64,000 bases of DNA from Phialocephala subalpina (lineage: Eukaryota > Ascomycota > Leotiomycetes > Helotiales > Mollisiaceae): contig FJOG01000001.1 in the NCBI GenBank assembly GCA_900073065.1, forward strand, positions 3,582,827-3,646,826, read 5' to 3'. Below, one piece after another: positions 1 to 64,000 of the stretch. The notes below the pieces were generated by a model. That model made no database searches and was not told the origin of the DNA. It was given only the letters and a program-made list of their open reading frames with translations. The translations under genes were made by a program, and so were the position numbers. The number at the start of each line of letters is the position of its first letter. Within the stretch, counting starts at the first letter, position 1.

Positions 1-399
1 ACAATTAACCCAATAATTAACTAGTCGAGCCAACCGTTACACTTTGAGCACCAACTCTTGTAATATTAGCTAAGTATTCCATTATATTTACCGTTTTAAC
101 GTTATTTAAAAACACTTTAAAGCCCACTTCGCTAAAACTCGCTATAAAAGTCTCGAAGAAAATCAAAAGTCGCGAGCTCGATACTTTCGATAGCACTAAA
201 AATAAACTACGAGTATATTTAATGCAATGCGTACTCTACATTAAATTCAACGAGAATATATTCCGAACGAAAAACGAATAAATTCTTTAGTATACAAAAT
301 ACTTAATTAAAGCGGTATTCGATTAAATCGAAACAAACTAATAAAATTACTTCAATTGCAAAAAACAAACGAAGAAATAAGACCCTTTAACTAAGGAGA

Positions 400-930
400 T
401 CTTTAGTACTTTTAACGGTTTTAAAGAAAAGATTACTAAGGTTTTTAAAAACGTAGATAAAGAGAAGGTCGTAGAACGCAAATTGTCTAATTTGCGCCAA
501 ATCGAAGCGGCATTAGTTTACGCGGCGGAATTTTAGTAGTACATAAATAAAATCACGAGCTGGGGAGAAAACGCTTTTATAGTTTAATTTTACAAAGAAT
601 TAAAAAACGCGGTAAAAAACGAATTAATGCGCCGCGATAAATACGACTCGATACAAACTATAATAAACGACGCTATTTACTTTAACAATAAACTATACGA
701 ACGAGCGCTTAAAAAGAGAAGGTATTATTCTAATAAATTTAAAAGGAGTAATAAAAAAAGCAAAAAGAGTATAAACTCTTATAATTACTACAACTCACCA
801 ATAGAAATCGACGCTATTTTTAAAGAGAAAAAAAACAATTCTCTAAAGACGAAATGAACCGACGACGCGAAAAGAAGCTATACTTCGAGTGTAGCCTTTC
901 GAGTCATATAGTCAACTCACATAGCAAAAG
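400..930 (+). pseudogene. gag remnant of the gypsy element
   Basis: Reads as a Ty3/gypsy gag capsid-like region. The stretch around 490-720 has the pattern of an arginine/leucine-rich helix, a tyrosine-alanine-glutamate-phenylalanine turn, then a FYxELKxxVKxEL-like segment and an NxLYERxLKK segment. Two consecutive TAG codons near 533-538 stand where the family has Gln-Gln, consistent with CAG to TAG. A cysteine/histidine-containing stretch near 877-925 probably derives from the zinc knuckle, with at least one cysteine lost. Confidence 0.75.
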
Positions 931-1899
931 GCAATTATAAAAAGAACGATCGAAAAAATAAATCAACGCAATCGGACGCGGAAATTACAACGAACTTTAC
1001 TAAGTGTATATAATCACGAAAAGAGTATTATACAACGGAGAAAACTTGAACGAGTAATAAAGCAATTCGCAAGCTATTTAGCTAGAATTAGAAGACGACC
1101 TCGGAACGTTTCGATCAATTCCCGAAAAAGACCTTTAGAAGTTCTAAAAGAAACAAGCAAAGAATCTCGCTAAACGAGCGGCCGGAGAAAGACTCCCTAG
1201 GGACAACTAATAGCGGAGGATCGATAGAGTAAACGACGACGTAAACGATTTAATAAAGCAATTCGATAGGATTAAAACCTTGATTAATCGGCATTAATTG
1301 TTCATAGAAAGCTTTAAGTCAAAAGACGAAGAATCGTCGAAGTACGACGACTAGGGACCGCTAAAGTCTCTTATAGCACTAAACTTTTGGCTCGAACACT
1401 ATCCACGAGTTGGACAAAAATGGCACGTCTATCAAAAGGAAAACAACCTCGTAGTCTACACTCGGGAATAGCAAAACTTAGACGGAAGAGCTCGGTACAT
1501 TGAGCCGCAATCGAATACGAGAGGACTAGAATACGGCCAAACGTACGAAGTCGTATATTAAAATCATCGGAAAATTAAATAAAGACAATGCAACGGCATT
1601 AACTGCTATATACAACAACTATTTATACCGGACGGCGCTCTCTTTATACTTAATTACGAACCCGTAATAGGACGGCACTACGAGGTATTCGCGGAAAGCG
1701 CGAGCCGGAGGATGTAATAAGACACGGAAAATGACTCTATATATCACGAGGAAACCTTCGAACGAGCAATACAACCACTACTCGATATAAGGCGTGTATT
1801 TCGACTTATTTACGCTAACGGATTAGGCCGCCGGTAGGAAGATATACTTAGTAGATAATAGTATAGAGAAGTGTATATCATTAGTAGAGGCGCCGAACA

Positions 1900-4800
1900 A
1901 CTATTTTATGTAGTACAAATAAATATACACAAAATTAAAGCAATAATCGATTCGAGAGCAATAAGTAATTATATATCAAAACAATTGGTATTGGACAATG
2001 GGTAGGCCATAATAATCAAGTCGCGCTTATATTCTATTATTACGATCGACGGAAGCCTTTTAAGTTCCGAATAAGTCGACGTGGAAACGGTACTATAGAT
2101 TATAATTATACGACGAGAATACACTAAGAAGATAAGTTTCGATGTAATTAATATCGATTACTTATTTATACTCGAAATGCCGTAGATTAAATAATACAAT
2201 TAAATTATCGATTAAATTAAAAAAATACTTACATTTAATAAATATTAAATTTATAGGATTTCGTTCATCGAAATAAGAACGAATAATCAAAGAGAAGTTT
2301 GCGCTACTTCTTTAAGAGGGCTAAAATACTATACTTAGGATCCACTATTAAAATAAATACCAATAGAATACTACGAATTTTTAAACTTCTTTAAAAACGA
2401 GAAAAAGATCGAGGCATTTTTTAAATATAAATAGTAAAACTACGAAATACTCCTATAAAACGGAAAAGAATTACCGTATTTACCCATTTACTAAATATCG
2501 GTAAACGATTTGAAGACGCTTAAAGAATATATCGACGAGAATTTAGTAAAGGGATTTATACGACTATCGACTTCGTTAGTAAGTAACTCGATACTATTCG
2601 TACCGAAGAAAGATAAATCGAAACGATTATATATCGACTACCGAAAAATTAATGAGATTATTATTAAAGATCGATACTTATTACCGTTAGTCGATAAGTT
2701 ACGCGATAGACTTTAAAGAGTTAAAATCTTTAATAAGTTAGATTTGCGTGGAGCTTATAATTTAATCCGAATAAAAAAAGGAGAAGAATAGAAAATAGCG
2801 TTTAAAATTAGATACGAGTATTACGAATATCTAATTATGCCGTTCGGACTGATTAACGCGCTAATTATATGCATGCGTATAATAAATACGGTTTTACGCC
2901 TATTTTTAGATATTACAATCATTTATTACTTGGACGATATTTTAGTGTACTTTAAGACGCTCGCTAAATATATTAACGATATTAAAGTAGTATTGATTAC
3001 TTTAAGAAATGCGAATTTAGTTTGTAAATCCGAGAAGTACGAATTCTATATAGAAAAAACGGACTTTTTAAATTATATAGTTTTAATCGGAGATTTATCG
3101 ATAAACCCTACGAAAGTATCGATAGTATTTAATTGATAAGTATTTAAAATAATTAAAAACGTATAATCTTTTTTAGGATTTGCGAACTTCTATTATCGTT
3201 TCGTGTAAAAGTACTTTGCGGTAGCGGCCTTTTTAACGGAATTAACGAAGAAAGATTAGATATTTAAATGGACGAATAAAATTTAATGCGCTTTTAATCA
3301 ATTTAAATAACGCTTTACGGAGGTACTATTCCTTTTTACGTTCGATTTAAATAAATATATTATCGTCGAAATAAACGCATCGGATTTTGCAATTAGCGCA
3401 ATACTTAGTTAATCGAGCGAGCAAAACAAATAGTAGCTAATCGTATATTACTCTCGCAAGATATTACTAGTAGAGTTAAACTACGAGATTTACGATAAAG
3501 AATTACTTGCGATTATAGAAGCGTTTCGGATATAAAGAGTCTATTTGGAAAAATCGAAATATTAAATATAAATATATATTGATTATAAGAACTTAATATT
3601 TTTCACTACAACGAAAGAACTTAATAAAAGGCAAATACGTTAAACCGAAACGTTAACTACGTATAACTTCAAAATTTCATATATTAAAAAATCGAAAAAC
3701 GATAAAATAAACGCTTTTAATCGGAAATCGGAATATTAAGACGATATTAAACTACTTTTATACGCGATACTCAAAGAAATTGAAGGCGATTTAGTATTTA
3801 ACGGAGCAATAATTACTATTATCTCGAGACTAATCGACACGATATTTATCGATAGTTTTAAAAGGAATTACAATAAAGATTCTATCGTAAAAATAGCTTT
3901 ACAATAATCGGTAGAGCTATTCACTAATAAGTTTAAAATACTACGGTTTTAAAGGAAACTTTACGTTCTTAAAAACCTCTAATTAAAGTTTATTAGAACA
4001 TAGTACGAATTTTTAGCTTATAGACATTAAGGGGTTACGAAGACCGTAGAGCGGATCTCTAGGGATTTCTATATTTTAAGACTCAAAGGGAAAACTATTG
4101 AAGTTATTAGTAAATGCGATACGTGCATTCGAAATAAAGTCGCGAGGCATACTCTTTACGGTAATATGCGGTCACTAAATACACTTTTAAGCGCTTAGAA
4201 GTCTATTGCTTAGAACTTCGTAGTAAAATTACTACTCTCGAGAGAATTAATATCGGATATCGAATACAATATTATCTTTGTAATTACGAATAAATTAATA
4301 AAATATATATATATAATTTTATACGCGGAAATATATACGGCAAAAAACTTAATCTATACATTTTTGCGAATTATAGTAACTAATTATAAAGTATTAAACG
4401 AAATTATTTTAGATTAAAATAAACTTTTTACTTCGAAATTTTAGACTACTTTAATCGCACTACTAAAGATTAAATAAAAGCTTTTAATAGTTTTCTACTC
4501 TCAAATAAACGGACAAATAAAACGATTAAATCAAATTATAGAAATATACTTCCGTTATTACGTTAACTATTAGTAGAATAATTGGGCGGAATTCTTATTA
4601 TTAGTACAATTCGCGTATAATAACGCAATAATAGAAAGTACAAAAGTCTCGTTTTTTTACACTAATTATAAATATGAATTAAAAGTATATTAAGTATTAC
4701 ACTCGATAAAATCGGAAGCATAGAATACTAAGATTTAAGTCGATAAACTGAAGTTTTTACGCGAAAAACTCGCAGAGGATATATAGTTCGTAGCTACTAA

Positions 4801-5250
4801 ATTAATACTATACTACAATAAATATCGTAGTATAGAATTTACGCTTAAAAAAAGGGATAAAGTTTATTTAATTCGTCGAAATATTAAAACGAAGCGATTA
4901 AGCGATAAATTGGATTACAAGAAAATTAGATTATATAAAATCAAAAAAGTTAAAAGTTTAATCAATTATAAACTCGCTTTATTTAATAATATGAATATAC
5001 ATTCGGTATTTCATATATCTCTCCTCGAATTAATACTATTAAAAGCGCCGTAAGCTTTAAAGATTAAAATCGAATTAATCAATTTAAACGCCGAGTATAA
5101 TATAAAGAATATTTTAGATTACTAATTTATTAGAAACCGGACTAAGTATTTAATCAAATAGCAAAAATACTTACATTCGAAAAACATATAAGAACTTAAA
5201 CGGAATTTCAACTACTATAAGAAGCTTAAAGCGTTCCACCGTCAAAACCC
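1900..5250 (+). pseudogene. pol remnant: protease, RT, RNase H, integrase, chromodomain
   Basis: Protease: near 1950-1965 the active-site motif reads Asp-Ser-Arg-Ala where DSGA is expected, a GGA to AGA change. Reverse transcriptase: 2510-3140 carries LFVPKKD, a xDYRxxN motif, LDLRGAYN near 2740, MPFGL at 2837 and an intact YLDD near 2931-2942. RNase H: an Asn-Ala-Ser-Asp-Phe-Ala-type motif near 3370. Integrase: a CxxC pair near 4115-4130 and a core ending near 4700. Chromodomain: 5090-5240, ending in a Tyr-Leu-Ile-Lys motif followed by a Glu-Leu-x-Arg-Asn-Phe-like segment. Stops throughout make translation impossible. Confidence 0.9.
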
Positions 5251-5725
5251 GAGTCTACTTAAAGAAAGAAGTCGATCATCTCGAGTTCGGAAACGCTTAA
5301 CTCGAAAACCGGCAATTAAAAAATAAAAAAGTCTAATAAAAGATCTAAGGGAGATTTAAAAGCAATCGGGAGAGTTCTTTTAAGTCGAAGACTACAAAAG
5401 AAACGATACACCGACTTACGAACTACTAACTCTAAGTAACTCGTAAAATCGCAAAACCGTTTAGAACGAATATACTCGAAATAGCGCGGTGATTCGGATT
5501 TATTAAGAAAGTATCGACAAGCGTAATTCTTACAATAAGAACACGTAGCGGCCGGGCGCCCTGATTTTTCAATGCGCAAAGCGAACGCTAATCTCTCTTT
5601 TCTTTTCCTATGTGCAATGGGCGATATAACGAGAATAAGAGAGAAAAAAGGAAATTAAGGCCTAAGAATAATGTTTCTTTACTTTGATTTAAACGTCGGG
5701 ACTACGTTAATTAGAAAAGGGATAG

Positions 5726-6073
5726 TATTACGACCCATATGATTTAGTGGACTATAGGCTTAGTAAACGGGCACGCCCACTTATAGGAGACCCTAGGGTC
5801 ATGGGAAGCACGGGACTTAGTAGTCACGTGAAAGAGTCCCAAACGAGGGAGTCTTAGGATAGAAAGGGACTCCACCGTTTTAGACTCCAATAAATAGGAA
5901 AATTCTATATAAGTAAATAAGTTTCCTTAGATAAGAGCTTCGTGCTCAACTCAAATACAGTATTTTAATAATATACTTAGTAACAAGGCTTGAACATTAC
6001 TCTTCATTGGAATTACCTAGTCCTTATCACATACAACCAACCCAACAATTAGTTGGTCGAGCCAACCGTTACA
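5726..6073 (+). repeat. 3' LTR of the gypsy element (348 bp)
   Basis: Begins TATTACGACC, probably TGTTACGACC before a G-to-A change, directly after a purine-rich tract (5712-5722) that would serve as polypurine tract. Ends in CCGTTACA at 6073. It contains a CACGTG palindrome near 5826 and a TATATAAGTAAATAAG stretch near 5908 that could be a TATA box. The final 41 bases repeat at 1-41, which fixes the right boundary. Confidence 0.85.
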
Positions 6074-6817
6074 TTTACCCCTTTACAATATACCTAAAGT
6101 AGTTAATTCCCGTCTCGCTAGGCTTACTCTTAAGCCTCGGCCCCCCTTTAAGCGAGATTTATCACGTGTTACTCTAATTACTCAAGTATACTCAGAGTTT
6201 TTAAAGTAAAGTAGAGTAGAGTTAAAGTAATAAGCATTTGACCTTGAGTAGAATTAGAATAAAAGGTTATACTCTATTCTACTCTACTTATTATTCCTAC
6301 TATTTGAATTTAATTGATTCTAAATTTATGAATCTATTGAAAATTCCTATATTTTTGCGTTAGTCATATTGTATGACTACTCCTAAATAGTCTAAACCCC
6401 GGCTACTCTGAAAATTACGATCGCGTCGTCGCCGTCGCGCCTAATTACGGAGGGCATCAATTTGGAGTAAAATAGGACCCCTCGACCTACACCACCTACA
6501 ACACCACAACAAGCTCTTTGCGCCTTTCAAACTCATAGAACAATTTGATCTGAGTTTCCGAGCCTCGCCACGATGCTGAAAGATCATTGTTAGCCTTGTG
6601 GTGACCAGGGAGTGCTATGTCATATAGAGCCTTAAGAGGTGTTGTTGTGTGTCAATCGAGCAAAAAGTCAATTCACGAAAAAAGTTGTTGGCACTAATGG
6701 CGAAATTTATAGCTATTGAAAACAAAGGAAACCACCGCGAAAATGATACCCCGCACCCCAGGAATGTTCTGATCACGACCATCCAGCACCCTTACAATAT
6801 CTCCGCGGATTGTGTAA
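6074..6817. other. Intergenic, partly AT-rich, with an imperfect inverted repeat
   Basis: No gene is supported. Positions 6190-6300 hold GTAGAGTAGAGT-type repeats and their inverted counterparts (around 6206-6220 and 6272-6290), able to fold into an imperfect hairpin. From about 6410 the base composition returns to normal. The last 120 bases are 3' to the NTF2-like gene on the minus strand. Confidence 0.6.
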
Positions 6818-7675
6818 CTACTTATTAAAGCTTGTCTCCTGGAGACCGCTGATAAGCCATTGTCCTTCTTCCAACCTGAAAGAGCAGACGCTAACTCCCT
6901 GCCCATATTCACGACCGTCAGCTATAAGCATAAACGGTGCCCATACAAAAGCTAGGTCGCTGCACCGCCGCGCCTCGCAGTTGAAGAGTTTCTTCTCAGT
7001 GACGGGGCCGCTCTCAGCTTCGAGCTGCAGCTGCTTTATAAATGCCGGCCACACGAATGTGGCTGGGGCTTGAGAGCCTTGCGATATCGTGGCCCCTCCG
7101 CGAGGTAGCAGCAGTGGTGGAATGGCCTTCCAGTCTCGCGCTTTGATATAAGCGAGCAGGGCTTCGAACGGGGCGATAATCTCCGACACGGGACCGGTCT
7201 CCACCGGCGGTAACGGTATCTCCGGCGACAAATGCATCATATCAACCAGCCCCGAGATACGCCACGGGTTTCCGTTATTAGAGTTTTTGTTCGCTATCCG
7301 GTGTAAGCTGCAGAGGTTGACCGCATGAACGATATCGCGACCATCGACAGAGGCCGACCAGCCTACGAACACAGCGGCAATATTGCCGGACACCCATACC
7401 TCTGCGTTAGGCTCCGCCAACCGATGCGTGAAGCTTTTTACTCCGGAATCGTATTGCCTGAGGAGGAGTTGGCTAACGCGTTCGTACATGTCCGCAAAGG
7501 TCTCAATTGTAAGACCACCTAACGCTGGCGGAAGTGGAACTGTAATTAAAGCGTGCGGTAGGACGTAGCGTGACCCCTTCGTCAAAGGGAGCGGACTGCT
7601 GAAATATTCATGGAAGTCGTTAACGATAGCCTGGGCTAGCGCCTTGTTACCATCTGCCTGTACTGAGTCAGACAT
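6818..7675 (-). CDS. Tandem NTF2-like (SnoaL-type fold) protein, 285 aa
   Basis: A single-exon gene. The protein seems to hold two copies of an NTF2-like fold. Each half runs from an N-terminal helix with a phenylalanine/alanine-rich face to a terminal strand: the first ends in WRISGLVD near residue 147, the second in WLISGLQET near residue 280. The halves share a spacing of aromatic strand, small-residue turn and Cys-Ser strand (VNLCSLHRI and VSVCSFRLE). NTF2-like folds serve as small enzymes or binding modules; the substrate cannot be told. There is no signal peptide. It lies alone between RIP-damaged regions, which suggests an accessory gene. The ATG is the first of the open frame, and the frame lacks RIP damage. 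Duplication is seen; fold and function are inferred. Confidence 0.65.
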   Translation of the reverse strand: MSDSVQADGNKALAQAIVNDFHEYFSSPLPLTKGSRYVLPHALITVPLPPALGGLTIETFADMYERVSQLLLRQYDSGVKSFTHRLAEPNAEVWVSGNIAAVFVGWSASVDGRDIVHAVNLCSLHRIANKNSNNGNPWRISGLVDMMHLSPEIPLPPVETGPVSEIIAPFEALLAYIKARDWKAIPPLLLPRGGATISQGSQAPATFVWPAFIKQLQLEAESGPVTEKKLFNCEARRCSDLAFVWAPFMLIADGREYGQGVSVCSFRLEEGQWLISGLQETSFNK

Positions 7676-9340
7676 CTTCGTTTATCGAGATAATAAACCA
7701 ATAGTTAGATAATAAATAGCTCTTGTTGAATCTTGTTTTAAAAAATGTAAAAGATACTTTATAACGAGCCAGATATTTATATGTGTTCTACGCCGTACGC
7801 TAATTCACGCCATTGGCTAACCACTTAAGTCGTACGGATGTTCATTTCAAAAGTCTGGCACATGTGGCTCAGCTGACCATGTGCAGAATAAATGGCTTCA
7901 CACTGTCCAGTCTGCTTGAACTTGAGGGATCAAGCGCTAATCTTACAGTGCTTTCCAAGCCGAGAGGACCAGTGATCAGCTACTGAAAGCTAAACCCTAG
8001 GCCCTTGAAGGGATAGCGCTTACTGTAACGGCACGTGTTGTTCGTGCCTCCAATGATGCCTGATGTTGGTTCAATGGTGCAGATGTTTGGGTGTAGCAGG
8101 GTTGCTCGTCAAGAACAAGTGTAGTAAGTAAACGGTTGCAGTTGTTACTAAAGTAGATGGTAGGGAATACTTTATTGAGTTAAGCCCGAGGTTTCTAACT
8201 AAGAAGGAAACATAGAACTCATATAGCGCGATAATAATATAAAAGAAATAATTAAAGAAAATAATATATTAATAATAATTCTATAGATTTACCAAGGAAA
8301 AATTTATAATTCTTAAATTATAAATTCGTTTTATAAATAAAATATAGTTTTCGATATAAGAATAAATATTAATAATTAATACTAAAATAAGTATTATTTA
8401 ATTCAATTTAATCGAAAATATAATTTTTTTTATTTGATTGAATATTTATTAAATATAATTTAATAATTATTTAAATAATAATATTAATATAATATTAAAT
8501 TTATATTAAAAATAATTTCTTTATTTTGAGTTTTTATATATAATATAAATACTTTTGAAAAAGTTTCAAAGGGTATTTAATATTTTATTTTAATTTTATA
8601 AAATAAACCAATTAAAATAAAGCAAATAAAATAATTATTTAATTATAACATTTCGAATAAAATAAAAATTTATATATTATAATATATATATTAATTATAT
8701 AATTAATTATTTAATACTATTAAATAATATTTAATTACTTTCTTTAATAGCTTAGTTATAACCTTGTTACTTTTACTCAACTCAATAATACTCAATACTA
8801 CTCAATAACTATTTAAATAGTTGAGTATTTTTTTCCTACACTGGAAATGTGGCTGATGTTGAATCTTCCTGGTACCCTCGGATAACGTCTTCGAGCCATC
8901 AAGAAGACCAACCTATTCTGCAACCCATTCCTCTTTCATCCGATAGCTGGCCGAGCAAGAGGCCAAATGCAGGTCCCATCTCACCCCTGCCCCAACCCCC
9001 AACCCACCCCGAAGTCACACCATTTCCTCAAATCTGCAAAATGATGAATGTTGTATGTTAGATGTTGTGTCTTATTATATGCGTGCCTCCTCTCCTTTCT
9101 GCTCTGAAATAGATATCTACAGGGTATAATGCAATGTGTTCTTCAAACCTCCAACCCAACACCCCATGAAAATGCAACTCAGCAACAAGTATCTGGCCTC
9201 CAAACTGCTCGCCCGTGAAAATGCGAATGCAACCCCGTGTATGCACCTTTCTATAAACGCCTTGAATGCAACGCAACGCATGCTCATCAACCATAAAACA
9301 TCTCTCTCCCCAAATCTGCGTCCCCTCCCTCTTTTGGCGT
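7676..9340. other. Intergenic with AT-rich RIP-like island at about 8220-8830
   Basis: 7676-8200 has normal composition and no convincing coding region; it would hold the promoter of the minus-strand NTF2-like gene. 8220-8830 is extremely AT-rich with no domain readable, most likely a repeat destroyed by RIP. Its right edge (8765-8830) repeats ACTCAATA-type units. 8840-9340 is the 3' flank of the minus-strand wall-protein gene. Confidence 0.6.
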
Positions 9341-11487
9341 CTAACAAGCCTCAAAATAAACAGCCAACACAACACCAAAAACCGACAGCACAACGTGTCG
9401 GCCAGCAACCCGAGCCATGCTCGCAGCACTCTTCTTCGTCGAACTCGGCGCAGTACCCATAACCGTAACCGTACTCACAACCACAATCCCACTACTCCCC
9501 CCTCCACTCGCCAAACTCAACACATCACCTCCCACCGTCACCCTCCCTCCTGCAGTCAACGTCTGTCCTCCAATCAAAACACTCGTAATCGGGCCTTGCT
9601 GTCCTAAGCTTAGGGTACTCGTAACCAACGTATTTCTTCCCGTTGTCGTCCCTGTATTCTTTCCAGTTTGTGTTTGAGTCGGAGTTGAAGAAGCGGAGGG
9701 GAGGGTTATGACTTCTCCGCTTTGAGTTACGGCGCCACCGGGGGTGAGGGTTTGGGAACCGATTACGAAGTCGGAGTTTGAGTTCGCGGTTATGCTTGTG
9801 CCGCCAACGACGATTACTTCCGGCGTTTGAGAGGCGGAAGTGGAAGTGGTTTTAGGTGGAACGGCGTTTATAATGATAGCACCGCCGGTTCCAGCTGAGA
9901 TTACTTCTCCTGAGATGGTTATCGCGGAGCCGGGGGTCAGGGTTTGGGTTCCGATGACGAAGTTTGAGGATGCGTCGCGGGAGATGGTTTGGGAGCCGTA
10001 GAGGATGGGGGCATACGAGGTGGTGGTGGGGGTTGTTGATGCGCCGGAAGAAGAAGCGGAGTTGGTTGGGGAGGACTTTTGGGATGCTGTTCCTACTTGG
10101 GAGATTGATCCGGAAGCTGATGCTGTTCCTGACGCTGAACCCGATACTGGCGATACTGAAGCGGTTCCTGATGGTGGGTTTGATTGCACAACTGTGCCTG
10201 ATGAATGCTGAGATGCTGTTCCTACTTGTGAGATTGATTGAGAGGCCTGAGTCGATCCTGAATTTGAGATTGGTGTCCCAATTGAGCTAGAAGCTGGTAA
10301 TTGAGAGCCCGATGTTTGAGTTGGTGGGAGTGATCCTGTTGACACGACAGTTCCAGTTTGAGATGTTGTGGAATGAGTATCTCCTGAAGATGTTGAGCCA
10401 AGGACAGGCGATATTTGAGTTGTCGACTGGATGTCAGTTCGTGTGGGAGGAGCTTGTCCAGATTCGGATGTCTGTGTTGTGCCAACAATGTTTGATGCAG
10501 AGAACGACTGGGCTGGTGATTGGGAGGAACTCGCAGGTGTTGTCCCAAGTACTTGATTAGGAGTCTGGGTCGTAGTTCCTACCACGACTATGTCTGGTTT
10601 AGAGGTAGATGCTGGTTGAGAAACAGATATTGCAACTGAGCTGGATCCGTCTGAGATCCATACGGGAGGAACACTCGTGGAGATTGAAACTGGTGCAGCG
10701 CTTGTAGTTGGAGGTAGGTTGGGGGAAGTCCCCAAGATCGTGCTCGCTACTCCGGTCTTTTGATCTGGCGTTGAGATCGCGGTCGTAGCAACTTGACTTG
10801 TACTGCTGGTCGATGCCAAGAAATTACCGCCACTTCCACCATTACCCCCATTGCCACCAAGACTGGTAGTTGACTCTGAGCTCGTATGTCCAATAATCTG
10901 AGCTATGCTACTTGTCGAAGATTCTTTTTCCGAATTTGTTTGCACTACTTGTGGGGTGCTTGTGGAGGAGCTCGACGATGCTGGATCTGCGCTGGCACGT
11001 TCCAAGTTCGTACTTGAAGGAATGATTGTCGTGGAAGTGGTATGTTTTGGTGTCGTGGAGACCGAAGCTATAGGAATCAGTCGCTTGGATCTCAGAGGCA
11101 GATCAAAATACGAAATATACGAACTGGTTGGTGTTGCAGAACTCGTCGGTTTCGGCGACGAATCTACTGAAGATGAATGCGTCGACTGCACCCGAGGCGT
11201 TGAATAAATTGTCACTGTCTGACATGATCCTTTGACTCCTACAAAATTCTCCCCAAAAATTGAAGTGACCGTCGTTGTGCATGGCGATACAGAAGAACTA
11301 CTCGCACTCGTCGATGTCGTTGTCCCATTCGATGCCTTTCGAATCAATGCAACTGCTTCACCATCATAAGCATTTTGCCACACATGCAAGTCGGTGGGTT
11401 CTTACCTCGAGCACTATTAGGATTATGCGCAGCAGCTCCATGAATGAGTGTTAAAGCACCCAGACCCAGAGCACATGTGACGTACAT
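9341..11487 (-). CDS. Secreted Ser/Thr-rich, GPI-anchored cell-wall protein, 697 aa
   Basis: Two exons on the minus strand: 11487-11406 and 11352-9341, joined by a 53-nt intron (GTAAGA...CAG, 11405-11353) that keeps the frame. Exon 1 supplies the start Met and a signal peptide (hydrophobic core about residues 4-20, then HNPNSAR). The body is overwhelmingly Ser, Thr, Pro, Gly and Val, expected to be heavily O-mannosylated. The C-terminal third carries three copies of a unit built on GSQTLTPG and SGEVIS-like strands (last copy GGQTLTAGG...GGDVLSLA), a repeat common in fungal surface proteins. The C-terminus is a small-residue segment followed by about 17 hydrophobic residues, a GPI-anchor signal. 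A starting point downstream of the intron would lose the signal peptide, so the spliced model is preferred. Role: wall architecture or adhesion (inferred). Confidence 0.8.
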
Positions 11488-12642
11488 GATGAAAACGAAA
11501 CACACTTCTCAACACATTGGACAAATAAAATACAGAACCATCATGGCATTGAGGAGATGACGAGAAAGAAACCGAACGGAAGATGTACCAGCATATTTGA
11601 AAGGTCTCAGGGTCGGGTCGCATCTAGGGCTGAGCCGCAACGGTGCCTCTTTACGATCCTCGTTCATTTCAAACCTGGTCGTCGATCCACACAATATTGT
11701 GTGTTGGATCAACGGCCCCAGACCAATTTGAGATCAGACCGTTGCAGCAGCACAATCCGGGGGATCTCGGCCGAAGTCTTGAAGTATCACGCCGGCGGGG
11801 CGGTGCTATACCGCATACCTCTTAAGATAGTCGACTCGGAAGCATTGGGCCATGCTCTGAGGGTGCTCCAAAGAGAGAATTGCAGGCCAGAAATAGCAGC
11901 CCACGAAGGATGCACTGCAGCATTGCCCTAAGCCCAGATGCTTGTGTTGTGCTGCGGGTGCGGGGATTTGTGCATGCGGATGCACAGCCAGAAGATGTTG
12001 GCGAATGGATGGTGATGTTTTGGACATAATTTGCACCGGGAGAGGCGCAAGGGAGTAAGCGAGGGTGCCACGGTCAGCAGCTAGGCCATACGTGGCTAGT
12101 CACCCTCTGCTGCGCCTATTTTTACGCACGCTAAGCGGCTGGCCCTGTGAACTTCTTTGGACCTCGCGTCTCTGCTTCCTTTCCTCCTATCAACATCGCC
12201 AAATTCTCGCAAGATTCGGCAACACATCGAGGCCCAACTGCCAGATTATACGAGACCAATGACATTCTTGTTCTCAAGACGAAGCGCTTAGAGTCATTGG
12301 TCAGCCCTACATAAGGCTCTGACACACTTTGCTTTCCTTTGCCGTGCTGCTCACCACATACCCAAATTTACATACGGACATATCTTAGTCGGATTCGACA
12401 GCCAATGCAGTCGCTTTCGTACCTGAGAGCATCGGAGCCTTTGCCCAGCGGCCGGCAGAATATAACGGACTCCAGACCCCATCCGTGGGTTTCTACGAGT
12501 TTGGCTGTTTCAAGTGTTCCCAGATGTTTGTCTTTACTAGTTTAGAAGCGGCTTGATTTACCCGTCTATCATGTCCAAACCTCCTTAGGTACAGCTTCTC
12601 TTTTCTTTTGTTATTTCTTTGGATGCCTTTCTTTGTGTCGAG
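11488..12642. other. Divergent intergenic region (1.15 kb)
   Basis: Lies between two genes transcribed away from each other, the wall protein and the aspartic protease homologue, so both promoters must be here. Short open frames at 11557-11931 and 12065-12262 lack protein-like composition. A pyrimidine-rich tract at 12590-12622 precedes the plus-strand start, as is usual for fungal 5' leaders. No TATA box is obvious. Confidence 0.55.
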
Positions 12643-15401
12643 ATGCATTTCTGGTCGGTGTTGTTGACGGGAATCTGTTTGAATGTTGGTCATTTCTGTT
12701 ATGCGGCACCGGTATCTTCAACTTCTTCGACGACCGCGCCGGTAGCTACCGCTACGCCTCTTGTTATTCCTCCAAGTCAAATGTGTACGTCTCATCTACC
12801 GCTCCATGATTGCTTATGCTAATATACTTTGTGTAGGGGATGGCAATGATGGTCCAGTAAGACTCCCTTCCACACACCATGGTATGACTTGGAAGTCCAA
12901 GCATGGTTCAATTACTGGAATGCAACATTCCATCTGAACCTCACCAATTTTGGGACCGACTTTGCTCTCGTACTAATTCCTCCTAGTGGTCTTCCTTTTT
13001 CTTACGAGTTGGCTCCCCACCTCAGACTGTCCGAGTGTTGGTTTCAACCTCAAGCAATCAGCCCTTGGTAGTCCTGCCTGATGGATGCAGTTCAGAGGTT
13101 TCAAGTTGTGGCGACGATCGGGGAGGAATCTTCCAAACCAACACATCTACGACATGGACCTCGCGGAATTCTACTGCTGGCAACACGTATGCCGTGGCCG
13201 TAAATTCTAACATCGGTCTGATTCCCACAGTGGAATACGGGAGCGACACCCTCGCTCTTAGCTACCTCGGAAGTGGGACACCGGCACTCGCCAAGCAATT
13301 AGTTGGTGGCATCACGACGACAGACCTTTTCACTGGTGTCTTTGGCCTCAATCCTCTGGCGACAAACTTCTCGAGTGATACTCCGGAAGTGGCGAGCTAC
13401 ATGTCGACCTTGAAAGCTCAAAATCAAATACCATCTCTTTCATACGGCTACACTGCTGGCAACGGCTACCGATTCAATACTGTCCTAGCCAGCTTGACTC
13501 TCGGTGGCTTCGATGCGTCGCTGTTCAACGCTAACAACCTGACGTTTGCCTTCCAGAGCAACTCCGACTTGACTGTCAACATCAAATCAATCTCCCAGAC
13601 ATCGGCATCAGCGAACAGCACCATATCATCCACTAGCTTCCCAGCATACATCGACACCACGACTCCCTATTTATGGCTTCCCAACGATGTCTGCGATCAG
13701 TTTGAAGAAGCATTTGGTCTCACATATGACAACACCTCAGGTCTCTATCTCATCAACGACACCTTACATAACACTCTCATCTCCCAAAACGCAAACATTA
13801 CATTCACACTCGGAAACGGCACCAGCTCAGAGACCGTCGATATTGTCCTTCCATACGCAGCATTCGACCTCACCGCCTCCTGGCCTCTCGTCGAAACATC
13901 ATCCTACTATTTTCCTCTGAAACGAGCAAACACCACCTCTCAAATCACTCTAGGAAGGACCTTCCTTCAAGAAGCTTATCTGATTGCCGACTACGAACGC
14001 AACACCTTCTCCGTCCATCAGATGAAATGGGATCCCAACGCCTCAGCAGCCATAACCTCAATCCTCCCACCATCCGCATCTCCCTCTCCCGCTTCAGCAC
14101 CTGTGTCCGAATCAAAGAAGAACAAAGTACCCACAACAACAATCGTAGCGGCAACAATCTGCGGCGCTGTTTTCCTCACCGTTCTGGCAGCATCAATAAT
14201 CCTCATCCGCCAACGCCAAAGGAAACTAGACATCCTAATAAAATCCCCACCAACCCCTGCTCCCTCCGCCATCTTCTACTCCACAGCTGCAGGTGGAGCA
14301 GAATGCACACACTGCCACAGCATATCTTCCACCCCCGAGCCCGTCCACAGCTCACTCTCCTCAACACAAACTTCATCCATGGATAATGCTAGGAGACTAA
14401 GCATCACGCCTCCTCTTAACGGGTTGACAGTCGCTCCCATCTCTCCTATGTCACCTGTACAGCTGCGTTCAATCGGCCAAGCCCAAAGTCCAACAAGCCC
14501 AGGCGGAGGTCCCATAATCCCACCTCGATTTTCGAGCTTAGATCGTGTGGCTTCGCCAACGAGTTATTACGCCGCATACCGCGTCCCCTCCGTAGCATCC
14601 AACATCCACGAGCTACCCGCACGAGAAGAAGTCGCCACAGAAATGGTCGGCACACCCGTAGAATCCATTCTCAACGCTGCACTCGACCAAGTATTAGCCA
14701 ACCACGCCATTGAGCAGACAGGAAGACAAGCACAGAGGCAAAGACAAAGCTACATTCCGTATCAGGCGCCGAATTCACCTCCGCCGATGACGAGGGAGAG
14801 CAGGAGATATACAGGCGTCCATTCTCCCGTCTACGGACAATCCCCCACCTCTCTCCAATCCCCCGACCTCGATCAACTCCAAGACCTAGCTTCGAATCGA
14901 GATATCGGGTCTAATTCAGACCGGCGGACATCAGCATGGATCCACTCCACCTCGCCAGCAATCCACTCCCCAGTCTACGGCCAAGAATCCGCAACTTTGA
15001 ATAGGAGGTCGATGTTTACATTCGATATCCATCCTCAGCTTCGCACCGCCTCCCCTTTCTCATCCCGCCCTCTACCCCACAATCAACCCCAGATGAGAGA
15101 GAGAACACAAACCATGCCGATAATTCAGGTTCGGGCTCCGACGCAAACAGGAGCACATTCACAGTCTCCGCCTCAAACCCGCATCCACGGACAACCCCAA
15201 GCGCAAAGTGCTGGAAGAGGAAGGGACCTAATAAGAGAGCATGAAGAGAGGATGGCGGAATGGAGAGCGATGAGGGGGCCGGTACCTACTTCCGGACCTG
15301 TTTCTCCTCCTCCCCACGGGGAAGTTGTTAGTCCCACCTCACCTACCGTGCTCGATGCGAGAGAATACTCGTGGTTGAGGCTTGATGCAGGATCTCAGTG
15401 A
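12643..15401 (+). CDS. Membrane-anchored aspartic protease homologue, probably inactive, 858 aa
   Basis: Three exons: 12643-12784, 12837-12856 and 12987-15401. The introns have branch points GCTAAT and TACTAAT, and the spliced frame reads QM-WDGNDGP-WSSFFLRVGSPPQ, the usual start of a fungal A1-family domain. A signal peptide covers residues 1-21. At the first catalytic site, where DTGS is expected, residues 74-77 are Ser-Thr-Ser-Ser; the second site keeps Asp277 (IDTTT). The ILGRTFLQ-like and YLIADYERN motifs (374-390) are present. Without the first Asp the domain should not cut peptides. A transmembrane helix (about 436-462) is followed by a basic stop-transfer RQRQRK and a disordered tail of some 390 residues with two SPVYGQ motifs. 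This looks like a wall sensor or binding protein, which is an inference. Confidence 0.85.
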
Positions 15402-15953
15402 GAGATTCGAGGAGGAATAACAAGTTACGAAGTAAACTGAAGCTACAGCTACGAATTTCCTTAGTATAATGTTTATCTGTATATATATATAAAGATACCC
15501 AAGGCTGGATTCGGAAAAGAAAGGGGGTTAAGGAGCATGGAGCATGGAGTTGGGGATGTTTTGGGAGTTTTGTATTATATATTATTTGCCTTCTTGTATT
15601 CAAGATATGACTTATGCTTGAATGAATAGACAATTGTACATTTTTGAACAAAAATATACCTAGTTTTGCAGCATGAGTGAGGATCAAAGGAACATCAACT
15701 TGTGAGTACTCGAACAGTATCACTCACAAATGCAGCGAATTCGTATCACAGCGTGCGGAGTGGAATCCTTGAGGAATATCCGCGAAAGCAAAGAATTCTT
15801 TTGTTTATTCCGTAGCTCAAGGCAGAAGCACTTTCATGCCACCCATACCTTATGCTCTATCATACCGTAATCTCGTCCGCAAGTCTCGGTGCCAATTTTG
15901 TAATGCCGCGCTCCAAGTCATAACCACCCACCATCCATTTTGATACACACCCC
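15402..15953. other. Convergent intergenic region
   Basis: Between the 3' ends of the protease homologue (plus) and the Yra1-like gene (minus). Contains 3'-UTR-like AT-rich stretches (TATATATATA near 15480; ATTATATATTATT near 15573) that may direct polyadenylation. No gene seen. Confidence 0.55.
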
Positions 15954-17457
15954 TCACAAAATCTCCTCCATATCGACATCATCAACCTTATTCTCCTTCA
16001 CCTCACTCGCGCCATTGGTATCACCATTTGACTTGCCACCACCAAAGTAATCATCCATCTCAGCATCCAACTCCTCCTGCGTCTTCCTAGGTCGACCATC
16101 TCTCGCCAATCTCTCACCGCCTCGGCCACCACCGTTCCGGTCACCTCTCTCACGTCTAGCACCAGGGCGTCGTCCGTCTCTGCGACTATCTCCTCTGCCA
16201 CCTCGAGGTCTAGGACTACGGGAACGACTGCCTCGACCGGGGACGTAGCGATCGACATTGGTTGGGGGAGGACCGCTGACGTCGGAGTGGCGGATTGGGG
16301 ATTCGGATCGAGTGCGGGGTGTGATGCGGTCGAAGAGGGTGCCTCGGGAGACGGGAGGGGGAGCACGACGGCCTGAGGGACCGGCTGGGACGGAGGTGAG
16401 ACGAATTGGTTGGCCTGGATTCTATTAGCATGATATTGAGAGGTATGAAAGAGCGCGGAGGTACCCTTTGCATTGGCACCATCGAATTCGCGGATTGCTT
16501 GCTTGGCATCTGCGGCAGATTCGTAGGTAACGTATGCGACTCCTTCAGAGCGGCCGGCTCGGTCATAAGTTAGGGAAAGCTTGAGGACGGGGCCGATACG
16601 GTTGAAGAGATCCTGGTTGAAGTCAGATTTTGCTGGCTGATCTAGACCTTGGTGAAGCTCACATCCAAATCATCCTCGGTCAAATCGTAGTGGAGGTTCT
16701 CAACTCGGAGCTTTGCGCTGGTAGGTTCGCTGCTAAATGGTCAACACAATATTGTGGCCGCAGATCGATTCCAACTGACTATGTCTCGGGAGAATAACGT
16801 CTATCATTACGGACAGGTCGTCGTGTGGCTGGAGTATTCGTGAGCGAAGTGTTGCCAAGTTGTATGATCAGAAACTCGTACTATTATCGTCGAACTTATC
16901 GTGAACCCATTCTCTGCTTCCTATTAGCCTTCCACCCTTATGTTCGTCTGCAAAGGAGGGACTCACGAGTCTATGTTTCTACTATCATCTCGGATCGACT
17001 GTACGAAAGGAGGAGAGGCCTGGGTCAGCGATATATTCAATTAAGCTTACGTTGCTCTCTGCACCGCCTCGAGAAGCCATCAAGCGCGGTATGTTTCGAC
17101 TAGCTAGCATAGCAGGAGAGGAGAGTCTGAGGAGGTGTCGAAAAGCAGTATATATGTGAGGATGAGGATTGAGGAGGAGGTGTATGCACCTGTCGCAGAA
17201 CGTGTTAGCCCAATTCTCCCCCAGCACAAAAGACACGCAGAATAAACTGGGAATAGCTACCTTTCTTACGCCGTCACGAGGATATTCGGTACGCTCATTT
17301 CTGCGACCACCGCGACGGCCAGGGCCTCGAGGACCTCGTCCACCACCTCGCTGTTGAAGCGCGTTAGCTACGTGTTTGATATGGGCGCAAGGCTGCTTGC
17401 GACCGCCTGGGTACGTACGTGTCGTTCGGCAACAATCTCATCGAGTGCGCGATCCAT
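15954..17457 (-). CDS. yra1: Yra1/Mlo3/ALYREF-type mRNA export adaptor, 306 aa
   Basis: Eight exons on the minus strand: 17457-17419, 17350-17261, 16998-16967, 16913-16882, 16828-16780, 16732-16663, 16612-16465 and 16414-15954. They sum to 921 nt with phase kept at every junction. The N-terminal MDRALDEIVAER is the conserved helix that binds the DEAD-box helicase Sub2/UAP56. An RGG/RG-rich stretch follows, then NIDSEWVHDKF. An RRM begins at KLRVENLHYDLTEDDL and holds the RNP1-like GVAYVTYE. A second RG/SR-rich stretch precedes the C-terminal LDAEMDDYFGG, the second Sub2-binding motif. The family couples splicing to mRNA export as part of TREX in the nucleus. Intron 2 is 262 nt, the longest, and could take part in the autoregulation known for yeast YRA1 (inference). 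Confidence 0.92.
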
Positions 17458-17873
17458 TGTATTGATCAATGGGTTAGAGGGAGATACGAGAAGCGTATGT
17501 TTGGTGGTGTCGGAAGATTGATGTGGTTTGGATTGAGGCTTGTATTTGCCTGATGGGATTCTTTGATGATGGGCAGGGATTGCCGAGGAACATCACGTGG
17601 AGTCTCATTGTTGGACGTCAAACCGACATTTACGTCCCCAGAACGCTTGAGGTATGTCTGAAAGGAGAAGTTTTGACATGATGTTAATCTTCATTGCACA
17701 ATGAAACTCATGTTTGCATTTCTTACAATACATCAATATACACACAAGCCTGGTACAGCTTGTTCGGGTCTTCATGGCCCTGAATGGCATCCCTTCAAGC
17801 TTCCAGTCATTTTCTAGTTGACTTGGAGGACCAAAACCCGAAGATTGCCAGACACTCTTTTGCAGAGTAGACA
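17458..17873. promoter_or_regulatory. Probable yra1 promoter between tandem minus-strand genes
   Basis: A 416-bp stretch separates the stop codon of the upstream minus-strand gene (17874) from the yra1 start (17457). It has no coding potential of its own and must carry both the upstream gene's terminator and the yra1 promoter. No specific element can be assigned. Confidence 0.4.
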
Positions 17874-19741
17874 TCATTCTTTAGGTTGATCCTGCTGGAC
17901 TGTTTGATTCTTGTTGAGAATATGACGGGACTTCGGAAATCTGTTTAACCTTTCTTTCAACCTCTTCTGTTCCTCTATTAACATCCTTGACCTCAACACA
18001 GTCCGTTCCTCAAAATCTTGCTTTCGCTGAGATGCAACACGGCCATCCATGTAAATATAGGAATATGGCAGGTCGATTTTGGTGTGTGTTATTAGAGAAG
18101 GTGGCGCCTGATTGGAATTTGCAGCTGGTTCTTCTGGAGACTTAGATACCGCATCGGCCTTCGACTTTCCTACAGGGTTTGGTCGATCGCGGCTGTAAAA
18201 GATCCCCGATCCAGAAACACATCCAAAATGACCGACTCGGTAGTTGTATTTCGTTGCCTGACCCTCACTGCTGACTTTTAGGATTTCATCAATCGTGCTT
18301 GGAATTGCACCGAATACGATGCTTTTTCGTTCGCCTATGGCCGGCAGTTTTCTCGCAGCAAGAGGCCGTGGTAGGTCATTGTCTATGGCCAGAAACTGGA
18401 TAGATGCACCCGGTTGTGCTAAACTCCCCAAAGAAGTGACGTCTCGCTCCGTTGATAATTCGCTCGATGCTTCTGTTGTTGTGTATGTGGTCTGAGGATC
18501 AAGAGATAAGAGGCCTTGCTTAGGTCCCCAACCTCCTCCTCCGCTTACTGGATCTCGTCAGCATATACTCGTGTCGAATATCTAGCAGGTACATACCAAC
18601 ACGGCATATCGTAGCCCCTTTATCCAGCCAGAATCCAACATATTCAGGACCATGTTCTGGCATGTTCTCTGCCACGGCACTAACAACCTCATTGGGCGCT
18701 ATGAGCGCCCAAATATCCACCGTTGTTCCTCCCAAGCTCTCCGATATTTCAGACACAACTGTCTCCAGTTCTCGAGAAGCCGGCCCAACATCACCCCCGT
18801 CAAAACGAAGTTCTCGGACAATGTTGCCCATCCCGGATTCGATTGCTCGAAATGGTGTTACAGGACGCGCAGGCAGGAATGAGAACAGAGGCTTATTGAT
18901 GCCAGCAAAAGCAAAGATTGATCCCCAGCGTTTGTCATCCCATTTCTTCCTCAAGATGTACTGTCCATCTTTAGCGTCCCATCTGGTATGTTGGAAAAAA
19001 GACGGCTTTCCGTTCTGGAAGATAGTGTTTGCCAAAGGCACGGTGACGTGATCTAGTCGCCTGTGGCCTTTCCCAAACGTGATCGCTGCTGGTTTGGTCG
19101 GCGAGGGAGACTTGTCGCTGTCGTCTTTCTCCTTGAGCATTGGCGAGTTGACATACCCAAAGATTTTGAAGGATGGAGAATGGAGGAATGAGATTCCCTG
19201 GGTTGCTAGCTGCTCATGAAAGGTTCCGTAGTGCTCCTCGGGAGCAATGCCGTCGACACAAGCGCACATCACATCATACACGACTGGAGGATCATTCTCG
19301 AGCCCGGCTTTGGATATGTGTGAGACCTTCTTCAGAATCTTGGGGATGAATGTATCATCGTTGAGCCATGGTAGCAGGCTGGGGGTGAAAAGAATTACCA
19401 GCCCTGGGTGGTATTTGCCTACTTGGTGCGTTCCTTTCCAATATTTTTCCCATGCGTGCTTGTATGGCTTGAGTGTGTGCCAAGGCGTGTCACTCCAAAA
19501 CTCTGCATCTGGCTTCCATCTTGTCAGTCATACTACGGAATTGGCGGAGACCTGGACTCACAGTATCACGATTATCGGTAACTTTGACTGATAGCTGCCT
19601 ATAGCGATTGCCTGGTGGTGGTGTAGTATAAACTGTTCTGCAGATAATCTTTTTGCCGCTTTTCACGTGATGGGAAGCGTGTCTGAAAAGTGCATCACGG
19701 AGACAGACGCCTCTCGAAGGAGAGATCCAGAGCCTGGACAT
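17874..19741 (-). CDS. Conserved fungal protein, probably mitochondrial, 585 aa, function unknown
   Basis: Three exons on the minus strand: 19741-19562, 19500-18597 and 18547-17874, totalling 1758 nt in phase. Intron 1 (61 nt) has a CTGAC branch point; intron 2 (49 nt, GTATGT...CCAG) has GCTGAC and restores a VSGGGGWGPKQG motif across the junction. The first 60 residues are rich in Arg and Ser with no acidic residues until late, and can form an amphipathic helix, typical of a mitochondrial presequence. The middle reads as a globular alpha/beta protein (ELRFDGGDVGPASREL, then VDIWALIAPNEVV). The C-terminus is a charged helix. I do not recognise the family and see no catalytic motif. The splice after codon 60 is the least certain point. 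Confidence 0.75.
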
Positions 19742-22727
19742 GATGTAGCGAAGAGATAACAGCCAGTGCTTCCTCTAATTCTCATTGAGGCAGGACATGC
19801 CCTGCTGTTGTTGGTGGTCGAAAGCTTTCTGCGACCGCACTTCACAAATTTGATGATCAGGTTCATGAAAATCGGGGGCAATGAAGACTCGCTTAGCTTC
19901 TCAACACGTGATAAGCATCTAGAGTGCCATGAAAGCTCCCACTGGAATACTGCTACGCTATATTACATCTTCCAGTAGTCTAATTGTCTAAGTAGGGTGC
20001 GAAGAAATGTAATTATTACGTTACATAATAATGAGCTTTTGAAGCAATACGTAATAATGAGCTTGAGACAGTTATCCGGTTATAAATATGCATAAAATAA
20101 TACATAAACAAAGTATAATTATACTTAAAAATGTATAGTTTCTAAGCCAAAAACAATAGAAACCAATATTTACAAAGATACTAAAGATAAAAAAAAGGTA
20201 CTTATCGCTTAGGTAGAACGAACCGCGCCAATCAATTTATTAGCTCTTATTAATTTTTATTCTGCTAAAGGTAATAAGTGCATTTCTTTACCCCCGGCTC
20301 CATATTCGCTGGCCTTTTGATTGGTCGGATTTGAGTCACGTGCGCGTAAGTAACAAATAATGAGCTTTTCTTGTTTACAATTACAATATTCCGTAAGCTG
20401 GTCTTACTTTACGTAAATTTTTGAACCCTATGTCTAAGACAAGCTGGGTCATTATTGCTTGGGAGTAGGCATTCGAACTACATACTCAGTACCGACGAGT
20501 GGCAAATCTTAAAGGGTTGTTTGCCCGCCTGCAAGCACTTTTCATATGCATATCACAGGAGTTATGCACAGGCTCACGCGGGAGTAATTTATACGCGAAA
20601 TGAAAGCCCTGAAGAAATCTCCCAGCCTCGCTCAATCAAGCATTCCTAAATTCCAAGAGACTTTCTTCCGCTCAAGGTCATCCCCTCCACCATGTTCATG
20701 GATCTCAATTTCTCAATTTCTGATCGATTTTGGCATCTCTTTGGAGTTGACGGGACGGGGAGTGCGGGTTCTGGTTTCATATATCTTTTCCCCTTCGAGG
20801 CTGACCGACTTTGGAGCATCGCCAATGGGAGCGCCGTTCGTGACTGTTGGTGGCGCATCTCTAACAGAGCTTGCCCTTCGAGGTTAGCTTTCCTGTGTGT
20901 GTTCCTGACCTGCCTGCAGCCTCCTGCGCCAAATCACACCTCCAGCTGCTGAAGTGCGGTGCTCCCGAATCAACATGCAGCGAGGCGCCAGAGATGTTCT
21001 GGAACTTCATTTTGTGCCACCACGGCGGACAGATGCCAGTGCCCAGGAACTCAAGATCTTGGAACAAGAGGTTTGTTTTTCGAGTTGTTGGCGTTGCTGT
21101 TGAGGGTTGAAGGACTGATGAATGCACTGCACGGAGCCGGTGATTGACTTTGTCAGGGCTCGGCGGCTGAGACGATCATCATATTCAGGGTCCTTGACTC
21201 GACTCGGGCAATCTTCAAGTGCCATACGAGATCCGATGTGAAGATCTATCCCCATTTCTTCTCCCTGTAGCAAATAAAAACCTTCGCATATTCGTAACGA
21301 GCAGCCGGAAGTGATCTCCGGTTTCTTCGATTTCCTCTCGGATTTTCCAGAAAAAGGATGTCGCTTCCGCAGAGGGACTTCTTACAAAATTGGCAATAAT
21401 CTCATCTCGTACTGTATCCATGACGAAGTTGATGACGGCGCCTTCTATCTGATGTCTCACCGGAGACGAGATGAGCTTTGGGCGTCGGTTGCCCCGCAAA
21501 GAAATGGTCGGCCAGGGAATCGTGTATCAAATGATCAGACGGAACCAAGTTAGCCATGTTTGCTTCTGGAATGTCGAGCACGAGGGTGAGATTCATTGAT
21601 CAGATGGTCATGGTTGCGTTCGGCTGGTCCATGCAAGCGGAAGGACACCGCTTCACCGGTGGTGAAAAAGCAAGTAGGCCGCAGATACCCAGGCCAGAAC
21701 TCACTCATGCTCATGGCTGGCACCTTTGATTGAATATGAATTTTGTGAGATGCGGCATGCAAGATTGAGTAGCGCGCTACTGTATCTCTTGGTGGACGTG
21801 TAACCAGTGCGAGGCCCGCGATCTCTGGACATGTACCGACAGGCAAAAATGGTGCATGGTGGAGGTGGATAGTGCAGAAGCGTGTGTTCCTGAATCAAGG
21901 CACAAGGGGGGTTTCTCCTGAATCCATCCCATGCGGCCAACAGTCCAGCACACTTGCGCAACCATTGCCTTATGAAAATTGCATAGAAAATGAGAGCGAC
22001 TCAGCCTCGAAGAAATGAACTGAACATATCGAAATCATATACAAAATTATACCCACAAATCTAATCTTAGAAAAAGTATCAGTGCTTCGTTTCTTCGGCC
22101 TCGCCTTGGAGATTTAGCTGCAAACAATCAAAGTGGGTCCTTGCCCAGCCAACTCGAATTTGGTTAGCGAGACCCTAGAGGGCCAAACCACCAAGTAAGA
22201 TTTACGAAGGCCCTCCCTCTTCCTCATCCATCCAGACAACAAACCACCTCGACACCCCAACATCCTCACCACTTGGTCCGAACCGGTGCGTCTCTTCGAT
22301 ACTTGAGAGATTCTCTGGTCCTTTGGACTGTCCGCTCCTTAAAAAAAAACCCCCACGCTCCTTTGTCCCCCAAGAAAACGACCACACCCCAGGCTCTCGA
22401 CGCTGGAAGCCTTCTGAGACATCTGTAGGAACTTCAACAGGTACGTCAGCGACCTCAACGCAAACACCATTGATGGCAGACTGTTCTGGTCGCACGGCTT
22501 CCAAACGGCGGTACTAATATTCTCTTGGGCTCAGATATCCTCTCGATCTTGCTTTACGAAATCCTTATTCTCTGCGATCCGGCTTCGGCCTTACTCGAAC
22601 GAAAGACTGCGACAAACCTTGAGAACATTGTTTCGAACACACCGGAGCATCCATACTTGTTTCGATCCCGTTTTCATGACCTCGAATTGAGCTGGGCTCT
22701 CTGGATCAGGCCGCGCGCGGTCGCAAT
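19742..22727. other. 3-kb intergenic region with an AT-rich repeat, no supported gene
   Basis: 19983-20450 is AT-rich and holds three AATAATGAGCTT copies (near 20027, 20052, 20353) and ends that resemble imperfect inverted repeats. From 20460 to 22500 composition is normal, but open frames on both strands are short and overlapping. The most protein-like is on the minus strand at 21215-21499 (contains VMDTVRDEIIANFVRSPSAE), without a clear start or homology. 22500-22727 is the 5' flank of the following gene. Confidence 0.5.
19983..20450. repeat. Possible decayed inverted-repeat element (MITE-like)
   Basis: The left edge (GTCTAAGTAGGGTGCGAAG) and the reverse complement of the right edge (GTCTTAGACATAGGGTTC...) share a GTCTwAG...TAGGGT pattern over some 35 bases with gaps. 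The interior is AT-rich. The match is too weak to fix the boundaries or a target duplication. Confidence 0.3.
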
Positions 22728-25376
22728 ATGGCTGCTGTCTCGACCTCACCGAAGATGCCGTTCACCAACGAGATGGATCTTCGCTCAACCACCGTCACAA
22801 CCTCACCTCTATTATCTCCTCGATTGAACAGTCCCGGGCCCCTCCCGTTGCCAGACTTTCAGTTCCCCACCAGAAACCCTATGTCTTCATCCGCCCCTTC
22901 GTCCTTCTCTAGAGCTACCGGCCGCAGGCCCGTCTCCGCTGTGGAAATTAGTCGACATACTGAAGGCGAGACCTTACCAGCGTTCAACTTCGGCTCCCAA
23001 GGCCCACCTTCCCCCAGAACCATACCACCAAGACCGAGTTCGATGCATCAGCGAAATGTGTCGGAATTCATTGGAGGAGATGGCAAGACTGGAAATGGAG
23101 AAATCTTGTCGACAAGTCCCACAAAGAGCGAGAGTGCGTTGCCACTGCCACAGGCCGCTTTAGGACCACCAGCAGGACGTCGAGGACATGCACATAGACG
23201 ATCGGCCGCCATATCAGTCTCGGACTTGAGCATGATTCTGAAGCCAGCTCCAGGAGCCACAAGAGGCAACAGTGCTCCTAATTCCCCTTCTGGAAATGCG
23301 GGATATCAAAACACACCTTTCCCTGCTTCTCTCGACTCGGCTGTCCAACCAACAGGTGTAGATGTAGATCCTATTGCTGACGCAGAACCGAGCAAAACCC
23401 CAAGGAATACTAGGGTTGGCTTCTCAGACGATGTGGAGTTTATTCCTCGCCCTCTGTCTATGGTTTCTAGCGACTCTTCTTCTACGGTTAGACCTGGCCA
23501 TTCGGTTTCGAACTCGATGTCCTCGATCATGTCGGGTGCCGCATCCCCTCCAGCCAAGGAAAAGCGAGGCGTCCCAACCAGCCAGAGAATCAACGATACC
23601 CGTCCCCGAACAGCAGACCCAACTTTGATCCTCAATGCAACATCTACAGAACCCTTCCCAAGGCGTCGAAGTTCCTTGCCGTTGCTTTCTGATGTCACTG
23701 CCGCCACTACATCCGCTCCTTCAACCCCTAGGTCTGCGAAAAAATGGTCCTTCTTTGGTCATGACACTACCTCTGGCGAGTCATCCCCTAAATCTAGGCC
23801 CACTAGCTCGTCGTCCTCGACAAAGGGATCGAAGAAGGCAGAAACAGCTCCCTCGTCGCCAGAGACTACCCAGGACATCCCTTTCCCAACCATCGAGCCG
23901 ACAATTTCGAGACGGTCTTCGATGTCAAGCAGGAAAACCGGAAAGAAGCAGAAGAGGGTGAAGTCATGGGCCGGCTCGATTCTATCCCGCAAGTCTCGAC
24001 AACGCAAGCAGAAGCTCTCTCGACGTTCCCCTACCCCACCCCACCGCTATACCTCGCCCATGGACGACATTCCAGCATTCGAGTTCAACCAAACCGATGA
24101 GATAGGACCAGCAAAGCCCGAGCTTCAGACTGACTTTACACACTGGAAGCCCCGCAAGGTCTCTACTCAAGAAGAGTCGATGAGCCCAATCATCGATCTG
24201 GATGCCGCTTTGGGACCATTCAACACACCATCGAGCTTTGGTGACGATTGGGATAGTTCACAGAAGGGAGCTAGGAGAAAGAAGGCAATGCATAGCGCTG
24301 CAGGTCTGGGAGGCTTCAGTGGACCGGGGATGCACTACCACCGACGTGCGGAGAGCGCTCCTGAATTCGAAAATCCTCGCTTCGGACTGCATCGCCTAGG
24401 CAGCAGCTCGACTATGGGCATGGAGGATGTTTTTGAGGAAGACGAAGAAGACGAGTGGGAGGACGCCAAAGGTTCGGATAGGGAACCCAGCATCAGGACT
24501 AGCGAGGTCCAAGATGAGGAGGAGATGGGTTTGGGAATTGGCATCAAGGTGGTTGACTCTGAGGGCATGGAATCTGACAAGTCGATTGATTTCGAAGTTC
24601 AGCACAGTATCAAGCATAAGGGTTCTATTTTGAGTGAAAGCAACAGTCGACAGATGGATTCGACCAAGTCTCTCCACTCGACTACATCCCTAGTCGATGA
24701 GCCGATCGAAGAAGAGGCAGGTAGCCCGGTTGAAATCCTGGACGACTCGATCCCTCCTAGACCAGACTCCAGAGCACCATCCTCAGACTCGACGGCTACC
24801 CCACCCTTCCGAGCAAACCCCGCAAAGGGATTGGCCCCTGTTGAGATCCAGTCCTTCAACTTGCAACCGCCTCCCCCGACTCCTGGCAGCCCTCGATCCA
24901 TCCCTTCGTCTTTCCCGTCTCCACGATCACCTTTCTCATACGATGCGCAGCGCATCTCAACCGCTCCGTCGTCAATTACTGATGAGAATGCCTTCGAGTC
25001 TCTACTCTTGGGCGAACCTGGTCCAGAAGTCAGAATGTCTGTTGATGATGTTCCGTCCCTGACAAGCAGCAACTCCACCATGACTAGGGAGAGTGGACAT
25101 CCTGGTTTTGGCAATCCTCAATTTCGTGAGGGTGCCCAATTCCGCGATGGTCAACGCTCTGCTTCACTTTCCTCGGCGGCCGTTTCTCGCAAGCGATCCA
25201 GCATGGCCAGTCTTTCACGTCTGATCAGCAGTTCCCATGGCGAACGAAGCAAGCTTTCAATTGAGAACCGTGCTCCGACCCCAGAGGGCGAAAGAAAGGA
25301 GAAGGTCAGCAAAGGGAAGCGCATCAGTCGTATGATGCAATTCTGGAAGCCGAAGAAGGAGGAGTCCTCTTCGTGA
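22728..25376 (+). CDS. Disordered proline/serine-rich protein, 882 aa
   Basis: A single exon with its ATG at 22728. The sequence is dominated by Ser, Pro, Arg and Thr with many SP and TP sites, as in proteins annotated in other ascomycetes as cell wall proline-rich protein, although there is no signal peptide or membrane segment. Recognisable conserved islands are RRGHAHRRSAAISVSDLS (about residues 151-168), a VGFSDDVEFIPRPLSM stretch (about 231-246), an acidic patch (EDEEDEWED, about 570) and a basic C-terminus ending MMQFWKPKKEESSS. Such islands in a disordered chain suggest a phosphorylated cytoplasmic scaffold or signalling adaptor; the wall assignment is doubtful. No catalytic domain is present. 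Confidence 0.8.
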   Translation: MAAVSTSPKMPFTNEMDLRSTTVTTSPLLSPRLNSPGPLPLPDFQFPTRNPMSSSAPSSFSRATGRRPVSAVEISRHTEGETLPAFNFGSQGPPSPRTIPPRPSSMHQRNVSEFIGGDGKTGNGEILSTSPTKSESALPLPQAALGPPAGRRGHAHRRSAAISVSDLSMILKPAPGATRGNSAPNSPSGNAGYQNTPFPASLDSAVQPTGVDVDPIADAEPSKTPRNTRVGFSDDVEFIPRPLSMVSSDSSSTVRPGHSVSNSMSSIMSGAASPPAKEKRGVPTSQRINDTRPRTADPTLILNATSTEPFPRRRSSLPLLSDVTAATTSAPSTPRSAKKWSFFGHDTTSGESSPKSRPTSSSSSTKGSKKAETAPSSPETTQDIPFPTIEPTISRRSSMSSRKTGKKQKRVKSWAGSILSRKSRQRKQKLSRRSPTPPHRYTSPMDDIPAFEFNQTDEIGPAKPELQTDFTHWKPRKVSTQEESMSPIIDLDAALGPFNTPSSFGDDWDSSQKGARRKKAMHSAAGLGGFSGPGMHYHRRAESAPEFENPRFGLHRLGSSSTMGMEDVFEEDEEDEWEDAKGSDREPSIRTSEVQDEEEMGLGIGIKVVDSEGMESDKSIDFEVQHSIKHKGSILSESNSRQMDSTKSLHSTTSLVDEPIEEEAGSPVEILDDSIPPRPDSRAPSSDSTATPPFRANPAKGLAPVEIQSFNLQPPPPTPGSPRSIPSSFPSPRSPFSYDAQRISTAPSSITDENAFESLLLGEPGPEVRMSVDDVPSLTSSNSTMTRESGHPGFGNPQFREGAQFRDGQRSASLSSAAVSRKRSSMASLSRLISSSHGERSKLSIENRAPTPEGERKEKVSKGKRISRMMQFWKPKKEESSS

Positions 25377-26498
25377 TCTACAACCTGTTAAGAGTACTGT
25401 ACCCACAACCTCACCTTTCTCCACTCTCAACACACCTCATAACTCTTGCTCCCGCTCTCGATATCGAACAACAACCTCCTAACGACGTTCAATATCATGT
25501 TGATGTATGGATGATGAACAAATGGATTTCAATGTGCATATTTGCTTTTCTCGGACCCCTTGATATTTCAAGTTGGCATCCGATTTTTTCTTACTTGTCT
25601 ACTGCTGCTGCTGCATTGAGCGGATCTCTCTAGCATTGGCATTGGCATTTGACAACTTGGCGATGATGCATTTCTTGAGCTTAAGCATTCGAATCGGTTC
25701 CCGCTTGGTTTTACACACTACACAGCCTCCGAAATTGGAAAGATGGTTGCTTCTGCTTCTAGACTGCATCTGGTGGATTAATACCGACGTAATGGTATTT
25801 TGCGAACTTTTAATGATTAGTATGGATGGATGGATTGAGTGGCATGATGGATGGCTGGATGGGACGGATGGGAAGACAGATCAAGATGAACATTAGCGGC
25901 TGTGTTTGTGCTTGCGGTTTTTTGCCTCAATGGCTGGCATATTTGTCCCGACCCTGCATCGCGATCGAGGAAGGGCAAATCTTCGTTTCGTATCGGATAT
26001 CTGACCTGGAACTGCATGGATGAAGATGAAAGATGATTGATAGGGAATGGGGGCATGTATCTGATCTTATCTGGTGTCTTTTCCGCCTCGACTGACATTG
26101 ATCGGGATGGAGTTCTGGCGCTGATGATGGGATGGAGAATGTATGCTGAAGCTGAGAACACTGAGACGCTCGCACTACATATCTGTGCTGATGCGAATAT
26201 AATGAATATTACATACCACAACTTCATATCTTTGCTTCGAAGTGGCCTTTTCCGTGATCCTGTTCCATGTTTGAGATTTCGAATAGAGCGAGTGCTCCCT
26301 CTCCATGGCTTCAGGTCATGATGAAGAACCGAGAATAGACAGTAGATGTTTAATATTCTATTGAATACACTCACACATAAACAGCCCCAAAATCTCACTT
26401 CTATTTACGCACCTCAAGATCGCCAAGCTGAGCAAGAACATAACAGTGATGGGTCTGTCCAGCGACGGAGAAGAATTCTTCTCGCAATCCCGTAATCA
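25377..26498. other. Convergent intergenic region
   Basis: 3' flanks of two convergent genes. A short run of ATGGATGG-type repeats occurs at 25825-25870. Open frames on both strands here look like chance. No RNA gene or repeat family recognised. Confidence 0.5.
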
Positions 26499-29400
26499 TC
26501 ATTCCTTCGCAGCCCTCCTTTGCCTAAGTGTTTTTAAAAAACTTGAGAGCCTACTCTTCCTCTTTGTTGCCAATTCAAGCGCTTTCAACACTTTCAAAAT
26601 ATCGTCCCATCCATCAGTCCATGTATCAGGATCCTCAACTCCTTTTCCCCCATCAAGTGGTCTACTTTGGTTCCATACTCGACTGGTTTGACTCCCCAAG
26701 GTGCGAATAAGCTCATCCCGAGTATGTGGGGTATCTCTCCGTAAGATTCGAAGAAGTCTCTCTGGATCATCCAGTATATGACTCCTCAGAATTCGATCAA
26801 GATTTTCCCGATGATCCCGCAACCATGGATCCTCTAGCAAAGCTAGATCGATTATCTTCCGGCCCTCAAGTAATTGGTTTTTTAAAACCCGAAAGAGCTT
26901 TTCCCTTTGCTCATTGTCTAGAATGACTGTGGCAACAAAACCATTCGCCTTCTGTACCACCAATCGCCACAACTCACGAGACTCTGTGTACGTTGCCTCA
27001 ATTAACACAATAGCTCGCGCCGTCTCCAGAACCTTGTCAACATCCATGTACAATGATATATTTTCTCCCATCTCATTGAGCAGAAGGTCAAATCTCCAGT
27101 GTTTGAATTTATTTTTCAGCGCCGTAGCCAGTTCAGGGTCGAGCTTGAAAATGCCTTTGGCGGTTTGGGTGTCGATGAGCTCCTCGAGAGTTATTTCTCT
27201 GGTGATACGTTGTTGTTTTAGCTCAGAAGGGGATTGCTCAGAGGCCTCGGCGTCGATGGCCTCAATGACTTTTCTGGGCACTGAGAATAACGATGAAGAC
27301 TCCTTATCCGGCCAAGCTAAACGTGACATTGAATTAGGGAGGGGAGCACTCCTTGCAGGACCTCCGCAGCGAACCCGGTAAGTCGTTGACCGGTTCATCT
27401 GAAACTGATCTCGCGTGGAAAGCGCATACATCCTGTCAGACTCTGGTGTTTTGGTCGAGGCTAACGTACTACGGCTTTGTATTTCTAGATCTGGCGGAGA
27501 CATCGCGGGGCTCATCTCATCGCCCATCTCATCGCCCATCCCGAATGCAACACTACGACGAGGACGATTACTGTATGATAAATCCCGAGACAAACCATCA
27601 GAAAACCACTTATTCGGGGCACTGAGCCTCGTTCTCGTCAACTCTGAAAGGTCAGTCTTCTCAGCCTGATACAAGCATGCTGATTTCTCCAAAGAGTTGC
27701 TAATGTCCACCACCACAAAACTGGCCCATTTGCTCAATAGAGACCACTCGGTGCAAATCTTTTCGCCTTCAGCCCTAGCAAGGTCTTCAACTTCTGCATT
27801 GATATTTCCTTTATCGCTTTGGCTGATGGCATGCAGCCAGCTTTGACCACTCTCCAGGTCATTCAAAGCTGCCTTAGCCGCCAGTAGGTGCACATAAGTG
27901 CGTTGGTAGTCGAGCCTCTCGATGGGGAGCTCTGCGGTAACTCTTTCTCCAGATGTTGCGGTTGCTTTGACTTTGACGGATTTTGCCTCGAGTTCCTTGG
28001 AGAGGAGAAAGTAAACAGAGGATCTGGAGAACGCATGGAAGTCTGGGATACGATGCGGAGCTTGGATGCAAACTCGTTCTTCCCCATTGGCAGTACTAGG
28101 GACACCGCCCAAACTGATCTCAACCTTCCATGTGGAAGGCGTCAACGCAGCTTCCAACATCCGGATGACCCTTCCCTTCCATTCACCTGCTGAGTCTACC
28201 GAGACAACTTCGGCCAGTCCGCCGCCGTCTCGGCCAATACCTTCAACAAGGTGGTGCGAAACGGCGTCGCCTATCCCGAGAGCAAAGAATCGTATTTTCC
28301 CTTCTCTTCCCGCAGACCTGGTGTCTCTGATAAATTCAAAAGTATTGGCTGAATTCCAAACTTCCCCATCCGTCAAAATAATGATCTGGGTATTGAAAGC
28401 TGGGTTGCTTTTCTGGACGACATTCCGCAAGCCCGAAAGAAGCTCTGTGCCACCCATATTGGCATCGAAGTTGGTTGTGATATATGACATTGCTTCGTCG
28501 AGATTTTCCTGGCTGTATGCCCGGGATTCAGGCCACATGAGGATATAGTCGGTTCCAAATGAGCATATGTTGAAAGAACAGTTGTTTGGAAGACTCTTCA
28601 AGAAAAATCCCATCGCTGTCCTCAATGCTTGAATCTTGTCCTGCATTGATCCTGATCGATCGGCAAGAAAGATGATTTCGCTCGGCGATTTTGGCGAAAC
28701 TACGTCGGGAGTGTACATGTCCCGGAGGTTGATAGAAACCATTAGAGCTGAGTGATTTGGGAGCTTTGGATGTGGTTCCTGGGTAGCACGGGAAGCCAGT
28801 AATGTTCCGCCACGGGATTGGATGAGGAGGACGAAATCTTTCCCAAGACAGGCACTTCGGTCAGAGAGTGTTGCTCTGGCCCTTTTAGGATCATAGTCCA
28901 AAGATTCCTGCTTTTTGGCTAGATCTCTGATGTTTCTTGTCGTTGTAGGGCCGTGAGAACCCATCTCTATTGTCACTGGATGTGTCCGGCTCTCAATCGT
29001 GTTGATCGCAACTGGTGATGAAACTTGGATTTGGATCTGAAGTCCGTTTTCTGGAGGAACAGCTAGAGGCTTAGAGGCAGTTGAAGTCGAGAAAGAGCTC
29101 GGGGACGCTCCATATCGTGGCGCAACGGACGTGGGAATCGTGAGAAGGATGCCATCTCCACTAAGGTCGGCTTTTAGTTCCGTAATATAGCAGATCTCAA
29201 TATTGACAGTGGATTGCGCTGGGATGTTCCCAACGCTAGTTTCGAAGATCTCAGGTGTGTGCTCTTCAAGGAGAGCAGCAACACGTTGACGAGCAACAGC
29301 CGCCGTAAACTTGGCTTTTGCCTGTGATTTAGGCTTGACAACTCCTTTTAAGATTTTTTCGGAACCAATGGAACAGGTAAAGGACGTGACTGTCGACTTG

Positions 29401-29729
29401 TCGTAAAGTGGGAAGCAGTACGTTACTTCTTTGATAGGAAAGGTCGCTCGATTGGTGAAGGTTTGCGTCAACTTCGTCCAAGCAAAGGTGCCCATAGCCT
29501 CGACCTCCACCGATACTTCTAGCAGTGGCAAATATAACTCATTCCCTTCCTTAGTTTGGCGGTATTCTGGAACGACAAATTCGTCGTATTTCACCTCATG
29601 ATGGGCGACTTCCCTGCTCCGTATCGTCGGTGGTTGCAAGAGCGGTTCAGCCTGCTCGGCTCGGAAAAATAGTCCAGAAGCCAGCCGATTGACGTTGGGG
29701 GTTTCGAGACGAGTGTAATAAGAAGACAT
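26499..29729 (-). CDS. VIT and von Willebrand factor A domain protein, 1076 aa
   Basis: A single exon starting at 29729. Residues about 60-190 form a VIT (vault/inter-alpha-trypsin) domain with the typical FTNRATFPIKEVTYCFPL and AAVARQRVAALLEEHTPEIFETSVGNIPA segments. A VWA domain spans about 350-530 and has a complete metal-ion-dependent adhesion site start, D357-R-S-G-S361, with downstream TDGEVW. The C-terminal third is helical, with a segment EITLEELIDTQTAKGIF... seen in fungal VIT-VWA proteins. No signal peptide or membrane segment, so probably cytosolic. VWA domains mediate protein-protein contacts; the partner is unknown. Its promoter is shared with the STAND-type gene starting 291 bp away on the other strand. 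Confidence 0.9.
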   Translation of the reverse strand: MSSYYTRLETPNVNRLASGLFFRAEQAEPLLQPPTIRSREVAHHEVKYDEFVVPEYRQTKEGNELYLPLLEVSVEVEAMGTFAWTKLTQTFTNRATFPIKEVTYCFPLYDKSTVTSFTCSIGSEKILKGVVKPKSQAKAKFTAAVARQRVAALLEEHTPEIFETSVGNIPAQSTVNIEICYITELKADLSGDGILLTIPTSVAPRYGASPSSFSTSTASKPLAVPPENGLQIQIQVSSPVAINTIESRTHPVTIEMGSHGPTTTRNIRDLAKKQESLDYDPKRARATLSDRSACLGKDFVLLIQSRGGTLLASRATQEPHPKLPNHSALMVSINLRDMYTPDVVSPKSPSEIIFLADRSGSMQDKIQALRTAMGFFLKSLPNNCSFNICSFGTDYILMWPESRAYSQENLDEAMSYITTNFDANMGGTELLSGLRNVVQKSNPAFNTQIIILTDGEVWNSANTFEFIRDTRSAGREGKIRFFALGIGDAVSHHLVEGIGRDGGGLAEVVSVDSAGEWKGRVIRMLEAALTPSTWKVEISLGGVPSTANGEERVCIQAPHRIPDFHAFSRSSVYFLLSKELEAKSVKVKATATSGERVTAELPIERLDYQRTYVHLLAAKAALNDLESGQSWLHAISQSDKGNINAEVEDLARAEGEKICTEWSLLSKWASFVVVDISNSLEKSACLYQAEKTDLSELTRTRLSAPNKWFSDGLSRDLSYSNRPRRSVAFGMGDEMGDEMSPAMSPPDLEIQSRSTLASTKTPESDRMYALSTRDQFQMNRSTTYRVRCGGPARSAPLPNSMSRLAWPDKESSSLFSVPRKVIEAIDAEASEQSPSELKQQRITREITLEELIDTQTAKGIFKLDPELATALKNKFKHWRFDLLLNEMGENISLYMDVDKVLETARAIVLIEATYTESRELWRLVVQKANGFVATVILDNEQREKLFRVLKNQLLEGRKIIDLALLEDPWLRDHRENLDRILRSHILDDPERLLRILRRDTPHTRDELIRTLGSQTSRVWNQSRPLDGGKGVEDPDTWTDGWDDILKVLKALELATKRKSRLSSFLKTLRQRRAAKE

Positions 29730-30020
29730 CTTGGCTGAAGTAGTTTAAAAGGAAAATGGACGACTGGAAGGGGAACTTTGAGTATGGCAGCCTCGAGCCT
29801 TCTCATGGAAAAATTTTTGAATGAAAAAGGAAGTCAAGATCGTGGACGCCCGTGGGAACGCCTAATGCACGAGTATTTCAATGCAGACGACATGGTTGGG
29901 CGTCTCGATGCTAGCCTCTGCTTCAGCCCCCGCTTCACCTAACGCCCGACTTCATCGGGCGGCAGCCTCATGAAGAAATCTCAACGTTTGAGCAACGTTG
30001 GACCAGAAAAGCCCATCAAC
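29730..30020. promoter_or_regulatory. Shared divergent promoter region (291 bp)
   Basis: Separates the start of the VIT-VWA gene (minus, 29729) from the start of the STAND N-terminal-domain gene (plus, 30021). No TATA box is clear. An in-frame ATG at 29970 would add 17 residues to the plus-strand gene, but the family begins at MSFG, so 30021 is preferred. Confidence 0.5.
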
Positions 30021-32445
30021 ATGTCTTTCGGCATATCTATTGGGGATATTCTCATGCTGTCTGGCCTGGCCTACAGTATCGGGAAAACACTCACGACAGG
30101 TCGTAAGTCGGCACCTGAAGAGTTCCAAGAGGTGCAAAACCAGCTGTTCGCCATCAGCAATGCGCTGAGGCTCCTGTCGGCTACATTGAATAAAGAAGGC
30201 CCCACAGAGGTGGAAAGGGCTATAGGACTAGAGGAGGACGAGATCTTGGGTCGGATGATAGAGAACTGTCGGTCGACGCTGCAGTATTTGGACAAAGTTA
30301 TCAAAAGCTATCCAGAGCTGCAATCGGACTCGAAGAATGAGCATTCTGACGAGAATACTCGTAAGGGGTGGCGGAGGGAGTTGAAAGAAAATATCAAGAA
30401 GATCAAGTGGACTGCAGAAGGCGCTGATTTGGATAAGTTGAGGCATAACCTTGCGACTCACGTGAATGCGCTTAACTTGGCGATTGCTGCACGAAGCTGG
30501 TAGGCTCAACCGACTTTGGGTCGCTGTGCTCATGCTGATCTTGATACAGTATCCAAACCGATAGAGTGAAGGCTCAAGTTGACCTTGTTCACGGAATGCT
30601 GGGGGATATCCATGAATGGTATCTGAGTAATCTCAAGGATGCACCGACAAGGCCCGACAGGTCTAGACGAGAGGATTCTGGAATTACTAGATACAAAGCT
30701 AGTCCAGAACAGCCGCAAGAGCAGCCTGAGTTAACATTTTCCGTCGTTCTCGACCTTTCGAACGATTCGTTGTGTCCTAAAGCGGGTTTCAACCCTGAAT
30801 GGCTACGAACTCAAGGCACGCGCGTCTTCTATTGTCTTTGTGGCAACCATGATGACCTTGACTATACCTGTAAGATTCACATACACAGTTTGGGGCTCAA
30901 AGTGTGCAAAGGAGAACTGACACTAATAGTGCTACCCGTGAGTCTGCTCGTTAGACTCACGACAACTCGACCCAGTTGGAAAATCTATGCATTTTCAAGA
31001 GCGTATAACTCCGTTGTATCTTTGCTTCTTTCAAACATACCATCCACATGTACGTCCAAGTTGTCAAGACCCTCAAAGTAATATTATGTATTGATGATCT
31101 TCAAGACCTTGCAGAATTTGAGAGAGAGGTGGTCAAGCTCGCTTTGCTACAGGGCCTCAGGTCATCATCGACGGCTGGAGCCAATTCCATGCTCATGTAT
31201 ACATCTGTACAAGAAGATGGCCGCGGATCTCTCTCGGTGCTGAATACACAGGGGTAAGTGTCTTGAGTGGCCCTCTAGCACGATACTCACACTTTTGTTC
31301 TCAAGTGATACTGCTGGCTTCCGACAAGGCATTCGAAGCGTAACAGTAACATCAAATGGGTTCCAATACATTGCAGAAGCCATTGATAGTGTCCAGATGT
31401 TGTATTACATGACGATCTTGTTTCCCGACCCCAATGAAGCTACCGAACAGGAAAATCCAGGACTTCTGCCATGTCGTGATGCAGAGGTTGTACTTCATAC
31501 AAAAACCACAATTCATGGTAGCCATGGCGCTGATATTACTCAGCTTGTTGTGCAATGTAACCACTCATAAATACCCTGTTGAAGTGGCCTTTGGCTGACA
31601 TACCCAATAGTCGATCATCTGACAGTGGTTGATGAAGTTGGAAACACTCCAGGTGTCGTATTGAGAGGTGTGAAGGGAAAGGCATCTCTCGAGAATGACG
31701 AGCAACAAGATATACACCAAGCTGATATTGAATTGTCGTTCACCTCTCGCGAAGCAGCAGATTCGTGTAGGATCTCAGTCAAATTTTTGCAACGACACCT
31801 CTTCCTCTCTTATTTACAATCTCAGCGTCTCGGGGAGATCGTACAGTTTCGGAGGTTAGAACCTTTTCTGGAAATAAGCTTATGCTAATAAGAAAAGGAA
31901 TATCGGGGATGTGATGATTCGGGATATGCAACTTATCGATGCGCAAGCTACTATTGTCCAGGACCCGACTACCAATGAGCAGAGGATGATAGTCAACAGT
32001 AAATGCGGTTCTAAATTTGTCACTATGATCCGTAAGTATCCTGTCCAGTGGACTTTAGGTATAATGTTTTCCTAGAAGCTCACCAACTGTAGTACCGGCA
32101 GCTTCACCGGGTCCATTATTGATGGATAGGTCTCGGAATCCTCCTAACCTCCCCGCATTTTTCATTGATATCAGCGCAGAAAGGACAAGGATTGTTGAGC
32201 AGTCATCTGGAATTAGTTCGACTTTTGCGCTGGATCGCGCAGAAGATACCAATAGATCTTTGTGTGATGTGTAATTTGCAGAAGCCTCAATTCCCTGCAT
32301 TGAAAGGCTAGTTTCTGCTGCAAAAGGGAACTTGCCGTCCTTTGGGCTAGTTAGTTCAGTTTACAGTAGAGAACCGCTTAGATTCCGAAAGAATGGCAAT
32401 ATGTACTGTACATACTGTATCCGCTCAGCAGTTTGCGAAGACTAA
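30021..32445 (+). pseudogene. STAND-type N-terminal domain gene, probably truncated by an in-frame stop
   Basis: The first exon (30021-30499) begins MSFGISIGDILMLSGLAYSIG and continues with a helical segment, a form known as the fungal N-terminal domain of STAND proteins. Further exons that splice in phase: 30550-30869, about 30930-31252 (joint uncertain), 31306-31556, 31611-31854, 31898-32031, 32093-32274. Around 30930-31050 the frame cannot be carried cleanly into MYVQVVKTLKV at 31048, so a frameshift or missed intron exists there. The TAA at 32272-32274 is followed by 56 more open codons in the same frame (FAEASIPCIERL and on) to a TAA at 32443-32445, so it may be a CAA changed to TAA. Role by analogy: immune-type or allorecognition signalling. 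No nucleotide-binding domain is seen here. Confidence 0.6.
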
Positions 32446-32715
32446 GAGTCAACTGAGTAAGCGGTTCTCTTCCGGATTATTGCTGCCACTATCGTCATGG
32501 GCCTTTGCACAACTCTGTACCACTCTCTCAAAGATACCAGGTCGAGGGAAGCCCAACATGGTTCCCAACTCACCGTACAGCAAGCGCCATATAAATTAAC
32601 TCATTCAAGATATGTATGTGAAGCATGTCTCTTTCCGCAAAATCTAAAATACTAACAACAGCAATCGTCATAATTAGGAATAGCTGTGTTTCCACCACTT
32701 CCAATGGCAAATTCG
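32446..32715. other. Gap between the two STAND-type genes
   Basis: No gene supported. The frame of the following NACHT gene can be followed back to about 32690 (FQWQIRVPETIFYQ), where a TAG at about 32685 closes it. The true start of that gene is not identified: it may lie in this gap behind an intron or may have been lost. Confidence 0.4.
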
Positions 32716-34010
32716 GGTCCCTGAGACTATCTTTTATCAGACTTTAGAGCGATTTAAGATTGGTCTCAATGACCACGAGAAGGAAGACTTTGGGCTCACT
32801 ACATTGGATGAAGTTAACGATATCATATGTGAAATACAGGATGAGCACGCATCGGAGCGTAAGATGCAGAATATGACGCGGATCCAAACGTTCTTGGAAG
32901 GCATGGAACAGTATGGTAATGTGATTGAGGTGTTCTTGAACGCGTCAGTTTTTGTTGCTTTTGTATGGGTAGGTCACTATATCACCTTCCTCAAATAATT
33001 GTTGGTCAGCAACTCACGAATCATTTTGCAGGGCCAGTGAAGTTCCTGTTGCAGGTAAGGCTCATGAGAATGTTTTCATTAAAGCTAGGCCTCTAACCTC
33101 CAACAGGTCGCAAAAACCTGTACTGACTCCTTGGACTCACTGCTGAACACATACGAACAAATTTGCGAAACTATACCGCAGTTGCTTCAGTATGACAAGC
33201 TTTTCAAGCAGAATCCAGCAATGCAGCGGGTTCTGGGGCTCATATATAAAGATATTCTTGAATTTCACCGTCGAGCCTTGGTTGTTTTCAAACGCAGATG
33301 TGAGCAGAAATCGCAAGCCTTCGACTACTGTTGCTGATATTACCGACAGCCTGGAGACGACATTTTAGTGCCACTTGGAAGGACTTTAATACTCATTTCG
33401 GGCGTCTCCTCGACAATCTTCGCCGTCATAAGAGGGACATTGAAAGCCAGGCCTCTTTGGTTGAGATTGAACGCAATCAATCCTTGAGGGAGGATCAAGA
33501 GAAGCAATTCCTTGCTGCCGAGAGCAAGGAAAGAGAGAGACAAGAGAGTCGTCATCGAGAAAATTTCACCTGCCAATTTTGACCTCGATCAAGAGGTCAT
33601 CTCCGAGAATTGGAGCAAAGAACCAGATTTTGGTCGCTGGTTGCTCAACCATGAAAAGGTGAAAGCCTGGTTTGACTCGGGGAATGCGGATGCTGGAGTA
33701 CTGTGGCTGAAGGGCATCCCAGGCGCTGGTCAGATTGCCTTTTATTTTTCTTCAAATTGTCTTAGCAGGTTAATGATGAACACAGGTAAATCGGTACTTG
33801 CCTCCCGACTGATCGCAGAAGCCAGAGATCTCAAATCTCCCATTTTCTTCTATTGCAAGCACGAAGATAGGAGCAGAAGTTCATTAGCGGCAGCTCTAAA
33901 AGGATTTCTAGCTCAATTGATCCGCCTCAATTCAGAAGTCATCTCTCACATTTACGAAGAATGTTTTAGGAGTAGCGAGCTCACCCTTGAGACCCTAGAT
34001 TTCCTTTAAA
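32690..34010 (+). pseudogene. NACHT (NLR-like) gene, 5' half: N-terminal domain and P-loop
   Basis: Exons end at 32968, then 33032-33054, 33107-33299, 33350-33728 and 33786-34010. The N-terminal region (LTTLDEVNDIICEIQDEHASER, LEGMEQYGNVIEVFLNAS, GPVKFLLQ, YKDILEFHRRAL) matches a common fungal STAND N-terminal domain. The P-loop GIPGAGKSVLASRLI appears only after removing a 57-nt intron (33729-33785). Then FFYCKHEDRSR and LKGFLAQLIR follow. Damage: a frame change at the GA-rich run near 33520-33540, an unsatisfied phase at the 32968/33032 junction, and loss of everything after TLDFL at 34009, where a transposon begins. The reading resumes at 43629 with KRLVECALERSQPVWIIID. Such proteins act in fungal allorecognition and innate immunity. 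Broken gene is certain; function is by family. Confidence 0.85.
34001..34010 (+). repeat. Left target-site duplication (10 bp)
   Basis: TTCCTTTAAA here and TTCCTCAAAA at 43629-43638 match at 8 of 10 positions and lie directly against the terminal inverted repeats. The right copy keeps the NACHT reading frame (Phe-Leu-Lys); the left copy runs into TAA. Confidence 0.7.
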
Positions 34011-34076
34011 GTCTTAGACGACTATTCGGCCTACCAAAATCCACTTCCGTCTCTAGACCTGAGCAGTCGCTGCTCT
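34011..34076 (+). repeat. Left terminal inverted repeat
   Basis: Starts GTCTTAGACGAC; inner blocks ATCCACTTCC (34039-34048) and GTCGCTGCTCT (34066-34076) each have a counterpart in the right repeat. Confidence 0.75.
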
Positions 34077-35220
34077 AACTTGAGCCGAGCCCCGAGTCTT
34101 GAGCACGCTAGTGAGTCAGCTGGATCACGCTCAGGGGGGTCCTATTTTGGCTCCCTCGATAATCGGTTATAGTTTCTATATTATCTGTATATAGAATTTT
34201 GCAAATCTTATTCCTTGTAATATAGCTACCTCTTTGAGCCTATTAAGAGATCATAACGGGGGCCGTTCTTAGTCCCTTGTCACATTCATCAAGGGTCCTT
34301 GTCGGAGCCGATTTGGGTCTCCTTTTTAAGCGAAAGGGCCTCGCTTAATGCCCCTCGAGGCCTCTCCTCCCTTCAAACAACCCAACTTGTATAGCGTACG
34401 ACTTCGATATTCTAAGAGCTTTATCAAATGATTTTATATAATTGTTTGGAAAGGTACAAAAAACGGTGCTACGAATCCAATGTCCGTCAGCGTCTGGGCT
34501 CCCAGCTATATTCTACTTTCATACAAGACGAGGCACAGTCTTCCCAAGAGCGAAGTTGCAGCAAGCAAGGGAAATACAACGCCCCGGTGCTTCTGTTCGA
34601 CAAGGTACCGTGCAGGATTAGGCCATATCAGCACGCCTCCGCAGCTTAAGAAGAGTAGGCGTGCTTGGCTACTGCTGCTGACTGCCACTAGATCCATGTA
34701 GCGGCGATGCTGCATTAAGCAGGATTCATGAAAGGTTTGGGAGATTCATGCAAATCCTAGCAAGGCGGAATTACACTGACGTTAGAACTTAAACTGTGCT
34801 AGCAAAGGATTAGCTGGGTAAAGGGAGAGACATGCAGCAGCGATACCACGTCAAGTGGCTTTGGGAGATTCATGCAGATCCCAGCAAGGCAGACTTCAGC
34901 ACCGATACTCAAACAGTACTAGCAAAAGGAGTAAAGGATCAGTTGGGGTTTCATTCAGAGGTACTGTAGAGATTCATGCTTCTGCGATACGACACCCAGA
35001 GGAGTCAGGCCAGATATACGTGAATGTGGTGCTTGTCCCATTCCTGGAGGTCAAAGCCGCTGGCACTCGCTGCTGCAAGAATCTCACTGTCGCCAGCGCA
35101 TCGGTCTCTCCGAACGCAATTTTGCGGCCGAGAGGTTCCATGCTTGCATGGGGCTTCTTAGTAAGGCGTCTCCCCCGCAAATGCAATTTCTTCCTCGCAG
35201 AACAATCGACCCTACGGTAA
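34077..35220. other. Left arm of the element, no recognisable gene
   Basis: Normal base composition but only short open frames (for example 34428-34649 and 34855-35220). A diverged direct repeat of about 85 bp occurs at 34737-34818 and 34860-34945, each starting TTTGGGAGATTCATGCA and ending in a CTAGCAAA...AGyTGGG pattern. No protein family recognised. Confidence 0.5.
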
Positions 35221-35264
35221 CATAGAGTCCATAAAATCATACAAAAAGTTAATAAATTTATTAA

Positions 35265-35293
35265 TTCCGAGTCTATAACTTATAGACTCGGAA
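35265..35293. repeat. Perfect 29-bp palindrome (14-bp arms, 1-nt centre)
   Basis: The left arm TTCCGAGTCTATAA (35265-35278) is exactly complementary to the right arm TTATAGACTCGGAA (35280-35293) around a single C. The AGTCTATAA half-motif recurs just downstream (near 35351). Confidence 0.85.
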
Positions 35294-35599
35294 TCTATAA
35301 TATATAGAAAACTACTCTATATAATATAGATAGCAACTTTATAAAAAAGTCTATAATACCGTAACAAATTATACACTATATAAATCAAAAGATATATACT
35401 TATTGTCTATAATGCCCTTTTTGCCCAATCTAACTTGCTTAATCCTCCCATCTGCCTAATCCTCTATCTGCCCACTTTATTCCTTTTACCTATCAAGTAT
35501 AATATTCGAATTGACTCGCTCGTTGATTTAAACTAGAGTTTTTAAGTCCAAGAATGAAAATCTGAATAGGAACGCGTACTTAATAGTAGAGTATAGAGC

Positions 35600-35915
35600 T
35601 GCAGAGAGTCTAGTCCAAAGTCCAGTACAGAGTCCAGTCTAGAGTCCAGTCTAGAGTCCAGTCCAAAGTCCAGTCCAAAGTCCAGTCCAAAGTCCAGTCT
35701 AAAGAGTATAGGCAGAGAGTACAGGCAGAGAGTCCAGTCCAGTCCAGTCCAGTCTAGTCCAGAGAGTCCAGTCCAGAGAGTCTAATCCAAAGAGTCTAAT
35801 CCAAAGAGTCCAGGCAGAGAGTGCTAGTGCCAGTGGTCCAATCCAAGGAGTGCAGTTGATGGGAGTGCAGTTAATGGGAGTGCAATTGATGAGAAGAGTG
35901 CAATTGATGGGGGAA
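35600..35915 (+). repeat. Minisatellite of AGTCCAGTCCA-type units
   Basis: From 35606 to about 35830 the sequence consists of degenerate units of 10-12 bp based on AGTCCAGTCCAA and AGTCCAGTCTAG, with some GAGTCCAGGCAGA variants. At 35845-35915 a second unit, GAGTGCAATTGATGGG, occurs four times with small changes. The tract lies inside the inserted element just before its AT-rich island. Confidence 0.85.
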
Positions 35916-35929
35916 AGCATAGGCCACGT

Positions 35930-37020
35930 AAATAAACCTCCGCGTTAACCAATAATAAACGCGTTTTGGCCCACTTAATATTACGCTCGAGCGCTCTTTC
36001 TCGACTTACCTCATTTTAATAGTAAAGCTTATTGGAATCCGGTGATAAATAAAGAAGAATTCGCGAGTAATTTATTTATTATAATATTAAACTATCGAAT
36101 TTCGAGAAGTAATAACGTTTTTAGAGTTTTAAAGTTTTAAAGTAATTTCAAGTTATTAATTTTAAATTTATAAAAATATTTAAAAGTTTGTAAATATAAG
36201 CCCCTAGTTTTTATAGAACGAAATAATTATAATAAACTTTAGAGAAAACCCAAATCCTATTTTCTTTTTATTTAATATAATTTTATTATTAAGATTAAAC
36301 TATTTATATAAATAGTAATATATTTAAAAAAAAGTAATATAATTAGAATATATTTAAAGTTTATATTCTAAAATTTAATATTTATAAGGCAATTATATCT
36401 TCGATAAATTTATAATAAATCACGTTTATAAAATCAATATTTAATTACTTTATATATTAAACCGCAAATTGAAATTATCCCAAGTATTAATTATCTAACC
36501 GCTAACCTTTATTTAGTATAATATTAATTTTCTTTCAAGTTTATTTTCCTAATTTTAATTTTTCTTTTTTATCAAAATAATTTTAAACTTTAATAAATAA
36601 ACTAAATAAGAAATTCGTTTTATATTTTCTTTAAAATATTTGAATATAAATATATAAATAAAATAAAAGAATTAGCCTTTTTTTTAAATATTAAAAATTA
36701 ATAAGAAATTAATTTCCAAGTTTTTATTTTATAATTAATATAATATATATTATAAGAATACTTTGGATTTTTATATTATTAATTAAAGTAATTTGGGCTT
36801 CAATATAAGATTTCGATTTATTTTAAATTCTATTAAATCGAATTCAAATTCGTATATTTAATATAATGCGAATTACTTTGGCTTGAAGTATAAATAAAAT
36901 ATATACGCAATCTTGTAATATATTAAAGTATTCTATTTTAAACGCAATCACTTCGAGGTATATTGTTTCACACCAATATAATCGCAATTATAATACTCCG
37001 AATCTAAAAATAGGGTGAAA
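35930..37020. repeat. AT-rich RIP-like island
   Basis: About 1.1 kb with very few CpA or TpG steps, stops in all frames and no readable domain. It is probably a multicopy sequence mutated by RIP and may be where the transposase of the element was. Confidence 0.6.
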
Positions 37021-37500
37021 GGAGCCGAATTGGATCAAGGCACTGGCGCATAAAGGAATATTAGCGATTGGAAGAAAAGCCTTAGGTAATATTACAAATC
37101 CACATCGTAAAATTGGTTGGATCCCAGATAGCTAATACGTACCTTGTGTGGCTTGGGATGTGGCTTCGATGGAAGGGCTTCTTTTTTTGTTTGCACGCTT
37201 GAGGGATCCGGATCGTAATGCAAACGGCAAAACTCTCGACAGGGACGGAAACGAAACGGAAGCACGAGAGAAAATGAGGTATCGATCCATGATAGCCAAG
37301 GACTACTTTGCCATCAGGGAGGAAAGTCGGCTGCCTGTGTACCTGTCAGATCCTGTGGGCTTGGAGGAGGTGAAGACAAGGAGGCGTTCAAAAGAAACAA
37401 CTCAAGTTATATAACCAACAAAAGATCTATCCTACAAATCATGCAATGATGTACAATCGGTTCCAGGGGTTATCCGTGAATCACGTGCCAAGGGCCTTGA
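37021..37500. other. Normal-composition patch inside the element
   Basis: A short patch with an open frame 37148-37414 (contains FARLRDPDRNANGKTLDRDGNE) that starts at GTG, not ATG. It may be a piece of a gene, but no family is recognised and the upstream frame is closed. Confidence 0.35.
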
Positions 37501-38239
37501 CCACTTCCAACTCGAATAAATCAATAACTACTAATCCAATTCTATTTATTCTTAAATTGTAAAAAAGCTAATCTAATATTTAATCATTTCTCCTTTGTTT
37601 TTAATATAGGTATTATTTCTCTTTTTTATACTAGTAATTAAATTTTCAAGTATTTTAAATTTAATTTAAAATTTAATTTCTTTTAAAATTCTTTTTATTA
37701 TATTTATATTCTTAATTTGTTTTATAAATTCTCAATAAGAGAAAAATCTAACGATTAAATAAATTATTGAATTTTTAATTTTTAATTTTTTTTTATATAT
37801 TTTCTTATTATTTTTTATATAATTATTGTTACGGTCTTATACACGTGACCTTACATTCCCTATATAGCATCTCTATAGCCGAGGTTTTCTTGATAACAAA
37901 CATCAATCATCAATATTATCATCACTTCAACCAACCGTAACTTCCGTTACAATTATTCCTTTATTATACTTTTTAATAATCTTTAAATAATATTACGCGT
38001 TTAATCCTCTTTTTTTCGAGGATAATTAAAAGTTTTATTTTATTATTATAAAAACAAAATTATATTCTCATCGAAATCCTTTTATTTTCAAAATTAAAAT
38101 TCAAATTCCTATTTAAATACTTTTTTCCAGGCCTTCGGATTATATAAATTATATTTCTATTTACTTTTATATGAAATATAATTTTATTACTTTAATATAT
38201 TTTTCGGTAATTCCTTTTAGACTTTTTTTGCTATTTGCA
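37501..38239. repeat. Second AT-rich RIP-like island
   Basis: AT-rich on both sides of the solo LTR. Its right part (about 38000-38239) is continuous with the 3' end of the Tc1/mariner-type open frame and probably holds the RIP-mutated remainder of that transposase. Confidence 0.6.
37827..37951 (+). repeat. Solo LTR, 125 bp, with perfect 5-bp target duplication
   Basis: Begins TGTTACGGTC and ends CCGTTACA, the same terminal style as the gypsy LTR of this window. It is bounded by ATTAT on both sides (37822-37826 and 37952-37956). It contains ACACGTGACC and CTATATAGC (promoter-like) and is clearly less AT-rich than its surroundings. The length is short for an LTR and below the few-hundred-base limit for RIP known from Neurospora, which could explain its good preservation. 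The element interior is absent. Confidence 0.8.
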
Positions 38240-38740
38240 TTATATTAAACGCTTCTTTTTGTGTTCGGGCTTAAAGTAGGGCTTTCGGCGAGGCTTATAC
38301 TTAGTTTTGCCAATAGCTTTAAGAATCTTTCGGATCGTGTTTCGATGGAGTTGATATCCCGATTTAGAAAGTATTGCAAGGGCGTGGAGAGTATCTTTTG
38401 GGTTCTTAAGAACATGCCGGAGAAGTGCCCTATTATCTCGTTCGAACGTTTTCTTAGTAGGTCTATTTCGGGGCTTTGATTTAAAGCTATTATCGTTTGT
38501 AGCTAGCCTCCGCTGGATAATATCCCTCACGGTAAAGTAAAGAGTGTCTTTTAGCCGTGAAATTGCGGAATATTTATGCCCATCGAGATAGCGGGTCCAA
38601 ATTTGGGCTCTTTTCTTAGAAGAGGTCTCTTTTCGATCGGTCTTAATCGCGCGCCCTATGATGATAATTTTGAAGAAAGGAGTGTATGTGTGAGAGAAGA
38701 TATAAGCGGGGAAAGAGGCGCAGGGTGGGGCCCTAAGCAC
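38240..38740 (-). pseudogene. Tc1/mariner-type transposase, N-terminal part only
   Basis: The open frame starts at GTG, so the genuine start is not visible. About residues 30-165 read as the paired helix-turn-helix DNA-binding region of Tc1/mariner transposases: KKRAQIWTRYLDGHKYSAI, then a VRDIIQRR helix, a basic linker with a PRNRPTKKTFERDNRALLRHV segment, and the second HTH ending KILKAIGKTKYKPRRKPYFKPEHKKKRL. A stop follows directly, and the catalytic DDE/D domain that should come next falls in AT-rich RIP DNA. Non-functional. Confidence 0.75.
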
Positions 38741-40345
38741 TAACCAAAATAAGTAAAATTAACGGACAACCCCTGGAACCGATTTGTACAGTCGAACAAG
38801 TACCTTGCAGCATATTCACAATATCAATACCATTGGTTGCCCGAACGCAGGCGTTGAAGAGGACGGTTTCTTCAGGATTGTGATTTCCGCCTGGACTGGA
38901 TTATTCAAGATTCCGAGGCCAACCACACAAGTCGTGCATCTGATATCGCTTGAGAGCATTCATCCAGCTATTGGGTCTCGATTTCAGAACTGGGACGGAC
39001 GGCCCCCATCAGAAATGGATGGACGAATTGATCTGATATCGCTTTTTTTTATGGACTTATACAGCTCGCCCACCCAATCCTATCAACTCTATTGATACTA
39101 TGATGGCAATAGTTGGAAACGAAAACAACCTAGGTGCCAAGGACCAAGTACCGCCACTTCGGCCGAAACTAGGCAACATGCAAATGTTCAGGCCTCCTGG
39201 TACTGTAATCGATACTCTGGCAAATGAACAAGACCCCAAGAAGAAAAAGCTTAGAGCAGGCTTCTTGCTTCGCGACTAAAGCATAGCTATACCATTTCTC
39301 GCTGGCGATGCGAGAGTAGAAAAGTATCGGCTGCGTACTCTCGCACTCCTCTTGTACCTATCAAACCTGCTGCTGTCCCAAGTCAAGACTGGCCCACTAG
39401 CTCAACGACTTCGATAAACTACCAGATCCTTAAAAAAAAAAAAAATTACCGGTGTAATGGACCTTACGTACTCATCGGCTTGGAATCTGGGTAAGACCCT
39501 GGCAACCTCAGACACGTCTTTCAGCTGCACTTTGCTGCGCTTTCGAAGTCAAATTCACAACGGTGCTGCATCAATTGCTCGCGATCAAGTCAACGGCTGC
39601 TGTCCAGATCGGATGCGCTCAAGAAAGTGCTTAATGGAGTCATATCAATACGATCACGCCTTCGAGACCACGTAGCTCCTCCACGCCGTGTTATTCCTGT
39701 CACTAATCGAGTCCTCGGCACAGCCCTTGGCATTGTTCAAATTGCTGCTGCAATATCCAAGGCTGTTTTCAATGAGGTCTCATTGGTATCAAAAGCCGGG
39801 GATGAAGTTTCAACGAGTTCAATGTCACTGGCGAAAACACCGACTGGGCAACAATCCTGAAATGGTCACAGATCGACTCTACCTCAATAGTATACCCGCG
39901 CATATTCTCTTTCTAGACCTAACTTTCACCCCAGAGGAACCTATACGACCTCTCGATATCGATAATACGTGAATGGATTGCTTGCTTAACCGAGCTTCGA
40001 GTATCGGCAATCATATCGAAAAGGACGACGATATAGTCAATTTGATCCCCTAACTCGATGGCGTTCAATACTCCACTGCTCTTCGAACTACGAATTTTTC
40101 TTATCTAAAACGTGGGGATGCGCTTATTTATGATTGGGCCAAAAGAAACCATTTGAAATTTGAAACACCACGAGCTGAAGGATTAATTAAATAGGGAAAT
40201 GTGCTTCGATTAATTGGACGCCTCCAACCACAAAGGTAGAGCACACCGCAAGTTTTGTCTCAGACCCCCAACCAATATCACATAGCGGGACAAACCCAGT
40301 GGCTGCGCAACCACTTGTTGCGATAACATCAGCACTTTGTACCGC
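38741..40345. other. Unassigned DNA between transposase relic and HET gene
   Basis: Short open frames only. A 59-codon ATG frame at about 39095-39280 (contains MQMFRPPGTVIDTLANE) and a frame at 39627-39860 look partly protein-like but match nothing I know. Around 40020-40190 a segment reading DWAKRNHLKFETPRAEG faintly resembles a LINE reverse transcriptase, too weak to call. A run of 13 A lies near 39433. Confidence 0.4.
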
Positions 40346-40352
40346 TATATAA
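40346..40352 (+). promoter_or_regulatory. TATA box of the HET gene
   Basis: TATATAA lies 107 bp upstream of the ATG at 40459 and is followed by a pyrimidine-rich leader, a normal fungal arrangement. Confidence 0.5.
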
Positions 40353-40458
40353 TCACGCCATCTCTCCCCGCCTCAGCCCTCATCTCTTCTTGCCCATAGC
40401 TGAGCCCTACGGCATTGCAGCTGTTTTGCAAATCCAGTCAGCTCCGAGAGGAAGCACA

Positions 40459-42717
40459 ATGGACCGAAACAAAACCAGCCAGTCTCATGCTTCTCCTCGA
40501 AGGCCGCGAACCACGTTCTATAGCATCCAGGCTAGACACGTGAACGAGCAAACAGCGCGATCCTTAGCTGATAGATACGATAGTAGTGCCCCTAAAACCG
40601 CCGAGACTCCGACCCCTCGGCCTACTCTCGACCCTCATCTAGTTGCGGGCTTCAAGAAATGGGAGGAAAATGATACATTATTGGGGCTAGTAGCCGTGGG
40701 TGGCAAAGTCTTGCAATTGCGGGCGAAAGACCTCCTCAAGTGTTTCTGGGCTGGTGGTCTCGACTCCGAATGTGCAGTCTGCGGTGGAAACTTCGACGAC
40801 GACAAGGGACCTCCAATTCGTACCATTGCGTGCGTGGATTGGGGAATCTGTACTCGCTCGGATTTACGGCTTCGAGGCATATTCGATAATACTTCCAGTC
40901 CTATACTCAGGGTCTTTAACAGGCATATGAGCTGTCTCATCCGCTCCGAGATCAAGTACTATGCCGTCTCGCATGTCTGGCATGAAGAGATCCGAATCGC
41001 TCAATCTAATACGCCGGGTAACCACACAGACGCCACGGTATTCGTCCTTCAAGTAGTTATCCAGACAGCGGCTGAGATCTGGGCCGAGTTTCGCGCCAGC
41101 TCTAGCGACAAACATTTTGCGTGGGACGATTCGAGCGCAGTAATCGAAGTCTGGCACGACTACATCAGTGCTCCACAGTGGCAGAAGCCTACACTAGAGA
41201 GAGTCCTGCTTTTTTTGCCGGACATATATCGAAGCGGGGCAAAGACTGTCATTCATCTGGATGACATATCACTAGCGCAATGGATAGGAATCTGGAATCA
41301 GGACGGAACATTACAACGAGCAAAAGCATTGCGCGTAGTCGTCGACTCGGCATGGTTCCATAGGATGTGGGTACTGCTAGAGTATCTCAATAGTGCCCAA
41401 GCTGGAGTCATGCTTAATGACTACTCTATTGTCCCAGATCCTCAGGAGGTAGTTTACGACTCGGACGGCTCGGAGGACTACCCCTCAGTGCCTACCACGA
41501 ATCTTCTTCGTACGATGCTAAAGATGTGCCGGGATATTCTTACAGAAGTCTCGTGGCTCGAGGGTATCGACTTTCAGAAGCTTGCCGACGATGTCTATCC
41601 CTCACGGGCAGTATTTGAGTTGTGCAATTTCGAATCGAGCCACGAGTTCAACCTGGGAGGTGCCCTTTCGCAGATTGCTTCCCGAGACGCGACATACTAT
41701 CGAGATCGCTTTATTGCGTTGTGCGACATGCTACACATCGACGCCTTTGAAGACGGGAATTCGGCGTTGCCAGACGACACTATCGAGGCGTGCAAGTGGC
41801 TGTGGAAGAAGTGCTTATCCAAAGGGGATTATACGCCACTGTTGCTCAAGCCTAACGGCGAGCGCAAGCCACCAGCGGGCCCTACGTGGTTGATTGGTCA
41901 TGAACAGATGAAAGAAAACATGTGGAATCTGGGTGCAACTCTCTCGCCTGCAACTCACAATATTATCGTCGGCAGTAACAGTATCAAATTGACCATGGAC
42001 CACATTGGGGACCTTGTCTCTACCCACGCGATGTTCGATGACGATAAATCGATAATGGAGGGCTTCAAACGAGTTTTGGACGAGTATAATGTACTACACA
42101 AGAAGCACGATGGCCCATTCGACATCAACACATTCATTGACACTCTTGGCCGAGTCTACGGCTTTCCAGCTGTTATAACTGATAAGAAGGTCCCAACAAC
42201 AGTGGGCGAATATGCCTCAGAAACAATGGACCTGCAATTAGAGACCTTAGGACCGTTAGAGGCCTTAGAAGGGCTTCTAGAAACAATCAAGGATCTACTG
42301 GATGCCATCCCTAGATATGAAAGCTCCGAAGACATGGAATTTCTCATGAGAGATCTGGAGATGGCGTGCGCGCGGATGATCTTGAAGCTAGAGCTGGACG
42401 ATCCAGTCTCAGGCGTCGAGGGGCTCTCCACAAATATCGGCCGTACTGAGATGATTCACGCATTCCCTGGTGGCAAGGACATAATCGGAAGCCGCTGCCC
42501 GGCGTGTCGTGAGTCGTTCTTATTCCGTGCCGAGTTATACAGTCATGTGGATATCACACGCTGCAAGCTTTACCGCATCTCCGGGCTCAGTTTCGAGTAT
42601 AGCGGGAAGCAAGGAGTTGGGCTAATACTTTGCGGACAAGATATCGCTGGGAGGGCGTTGTTCGCGACCCAACCCTGCGCTTGTCGGGTAGAGGTAGCGA
42701 TCGAGCTCAGCTGTTAG
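40459..42717 (+). CDS. HET (heterokaryon incompatibility) domain protein, 752 aa, transposon cargo
   Basis: Single exon. The open frame extends upstream to a TTG, but the first ATG is 40459. A HET-type domain is recognised by YYAVSHVWHEEI (about residue 170), an IYRSGAKTVIHLDDI strand (about 260) and WFHRMWVLLEYLN (about 302), matching the conserved blocks of HET proteins in order. An N-terminal Cys-x2-Cys (ECAVCGG) and C-terminal cysteines (SRCPACRESF) may bind metal. HET proteins trigger cell death when genetically different cells fuse. The frame is 2.2 kb with no stop and no RIP damage, while the host NACHT gene is wrecked, so it may be functional. It is the only intact gene found within the TIR element. 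Confidence 0.85.
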   Translation: MDRNKTSQSHASPRRPRTTFYSIQARHVNEQTARSLADRYDSSAPKTAETPTPRPTLDPHLVAGFKKWEENDTLLGLVAVGGKVLQLRAKDLLKCFWAGGLDSECAVCGGNFDDDKGPPIRTIACVDWGICTRSDLRLRGIFDNTSSPILRVFNRHMSCLIRSEIKYYAVSHVWHEEIRIAQSNTPGNHTDATVFVLQVVIQTAAEIWAEFRASSSDKHFAWDDSSAVIEVWHDYISAPQWQKPTLERVLLFLPDIYRSGAKTVIHLDDISLAQWIGIWNQDGTLQRAKALRVVVDSAWFHRMWVLLEYLNSAQAGVMLNDYSIVPDPQEVVYDSDGSEDYPSVPTTNLLRTMLKMCRDILTEVSWLEGIDFQKLADDVYPSRAVFELCNFESSHEFNLGGALSQIASRDATYYRDRFIALCDMLHIDAFEDGNSALPDDTIEACKWLWKKCLSKGDYTPLLLKPNGERKPPAGPTWLIGHEQMKENMWNLGATLSPATHNIIVGSNSIKLTMDHIGDLVSTHAMFDDDKSIMEGFKRVLDEYNVLHKKHDGPFDINTFIDTLGRVYGFPAVITDKKVPTTVGEYASETMDLQLETLGPLEALEGLLETIKDLLDAIPRYESSEDMEFLMRDLEMACARMILKLELDDPVSGVEGLSTNIGRTEMIHAFPGGKDIIGSRCPACRESFLFRAELYSHVDITRCKLYRISGLSFEYSGKQGVGLILCGQDIAGRALFATQPCACRVEVAIELSC

Positions 42718-43569
42718 ATAGGCCAAATCTAGATACTGGTAGGCCGCCGGTCTCATGTCCCAAAGCAATTACTAGACTCGCGAACCCTCGTCAATCGCTA
42801 ACTATTATTCTTTTGGTCCCACAAATACTAGTCTTTGGGAGCTTTTAACATCTGGCCCATTATCTATTGCTTTTGGTCCTTTATTCCATTTACTTCATAT
42901 ATCACTCACGAAGCACCGCGAGCTACAAATAATAAATTATTCTTGACCTTGTCCAAATTAATTTCAAAGCGGTCCTTTTTGTTACTCATTCACACCAAAT
43001 CCTCCATAAAATGTCTTCACTTTCTCGGATTATATCATGGATTGAATATTTTACTGGAACCACTTAGTAAATACCTTTCCGATCTTCTCTTCGACCATCG
43101 CCTGGTTCTCCTTGCCCTTGAATACTGCATTCCGCCCGGTAATTGAAATCCCTCCATTACTCTACTCCTTGCTAGGCGGCGCATTCTCAGAATAAATTTA
43201 TGAAGTAGTCTCTTAAAATAAAAATAAAAGTGTAATATGCAAGCAAATCTGGAGTAGATTGAGAAGTGCTCAAGTAGTGCCTGGTAGAAGGAGGTTTGAA
43301 AGAGTAAAGGTTGTGATGGAGGCGAGGGCATATTCTCCTTGGAAAGAGCCAGGGCCACGCCATACTGTGAGAAGAATCTGCCTTGTAATCAAATGATGTA
43401 TTTTTGGGGGTGGGGGGGGTCTTGTTTGGGTTCCCTAGGAGCTGACTTGGTCCCTCTGAATATAGTCGTGTAGAGTTGACAACTTTGCATGGCAGGTATA
43501 ATTGGTTACTATAAGCGAGAGCAGGAACGTGACTTAGCAACCTGAGGCGAGGGTGAGTAGCGCCTGAGC
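42718..43569. other. Right arm of the element, no gene seen
   Basis: 3' flank of the HET gene and the inner right arm. Short frames on both strands look random. A run of G (GGGGGTGGGGGGGG near 43406) is the only notable feature. Confidence 0.5.
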
Positions 43570-43628
43570 AGAGCGGCGACGCTGACTAACCGCGTTGGAA
43601 GCGGATGTGAGGAAATGTCGTCTGAGAC
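43570..43628 (-). repeat. Right terminal inverted repeat
   Basis: On the minus strand starts GTCTCAGACGAC, then ATCCGCTTCC and GTCGCCGCTCT, matching the left repeat. It abuts TTCCTCAAAA, the right target duplication (43629-43638). Confidence 0.75.
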
Positions 43629-45408
43629 TTCCTCAAAAGGCTAGTGGAATGCGCTCTGGAAAGGTCACAACCTGTGTGGATCATCATAGACGGCCTGGAT
43701 GAGTGTGAGAAAAAGGAGAAGAAAATTTTGACATCGATTATGGGAATGGTGAAGGCCGAGGATCATACCGGACGGCTACGTCTGCTGGTAATCAGCCAAG
43801 ACGAAGGCGACATACGAAAGTTCCTGACGAAAAGGCCGTTGATCTCATTGAACGAAGCTCCTCAGCATCAAGAAGCAGTTCGAACATATGCTGACAAGAA
43901 GTCCGCAGAACTCAGAGAGAAATTTGAATTACTACTATCCTCTGAAAGCCATATCACCAACTTGATCACGGCCCGCTCCAAAGGCGAATGGTCTGTTCTG
44001 CTGCTGGACGTCAGATCATTAACTGACACGCTATAGACAGGCATGTTCCTATTTGCACGACTGGTTCTGAAACATCTAAAGAACCAAGTCGCCCTCAATC
44101 AGCTTGAAGGAGAATTAGATCCTTCCAAATTTCCCACTGAATTATATGAGATGTGAGTTCTGTCAGACGATAATTGAAAGTGTGTGGGTTCAGCTCATGC
44201 GTATACCAGCTACGATCGAATCGTTTAGAGGATGTTCTCTAATGGAACACAACAGCGACAGGCGGCTGAAAAGATTCTGAGTTGGGTCGTCTGCGCAAAG
44301 CGACCCTTACAATGGCATGAAATATAAGCAATATTTTCAATTGATCTCAACTCGGGTGTTGTCGACTTCCAAGGGCACCGTTTACGAAGCGTGGACATTA
44401 AGGATTGTGGTTCTCTTGTTGAGATTTCTCTAAGCAAGGCTATAGAGTTGGTACACCACACGGCAAGATCGTGAGTTATTTTTGGGAGATTGATTTTTGT
44501 TTTAACGAGCACTAAGTGATGGCAGCTATCTTCTCGACCGATCTCGGGCAAATACAGAACCCCGAGTCAATATTCGGCAGGCAGATGCGGAAATTGCAAC
44601 TACTTGCCTACATTACTTGAGGTTTCACTGCTTTGATAGTGCCCTAACCGATGAGGAGATATCTACTTACGCCTATTAAGGATATTATGCCTTTCAAGAT
44701 TTCGCTGTTGCGTATTGGCTAGACCATCTTCAGTCCTGTGCCAATGCGAAACCACGCCACTCTTCCGACACTCTAGATCAACTGTCATCGATCATTGACA
44801 AGTTTATGGACCAGCATCTTGGGATGCACCCAAGATTGGATACAATTTTAAATACCACATCTGCATCTGAACAACCGGAATTCCATCGCATCGCCAATCA
44901 GATTGCTCTTCTTCAGTCTGTATTGAAGAAGCAAACGGCAACCGAGAAAAAATCCGACCAGGGCATGACTTCTCTTCAAGAAAGGCTTGATAGACGACAA
45001 TCCATCTTTGAGGCGACTGTGATACAACTACTTTCAGACGATCCAGAGAGAGTGGATCTCTCGATCTTCTATGGTGATGCAGGAAGGTGGTTCAAGTGTC
45101 CCAAGATACAATGCTTTGCATTCTACGAGGGGTTCCCAACGCCGGCAAGTCGAGACGCTCACAACGAAAAGCATCAAAGAGTTTCCCGATGTTCATCTTC
45201 AGGTTGCCTTTACGCAACTATTGGATTTGCGCGTGCGGGAGAACTTAAACGGCACATCTCCAAGAGCCATCCAATGGGCCCTGAAAAGGAAAAATGGAGT
45301 TTTCCTCAGCCGGGTACGGGAGTAGAGCATGCCCCCCCGAAGGATGCATCGGGAACTATCAACCCTGCTCAGCAGCAGAGACAGCAGCAACGAGTGCCTC
45401 AGAATTAG
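43629..45408 (+). pseudogene. NACHT (NLR-like) gene, 3' half: Walker B to zinc fingers
   Basis: Continues the P-loop half that stops at 34010. Starts Phe-Leu-Lys-Arg-Leu-Val, then Walker B VWIIIDGLDECE, a sensor-like RLRLLVISQDE, SKGMFLFARLVLKHL (after an intron with a GC donor at 43984), YDRIV, RPLQWHEI, DIKDCGSLVEI, LVHHTARSYLL and YYAFQDFAVAYWLDHL. This order is standard for fungal NACHT proteins. Two C2H2-like fingers follow at about 45096-45280 (CPKIQC...H...H and CSSSGC...H...H). Stops interrupt at 44226 (TAG), 44325 (TAA), 44677 (TAA) and 45406 (TAG); the last three stand where CAA or CAG fits the family, the first less clearly. This pattern points to C-to-T change at CpA. No intact product is possible. 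Confidence 0.88.
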
Positions 45409-46460
45409 AATGTTTCGGCTCAAATCCAGCAAGCGATCTTTGTTGCCATCAACCAAAAAACTGGAGTTCTCAGTGGCTGGCAAGCTGGGGTTCTGTCCAA
45501 TGAGCGCATGGGTTTGACATTCAATAAGTAAGTTCTCACTCTATAGTGGGATCCATGTTGTGTATTCTGTGGTTGATTGACGTAACCATTCTAGGATTGG
45601 AAACCTTCGTCTTGCTCATCAATACTCACCAGATCCCCCTACTCTACAAAGGATGATCGAGATTGGGGTCAGATTCGAGAAAGACATATTCGAGAAATCT
45701 CCAAACAAAGTAGGGAATGCGGAAGTATGATCCTAAAACGTTCGCTAACGATCCCAGGATCAATACAAACGTGAGGTAGCGATGAAGCTAGAGCAACTAT
45801 TAGAAAGACGAAAGCAGAACCAAGCCAATATGCAGCAACAATTTCAAGGTCAGGTTCGATTACAGGAGCAAGTGAAGGCGCAGCAGAATGCTCTTCAAGG
45901 ACAGCCCGGAGGTATGGGGCCTGGGCCAGTACCACCACAACCGAGCCCCGCCATGCCAACTCTGGATGCACCTATAAGAGCCACTTCCCAACAACAAATG
46001 AACCAACCCGAAGCACCACAAGTGAACCCCAATCCTCAGTTTGGATTGCCACTTGACCCTCGTCTCATGCAGGAAACCCAGAGACAGCCAGGTCCTGGGA
46101 ATGGTCTTATTCAAGCAGAACTCACACGAGCGATGTTTTCTCAGATGGGTCCAGACGCAAAAAAAGACGCTGGCTCAATTGCCTCCCGACAAGTTGTATG
46201 ATGTAGTGACTAGATGGCATGCAAGTAGGGCGCAGCGAATGAATGCCATGAATGTAAATGGCCCTGGTGAACGACCTCAGATCATATAAGGTGGTAGCCA
46301 AGTTCGACCTGGTCAGCAAATTCGACCAGGTCCCTTCAATCCCCAAAATCCCGCAGCTCAGTTTATGGACGGACCAGGCCAGCGACCACAACTGGCAATG
46401 GCTGCGAAGCAAAGTCCTGTATAGGGTGTTGCCAATGCGCTCCTATCCATAGCGACATGA
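45409..46460 (+). pseudogene. Med15 (Gal11)-like KIX and Gln-rich segment, in frame with the NACHT relic
   Basis: After the TAG at 45406 the same frame goes on as NVSAQIQQAIFVAINQKTG and LSGWQAGVLSNERMGLTFN. Across an intron (branch-containing, ending near 45593) it gives IGNLRLAHQ and RMIEIGVRFEKDIFEKS, and across a second intron (GTAGGG...GCTAAC...CCAG) DQYKREVAMKLEQLLERR, then a Gln/Pro-rich tail. This closely resembles the N-terminal KIX domain of fungal Mediator subunit Med15. Damage: a 7-A run at 46159-46165, one base too long, shifts the frame, and a TAG stands at 46422. Introns are kept, so it was not made by reverse transcription. Either the NACHT gene was fused to a Med15 copy or a fragment landed behind it; continuity of the frame favours fusion. 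Confidence 0.75.
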
Positions 46461-47980
46461 TTATGCTGAGTGGCTTTTTCGCTCTAGCTAAGCGAAGCCC
46501 TCAACCCAGTTCAGGTGTATTCAAGAAGTTTACGAGGCTGGCAAAATTTCCGACCTTTAAACTGGGCCACCTCCAAACATTTATAATTTGACATTTTGGA
46601 ACCCTTCTTGTTTGGCATTTAGCAACTTCATAATGTTGCAATTGACAGTTTTGCTATCAAGTACTCCTTTTCATCCTCTTCTTTCTACTTCCAGCCTTCA
46701 AACAGTCCCAAAACTTTCAACTACTCATTCAAATCTCAATCTACCAAGTCCTTGTCCATGCATGTAGAATACACTACAGCTATAGCTATGCTCTTCCACA
46801 CCACAACACATATACTCGGCGTCAATGCATATCTTTGTTTGTTTGAATTAGAATATTGGTCACAACCTGCGAATTTATAGGAGTTAGGCAGGTGTGGGGC
46901 GGCGCGGACTATGCTAGAGTTAAATTGCTGGAGGATGAGTAAGTAAATGATAGAATACATCCTTGTGTTTTGCATGTATAGATGGCGTCATTGTGGTGTC
47001 TTTGAGAGTTTGGAGGAGGTGAATAAAAGAGCCTTATATGGGATTTGAATACGTGATATCATGAATAAGTATTTGGGAGAGAATTTGAAGAGTGAACGGC
47101 AAGTGAGCAATCAAATGAGGTGTAAACTACCATTCATCACATTCACGACTTGTTAATCTTCACTAGCAAATCGGTGACTGTCGCGGGGCGGGGTCCCGCG
47201 GTATATAAAGTCCTCCCTCCTCTTTGAGGAAGAGCAAGAGTTCCTGGAACCAAGAAGGCCAAGGGTACAGGGGATGATATTGTTATCTCTGGTTATGACG
47301 GATGTTGGGAGCTTGGTCATGTTCGGTTCAAGGACAGGATACAAGGGAGGTTATTTGCAGACCCAACTTCAGGTCTTGATTGAGTCTTGAGAATGAATCT
47401 GTTTCTCTTGTCTAGTTCTTTTTGCCATTAAGAATTCCAAGTGTTTTCGTTCATGCCAAGAGAACTACTGAATGGCTTTGTTGACAGCGGACTTCTAGCT
47501 TTCATCTCGTATTAAAGTGTACCTCGAGTATTGGATATTTAGAAGCGCGCCAATTATCAAGGTGGTTTGAGAAGCAGCGTCAAAACAGTGTTGGCCCGTT
47601 TACACGAGGTCGGGAGTACGAGTCCAAGAGCAGGTGTTTCGAAAGCAAAATGTTGGTGCTTGTACGAGCTGCAGCGAAGCTTAACATGCTATCAAATGGA
47701 AGACGGAGAAAATGAAGGGCAGAATGTGAGGAACGGCAAAGTGAAAACAGGACATGGTTGATATGAAATGACTCCTATCTGTTTCTGTACCCAGCTCACC
47801 AATTCAAGTCTATCTAAGTTCTAATCCAAGTAACGATATTGTATCCAATCTAACCCGAACATATGCAATCCCCGTCCATTACTCCCTCACTGTCTACTAC
47901 TATTTTCTCCCTCCCTCTTCCCTCTCTCTCTCCTGTCATTCCCCTCAATCCTCTCCAAAGTCCAGATCCCATCCAGAAAT
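46461..47980. other. Intergenic, no supported gene
   Basis: 1.5 kb between the STAND relic and the next gene. Open frames at 46736-46975, 47153-47344 and 47567-47761 are short and lack protein-like features. No repeat family recognised; AT content is only mildly raised. Confidence 0.5.
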
Positions 47981-49463
47981 CTAAACAGGAACCCCACACC
48001 CAACATCAAACCAAACATTCGGCACATACTGATTAATACTATCCAACGCATCCGCCACACTCCCACTATAAAGATTACATCTCGGTGCTCCAGTCCCTGG
48101 CTCAGGATAGAACTCCCAACTCTCACAACTCCCATCGAAAGTGTTATCCAATTGACAGAACTCGTAGCACCCGAGTTCGGTGATGGCGGTGTCCCGGTTG
48201 TCCATTATGTAGGTGGACATGAAGTAGTCGCCGATTGGGAGGCCGTGGACGCCGCTGTGGGAGTTGTTAGTATGTGTGGAGAAGGGAGAGATGGGGATAG
48301 GGAAGGGAGGGAAGGAGAGAAGGTGGATGGGAACGTACCAGTGGAGAGCAGCAGGGTTAGGAGTTCCTGTCGCTTGACCGGAGGTGACGGTCGTGGTCAC
48401 AGACACCGTAGTTGATGGTTTGATGATCGTTGAAGCCACCGTGACTGGGGCTGCGGAGATGAAGACCGATGTTTGGCTTGGGATTGCGCTGCTTTCGAAT
48501 GGCGAGGAGGAGAGAGTAATCAGAGTCGATGGAACACCAACAGATGAATCGAAGAGTGAAGAGGTGAGTGAAGCGAAGTTAGAGGATGGTGAAGCGGAGG
48601 ACAGAACCCAGGTTGTGGATAGAACGGAGGTCGTGACCGTGATTGTCGTCGTTATCGGGGCAAGAGATGGGCATCCGGTGGATGAGGATGGGAGACCAGC
48701 GAGGGTTTGGAGTGCGGAGGAGGTGAGGATCACGGAAGATGTCGCGAGGGAGGAGGTGGCTAGGGCGGAAGACGCTGGTGCAGATGAAGCAAGAGCCGAG
48801 GAAGATGCTGCCAGCGAGGAGGAGGAAGCTCCAACAGACGAAGACGCTCCAACGGAAGAAGCTGGCACCGAGGAGGCGATTGCTTGAGAGGTTGCAACCA
48901 GAGTGAAAACAACTCCTTCGGATGACATGACAGCGAAATGCGCAGGCACAGAGCTCGCAACTGCAACCTCAGTAGAACTCGCTCCCACAGAGCTCTCCTC
49001 AGACGATGAGGCTACTGCAATTTTGGTGGAGAGAGCTGGCGTAGCACTTGCACTGTCACTCGCAAACCCTATTCATCATCTCAGTAAACTCTCTCACAAA
49101 AACTATGGAAATACGAAGACAAGGCTTCTAACTTTCAGGGGACATACCATCAGTGATAAAAATATCCGTCGTAGTGACAGCTGCCGAGGAGCTGAATGCT
49201 GCCGATGAGGACACCGCAGCGGAACTGTCGCTGGCACTTGCGCTGACGGCTGCGTCTTGGGGATGGTGGTGGTGATGGACGTGGTGGAGGTTTGTCACAC
49301 GAGCTCTGCGGTCGAGATTCTATTCAATCAGTTAGAGAGGAAGATGGGGAAGGAGAGGAGAGGGACTTACAGGAGCGCGCTTCTCGACTCCTTGAGGGAT
49401 GGCATTTGCGTATGCTGCGTTGGAGAGGACGGCTGCAGCACCGAAGATGGTGGGGAGATGCAT
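47981..49463 (-). CDS. Secreted Ser/Ala-rich protein with C-terminal PAN/apple-like Cys domain, 422 aa
   Basis: Four exons on the minus strand: 49463-49371, 49319-49148, 49068-48339 and 48254-47981, totalling 1269 nt in phase. Exon 1 encodes a signal peptide (MHLPTIFGAAAVLSNAAYA) and a dibasic KR site at residues 29-30. A histidine-rich patch (HHVHHHHH) follows, then a long Ser/Ala/Val/Thr-rich stalk likely to be O-glycosylated. The last 85 residues have six cysteines in a PAN/apple-like pattern: CGVHGLP, CYEFC, SCESWEF, CNLYSG, VGCGV. Intron 3 (84 nt) is a multiple of three and could be read through, but splicing it creates the first cysteine of the domain, which supports removal. Probably a cell-surface or secreted carbohydrate- or protein-binding protein. 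No GPI signal is seen. Confidence 0.8.
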
Positions 49464-50192
49464 GATGAAGAAGCGAACCGGAAACGAGTAGGGTGATGCT
49501 GCAGAATAGATTGAGAATTGAATGAGAAGGGAGTGATGGGGGTTGAGAAGAACATTATGAGAGATTGAATTCGTCTTATATGTTCTTGGTATTCTCGGCC
49601 CTTCTGACTACAGGAGTCGTCTTCAATATCAAGGGGGTTCCCTCGCGGCGAGGGACACCCAAAGGGATCGAGTAAGGGGAAGCTCGCTAGCGAAGACAGG
49701 TGAAACTACAAACATCACCTCGCTCACCAACATCAACGCAAATAAATGAATACAACGACATGGTGAGGAATGCAATTTGATTGTCATCAATTTATTGATC
49801 AGAATGACTTGCTTCCGTATTATGTACAGGTGTTTTGAAAGAAGTTCAAATGATCGCAATTGGGTCATGCTTTCCATGCCATGTTCCCTCGCCCTTAAAA
49901 CGCCAACTTCAGCATATGCTGAGGGGTATCATGCTCAATAATTTCTGAGCAAGGATCAAAGTTTCTCTCTCTCTGAGTATTGAAGCATTCCAGCTTCAGT
50001 TCCGTTCGTCCTCTGGAAAATAGAGTTCTGTGCCTGCAGATCGTGCTACAAGATTCAAAAGTAGCGCGCATTAAAAAAATCCCTCCCTTATGCAGTCCCC
50101 GAACTCCGTCACAATTTGTGAATGCTATCGTACAAGCCTCGCTGGAAGCTCATTGTATTTTTGTTGTCCGGTCTCCATGATCGAGTGATTCT
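49464..50192. other. Intergenic region between two minus-strand genes
   Basis: Promoter of the PAN-like gene and 3' flank of the next gene. Nothing coding is supported. Confidence 0.5.
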
Positions 50193-51233
50193 TCAGCTTC
50201 CGTCCTCCCAGATGGTGTCCAGGTTGAGATCGCCTCGTCGTTCAGCACCACAGACAGACCATCGCTTTCTCTTATCTCGTCCGAACCCAGCACCGAGTGT
50301 TCGTCCACGAGAGCCGGATACGTCGAGTGTGCCCTTTGTCTTGTTCTCCTCGCCAGAGTCTGCCGCGTCTGCAGCTGCCTTCAGTTGTGCAATTCTCTCC
50401 GCCTCCAAAGCAGCTTCCTCCGCGTCTGGTGAATCGGGTATGGTCTCCAAGCTTGATATGCTTGGGCTTCGTGATCGAGCAGAGGTAGGTGTGGATGGTA
50501 CAGAGGATGATGCGAAGGAGCCCGGGTAGCTGTACGTTCCTGAATAGCTGCTTGTGCCGAGGAATGTATCGCCGAAGCGGGAGGACTGGTAGGAGGGCGA
50601 GGAGGTGACTGAGGAAGGAGTCGAGGGACCCGTGCTGCCAGCCGCCGAGCCAGATGCAACCAAGTATCGAAGAGGTGAGGAGGGCCGTCGAGTCTTTGGG
50701 AAGCTGCTGGTAGAAGGAGGTAGACCTAAGATTGGTGAACTGCTTCTTTCTGTCGCTCGTGGTGTATGATCTTCTGAAATTGGACTTTCCGTCTCACTGA
50801 TATCCCTTAAGCTTCGGTTTGGCAGACCCGGAAATACCTCGTCAACTGGCTTTCTTGGTGTGCGGATTGGGCTTCGGACTGGACTTGCAGGTCTGCCATG
50901 GGTAACCACAGAGAGGTGACCAGAGGTATTGAAGCCAGGCATGGACTGAGCTCGGGACATGGCTGGTGCAAGAGCACTGGTAGAAGACTTCGATCGCAGA
51001 TGTCCTCGAGCAAATGGAGAGGTATTTCGTGGTCGGTAAGGTATAACGGGAGAGGAGGTTACTGGTGATTGGGGGGATTGAGGGGTAGGTTCTGTTGATC
51101 TGCGAATCGTAGGAGGTTTCTTGTTGTCCCACTCGTTCTTTTTCGGCGTGTCTTGCGTGTCTGCCAGTCGAAGAATAGGCACTGGAGACTTCCTGAACTC
51201 CTCCATTCTCTCTGTCTCCGGTACCGGTTCCAT
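50193..51233 (-). CDS. Disordered basic Ser/Pro-rich protein, 346 aa or longer
   Basis: An open frame from ATG 51233. Starts MEPVPETERMEEFRKSPVPILRLAD, followed by a Ser/Pro/Arg-rich disordered body with many SP sites. The C-terminus has a helical stretch (DSPDAEEAALEAERIAQLKA) and a conserved-looking block FGRDKRKRWSVCGAERRGDL ending in LDTIWEDGS. These islands recur in ascomycete proteins without known function. No signal peptide or membrane segment. A possible upstream exon, 51719-51578, starting MNRAASQPRRASSQNRS, would join in phase through a 333-nt intron to 51244, but its donor (GTTCTA) and branch point are weak, so it is left out. Confidence 0.7.
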   Translation of the reverse strand: MEPVPETERMEEFRKSPVPILRLADTQDTPKKNEWDNKKPPTIRRSTEPTPQSPQSPVTSSPVIPYRPRNTSPFARGHLRSKSSTSALAPAMSRAQSMPGFNTSGHLSVVTHGRPASPVRSPIRTPRKPVDEVFPGLPNRSLRDISETESPISEDHTPRATERSSSPILGLPPSTSSFPKTRRPSSPLRYLVASGSAAGSTGPSTPSSVTSSPSYQSSRFGDTFLGTSSYSGTYSYPGSFASSSVPSTPTSARSRSPSISSLETIPDSPDAEEAALEAERIAQLKAAADAADSGEENKTKGTLDVSGSRGRTLGAGFGRDKRKRWSVCGAERRGDLNLDTIWEDGS

Positions 51234-53743
51234 GGTGGTGGTTGCTGATCCAGGGATCGAGGGAGGGAGGACGGTTCGTGAAGATCGACTTGAGAGGTTT
51301 GGGTAGAATGTAAAAGCAATCGTAGATGTGCACAGCCAGCTCGTAATGCTCAGAAATTATGCAACCGCCGATTGCTGTCAAATAGTTCCAGGTTGTTCCC
51401 GGCGTCTATACGAAGGGAGCTGGGACTCGGCATCAGCGAAGCCAGCGCGAATTCTATTTGGCGAAATTGAGTGAATAGTGGAAGTGAGTGAATATTGGAA
51501 ATTGGCGAAGGTGAGTGTTATGAAGCTGATGGAGACAGGCGCCAGGTGATGGTTCCAGAAGCCATCTGCTCTAGAACCTCGTGCAGTCTGAAAGGAGTAA
51601 GAGTGGTGTTGCGATCTTTGTTCTTCTAGGGAATTTAGGGAAAGGGACGAGGTTCTGCCGGTAACCTTAGAACGGTTTTGCGAAGAGGCCCGTCGAGGCT
51701 GGGAGGCTGCACGATTCATTCAGGCTGAGGCTGCGGGCTCTCACGGTTATTGACTTGGAGCTGGACATTGCTTTATTAGGTGCAGCTATGATACATATCG
51801 TACATATTATTACTCAGATTACTACATTGGGGAGCTCAAGTCCGGGGTAAGCGCCAATAAGGTATTGCTTGGACTGACTACGCATGTGCTCGCTCCTCAA
51901 TGTCCCTCACTCAGCGCTCCTGGACCTGCGCATGCTCCTGCAACTGTGAATCGAAACAGTTACCACTCTCGTGCAATTGGCCGTGTTTGTGATCCGTGTC
52001 ACTCACCACCAATCCTGCACGAAGATCACAGTCACCATCTGCCTCTCATCGTCTCTCCCTATCCGTTTCATGCACCAAGTCCAAGCCTTTGTTTGCCCAA
52101 ATCTCAGCACTGGTTTATGACTGGTGTCACAGTCATGCAGACGTCGAGCTCACCGAGTATCACTTCATGCTATGTTTCAACTCTCTTACGGGCGACCAGC
52201 AGGCAAAATCCCTCAATCATCCCCGTTTGACACCGGAAGATGCTGTAAATTTAGACTGTCAATGCGGGCGGCGGCAGCGGATCGATCTGAGTTCTTAGAG
52301 CAAGTTGAGCATTTAGGGGTCTCGAGGTCCCCTATTTCAAGGCGGATCTTTGCCCCTTTTCATACCGACGGAGGAGACCGTTAAAACATCGGCGCCAGAC
52401 AGCTCAGTAATCAATGCATCCTCATATATTGCTCTATCATCTATACTCATTTGGCGTTTGTAAAGCACTTTCTCTTGCCACTTTTCTACACGATGATAAG
52501 TCATGTCAGATCTATGGATGAATAACGGAGATGGGTGTTGGAGTAGGACGAACGGGTATGGCTGCCGCATGGCTACACGATCAGATGATTCGGAGGTCAG
52601 GAGAAGTACAGAAACGCTTCCACCCGCATGTTCTGTCCGACTCGAAGGCATGCTGCTTCGATCTCACCTGTTGTTGAGGCTGGAGTGAGACTGCAGTCCT
52701 CGAGAAACAAACAGCAGATGCTGTCTCTGCTGTGGCCCGGAATGAGGCCCAACGGCCGGGAAGAGATGGTGAGCCATACTGTCTCTAAAGAGTACAGCAT
52801 CTTGCATCTATTTCAATCCTCATTTATGTCCCCCTCCAGCCTCCTTCCTACTCAAAAGAAGATAAGCTCCCATCCCCTCCTCGACCAACATCCGACGGCT
52901 GCATTGAGACGTCAAGGAAGAAGGTTGGATAGGTAGATACTGCCGTCACCCGAAAGGCAGAAGCAGTCTCAAATATGATCTTTCTAACGGTCTCATCGTT
53001 GATCTGAGATAGCTGTCTGTGACCTTTGGATGGTCTACTTGTCGTGGTACATTCGTCTTGGAGTCTTGATATTGGGCCCCCTCCAGGTTGCGGTCAGGTC
53101 CAGAGATGGAGGTATAAGCATATTATATCTTCGAATCTCTCAGAAAGTCGAGATCTTCATCTTGACATACTCCATGTCGCTGACATTTCGTGTACTGCAT
53201 TGTAAGAATCCTAACTTACTCTTGTCCTGCCTTGAACACCTCGGAAATATATCAAGTCCAAGCTCTCAATCTGTAACAGACTCGTTCGTGATGTCGTCAT
53301 TCTTGTTCCATCATCCAAGTAACCATCAATTATGAAAAAGAACATTCAAAAGATGAGATATGAAGTCTTATGAAGCATCGTGCATCTGTCACCTGTCGTA
53401 TAAATTTCAGCTGACCTCAGATAAGAACAGCTCGTATCCAGATCCGAGCTCACCCCTATCCTAATCCCGCCTACTAGTAGAAAAGTTTCATGAAACACTC
53501 CGACAGTGAACAGCCAAGCAGCCTCACGTTCCTTTTTCATCAACCACCAAAAAGTTAACAACGACATCACCACCGGCGCAGTCATCGACACCCCCTCGCT
53601 GGGGAAGACTGCCTGCCATACAGTCACTCCGATCGAATCGCACGACGCGACCGCAACAGTCAGCTTCCGCACATGCAATCCCCCGACCTCGAACAACGTA
53701 CATCGAATTCGCAGATTGAGGACACCCAGCCTACATCGTCGCC
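51234..53743. other. 2.5-kb divergent intergenic region
   Basis: Upstream of two divergent genes. Except for the possible exon at 51578-51719, no coding region is convincing. The last 240 bases are rich in C and A, like a fungal 5' leader of the mannosyltransferase gene. Confidence 0.5.
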
Positions 53744-54940
53744 ATGGGGCCCGTCCGGTCATTGCGGCGCTCGAGTCCGATTACCATGATAGTGGGCATC
53801 GTGCTCATAATAATAATATTCGTCTTCCTCGTCTCTCCTTCGAGCTCCGATTCTGCGGCTTCACAACTACGGAAAGCGAACGCGGCTTCGAATCCCCTTT
53901 CTCCTCCTACGAGTCCGTTCAGGAAACAGAATGAGAAGAGTAATGGGAAGAGGATACCTCCGCCCGTGGTACATTACCACATGAACAACGTTACGAGCTC
54001 GGCAGATCCGCTAGGAAACCGAGAGACGATTCTGATTCTCACGCCTCTGGCAAGATTCTATCAAGAATACTGGGATAACTTAATGAAGCTCACCTACCCG
54101 CACGAGCTCATCACACTCGGCTTCATGATCCCCAAGAACAGGGAAGGAAATGCGGCAACAGCAGCGCTCCAGGAACAGATCACCAAGACGCAGAAATCGG
54201 GACCGATGAAGGACAGATTCGCAAGCATCATTATTGAGCGTCAGGATTTTGATCCTCCGCTTGCGTCGCAGAATGAGGCGGAGAGACATAAGATGGAGAA
54301 TCAGAAGGCGAGGAGAGCGGCGATGTCTAGGGCCCGGAACTCTCTCCTTTTCACCACCCTCGGTCCTTCTACGTCTTGGGTTCTGTGGCTGGATTCGGAT
54401 ATCATTGAGACTCCATCCACTCTTATCCAGGATTTGGCAGCTCACGACAAAGCGATCATTGTCCCGAATTGCTTCCAGCGATACGTTGATCCAAAAACGA
54501 AACAACCGGCCGAACGACCATACGATTTCAATAGCTGGCAGGATAGCGATACAGCTCGTGATATGGCAGAGAAGATGGGACCAGATGATATTCTGCTAGA
54601 AGGATATGCAGCGATGGCTACGTACAGGACGTTGATGGCATACATGTCAGCAGATGGTGGGGATCCTAGACAGGAGATTGCGCTGGATGGTGTTGGAGGT
54701 ACAGCGTTACTTGTTAAGGCGGAGGTTCATAGGGATGGGGCTATGTTTCCGCCGTTTCCGTTTTATCATTTGATTGAGACGGAGGGGTTTGCGAAGATGG
54801 CGAAGAGGTTGGGGTGGAGTTCTACGGGGTTGCCGAATTATAAGGTATTTCCCCTTTCTAACCCCTCTTTCCTTTTCCTTTACTGTCTCCGGACATACAT
54901 GCTAACATGGCTTCGTCAGGTGTACCACTATAACGAGTGA
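53744..54940 (+). CDS. mnn9: Mnn9-type alpha-1,6-mannosyltransferase subunit, 373 aa
   Basis: Two exons, 53744-54844 and 54920-54940. The 75-nt intron (GTATTT...GCTAAC...TCAG) is a multiple of three and open, so it is easily missed; splicing gives the family ending GLPNYK-VYHYNE. A short cytosolic basic N-terminus and one membrane helix (about 13-31) make a type II Golgi protein. The catalytic domain has ILTPLARFYQEYWDNL, the Asp-x-Asp metal-binding motif (D217-S-D219 in LWLDSDIIETP), PNCFQRY, GVGGTALLVKAEVHRDGA and FPPFPFYHLIETEGFA. Mnn9 is a core subunit of the mannan polymerase complexes that extend the N-glycan outer chain or galactomannan backbone in the cis-Golgi. Whole length agrees with the family. 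Very sure. Confidence 0.95.
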   Translation: MGPVRSLRRSSPITMIVGIVLIIIIFVFLVSPSSSDSAASQLRKANAASNPLSPPTSPFRKQNEKSNGKRIPPPVVHYHMNNVTSSADPLGNRETILILTPLARFYQEYWDNLMKLTYPHELITLGFMIPKNREGNAATAALQEQITKTQKSGPMKDRFASIIIERQDFDPPLASQNEAERHKMENQKARRAAMSRARNSLLFTTLGPSTSWVLWLDSDIIETPSTLIQDLAAHDKAIIVPNCFQRYVDPKTKQPAERPYDFNSWQDSDTARDMAEKMGPDDILLEGYAAMATYRTLMAYMSADGGDPRQEIALDGVGGTALLVKAEVHRDGAMFPPFPFYHLIETEGFAKMAKRLGWSSTGLPNYKVFPLSNPSFLFLYCLRTYMLTWLRQVYHYNE

Positions 54941-55559
54941 GATGTCAGGCACAGTCCACTCTTACCTTCGACATAAATACTTTAGGGCATCAAGTCAAGA
55001 CAGACTGGTTGCAAAGGGGGAAAGCATCGGCTGAACACAGCAATTCAAAAGCTAGTTGTACAGGACAGAGGCAATTCTGTATTTTTTGACTAGGAGGGCG
55101 TTTTGCGGCATAGCGTTACTCTAAGCTCGTAATACGAGCTTGTGTATACCATAGAAAGAAGGTTGATTGTTCGAGATATCCATAAACTTTATTCTTTTGA
55201 GATGTAGTTTCATTACGTTCAGTCTTTCTTGGATGTTCGTATAAGACTTGGATCCCTGCATACCTCAGTATGTATTCCACCCACTGAAATCGGACAGACA
55301 TTCTTGTTTCGTCCACTATGTGCCCGGTGTCATTGTAAGTGCATGCCGAATGTTCTCGCTCGCCCGCTCATAGCTCACTATGCTGCAACCAAGTTGAACC
55401 CAACCTGAACTCCCTTCCAACGAAAGTCCCAACCAGTCCGTTGTTTCTCTTCTCAATTCCTACGTCATTATACTCCACACGCAAGGCTGTTCCATGTTCA
55501 GGCGTGAGTAACATGGCCTTGATTTCCTGCCGTCTTTCTCTCAGAAGTTTTCAATTCTG
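54941..55559. other. Convergent intergenic region
   Basis: 3' flanks of mnn9 and pex4. Open frames at 55116-55316 (minus) and 55339-55626 (plus) are antisense or chance. Confidence 0.5.
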
Positions 55560-56262
55560 CTACCGTTTCCCCCTCCCCCTCACCTCCTCCCTATTACTAC
55601 CACCCTCCTCCTCCTCATCCAAATGACCCTCAAATCTCTCCTCTCCACACCAATAACCAACCAACCCCCTCGCTCCAATTGTATCTCCTTGCCGTAGTAA
55701 CGCTCCCATCTCTACGTTGAGAGGGCTGTCGACCCCTGGTTCGCCTAACAATCTAACCACTGATTCCAAAGCCCCAACCACACCCAAAACAGGCGTCCAA
55801 TTCTCTTTAAGGACGTCGAGACAGATTTCTCCAGTTTCCCATTTCACGTTCGCGTGGCAGATCTTGGTGACGAATGTTATGGTTGGTGGTTGGTTGGGGT
55901 ATTGGGGTGGGACTTGGATGCTGAGGAGCCAGCGGCCGGTGGTGTAGCCTGATGTGGGCGGTACTGTTATTGGAGTCAGTTTGTATGCAAGAGATGATTT
56001 GAAAAGGAAAGAATCAGGGCAAAGCCGGCTGTAATATAGGTACACGAATCAAGGCTAGGCGTGAATGCCAAAGGATTTGGGAGTCCTTACGAGTATGTCC
56101 GCTTAGTATACACCGCAGACTGAGGAGGTTGCTGGGAAGCGGCACGAGGCTGAGGATGTTGGGGTGGGGAGACGATGGTGAATGGGCGGAAGAGAAGGCT
56201 GTTAATTCTGTGAGGATGCGTTTCGTGGGTGTGCGTGAGGACGCAGTCTTGGGCCCGGACAT
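55560..56262 (-). CDS. pex4: Pex4, peroxisomal ubiquitin-conjugating enzyme (E2), 191 aa
   Basis: Two exons on the minus strand, 56262-56091 and 55963-55560. The 127-nt intron has a CTGAC branch point 15 nt before the acceptor. Residues about 10-165 form the E2 fold: TPTKRILTELTAF helix, YTTGRWLLSIQVPPQYPNQPP, H94-A-N96 in place of the HPN motif, catalytic Cys105 in GEICLDVLKENWTP, and PGVDSPLNVEMGALLR. The last two features are typical of Pex4. Pex4, anchored by Pex22, mono-ubiquitinates the peroxisomal import receptor Pex5 on a cysteine for recycling. The acidic/Arg-rich C-terminal tail (EEEEGGSNREEVRGRGKR) exceeds the usual E2 end. An alternative acceptor further upstream would break the frame. 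Confidence 0.92.
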
Positions 56263-57956
56263 TGTGTTTGTTGTTTGGAGGGGAGGCTGGAGACCCGAGG
56301 ATCAGGATCTCGATGCTGCACTGGTTCTGCGCTTTGCTGGAATTAGAGACTCGTTGCTGCTATTCTCAGCTTCTGGGGATCGTGATCGCAGTTTGGCGGA
56401 CTTGCAACGTTGTTGTCGTGCGGATGATTGAAGTGGCTGGCGAGTGACAGGCTTGAGTTGAGCTTCACTTGCGATCGTCAATCAAGCTGTTCAGCCTCGG
56501 CCCAATTGGTTCTCGGATCCGGGTAAACAATTCTCCATTTTCATCTCATCTTGGCAAAATCTCAAAATCTCATCTCATCTCGTGTCACTTCAAAATACGA
56601 CACGTGCATAAGGATCATCCCACGATCAACATCCAATCATCACCTCACATCCCATTCGCATTTAAGCTTGATGCTATTCGTAAGTGTAAATCATCTTGGC
56701 GGTTGGCATCCGGCAGTGCCCGAAGGCTGAAGCTTAAGACTTCAGCTCTCCTTCTCGAGGCTGAGTGCGGAGAAGCTCAAGACGGAGCGTAACGAGCGTA
56801 CCGAGCCCGGGACTCCGCTTTATGGTATTGTTACATTCCATGGGGAAGGCTATTCTTGTCTGCCGACTTGGGGTTTGTAAAATATCTCTACAAGTGCAGA
56901 TGGCGTGCTGGATTTGTTATTGGAGGCTGAGCTCAGGAGGCAACTCCTTGAATTGCTGCTTACAGTACTTTTTAATTTTGAGTTCTCGGCCGTACACGGC
57001 GTGATTTGAATCAGAATGGCGAATGGATTGCTAACTTTTACGTTTGCGGTGTCATAGTCTAGAGTTAGTGATCTTTATTTCGTTTTGTAGAGGCGGGATG
57101 CCGTCATGAGTGCTCAAGACGTACGAACGACGGCAGAGCCGGGTACGAGGTTTAGGAGTATCGAGGTATGATCTGCATTTGGGAATTATCTTCGTTCTTC
57201 TCTTTGGTTATTCTTGCGTAGCCAATGTTCTAAAGCTATTCCGAAGCGTTCCTTCATGCTTCTGTGCTTGAAATCGGCACCTGATTTCCCACGAACCTGG
57301 TTACTGTTTCGATCCCTCTGCAATGTCGGTGACCGACCATTCCGAAGTACGGCTCTGCGAATCAAACCCCAGAATCCGCACTTGGTAATTTTGTCTTGAG
57401 TTGAGGGCGAAAAAACAGCCTTGCCACGGCTGCGGCCGCTGTCATCCCAAAGACTGCGCCTCACAGCCACAGTCCAGTTACCGCCCTTCATTTCAGATCC
57501 AGCAGCCAATTAGAGCTTATTCACAGCTCCTAGGGATTAATGGCACGTTACTTCTCCAGCTCAGCCTTATGTCTCTCACGACTGAACTATGTTCCGAGAA
57601 CTGCCATCTGCAAGCGCGATTGGCGAGCGGGAGAGATGCAGTAGATGCATCGCGTGCCTGAGCTCGTGTTCAGTACTGGCGTGCTCCTTGAACGAGAATA
57701 GAATAGACGTCACTGCTGGCTAAGGCTTACTTTCGATCTCGTGTTCGATGTTTACTACTCAACGCCTCCGGAGATTTGAGTGAAGGCGAAGATATAAAAT
57801 GGAAGGTACGACCCGGGAAGAAGAACATTATCCACATCAAGCACTTCACCTTCCAACCTTCACAACAAACAACCAAACAATCTTCACTCACTTCAACTTC
57901 TACATCGACATCCAATAACTTCAATCATCAACTACCAAACCACCTAAGTCATCAAC
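56263..57956. other. Intergenic region upstream of the NIS1-like gene
   Basis: No gene supported. Around 56770-56815 and 57107-57160 the sequence repeats a GCTCAAGACG...GAGCCsGG pattern in diverged form. The last 110 bases are a C/A-rich leader. Minus-strand promoter of pex4 lies at the left edge. Confidence 0.5.
57793..57799 (+). promoter_or_regulatory. TATA box of the NIS1-like gene
   Basis: TATAAAA sits 158 bp before the ATG at 57957, with a long CAACTTC-rich leader between, typical of strongly expressed fungal secretion genes. Confidence 0.6.
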
Positions 57957-58364
57957 ATGCGTTTCACAGCTTCCTCAGTCGCCATCTTGGCCTCCACCCT
58001 CATCTCCTCCTCCTCCGCCATCATCACCGGTGTCACAGCTCCCTCCACCGTCTACGCATATAATCCATTCACTGTCACCTTGACAACCGCCAACTACATC
58101 CAATCCGTCTACGATGTCGCTGTCGGCTTCGGTGTTGCACCAGGTGCAGGATTCCCCGGCTCATTGGGAAATGTCGCCTCGACCGCCTATCTCGGCCCCA
58201 CCAAGTCCAACATCCTCACTCCCATCACCTTCGACATCACTCTTCCAGCCGGCACCTCGAACGGCAAATATGTCCTCACAGCTGAGGTCTTCAGTCTGTT
58301 CGGTGCGGCGTACTCTGGAACTGTCACTACTTTCAACACCACCATCAACGTTGCTGGTTTCTAA
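57957..58364 (+). CDS. NIS1: NIS1-like secreted protein, 135 aa
   Basis: Single exon. A signal peptide (residues 1-21, MRFTASSVAILASTLISSSSA) precedes a small beta-rich domain: ITGVTAPSTVYAYNPFTVTL, NYIQSVYDVAVGFGVAPGAG, YLGPTKSNILTPITFDITLP, VFSLFGAAYSGTVTTFNTT. The NYIQSVYDVA and GPxKSNxLTPIT blocks are those I know from the NIS1 family, secreted by many ascomycetes and basidiomycetes; in Colletotrichum NIS1 binds plant BAK1/BIK1 kinases and dampens pattern-triggered immunity. The mature protein has no cysteine. Family assignment is from memory of these motifs, role here is by analogy. It lies about 0.6 kb from another small secreted protein gene, convergently transcribed. Confidence 0.82.
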   Translation: MRFTASSVAILASTLISSSSAIITGVTAPSTVYAYNPFTVTLTTANYIQSVYDVAVGFGVAPGAGFPGSLGNVASTAYLGPTKSNILTPITFDITLPAGTSNGKYVLTAEVFSLFGAAYSGTVTTFNTTINVAGF

Positions 58365-58998
58365 GCTGGGATAAATATGGGGACTACGGGGTACGGGGGA
58401 AATTAGACTTGGAATTATTTGCATTGCTTTGGAGTTTGGTTATGGTTTTATGGGCGGGCGGGACCGGCGGCATCGATGCATAGCATTACACAGTCCTTAA
58501 AATAAGCATTCTGGGGAGCATACACGGTGGCATACGGGTGGCGCATGTAATACACTAAAATACAAGACTGGAATTCCTCGACGGAAAACATCCTTCCCCT
58601 CCATTTCGTTGCCCATTTCCTACCTCAAGTGAGGTTTTCCTCATTCTGCAACTCTGCTTTGACATCACGTCCTTGGATTTATGCTCTTCAAATCAAGTTA
58701 CTTTGCTACCGATTTTTGAATGGAGGTTCGTGGGCCTGCAGATAGATTTTGGGAGATACGTTGTTGTTTGAAATATGCAACATGCTCTCCTCCTCCGCCA
58801 GCTATGTACAGTTTATAACCATCCCCGCCTCGCCTCCAGGACTTCACATGCTCCACCAAGCACTGTCCCTATCGAGATCACTCCCGCAGCCGCCTCGAAC
58901 CTTTTCGCCTTCCCGTTTCTCCCGCCTCCGTCTCAACTTCCGCCACCATCCTCTCCTCCTCACCTCCACCCTACGTTCCAACCCTCATTATCCACCTA
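58365..58998. other. Convergent intergenic region
   Basis: 3' flanks of the two small secreted protein genes; no feature seen except a short GGGCGGGCGGGACCGGCGG stretch near 58451. Confidence 0.5.
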
Positions 58999-59247
58999 TT
59001 ACTTCGTAAAAGTCGCCCCACTCGAATCACTACACACCGCCCTCCCACTAACAGCAACACAACTCCCCTGCCCATTACTCAAAATTATACTTCCATTTGG
59101 CAAATTCGGATCAACAGCTTTCCCCACTTCGGCTTTCAGCGCTGCTTTGTCTGAGGCGGCGGATCGTTCGTTGATGGTTGCTGGGCTGGCTAAGGCGGTG
59201 GTAAGGAGAGCGGTGAGTGCCAAAAGAGAGGTTAATGGGAATTGCAT
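58999..59247 (-). CDS. Small secreted protein, 82 aa, unknown function
   Basis: A single-exon frame. A signal peptide (MQFPLTSLLALTALLTTALA) is followed by a short mature part of about 62 residues with two cysteines near the end (GSCVAVSGRAVCSDSSG), likely a disulphide hairpin, and a TINERSAASDKAALKAEVGK segment that may be a propeptide or helix. On the minus strand a TATAAAT (59388-59394) sits 141 bp upstream of the ATG. The family is unknown. Size, secretion signal and position beside a NIS1-like gene fit a candidate effector, but that is only a suggestion. Confidence 0.7.
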   Translation of the reverse strand: MQFPLTSLLALTALLTTALASPATINERSAASDKAALKAEVGKAVDPNLPNGSIILSNGQGSCVAVSGRAVCSDSSGATFTK

Positions 59248-59387
59248 TTTGATGTTGGTTTGGTGGTTGGTCGGGTGGGTTCGGGCCTGCTGATGAGACT
59301 TTTGTTGTGGGTGAGTTGGATTGAGTGATTATTGAGGATGATGAGGCGATGGATGTGAGGGTGGGATTGAACGAGAGGTGTTAGGGC

Positions 59388-59394
59388 ATTTATA
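59388..59394 (-). promoter_or_regulatory. TATA box of the small secreted protein gene
   Basis: TATAAAT on the minus strand, 141 bp upstream of the start codon. Confidence 0.5.
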
Positions 59395-59976
59395 CTCGAC
59401 GACTTGAAGTGAAGTCGAGATTATGTGCTCGCGAACACGAGTAAGCAGCCGGATGTTCCATATTATGCTGGAACGCTCATCTGAAGAAGAAACATCACTT
59501 GGCGTTCTGGTTAAGCTTATTACCATGCGATATAATACTACCGATTCCCTTCTAATATTCGCTTCTCGGTTGAGTTTTCCAGACGTCGTCAAGAAGGAGG
59601 AGTAAGGGGGAAGCTGTGCAACGAAACGAAGTGTCCAGATGAACATCAAACCCTCGCTTCTGTTTAGGGATTGAGAATGGCGAGATGTCATTGTGTCATA
59701 AGTTGTTGAAGCGAAAGTTTATTCGATGTCTGAAAAGCGCGAGGTTTTGAGGCAGGGAGGGGGTGGTCAGGTGAAACATGTCATCTGATGTTTGCGGTTT
59801 CGTCCCTGCCCTGGGACGTCTGTCGCACTCAATGTCTTTGTTCATCTTGCACCTCTTTTCTGGCTAGAAATTCCGCGGTTTGTCGTCTGAATTCCTCAAG
59901 ATTTGACCCGCGAGCTTGATAATGTCTGTCTTTCATGAGCCAGTGTTATATGTTCGAGCAGGTCAGATTTACTTTT
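59395..59976. other. Intergenic, no feature seen
   Basis: Upstream flank of the small secreted protein gene and 3' flank of the NB-ARC relic. Open frames are short. Confidence 0.45.
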
Positions 59977-60745
59977 GATATCTACCTCTTTTCATGGTAT
60001 TTTCCTTAGCGTACAGATTCTTCTGAGCTTCGAGAGTGGCTAGGTACTCTTCCAAGCTAACCTTCGCCAGTGGAATATAGGAATGAATATATGCGATGTA
60101 CAGAGGGTTATAGCCCATTAGTTTCACAATCTGGTTGGAATATTCTCTATCCTTCTCAGTTGTTGGAAGCTCAGCCTTGCTAGGAAGGAGTCGTAAAGCT
60201 TCATCTTCTGAAAACCACCAAGATGAATTGTATTACCCAAATTGGAAGCCAATTGTTTTGATGCCGGGTCCTGGCTGGTAACGAGAATGCGACCATTTGT
60301 AGCTGAAGGAATGAGCTCACTAGTGTCTTTAAACTTCCCCAGGCTTTCGAAGTTGTCCATTACCATCAGCCATGACCTGGGCCAGTTTCTATACCTAGTC
60401 AAAGTTCTTACTGTCACGTCGTCTGGTACATGCTCATTCATGTCCCTAATGGCCTCAGCGATGGACTTGAAACTCTTCTGGGCTTCTTCAGCAGACTCTG
60501 ATTTGAGCTAGAAGATTGCTTCAGTCCCATATGCTTTTGCTCTTCGGCAAACCTCAAGTACGATTTGAGTCTTGCCTTGTCCGCCCGTTCCATACAAGAC
60601 CACAATACGAGGACCTCGCTCGATGGGAGTCAAGAACCTATCTTCGATTCTTCTGAGGATATCTGCTCGGGCAATGGAATCCTCCACAAACCAGCGAGTG
60701 AGTACATTGTAGTACTTTCCTGCTTCTAAATGGTGGTTCGAGCCT
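59977..60745 (-). pseudogene. NB-ARC (STAND) fragment, broken by a stop and a frameshift
   Basis: On the minus strand the frame runs ARADILRRIEDRFL, P-loop LYGTGGQGKTQIVLEV, then TEAIF followed by a TAG where the family has Trp (TGG), LKSESAEEAQKSF, Walker B WLMVMDNFESL and GRILVTSQD. After HLGGF the frame is lost by one base in a T run near 60218. The other frame continues SEDEALRLLPSKAELP, then VKLMGYNPLYIAYIHSYI and EEYLATLEAQKN to about 59977. TGG to TAG is a G-to-A change, the opposite-strand form of C-to-T at CpA. Upstream, the reading meets AT-rich DNA at about 60890 and no N-terminal domain remains. This is a second dead STAND-type gene in the window. Confidence 0.8.
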
Positions 60746-62033
60746 ATATAAGACTATAAAAATCAGCTTTTTCGTATCTAACCACGTTCGATCCAGAAAG
60801 CCTATATTGAGGATTCTTTTATATACATTCGTTACTCGTAGGATTAATTGCAAGTTGGTAATCATATCTTTGATCTCTTGAAATATACAAAATATAAAGT
60901 TTATATTAGATAAAATATTTTGTAATATTACAAATATTTATATTTTCAAAAAAAATTCTAAGAATATTTTCTAATTTATTTACTTTAATTATTATTATTT
61001 TATTTGTTTTAATTTAAAAAGTAATTTATATTTAAAACTTTATTAATTTTATAACTTTATTAATTTTATAACTTTATCAGTTTTATAATTTTATTAATTT
61101 TATAACTTTTTAACTTTTATATAATTATTTATATTATTAGAATTTTTAAATATATTAAAGTTATTCTTTTTAATTTTATAATTTCTTATTTTAATTTATT
61201 TTCGTAATCTCGTAAATTTGCTTATCCATAGCTTAAGCTAATGCAGCAACACCTCAAGTCCAAAGACGGAAATGGAAAATGGCATAATAACAATTCCAAC
61301 GCGAGATTCGCAATGGACTAGACAGATCCACCTACCTGCATGTTTGTGCTGAGCTGGGAAGCGATTTCTTCTTCGTACGCGATTGCATACAGGGTGGCGT
61401 CCCAATCAACCAGCCAGATTCAGGGTGGCACACCACACCCCATTTGGCCTCGAAAGCCGGTTACACACAGAACCGGTCAGACCACCGTCAACAAACCCTT
61501 TGCACATGCATCTGACCACGAAGTCGAAAACTTACCAATGCATGCGTTGCTCACGTAGTATTTAACAAATTACAAGGAGCCTTCGATAGTAAAAAGGAAA
61601 GCGGCAGCAAGCCGTGCCTTGGCTCTCTTGGCTCTCACCAAGCTAAGTAACCATAAAATCAACTTCTCGATCTCAAGCATACCGCGTCTAGAGTTTGAAC
61701 CATTGAGAGATCAGATATCTTTAAGAGGCGTATATTCGGAGTCACGCTCCTAACGCCCAACATCTTGGCATATAAATATTTACGAATGATAAAGCAGAGT
61801 CGTAGGGCTGAAGCCAGACACTGTGTCTCATTCTCTCAGCTGCCTGTTGCTTGTGTGGGCGCTCATCAGAAAGTCTTCAATCTTGCCGATTATTAGCTGA
61901 TGCACAAGGCTATGATGGCGAAGTTGCCTGACGGTTCTGTTGCACGACTTTGGGAGCGAGACGTTTCGATGTTGTTTACCCTTCGTACATTGCTGGATTT
62001 TGCATAAAGACTACGATGGCTTTCCCTATAAGT
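60746..62033. other. AT-rich island then unassigned DNA
   Basis: 60890-61215 is strongly AT-rich, with a short tandem of ATTTTATAACTTTATTA-type units around 61035-61110. 61220-62033 has normal composition and no convincing coding region. Confidence 0.5.
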
Positions 62034-62784
62034 CAAACCCCCTAGAAGTGGGCCACCTTCCCCACTAAAATTAAGCGATTTTTGCTTTTTATATCACCAC
62101 AACCAATTAAAAATAAAAATAATTAAAAAATACTTAAAAATACTTTATAATAATATAATTTTAAATCTTTAATTTAAAAAAATTATATTTATTAAAAAAT
62201 AATTAAATAAAATTTGAAAATCGAATTTTTTAATTTATATATAAATTATATTAAAATATTAAATATTAATTAATTTAATAATTATTAATAGAAAAAAAAC
62301 CAAAAATAATTTGAATTTTTTATATTAATGCAAATTTAAATTTATAATTTTATAAAATTTCCCTTTGTAATTAAATTTTAATTCAATATTAATAAAAAAA
62401 CCAAAATTAAAAATTAATAAATTTATTTTTAATATTAATTATAATAGGAAATATTATAAAACCTTGGAATTAAATATATATTAATATAAGGAATTTTTGA
62501 TATTTTTATCTTTTTTTATTAATACTTTTTATAATAATTAAAATTTAATATTTTAGTATATTTTATATATAAAATACGAAATCTTAAGTTTTTAATATTA
62601 ATTATTATAATTAAAAACAAAATTAGTAATTTTTATATAATTATTATAAAGATATTATATTCTTAATTTTAATATAATTTATAAGGGTTTAATGGAGATA
62701 ATATACCCCCAAAAATCGATTTTTTAGTGGGAAAGATAATCCATATTAGGGGGGGGGGGGGGGGGCGACTTTTAGGGGGGTTTA
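62034..62784. mobile_element. AT-rich inverted-repeat element of about 750 bp, RIP-like
   Basis: The left end CAAACCCCCTAGAAGTGGGC... and the reverse complement of the right end TAAACCCCCCTAAAAGTCGC... match. So do inner blocks: CCCCACTAAAATT..GCGATTTTT on the left (62072-62093) and CCCACTAAAAAATCGATTTTT on the right (minus, 62711-62731). The interior (62100-62690) is nearly pure A/T. The right repeat contains 17 consecutive G (62749-62765). If the ends are AAACCCCC, the flanking bases are CA and TA, possibly a degenerate TA duplication. Probably a non-autonomous DNA transposon or the shell of one. Confidence 0.6.
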
Positions 62785-64000
62785 ATTTACACATCATACA
62801 AAAAGTCATGTGGAAAGTGATCTTGTGCTCTTGCCGAATAGATGTGTGTATGGGTTGCATAGATTAAAGGAGTATAGTAGGAAGGCGGGGTTGGAGAGTG
62901 GGTGGGTTAAGGATTTGAGGGGTGGAGATGAGGGCGCGGTGAAGGTAGAGGGGTTGAAAAAGGTTTATATTTCATAGCGAAAGGAATAGCATTGCATAGT
63001 ATAGATTCAATGGATGGATTTCGAGCATGGCGTGCTTATATGCCATGCCACCATCATCTCTGCTCTTGGTTTATGGAAAGGACTTCTGCTCTTGTATTCT
63101 AGCCTTGTGCATTTTGCGGTATTGATCAATAGAGAATAACATCTTAATTATCTTGCGTATGCATTTAAACCAGCGTTTTCAATCTCCCAACCTTGCCTGG
63201 ACCTGCTCAGGCTAGGCTGGGCCGGGCCGGGCATCTGAACCAATCGATGTACTGCAGAACAATATTGTGGCCAACCAAGTAGAAATTCCTGGCAAGGCAG
63301 AAAGATTGTAAGCGTTGATTTAAATACTTCTTCATCAGTGAGCTTCACCAACAATGAGCCATACCAATTACCTACTCCAAACGTATGCATTCATGTGTTC
63401 CTCCATTGCTTCCAAGTGAGGCTACAGCCTCATAGCCATACTAGAGTCCGTCTTCCCTAAGATTCTAACATGGATCCCGGTTGGTGGGTTCAAGACGTAG
63501 GGCATAAATGCATGATGCAGGCAATCTTCGGTGAGTGAAGTGGGCAACGGTAACGAGGCTGTACAGACACTTCCATCACCACAATGTCAGTCTCTGATGT
63601 GCCTCGATGATACCACGTTTCGCTTTCAAAAGAGGCAGGAATTTGAAAATATTGGATGAGAGAAGAAACCTTCTCGTGTCGGAGCCTCGTGGGGGCTATC
63701 TTACTGTGGCGGTGCTAGCCTCTTTTTTGCTTTTGTCTTTCCGGATGAAGAGTTACTTTGAGTCGCAGTCATCGCAGCGGGATGGTCCGCATTTGTGGGA
63801 CGTAGTCCGCAGATATAGCTTGGATTCTCCGCAAACCATGAGGATCCACGATGTGGATCTGGTGTATTGCTGCATGCTGGATTTTCAACCATCATATTAG
63901 TCGCAATTTTGACACCCCATCTTTGGAAGGAACGGCACAACATCTAGTATTGAATTGCCGAAGTTTGTTTTCTTCCCATGAATACTTGGATTAGTTTTCC
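62785..64000. other. Right end of the window, no supported gene
   Basis: Composition is normal. An ATG frame near 63607-63900 contains one hydrophobic segment (LTVAVLASFLLLSF), but it overlaps an equally long antisense frame and has no family. A CTGGGCCGGGCCGGGC stretch lies at 63214-63230. A gene could begin or end beyond the window edge. Confidence 0.4.

Follow-up and report, generated by a model that had tools for sequence, protein, structure and literature searches.

Small cassettes with common ends in the Phialocephala subalpina genome, one of which interrupts an NLR-type gene

An interrupted NLR-type gene

The window analyzed here is a 64,000-nt stretch of Phialocephala subalpina contig FJOG01000001.1, and coordinates are positions within this window unless another contig is named. 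A 9.6-kb insert with its boundaries at 34005/43629 splits an NLR-type gene within a NACHT/NPHP3-type ATPase domain. The features of the locus are as follows.

33488–34009, + strand: 5′ part of the split NLR-type domain (open frame; NPHP3_N positions 33–100, Pfam E = 2e-18)
34001–34005, + strand: left core direct repeat TTCCT, assigned from the sequence (family core TTAC/TTCC)
34005–34010, + strand: left spacer TTTAAA (NNTATA in most relatives)
34011–34022, + strand: left inverted arm, GTCTTAGACGAC
34011–34330, + strand: conserved left end, common to other cassettes
35581–35822, + strand: minisatellite with a 12-bp unit, within the cassette
36000–37000: AT-rich stretch (GC 0.17), within the cassette
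36858–37027: interior repeat of up to 170 bp, also in cassettes C90, C71, C35, and C22
37452–38788, − strand: nested Tc1/mariner-like remnant (inverted arms, TA, HTH_Tnp_Tc3_2 frame)
40459–42717, + strand: cargo gene, encoding an intact 752-aa HET-related protein
43283–43628 (from 43203 when compared with the C34 copy), + strand: conserved right end, common to other cassettes
43617–43628, + strand: right inverted arm, GTCGTCTGAGAC
43629–43633, + strand: right core direct repeat TTCCT
43626–44036, + strand: 3′ part of the split domain with Walker B (IIIDGLDE) (open frame; NPHP3_N positions 112–163)

The 5′ frame ends with the residues TLDFL followed by a stop, and the 3′ frame begins with DFLKRLVE. 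Since the NPHP3_N model is matched at positions 33–100 by the first piece and at 112–163 by the second, a single domain has been divided, and the presence of both halves identifies the host as an NLR/NACHT-type gene. In a genome search (E ≤ 0.001 for the second piece and E ≤ 0.01 for the first), the two pieces are adjacent in all four paralogues matched by both (C14:732166–732750, C14:214933–215514, C90:2186780–2187331, and C46:195745–196329). The remaining matches contain one piece each, never both. The first-pass annotation had described an insertion with inverted-repeat ends that splits a NACHT/NLR-like frame. The frames, the divided domain, and the contiguous paralogues confirm this description.

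Other claims about the ends of the insert were only partly sustained. The terminal 14 bp match at 13 of 14 positions (AAGTCTTAGACGAC versus AAGTCTCAGACGAC, reversed), and both ends recur genome-wide. Past these bases, left–right similarity within the window copy has a score of 24, compared with a maximum of 25 among 300 shuffles; the earlier description of terminal inverted repeats of about 60 bp was therefore generous. Similarly, the 10-bp flanks (TTCCTTTAAA and TTCCTCAAAA) are indeed identical at 8 of 10 positions, but a target duplication is not seen across the family, whose members have only the core in common. The nested Tc1/mariner-like remnant has 27-bp inverted arms (37455–37481 and 38758–38784) with TA on either side, and its HTH_Tnp_Tc3_2 domain lies in the frame at 38243–38758.

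A family of cassettes and its cargo

Matches to the left end number at least 40 in the genome and those to the right end at least 37, with the window copy included in each count. The left motif TTACCNNTATAATCTCAGACGAC yields 34 matches with up to three mismatches, whereas its reversed control yields none. Co-occurrence of the two ends elsewhere had been set beforehand as a test of the insertion, and 15 left–right pairs, the window's own among them, were found in the correct orientation no more than 20 kb apart, against 0.27 expected from random placement. The genome therefore holds at least 15 cassettes of 1.7–15.8 kb, with one pair exceeding 15 kb. They have in common ∼300 bp at the left and 300–430 bp at the right. 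At the 14 further places, the same pair of ends encloses largely unrelated DNA, and long open frames are present in most interiors.

The cassette ends are ∼70–90% alike, which suggests that the family is old and that short repeats could have decayed. No identical cargo was seen at two sites among the cassettes read; any recent movement is therefore putative, which weighs against the explanation that we favor below. An old family might instead consist of internally deleted relics of one ancestral Starship that has lost its captain, with the cassettes no longer mobile as units. Derelict Starships arising through captain loss are reported in PMC12134995, and among 17 cassettes compared, six (the window copy, C90, C61, C71, C35, and C22) have an interior repeat of 93–335 bp in common. 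However, relics of a single element would be expected to have cargo in common, yet nothing else of the kind was detected among the compared interiors apart from two protein resemblances. The C45 and C59 cassettes have a protein in common that resembles DUF7924, although only below cut-off. Moreover, the cassettes occupy many sites and abut one another at junctions. An origin as relics is thus improbable.

Cassette ends are enriched for HET genes on their inner side. Nine of the 150 HET genes scored are located inside an end and no more than 5 kb from it, compared with 0.83 expected, and none of 92 p450 genes is so placed. Searching the genome at the DNA level with the window cargo gives a single match. 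It does not match PF06985 above the curated cut-off or any other Pfam family, and no relative with a solved structure was found by sequence. Of its other database matches, five of 19 carry PF06985 (P0012 and P0017–P0020). One relative, P0002, shows 77% identity across 70% of the cargo.

Cores, spacers, and junctions

The left and right flanks of the cassettes have only a TTAC/TTCC core in common, which is TTCC in the window copy and TTAC in most others; C87 and C115 are poor matches to it. Beyond the core, the left spacer (NNTATA) is specific to the element and the right flank to the site; on that side most copies have the form TTAC(N7)A. Flanks were compared within elements and after re-pairing for 14 left–right pairs. 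Identity at core positions 1–4 is 0.88 within elements and 0.81 when re-paired (P = 0.013), whereas at spacer positions 5–10 the values are 0.44 and 0.43. The spacer ends in TATA at the left of 11 of 14 elements versus 0 of 12 unjoined right ends (P = 5e-5).

These values bear on the Mutator-like assignment made in the first-pass annotation, according to which the cassettes would be non-autonomous, Pack-MULE-like transposons with captured genes between long terminal inverted repeats and 10-bp target duplications. Inverted terminal sequences, gene cargo, and the 8/10 match flanking the window copy all agree with this assignment. Nevertheless, flanks past the core are no more alike within elements than between them, the left and right spacer consensus sequences differ, and a single array of three cassettes (C61) has three different left spacers. 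In addition, a six-frame genome search at E ≤ 0.001 gave no match to the MULE transposase domain PF10551, although non-autonomous elements could persist after the loss of their transposase. Because the spacer test failed it and the MULE domain was unmatched, we rejected the Mutator reading, which we regard as very improbable. Pack-MULEs in general have shared ends around captured genes, 9–11-bp target duplications, and a MULE transposase. The cassettes resemble them in having common ends around genes, but differ in showing neither the duplication nor the transposase.

The motif TTAC(N7)A is found at 14 of 22 unjoined right ends whose flanks were not picked by a pattern containing the motif, and at 16 of 24 once two pattern-picked flanks are added; the right flanks C37 and C90:1795 are included in the motif count. 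The final A occurs at 15 of the 22 ends (P = 7e-5 against 0.27). The other eight of 24 ends deviate from the motif, and the window copy reads TTCC...G; both points weigh against the explanation favored below, as does the poor core match of C87 and C115.

Eleven right-to-left, head-to-tail junctions, including C35:643 and those of the C61 array, could be read directly. Each consists of an inverted arm, CCNNTA, and a second inverted arm, with lengths of 14, 6, and 14 in the best case. This is how a crossover site for a tyrosine recombinase is built. The junctions also have a short direct repeat, which suggests that a site-specific recombinase, rather than a Mutator transposase, is the likely mover.

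A direct core of 4–5 bp and ends that are inverted repeats would also fit a family of DDE transposons that duplicate 5 bp (TTACC), have a strong target preference, and possess a left tip six bases longer than the right. Such a family is an unlikely explanation. At the left tip, the two bases beside the core vary without constraint, which would be odd for a DDE terminus, and the junctions are symmetric in the manner of a recombinase crossover site. Furthermore, the interior frames scanned contain no transposase except the nested Tc1-like remnant.

A proposed trans-acting recombinase and comparison with known elements

The insert belongs to a family of at least 15 small gene cassettes. We consider it probable that site-specific recombination at a short TTCC/TTAC core placed it in the NLR-type gene, with movement predicted to depend on a tyrosine recombinase acting in trans, for example a Starship-type DUF3435 captain. 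A circular intermediate would be closed at arm-CCNNTA-arm and would recombine at TTAC in the target. After integration, the N7A of the target would lie past the right end, and the NNTATA of the element would lie within the left one. A circle that entered at the junction of a cassette already in place would create a tandem array. Cargo is predicted to move whole, and HET genes would thereby spread around the genome.

The genome has 25 matches to DUF3435, the Starship captain. That none of them lies inside any of the 15 left–right pairs is a point against this explanation. Ten captain loci were scanned with ∼1.5 kb of flank for arms. Four arm-like words (two mismatches of 12) were found, none adjoining a TTAC core. 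Matches to the cassette ends at these loci are only at chance level. Within the scanned cassette frames, no transposase or recombinase family exceeded the cut-off except in the nested Tc1-like remnant, whose frame also gave a sub-cut-off match to Phage_integrase (E = 0.036). In one scanned set, 12 of 20 cassette frames matched no family (E ≤ 0.001). A search of a plasmid collection gave no matches.

TTAC(N7)A is described as the canonical target of Hephaestus Starships (PMC12153272), and these elements resemble the cassettes in having a target of this form, a short direct repeat, asymmetric inverted repeats, and variable cargo (PMC12153272, PMC12257634, PMC9594970). The same sources report HET and NACHT genes in the Starship Horizon. 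In the cassettes, the short direct repeat forms part of the target motif, and the inverted repeats are asymmetric, with arms of 12–14 bp and subterminal sequence that differs between left and right. The cassettes differ from Hephaestus Starships in lacking an internal captain, which in Starships is the first gene at the 5′ end, in their size of 1.7–15.8 kb, in the many common-ended copies within this single genome, and in their head-to-tail arrays. Starship sizes are given as 15–700 kb in PMC12134995; cassette cargo is variable, but only one of the 15 pairs is that large.

Icarus, a putative captain-less Starship of 294 kb from Pyrenophora tritici-repentis, has DDE genes at the captain position and resembles the cassettes in having terminal inverted repeats, no tyrosine recombinase, and, in one isolate, a HET gene, according to PMC9594970. 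The cassettes are instead small and numerous, with no transposase recognized except the nested remnant. ToxTA (ToxhAT), as described in PMC12506042, is similarly a non-autonomous, cargo-carrying element of ∼14 kb with inverted repeats. It differs by its TA duplication, its likely Tc1/mariner affiliation, and its being known for the single cargo ToxA. Cryptons, which are defined by an internal tyrosine recombinase and no inverted repeats, are a poor fit, since the cassettes have inverted arms and no recombinase above cut-off in the scanned frames. Searches of open-licence PMC papers turned up no account of comparable small cassettes that lack a captain.

Bacterial integron cassettes are head-to-tail genes joined by recombination sites, and the coupling sequences of Tn916-type elements are element-carried spacer bases. 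The fungal cassettes resemble both in their head-to-tail joining and element-borne spacer bases. They differ from integrons in being dispersed over a eukaryotic genome with no integrase or attI platform identified. Somewhat more tentatively, they may constitute an integron-like eukaryotic system, in which a tyrosine recombinase acting in trans circularizes cassettes of one or a few genes and re-integrates them at TTAC(N7)A and at junctions, building arrays and spreading HET allorecognition genes around the genome, in this case into an NLR gene.

Fungi have large, fast-changing repertoires of HET and NLR genes. If the proposed explanation is true, then a family of small cassettes that recombine at a defined site would be a concrete route for HET/NLR spread, with genes moved whole, singly or as arrays, and with no need of a giant element. 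Starship-type recombination would then extend beyond captain-bearing giants, and captain-based scans would miss such cassettes.

Split NLR-type gene

The 68-Mb genome comprises 119 contigs, with the window on C51. Its HET, NACHT and DUF3435 genes, together with the source genera of the cargo protein's relatives, point to a filamentous ascomycete. Pfam places two frames flanking the 9.6-kb insert on one model:

33488-34009: 5′ piece of the split domain, frame ending TLDFL-stop, NPHP3_N positions 33-100
43626-44036: 3′ piece of the split domain, frame starting DFLKRLVE, NPHP3_N positions 112-163

Because the two frames cover positions 33-100 and 112-163, they are two parts of one domain. When the pieces were searched separately, 12 genome matches were found for the first and 6 for the second, own copy counted. 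Four paralogues (C14 twice, C90 and C46) were matched by both, and the pieces are adjacent in all four. This adjacency, together with the division of one domain, makes insertion into a single gene well supported, and the split gene of the first-pass annotation is real. Two further features lie near the locus:

29943-30500: SesA-like N-terminal domain (slightly below the cut-off at E=4e-5) upstream of the split ATPase domain, possibly in the same gene
26502-29744, minus strand: intact frame of 1081 aa containing VIT and VWA domains

A family of ends and its cargo

The insert belongs to a family. Genome matches number at least 40 for the left end (34011-34130) and at least 37 for the right end (43480-43628), window copy included. 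Fifteen left-right pairs, the window's own among them, lie within 20 kb in correct order and orientation (1.7-15.8 kb long), versus a mean of 0.27 and a maximum of 3 in 500 trials of random placement. The same analysis gave another arrangement in two neighbouring pairs, besides five right-left junctions. Identities between the ends of different copies are roughly 70-90%, which points to an old family; among the fetched cassettes, no two were nearly identical. In aligned left ends, 123 of 268 changes from the majority letter are C>T or G>A, versus 58 T>C or A>G, a bias that is consistent with RIP-like decay. A second arm type, with TTCGGC or TTCGTCG replacing GTCGTC, occurs at ends L071 (C61), L081 (C77), L078 (C37) and L084 (C90:1795), and adjoins the main type once, within an array.

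Fetched copies are alike over ∼300 bp of the left end and 300-430 bp of the right, and their interiors are largely unrelated. The exceptions are an interior repeat (window 36858-37027; pieces of 93-335 bp) common to 6 of 17 cassettes compared, one protein common to the C45 (L019) and C59 (L025) cassettes at ∼35% identity, and a HET-like stretch common to the C22 cassette and the second C61 cassette. The repeat is also seen at 100-170 bp within the C90, C71, C35 and C22 cassettes, and the C45/C59 protein resembles DUF7924, below the cut-off.

In 13 of the 14 other paired cassettes, a frame runs for 280 codons or more without a stop; in the smallest cassette, C71, the longest is at most 97 codons. 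Pfam identified the following cargo:

C87: Fungal_trans regulator and MFS transporter
C90: HET
C117: methyltransferase
C61: pyridine-nucleotide oxidoreductase
C61, second cassette: HET
C53: D-serine dehydratase-like enzyme and HAD hydrolase

No family was matched by 12 of 20 cassette frames in two of the Pfam scans. Searching the genome at the DNA level gave a single match for the window cargo frame (40459-42717; intact, 752 aa), which has no Pfam match of its own. Its database relatives include proteins from Xylaria, Fusarium and Colletotrichum, and 5 of 19 other database matches carry PF06985. Its stretches VSHVWH, VWHDYIS.PQW and W..RMW..LEY align with PF06985-bearing relatives, with changes in some. 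The protein is filed as HET-related and is not counted among the scored HET members. Two features were observed inside the window cassette:

37452-38788: nested Tc1/mariner-like remnant, 27-bp inverted arms (93%), TA each side
35581-35822: minisatellite, 12-bp unit (about AGTCCAGTCYAR)

The HET repertoire of this genome is very large, with 742 first-look PF06985 candidates, of which 150 were scored and compared with 87 ends (77 by homology, 10 by pattern). Nine of the 150 are found no more than 5 kb inward of an end, where 0.83 are expected from covered length (P=2e-7), and two occur on the outer side only. Inner versus outer-only counts are 8 versus 1 at 3 kb and 11 versus 1 at 8 kb. For p450 (103 matches less 11 neighbouring exons), 0 of 92 places are on the inner side (HET versus p450, P=0.014). 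This enrichment inside cassette ends is rated suggestive, because most of these ends are not read as whole cassettes and a concentration of HET genes in repeat-rich regions may have other causes.

Flanks and junctions

A 10-bp target duplication had been claimed, but the flanks do not bear it out. Both flanks are readable in 14 of 15 pairs (C35:946-954 left out; C59 right flank taken from a pattern search). In these 14, identity at spacer positions 1-4 is 0.88 within elements versus 0.81 re-paired (P=0.013); at positions 5-10 it is 0.44 versus 0.43. The left spacer ends in TATA in 11 of 14 elements, and none of 12 unjoined right spacers does so (P=5e-5). The 12 include C87, which on later reading may be a junction to a left end that has diverged. 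Thus, the flanks have no more in common than a TTAC or TTCC core, extended by one base at most. NNTATA is part of the element's left end, and the right flank is part of the site.

At 11 places (C90, C38, C46 twice, C71, C61 twice, C53, C52, C19 and C35:643), a left end begins ten bases after a right end of the same orientation. The C38 junction has a perfect 14-bp inverted arm either side of CCGCTA; the arms are changed in other junctions. The junction-core pattern has 31 genome matches at up to two mismatches, not all of them junctions, versus 6 for the reversed control. Three successive C61 cassettes have left spacers ATTATA, AATATA and ACTATA after TACC. Target duplication should give like spacers, whereas under a recombinase each element should bring its own.

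Candidate enzyme and possible relation to Starships

PF10551 (MULE) has no match in the genome, and assignment to the Mutator superfamily is not supported. The nested Tc1-like remnant of the window gave the only transposase family above the cut-off in all cassette frames scanned. For PF11917 (DUF3435, the Starship captain), 25 exon-level genome matches were found, 15 with internal stops and none inside a left-right pair. The ten captain loci scanned contained four arm-like words at two mismatches, none beside the core.

Among unjoined right flanks selected by motif-free means, 14 of 22 carry TTAC(N7)A (16 of 24 once two flanks picked by a pattern that held the motif are added). The remaining 8 of 24, including the window copy (TTCC...G), do not fit; among the 37 right-end matches, those beyond this count are junctions or have flanks that were unfetched or illegible. 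According to PMC12153272, TTAC(N7)A is the canonical Hephaestus Starship target, and of 20 Starships, 19 have direct repeats (2-12 bp) and 18 have inverted repeats. PMC12257634 gives TTTAC, TTTACT and ATTAC as repeats of Phoenix-family Starships.

Site anatomy points to a tyrosine recombinase, and a Starship captain acting in trans is the nearest candidate enzyme. The family is not filed as Starship because no captain lies within a pair. In its manner of joining DNA, it resembles a set of small Starship relatives that lack a captain.
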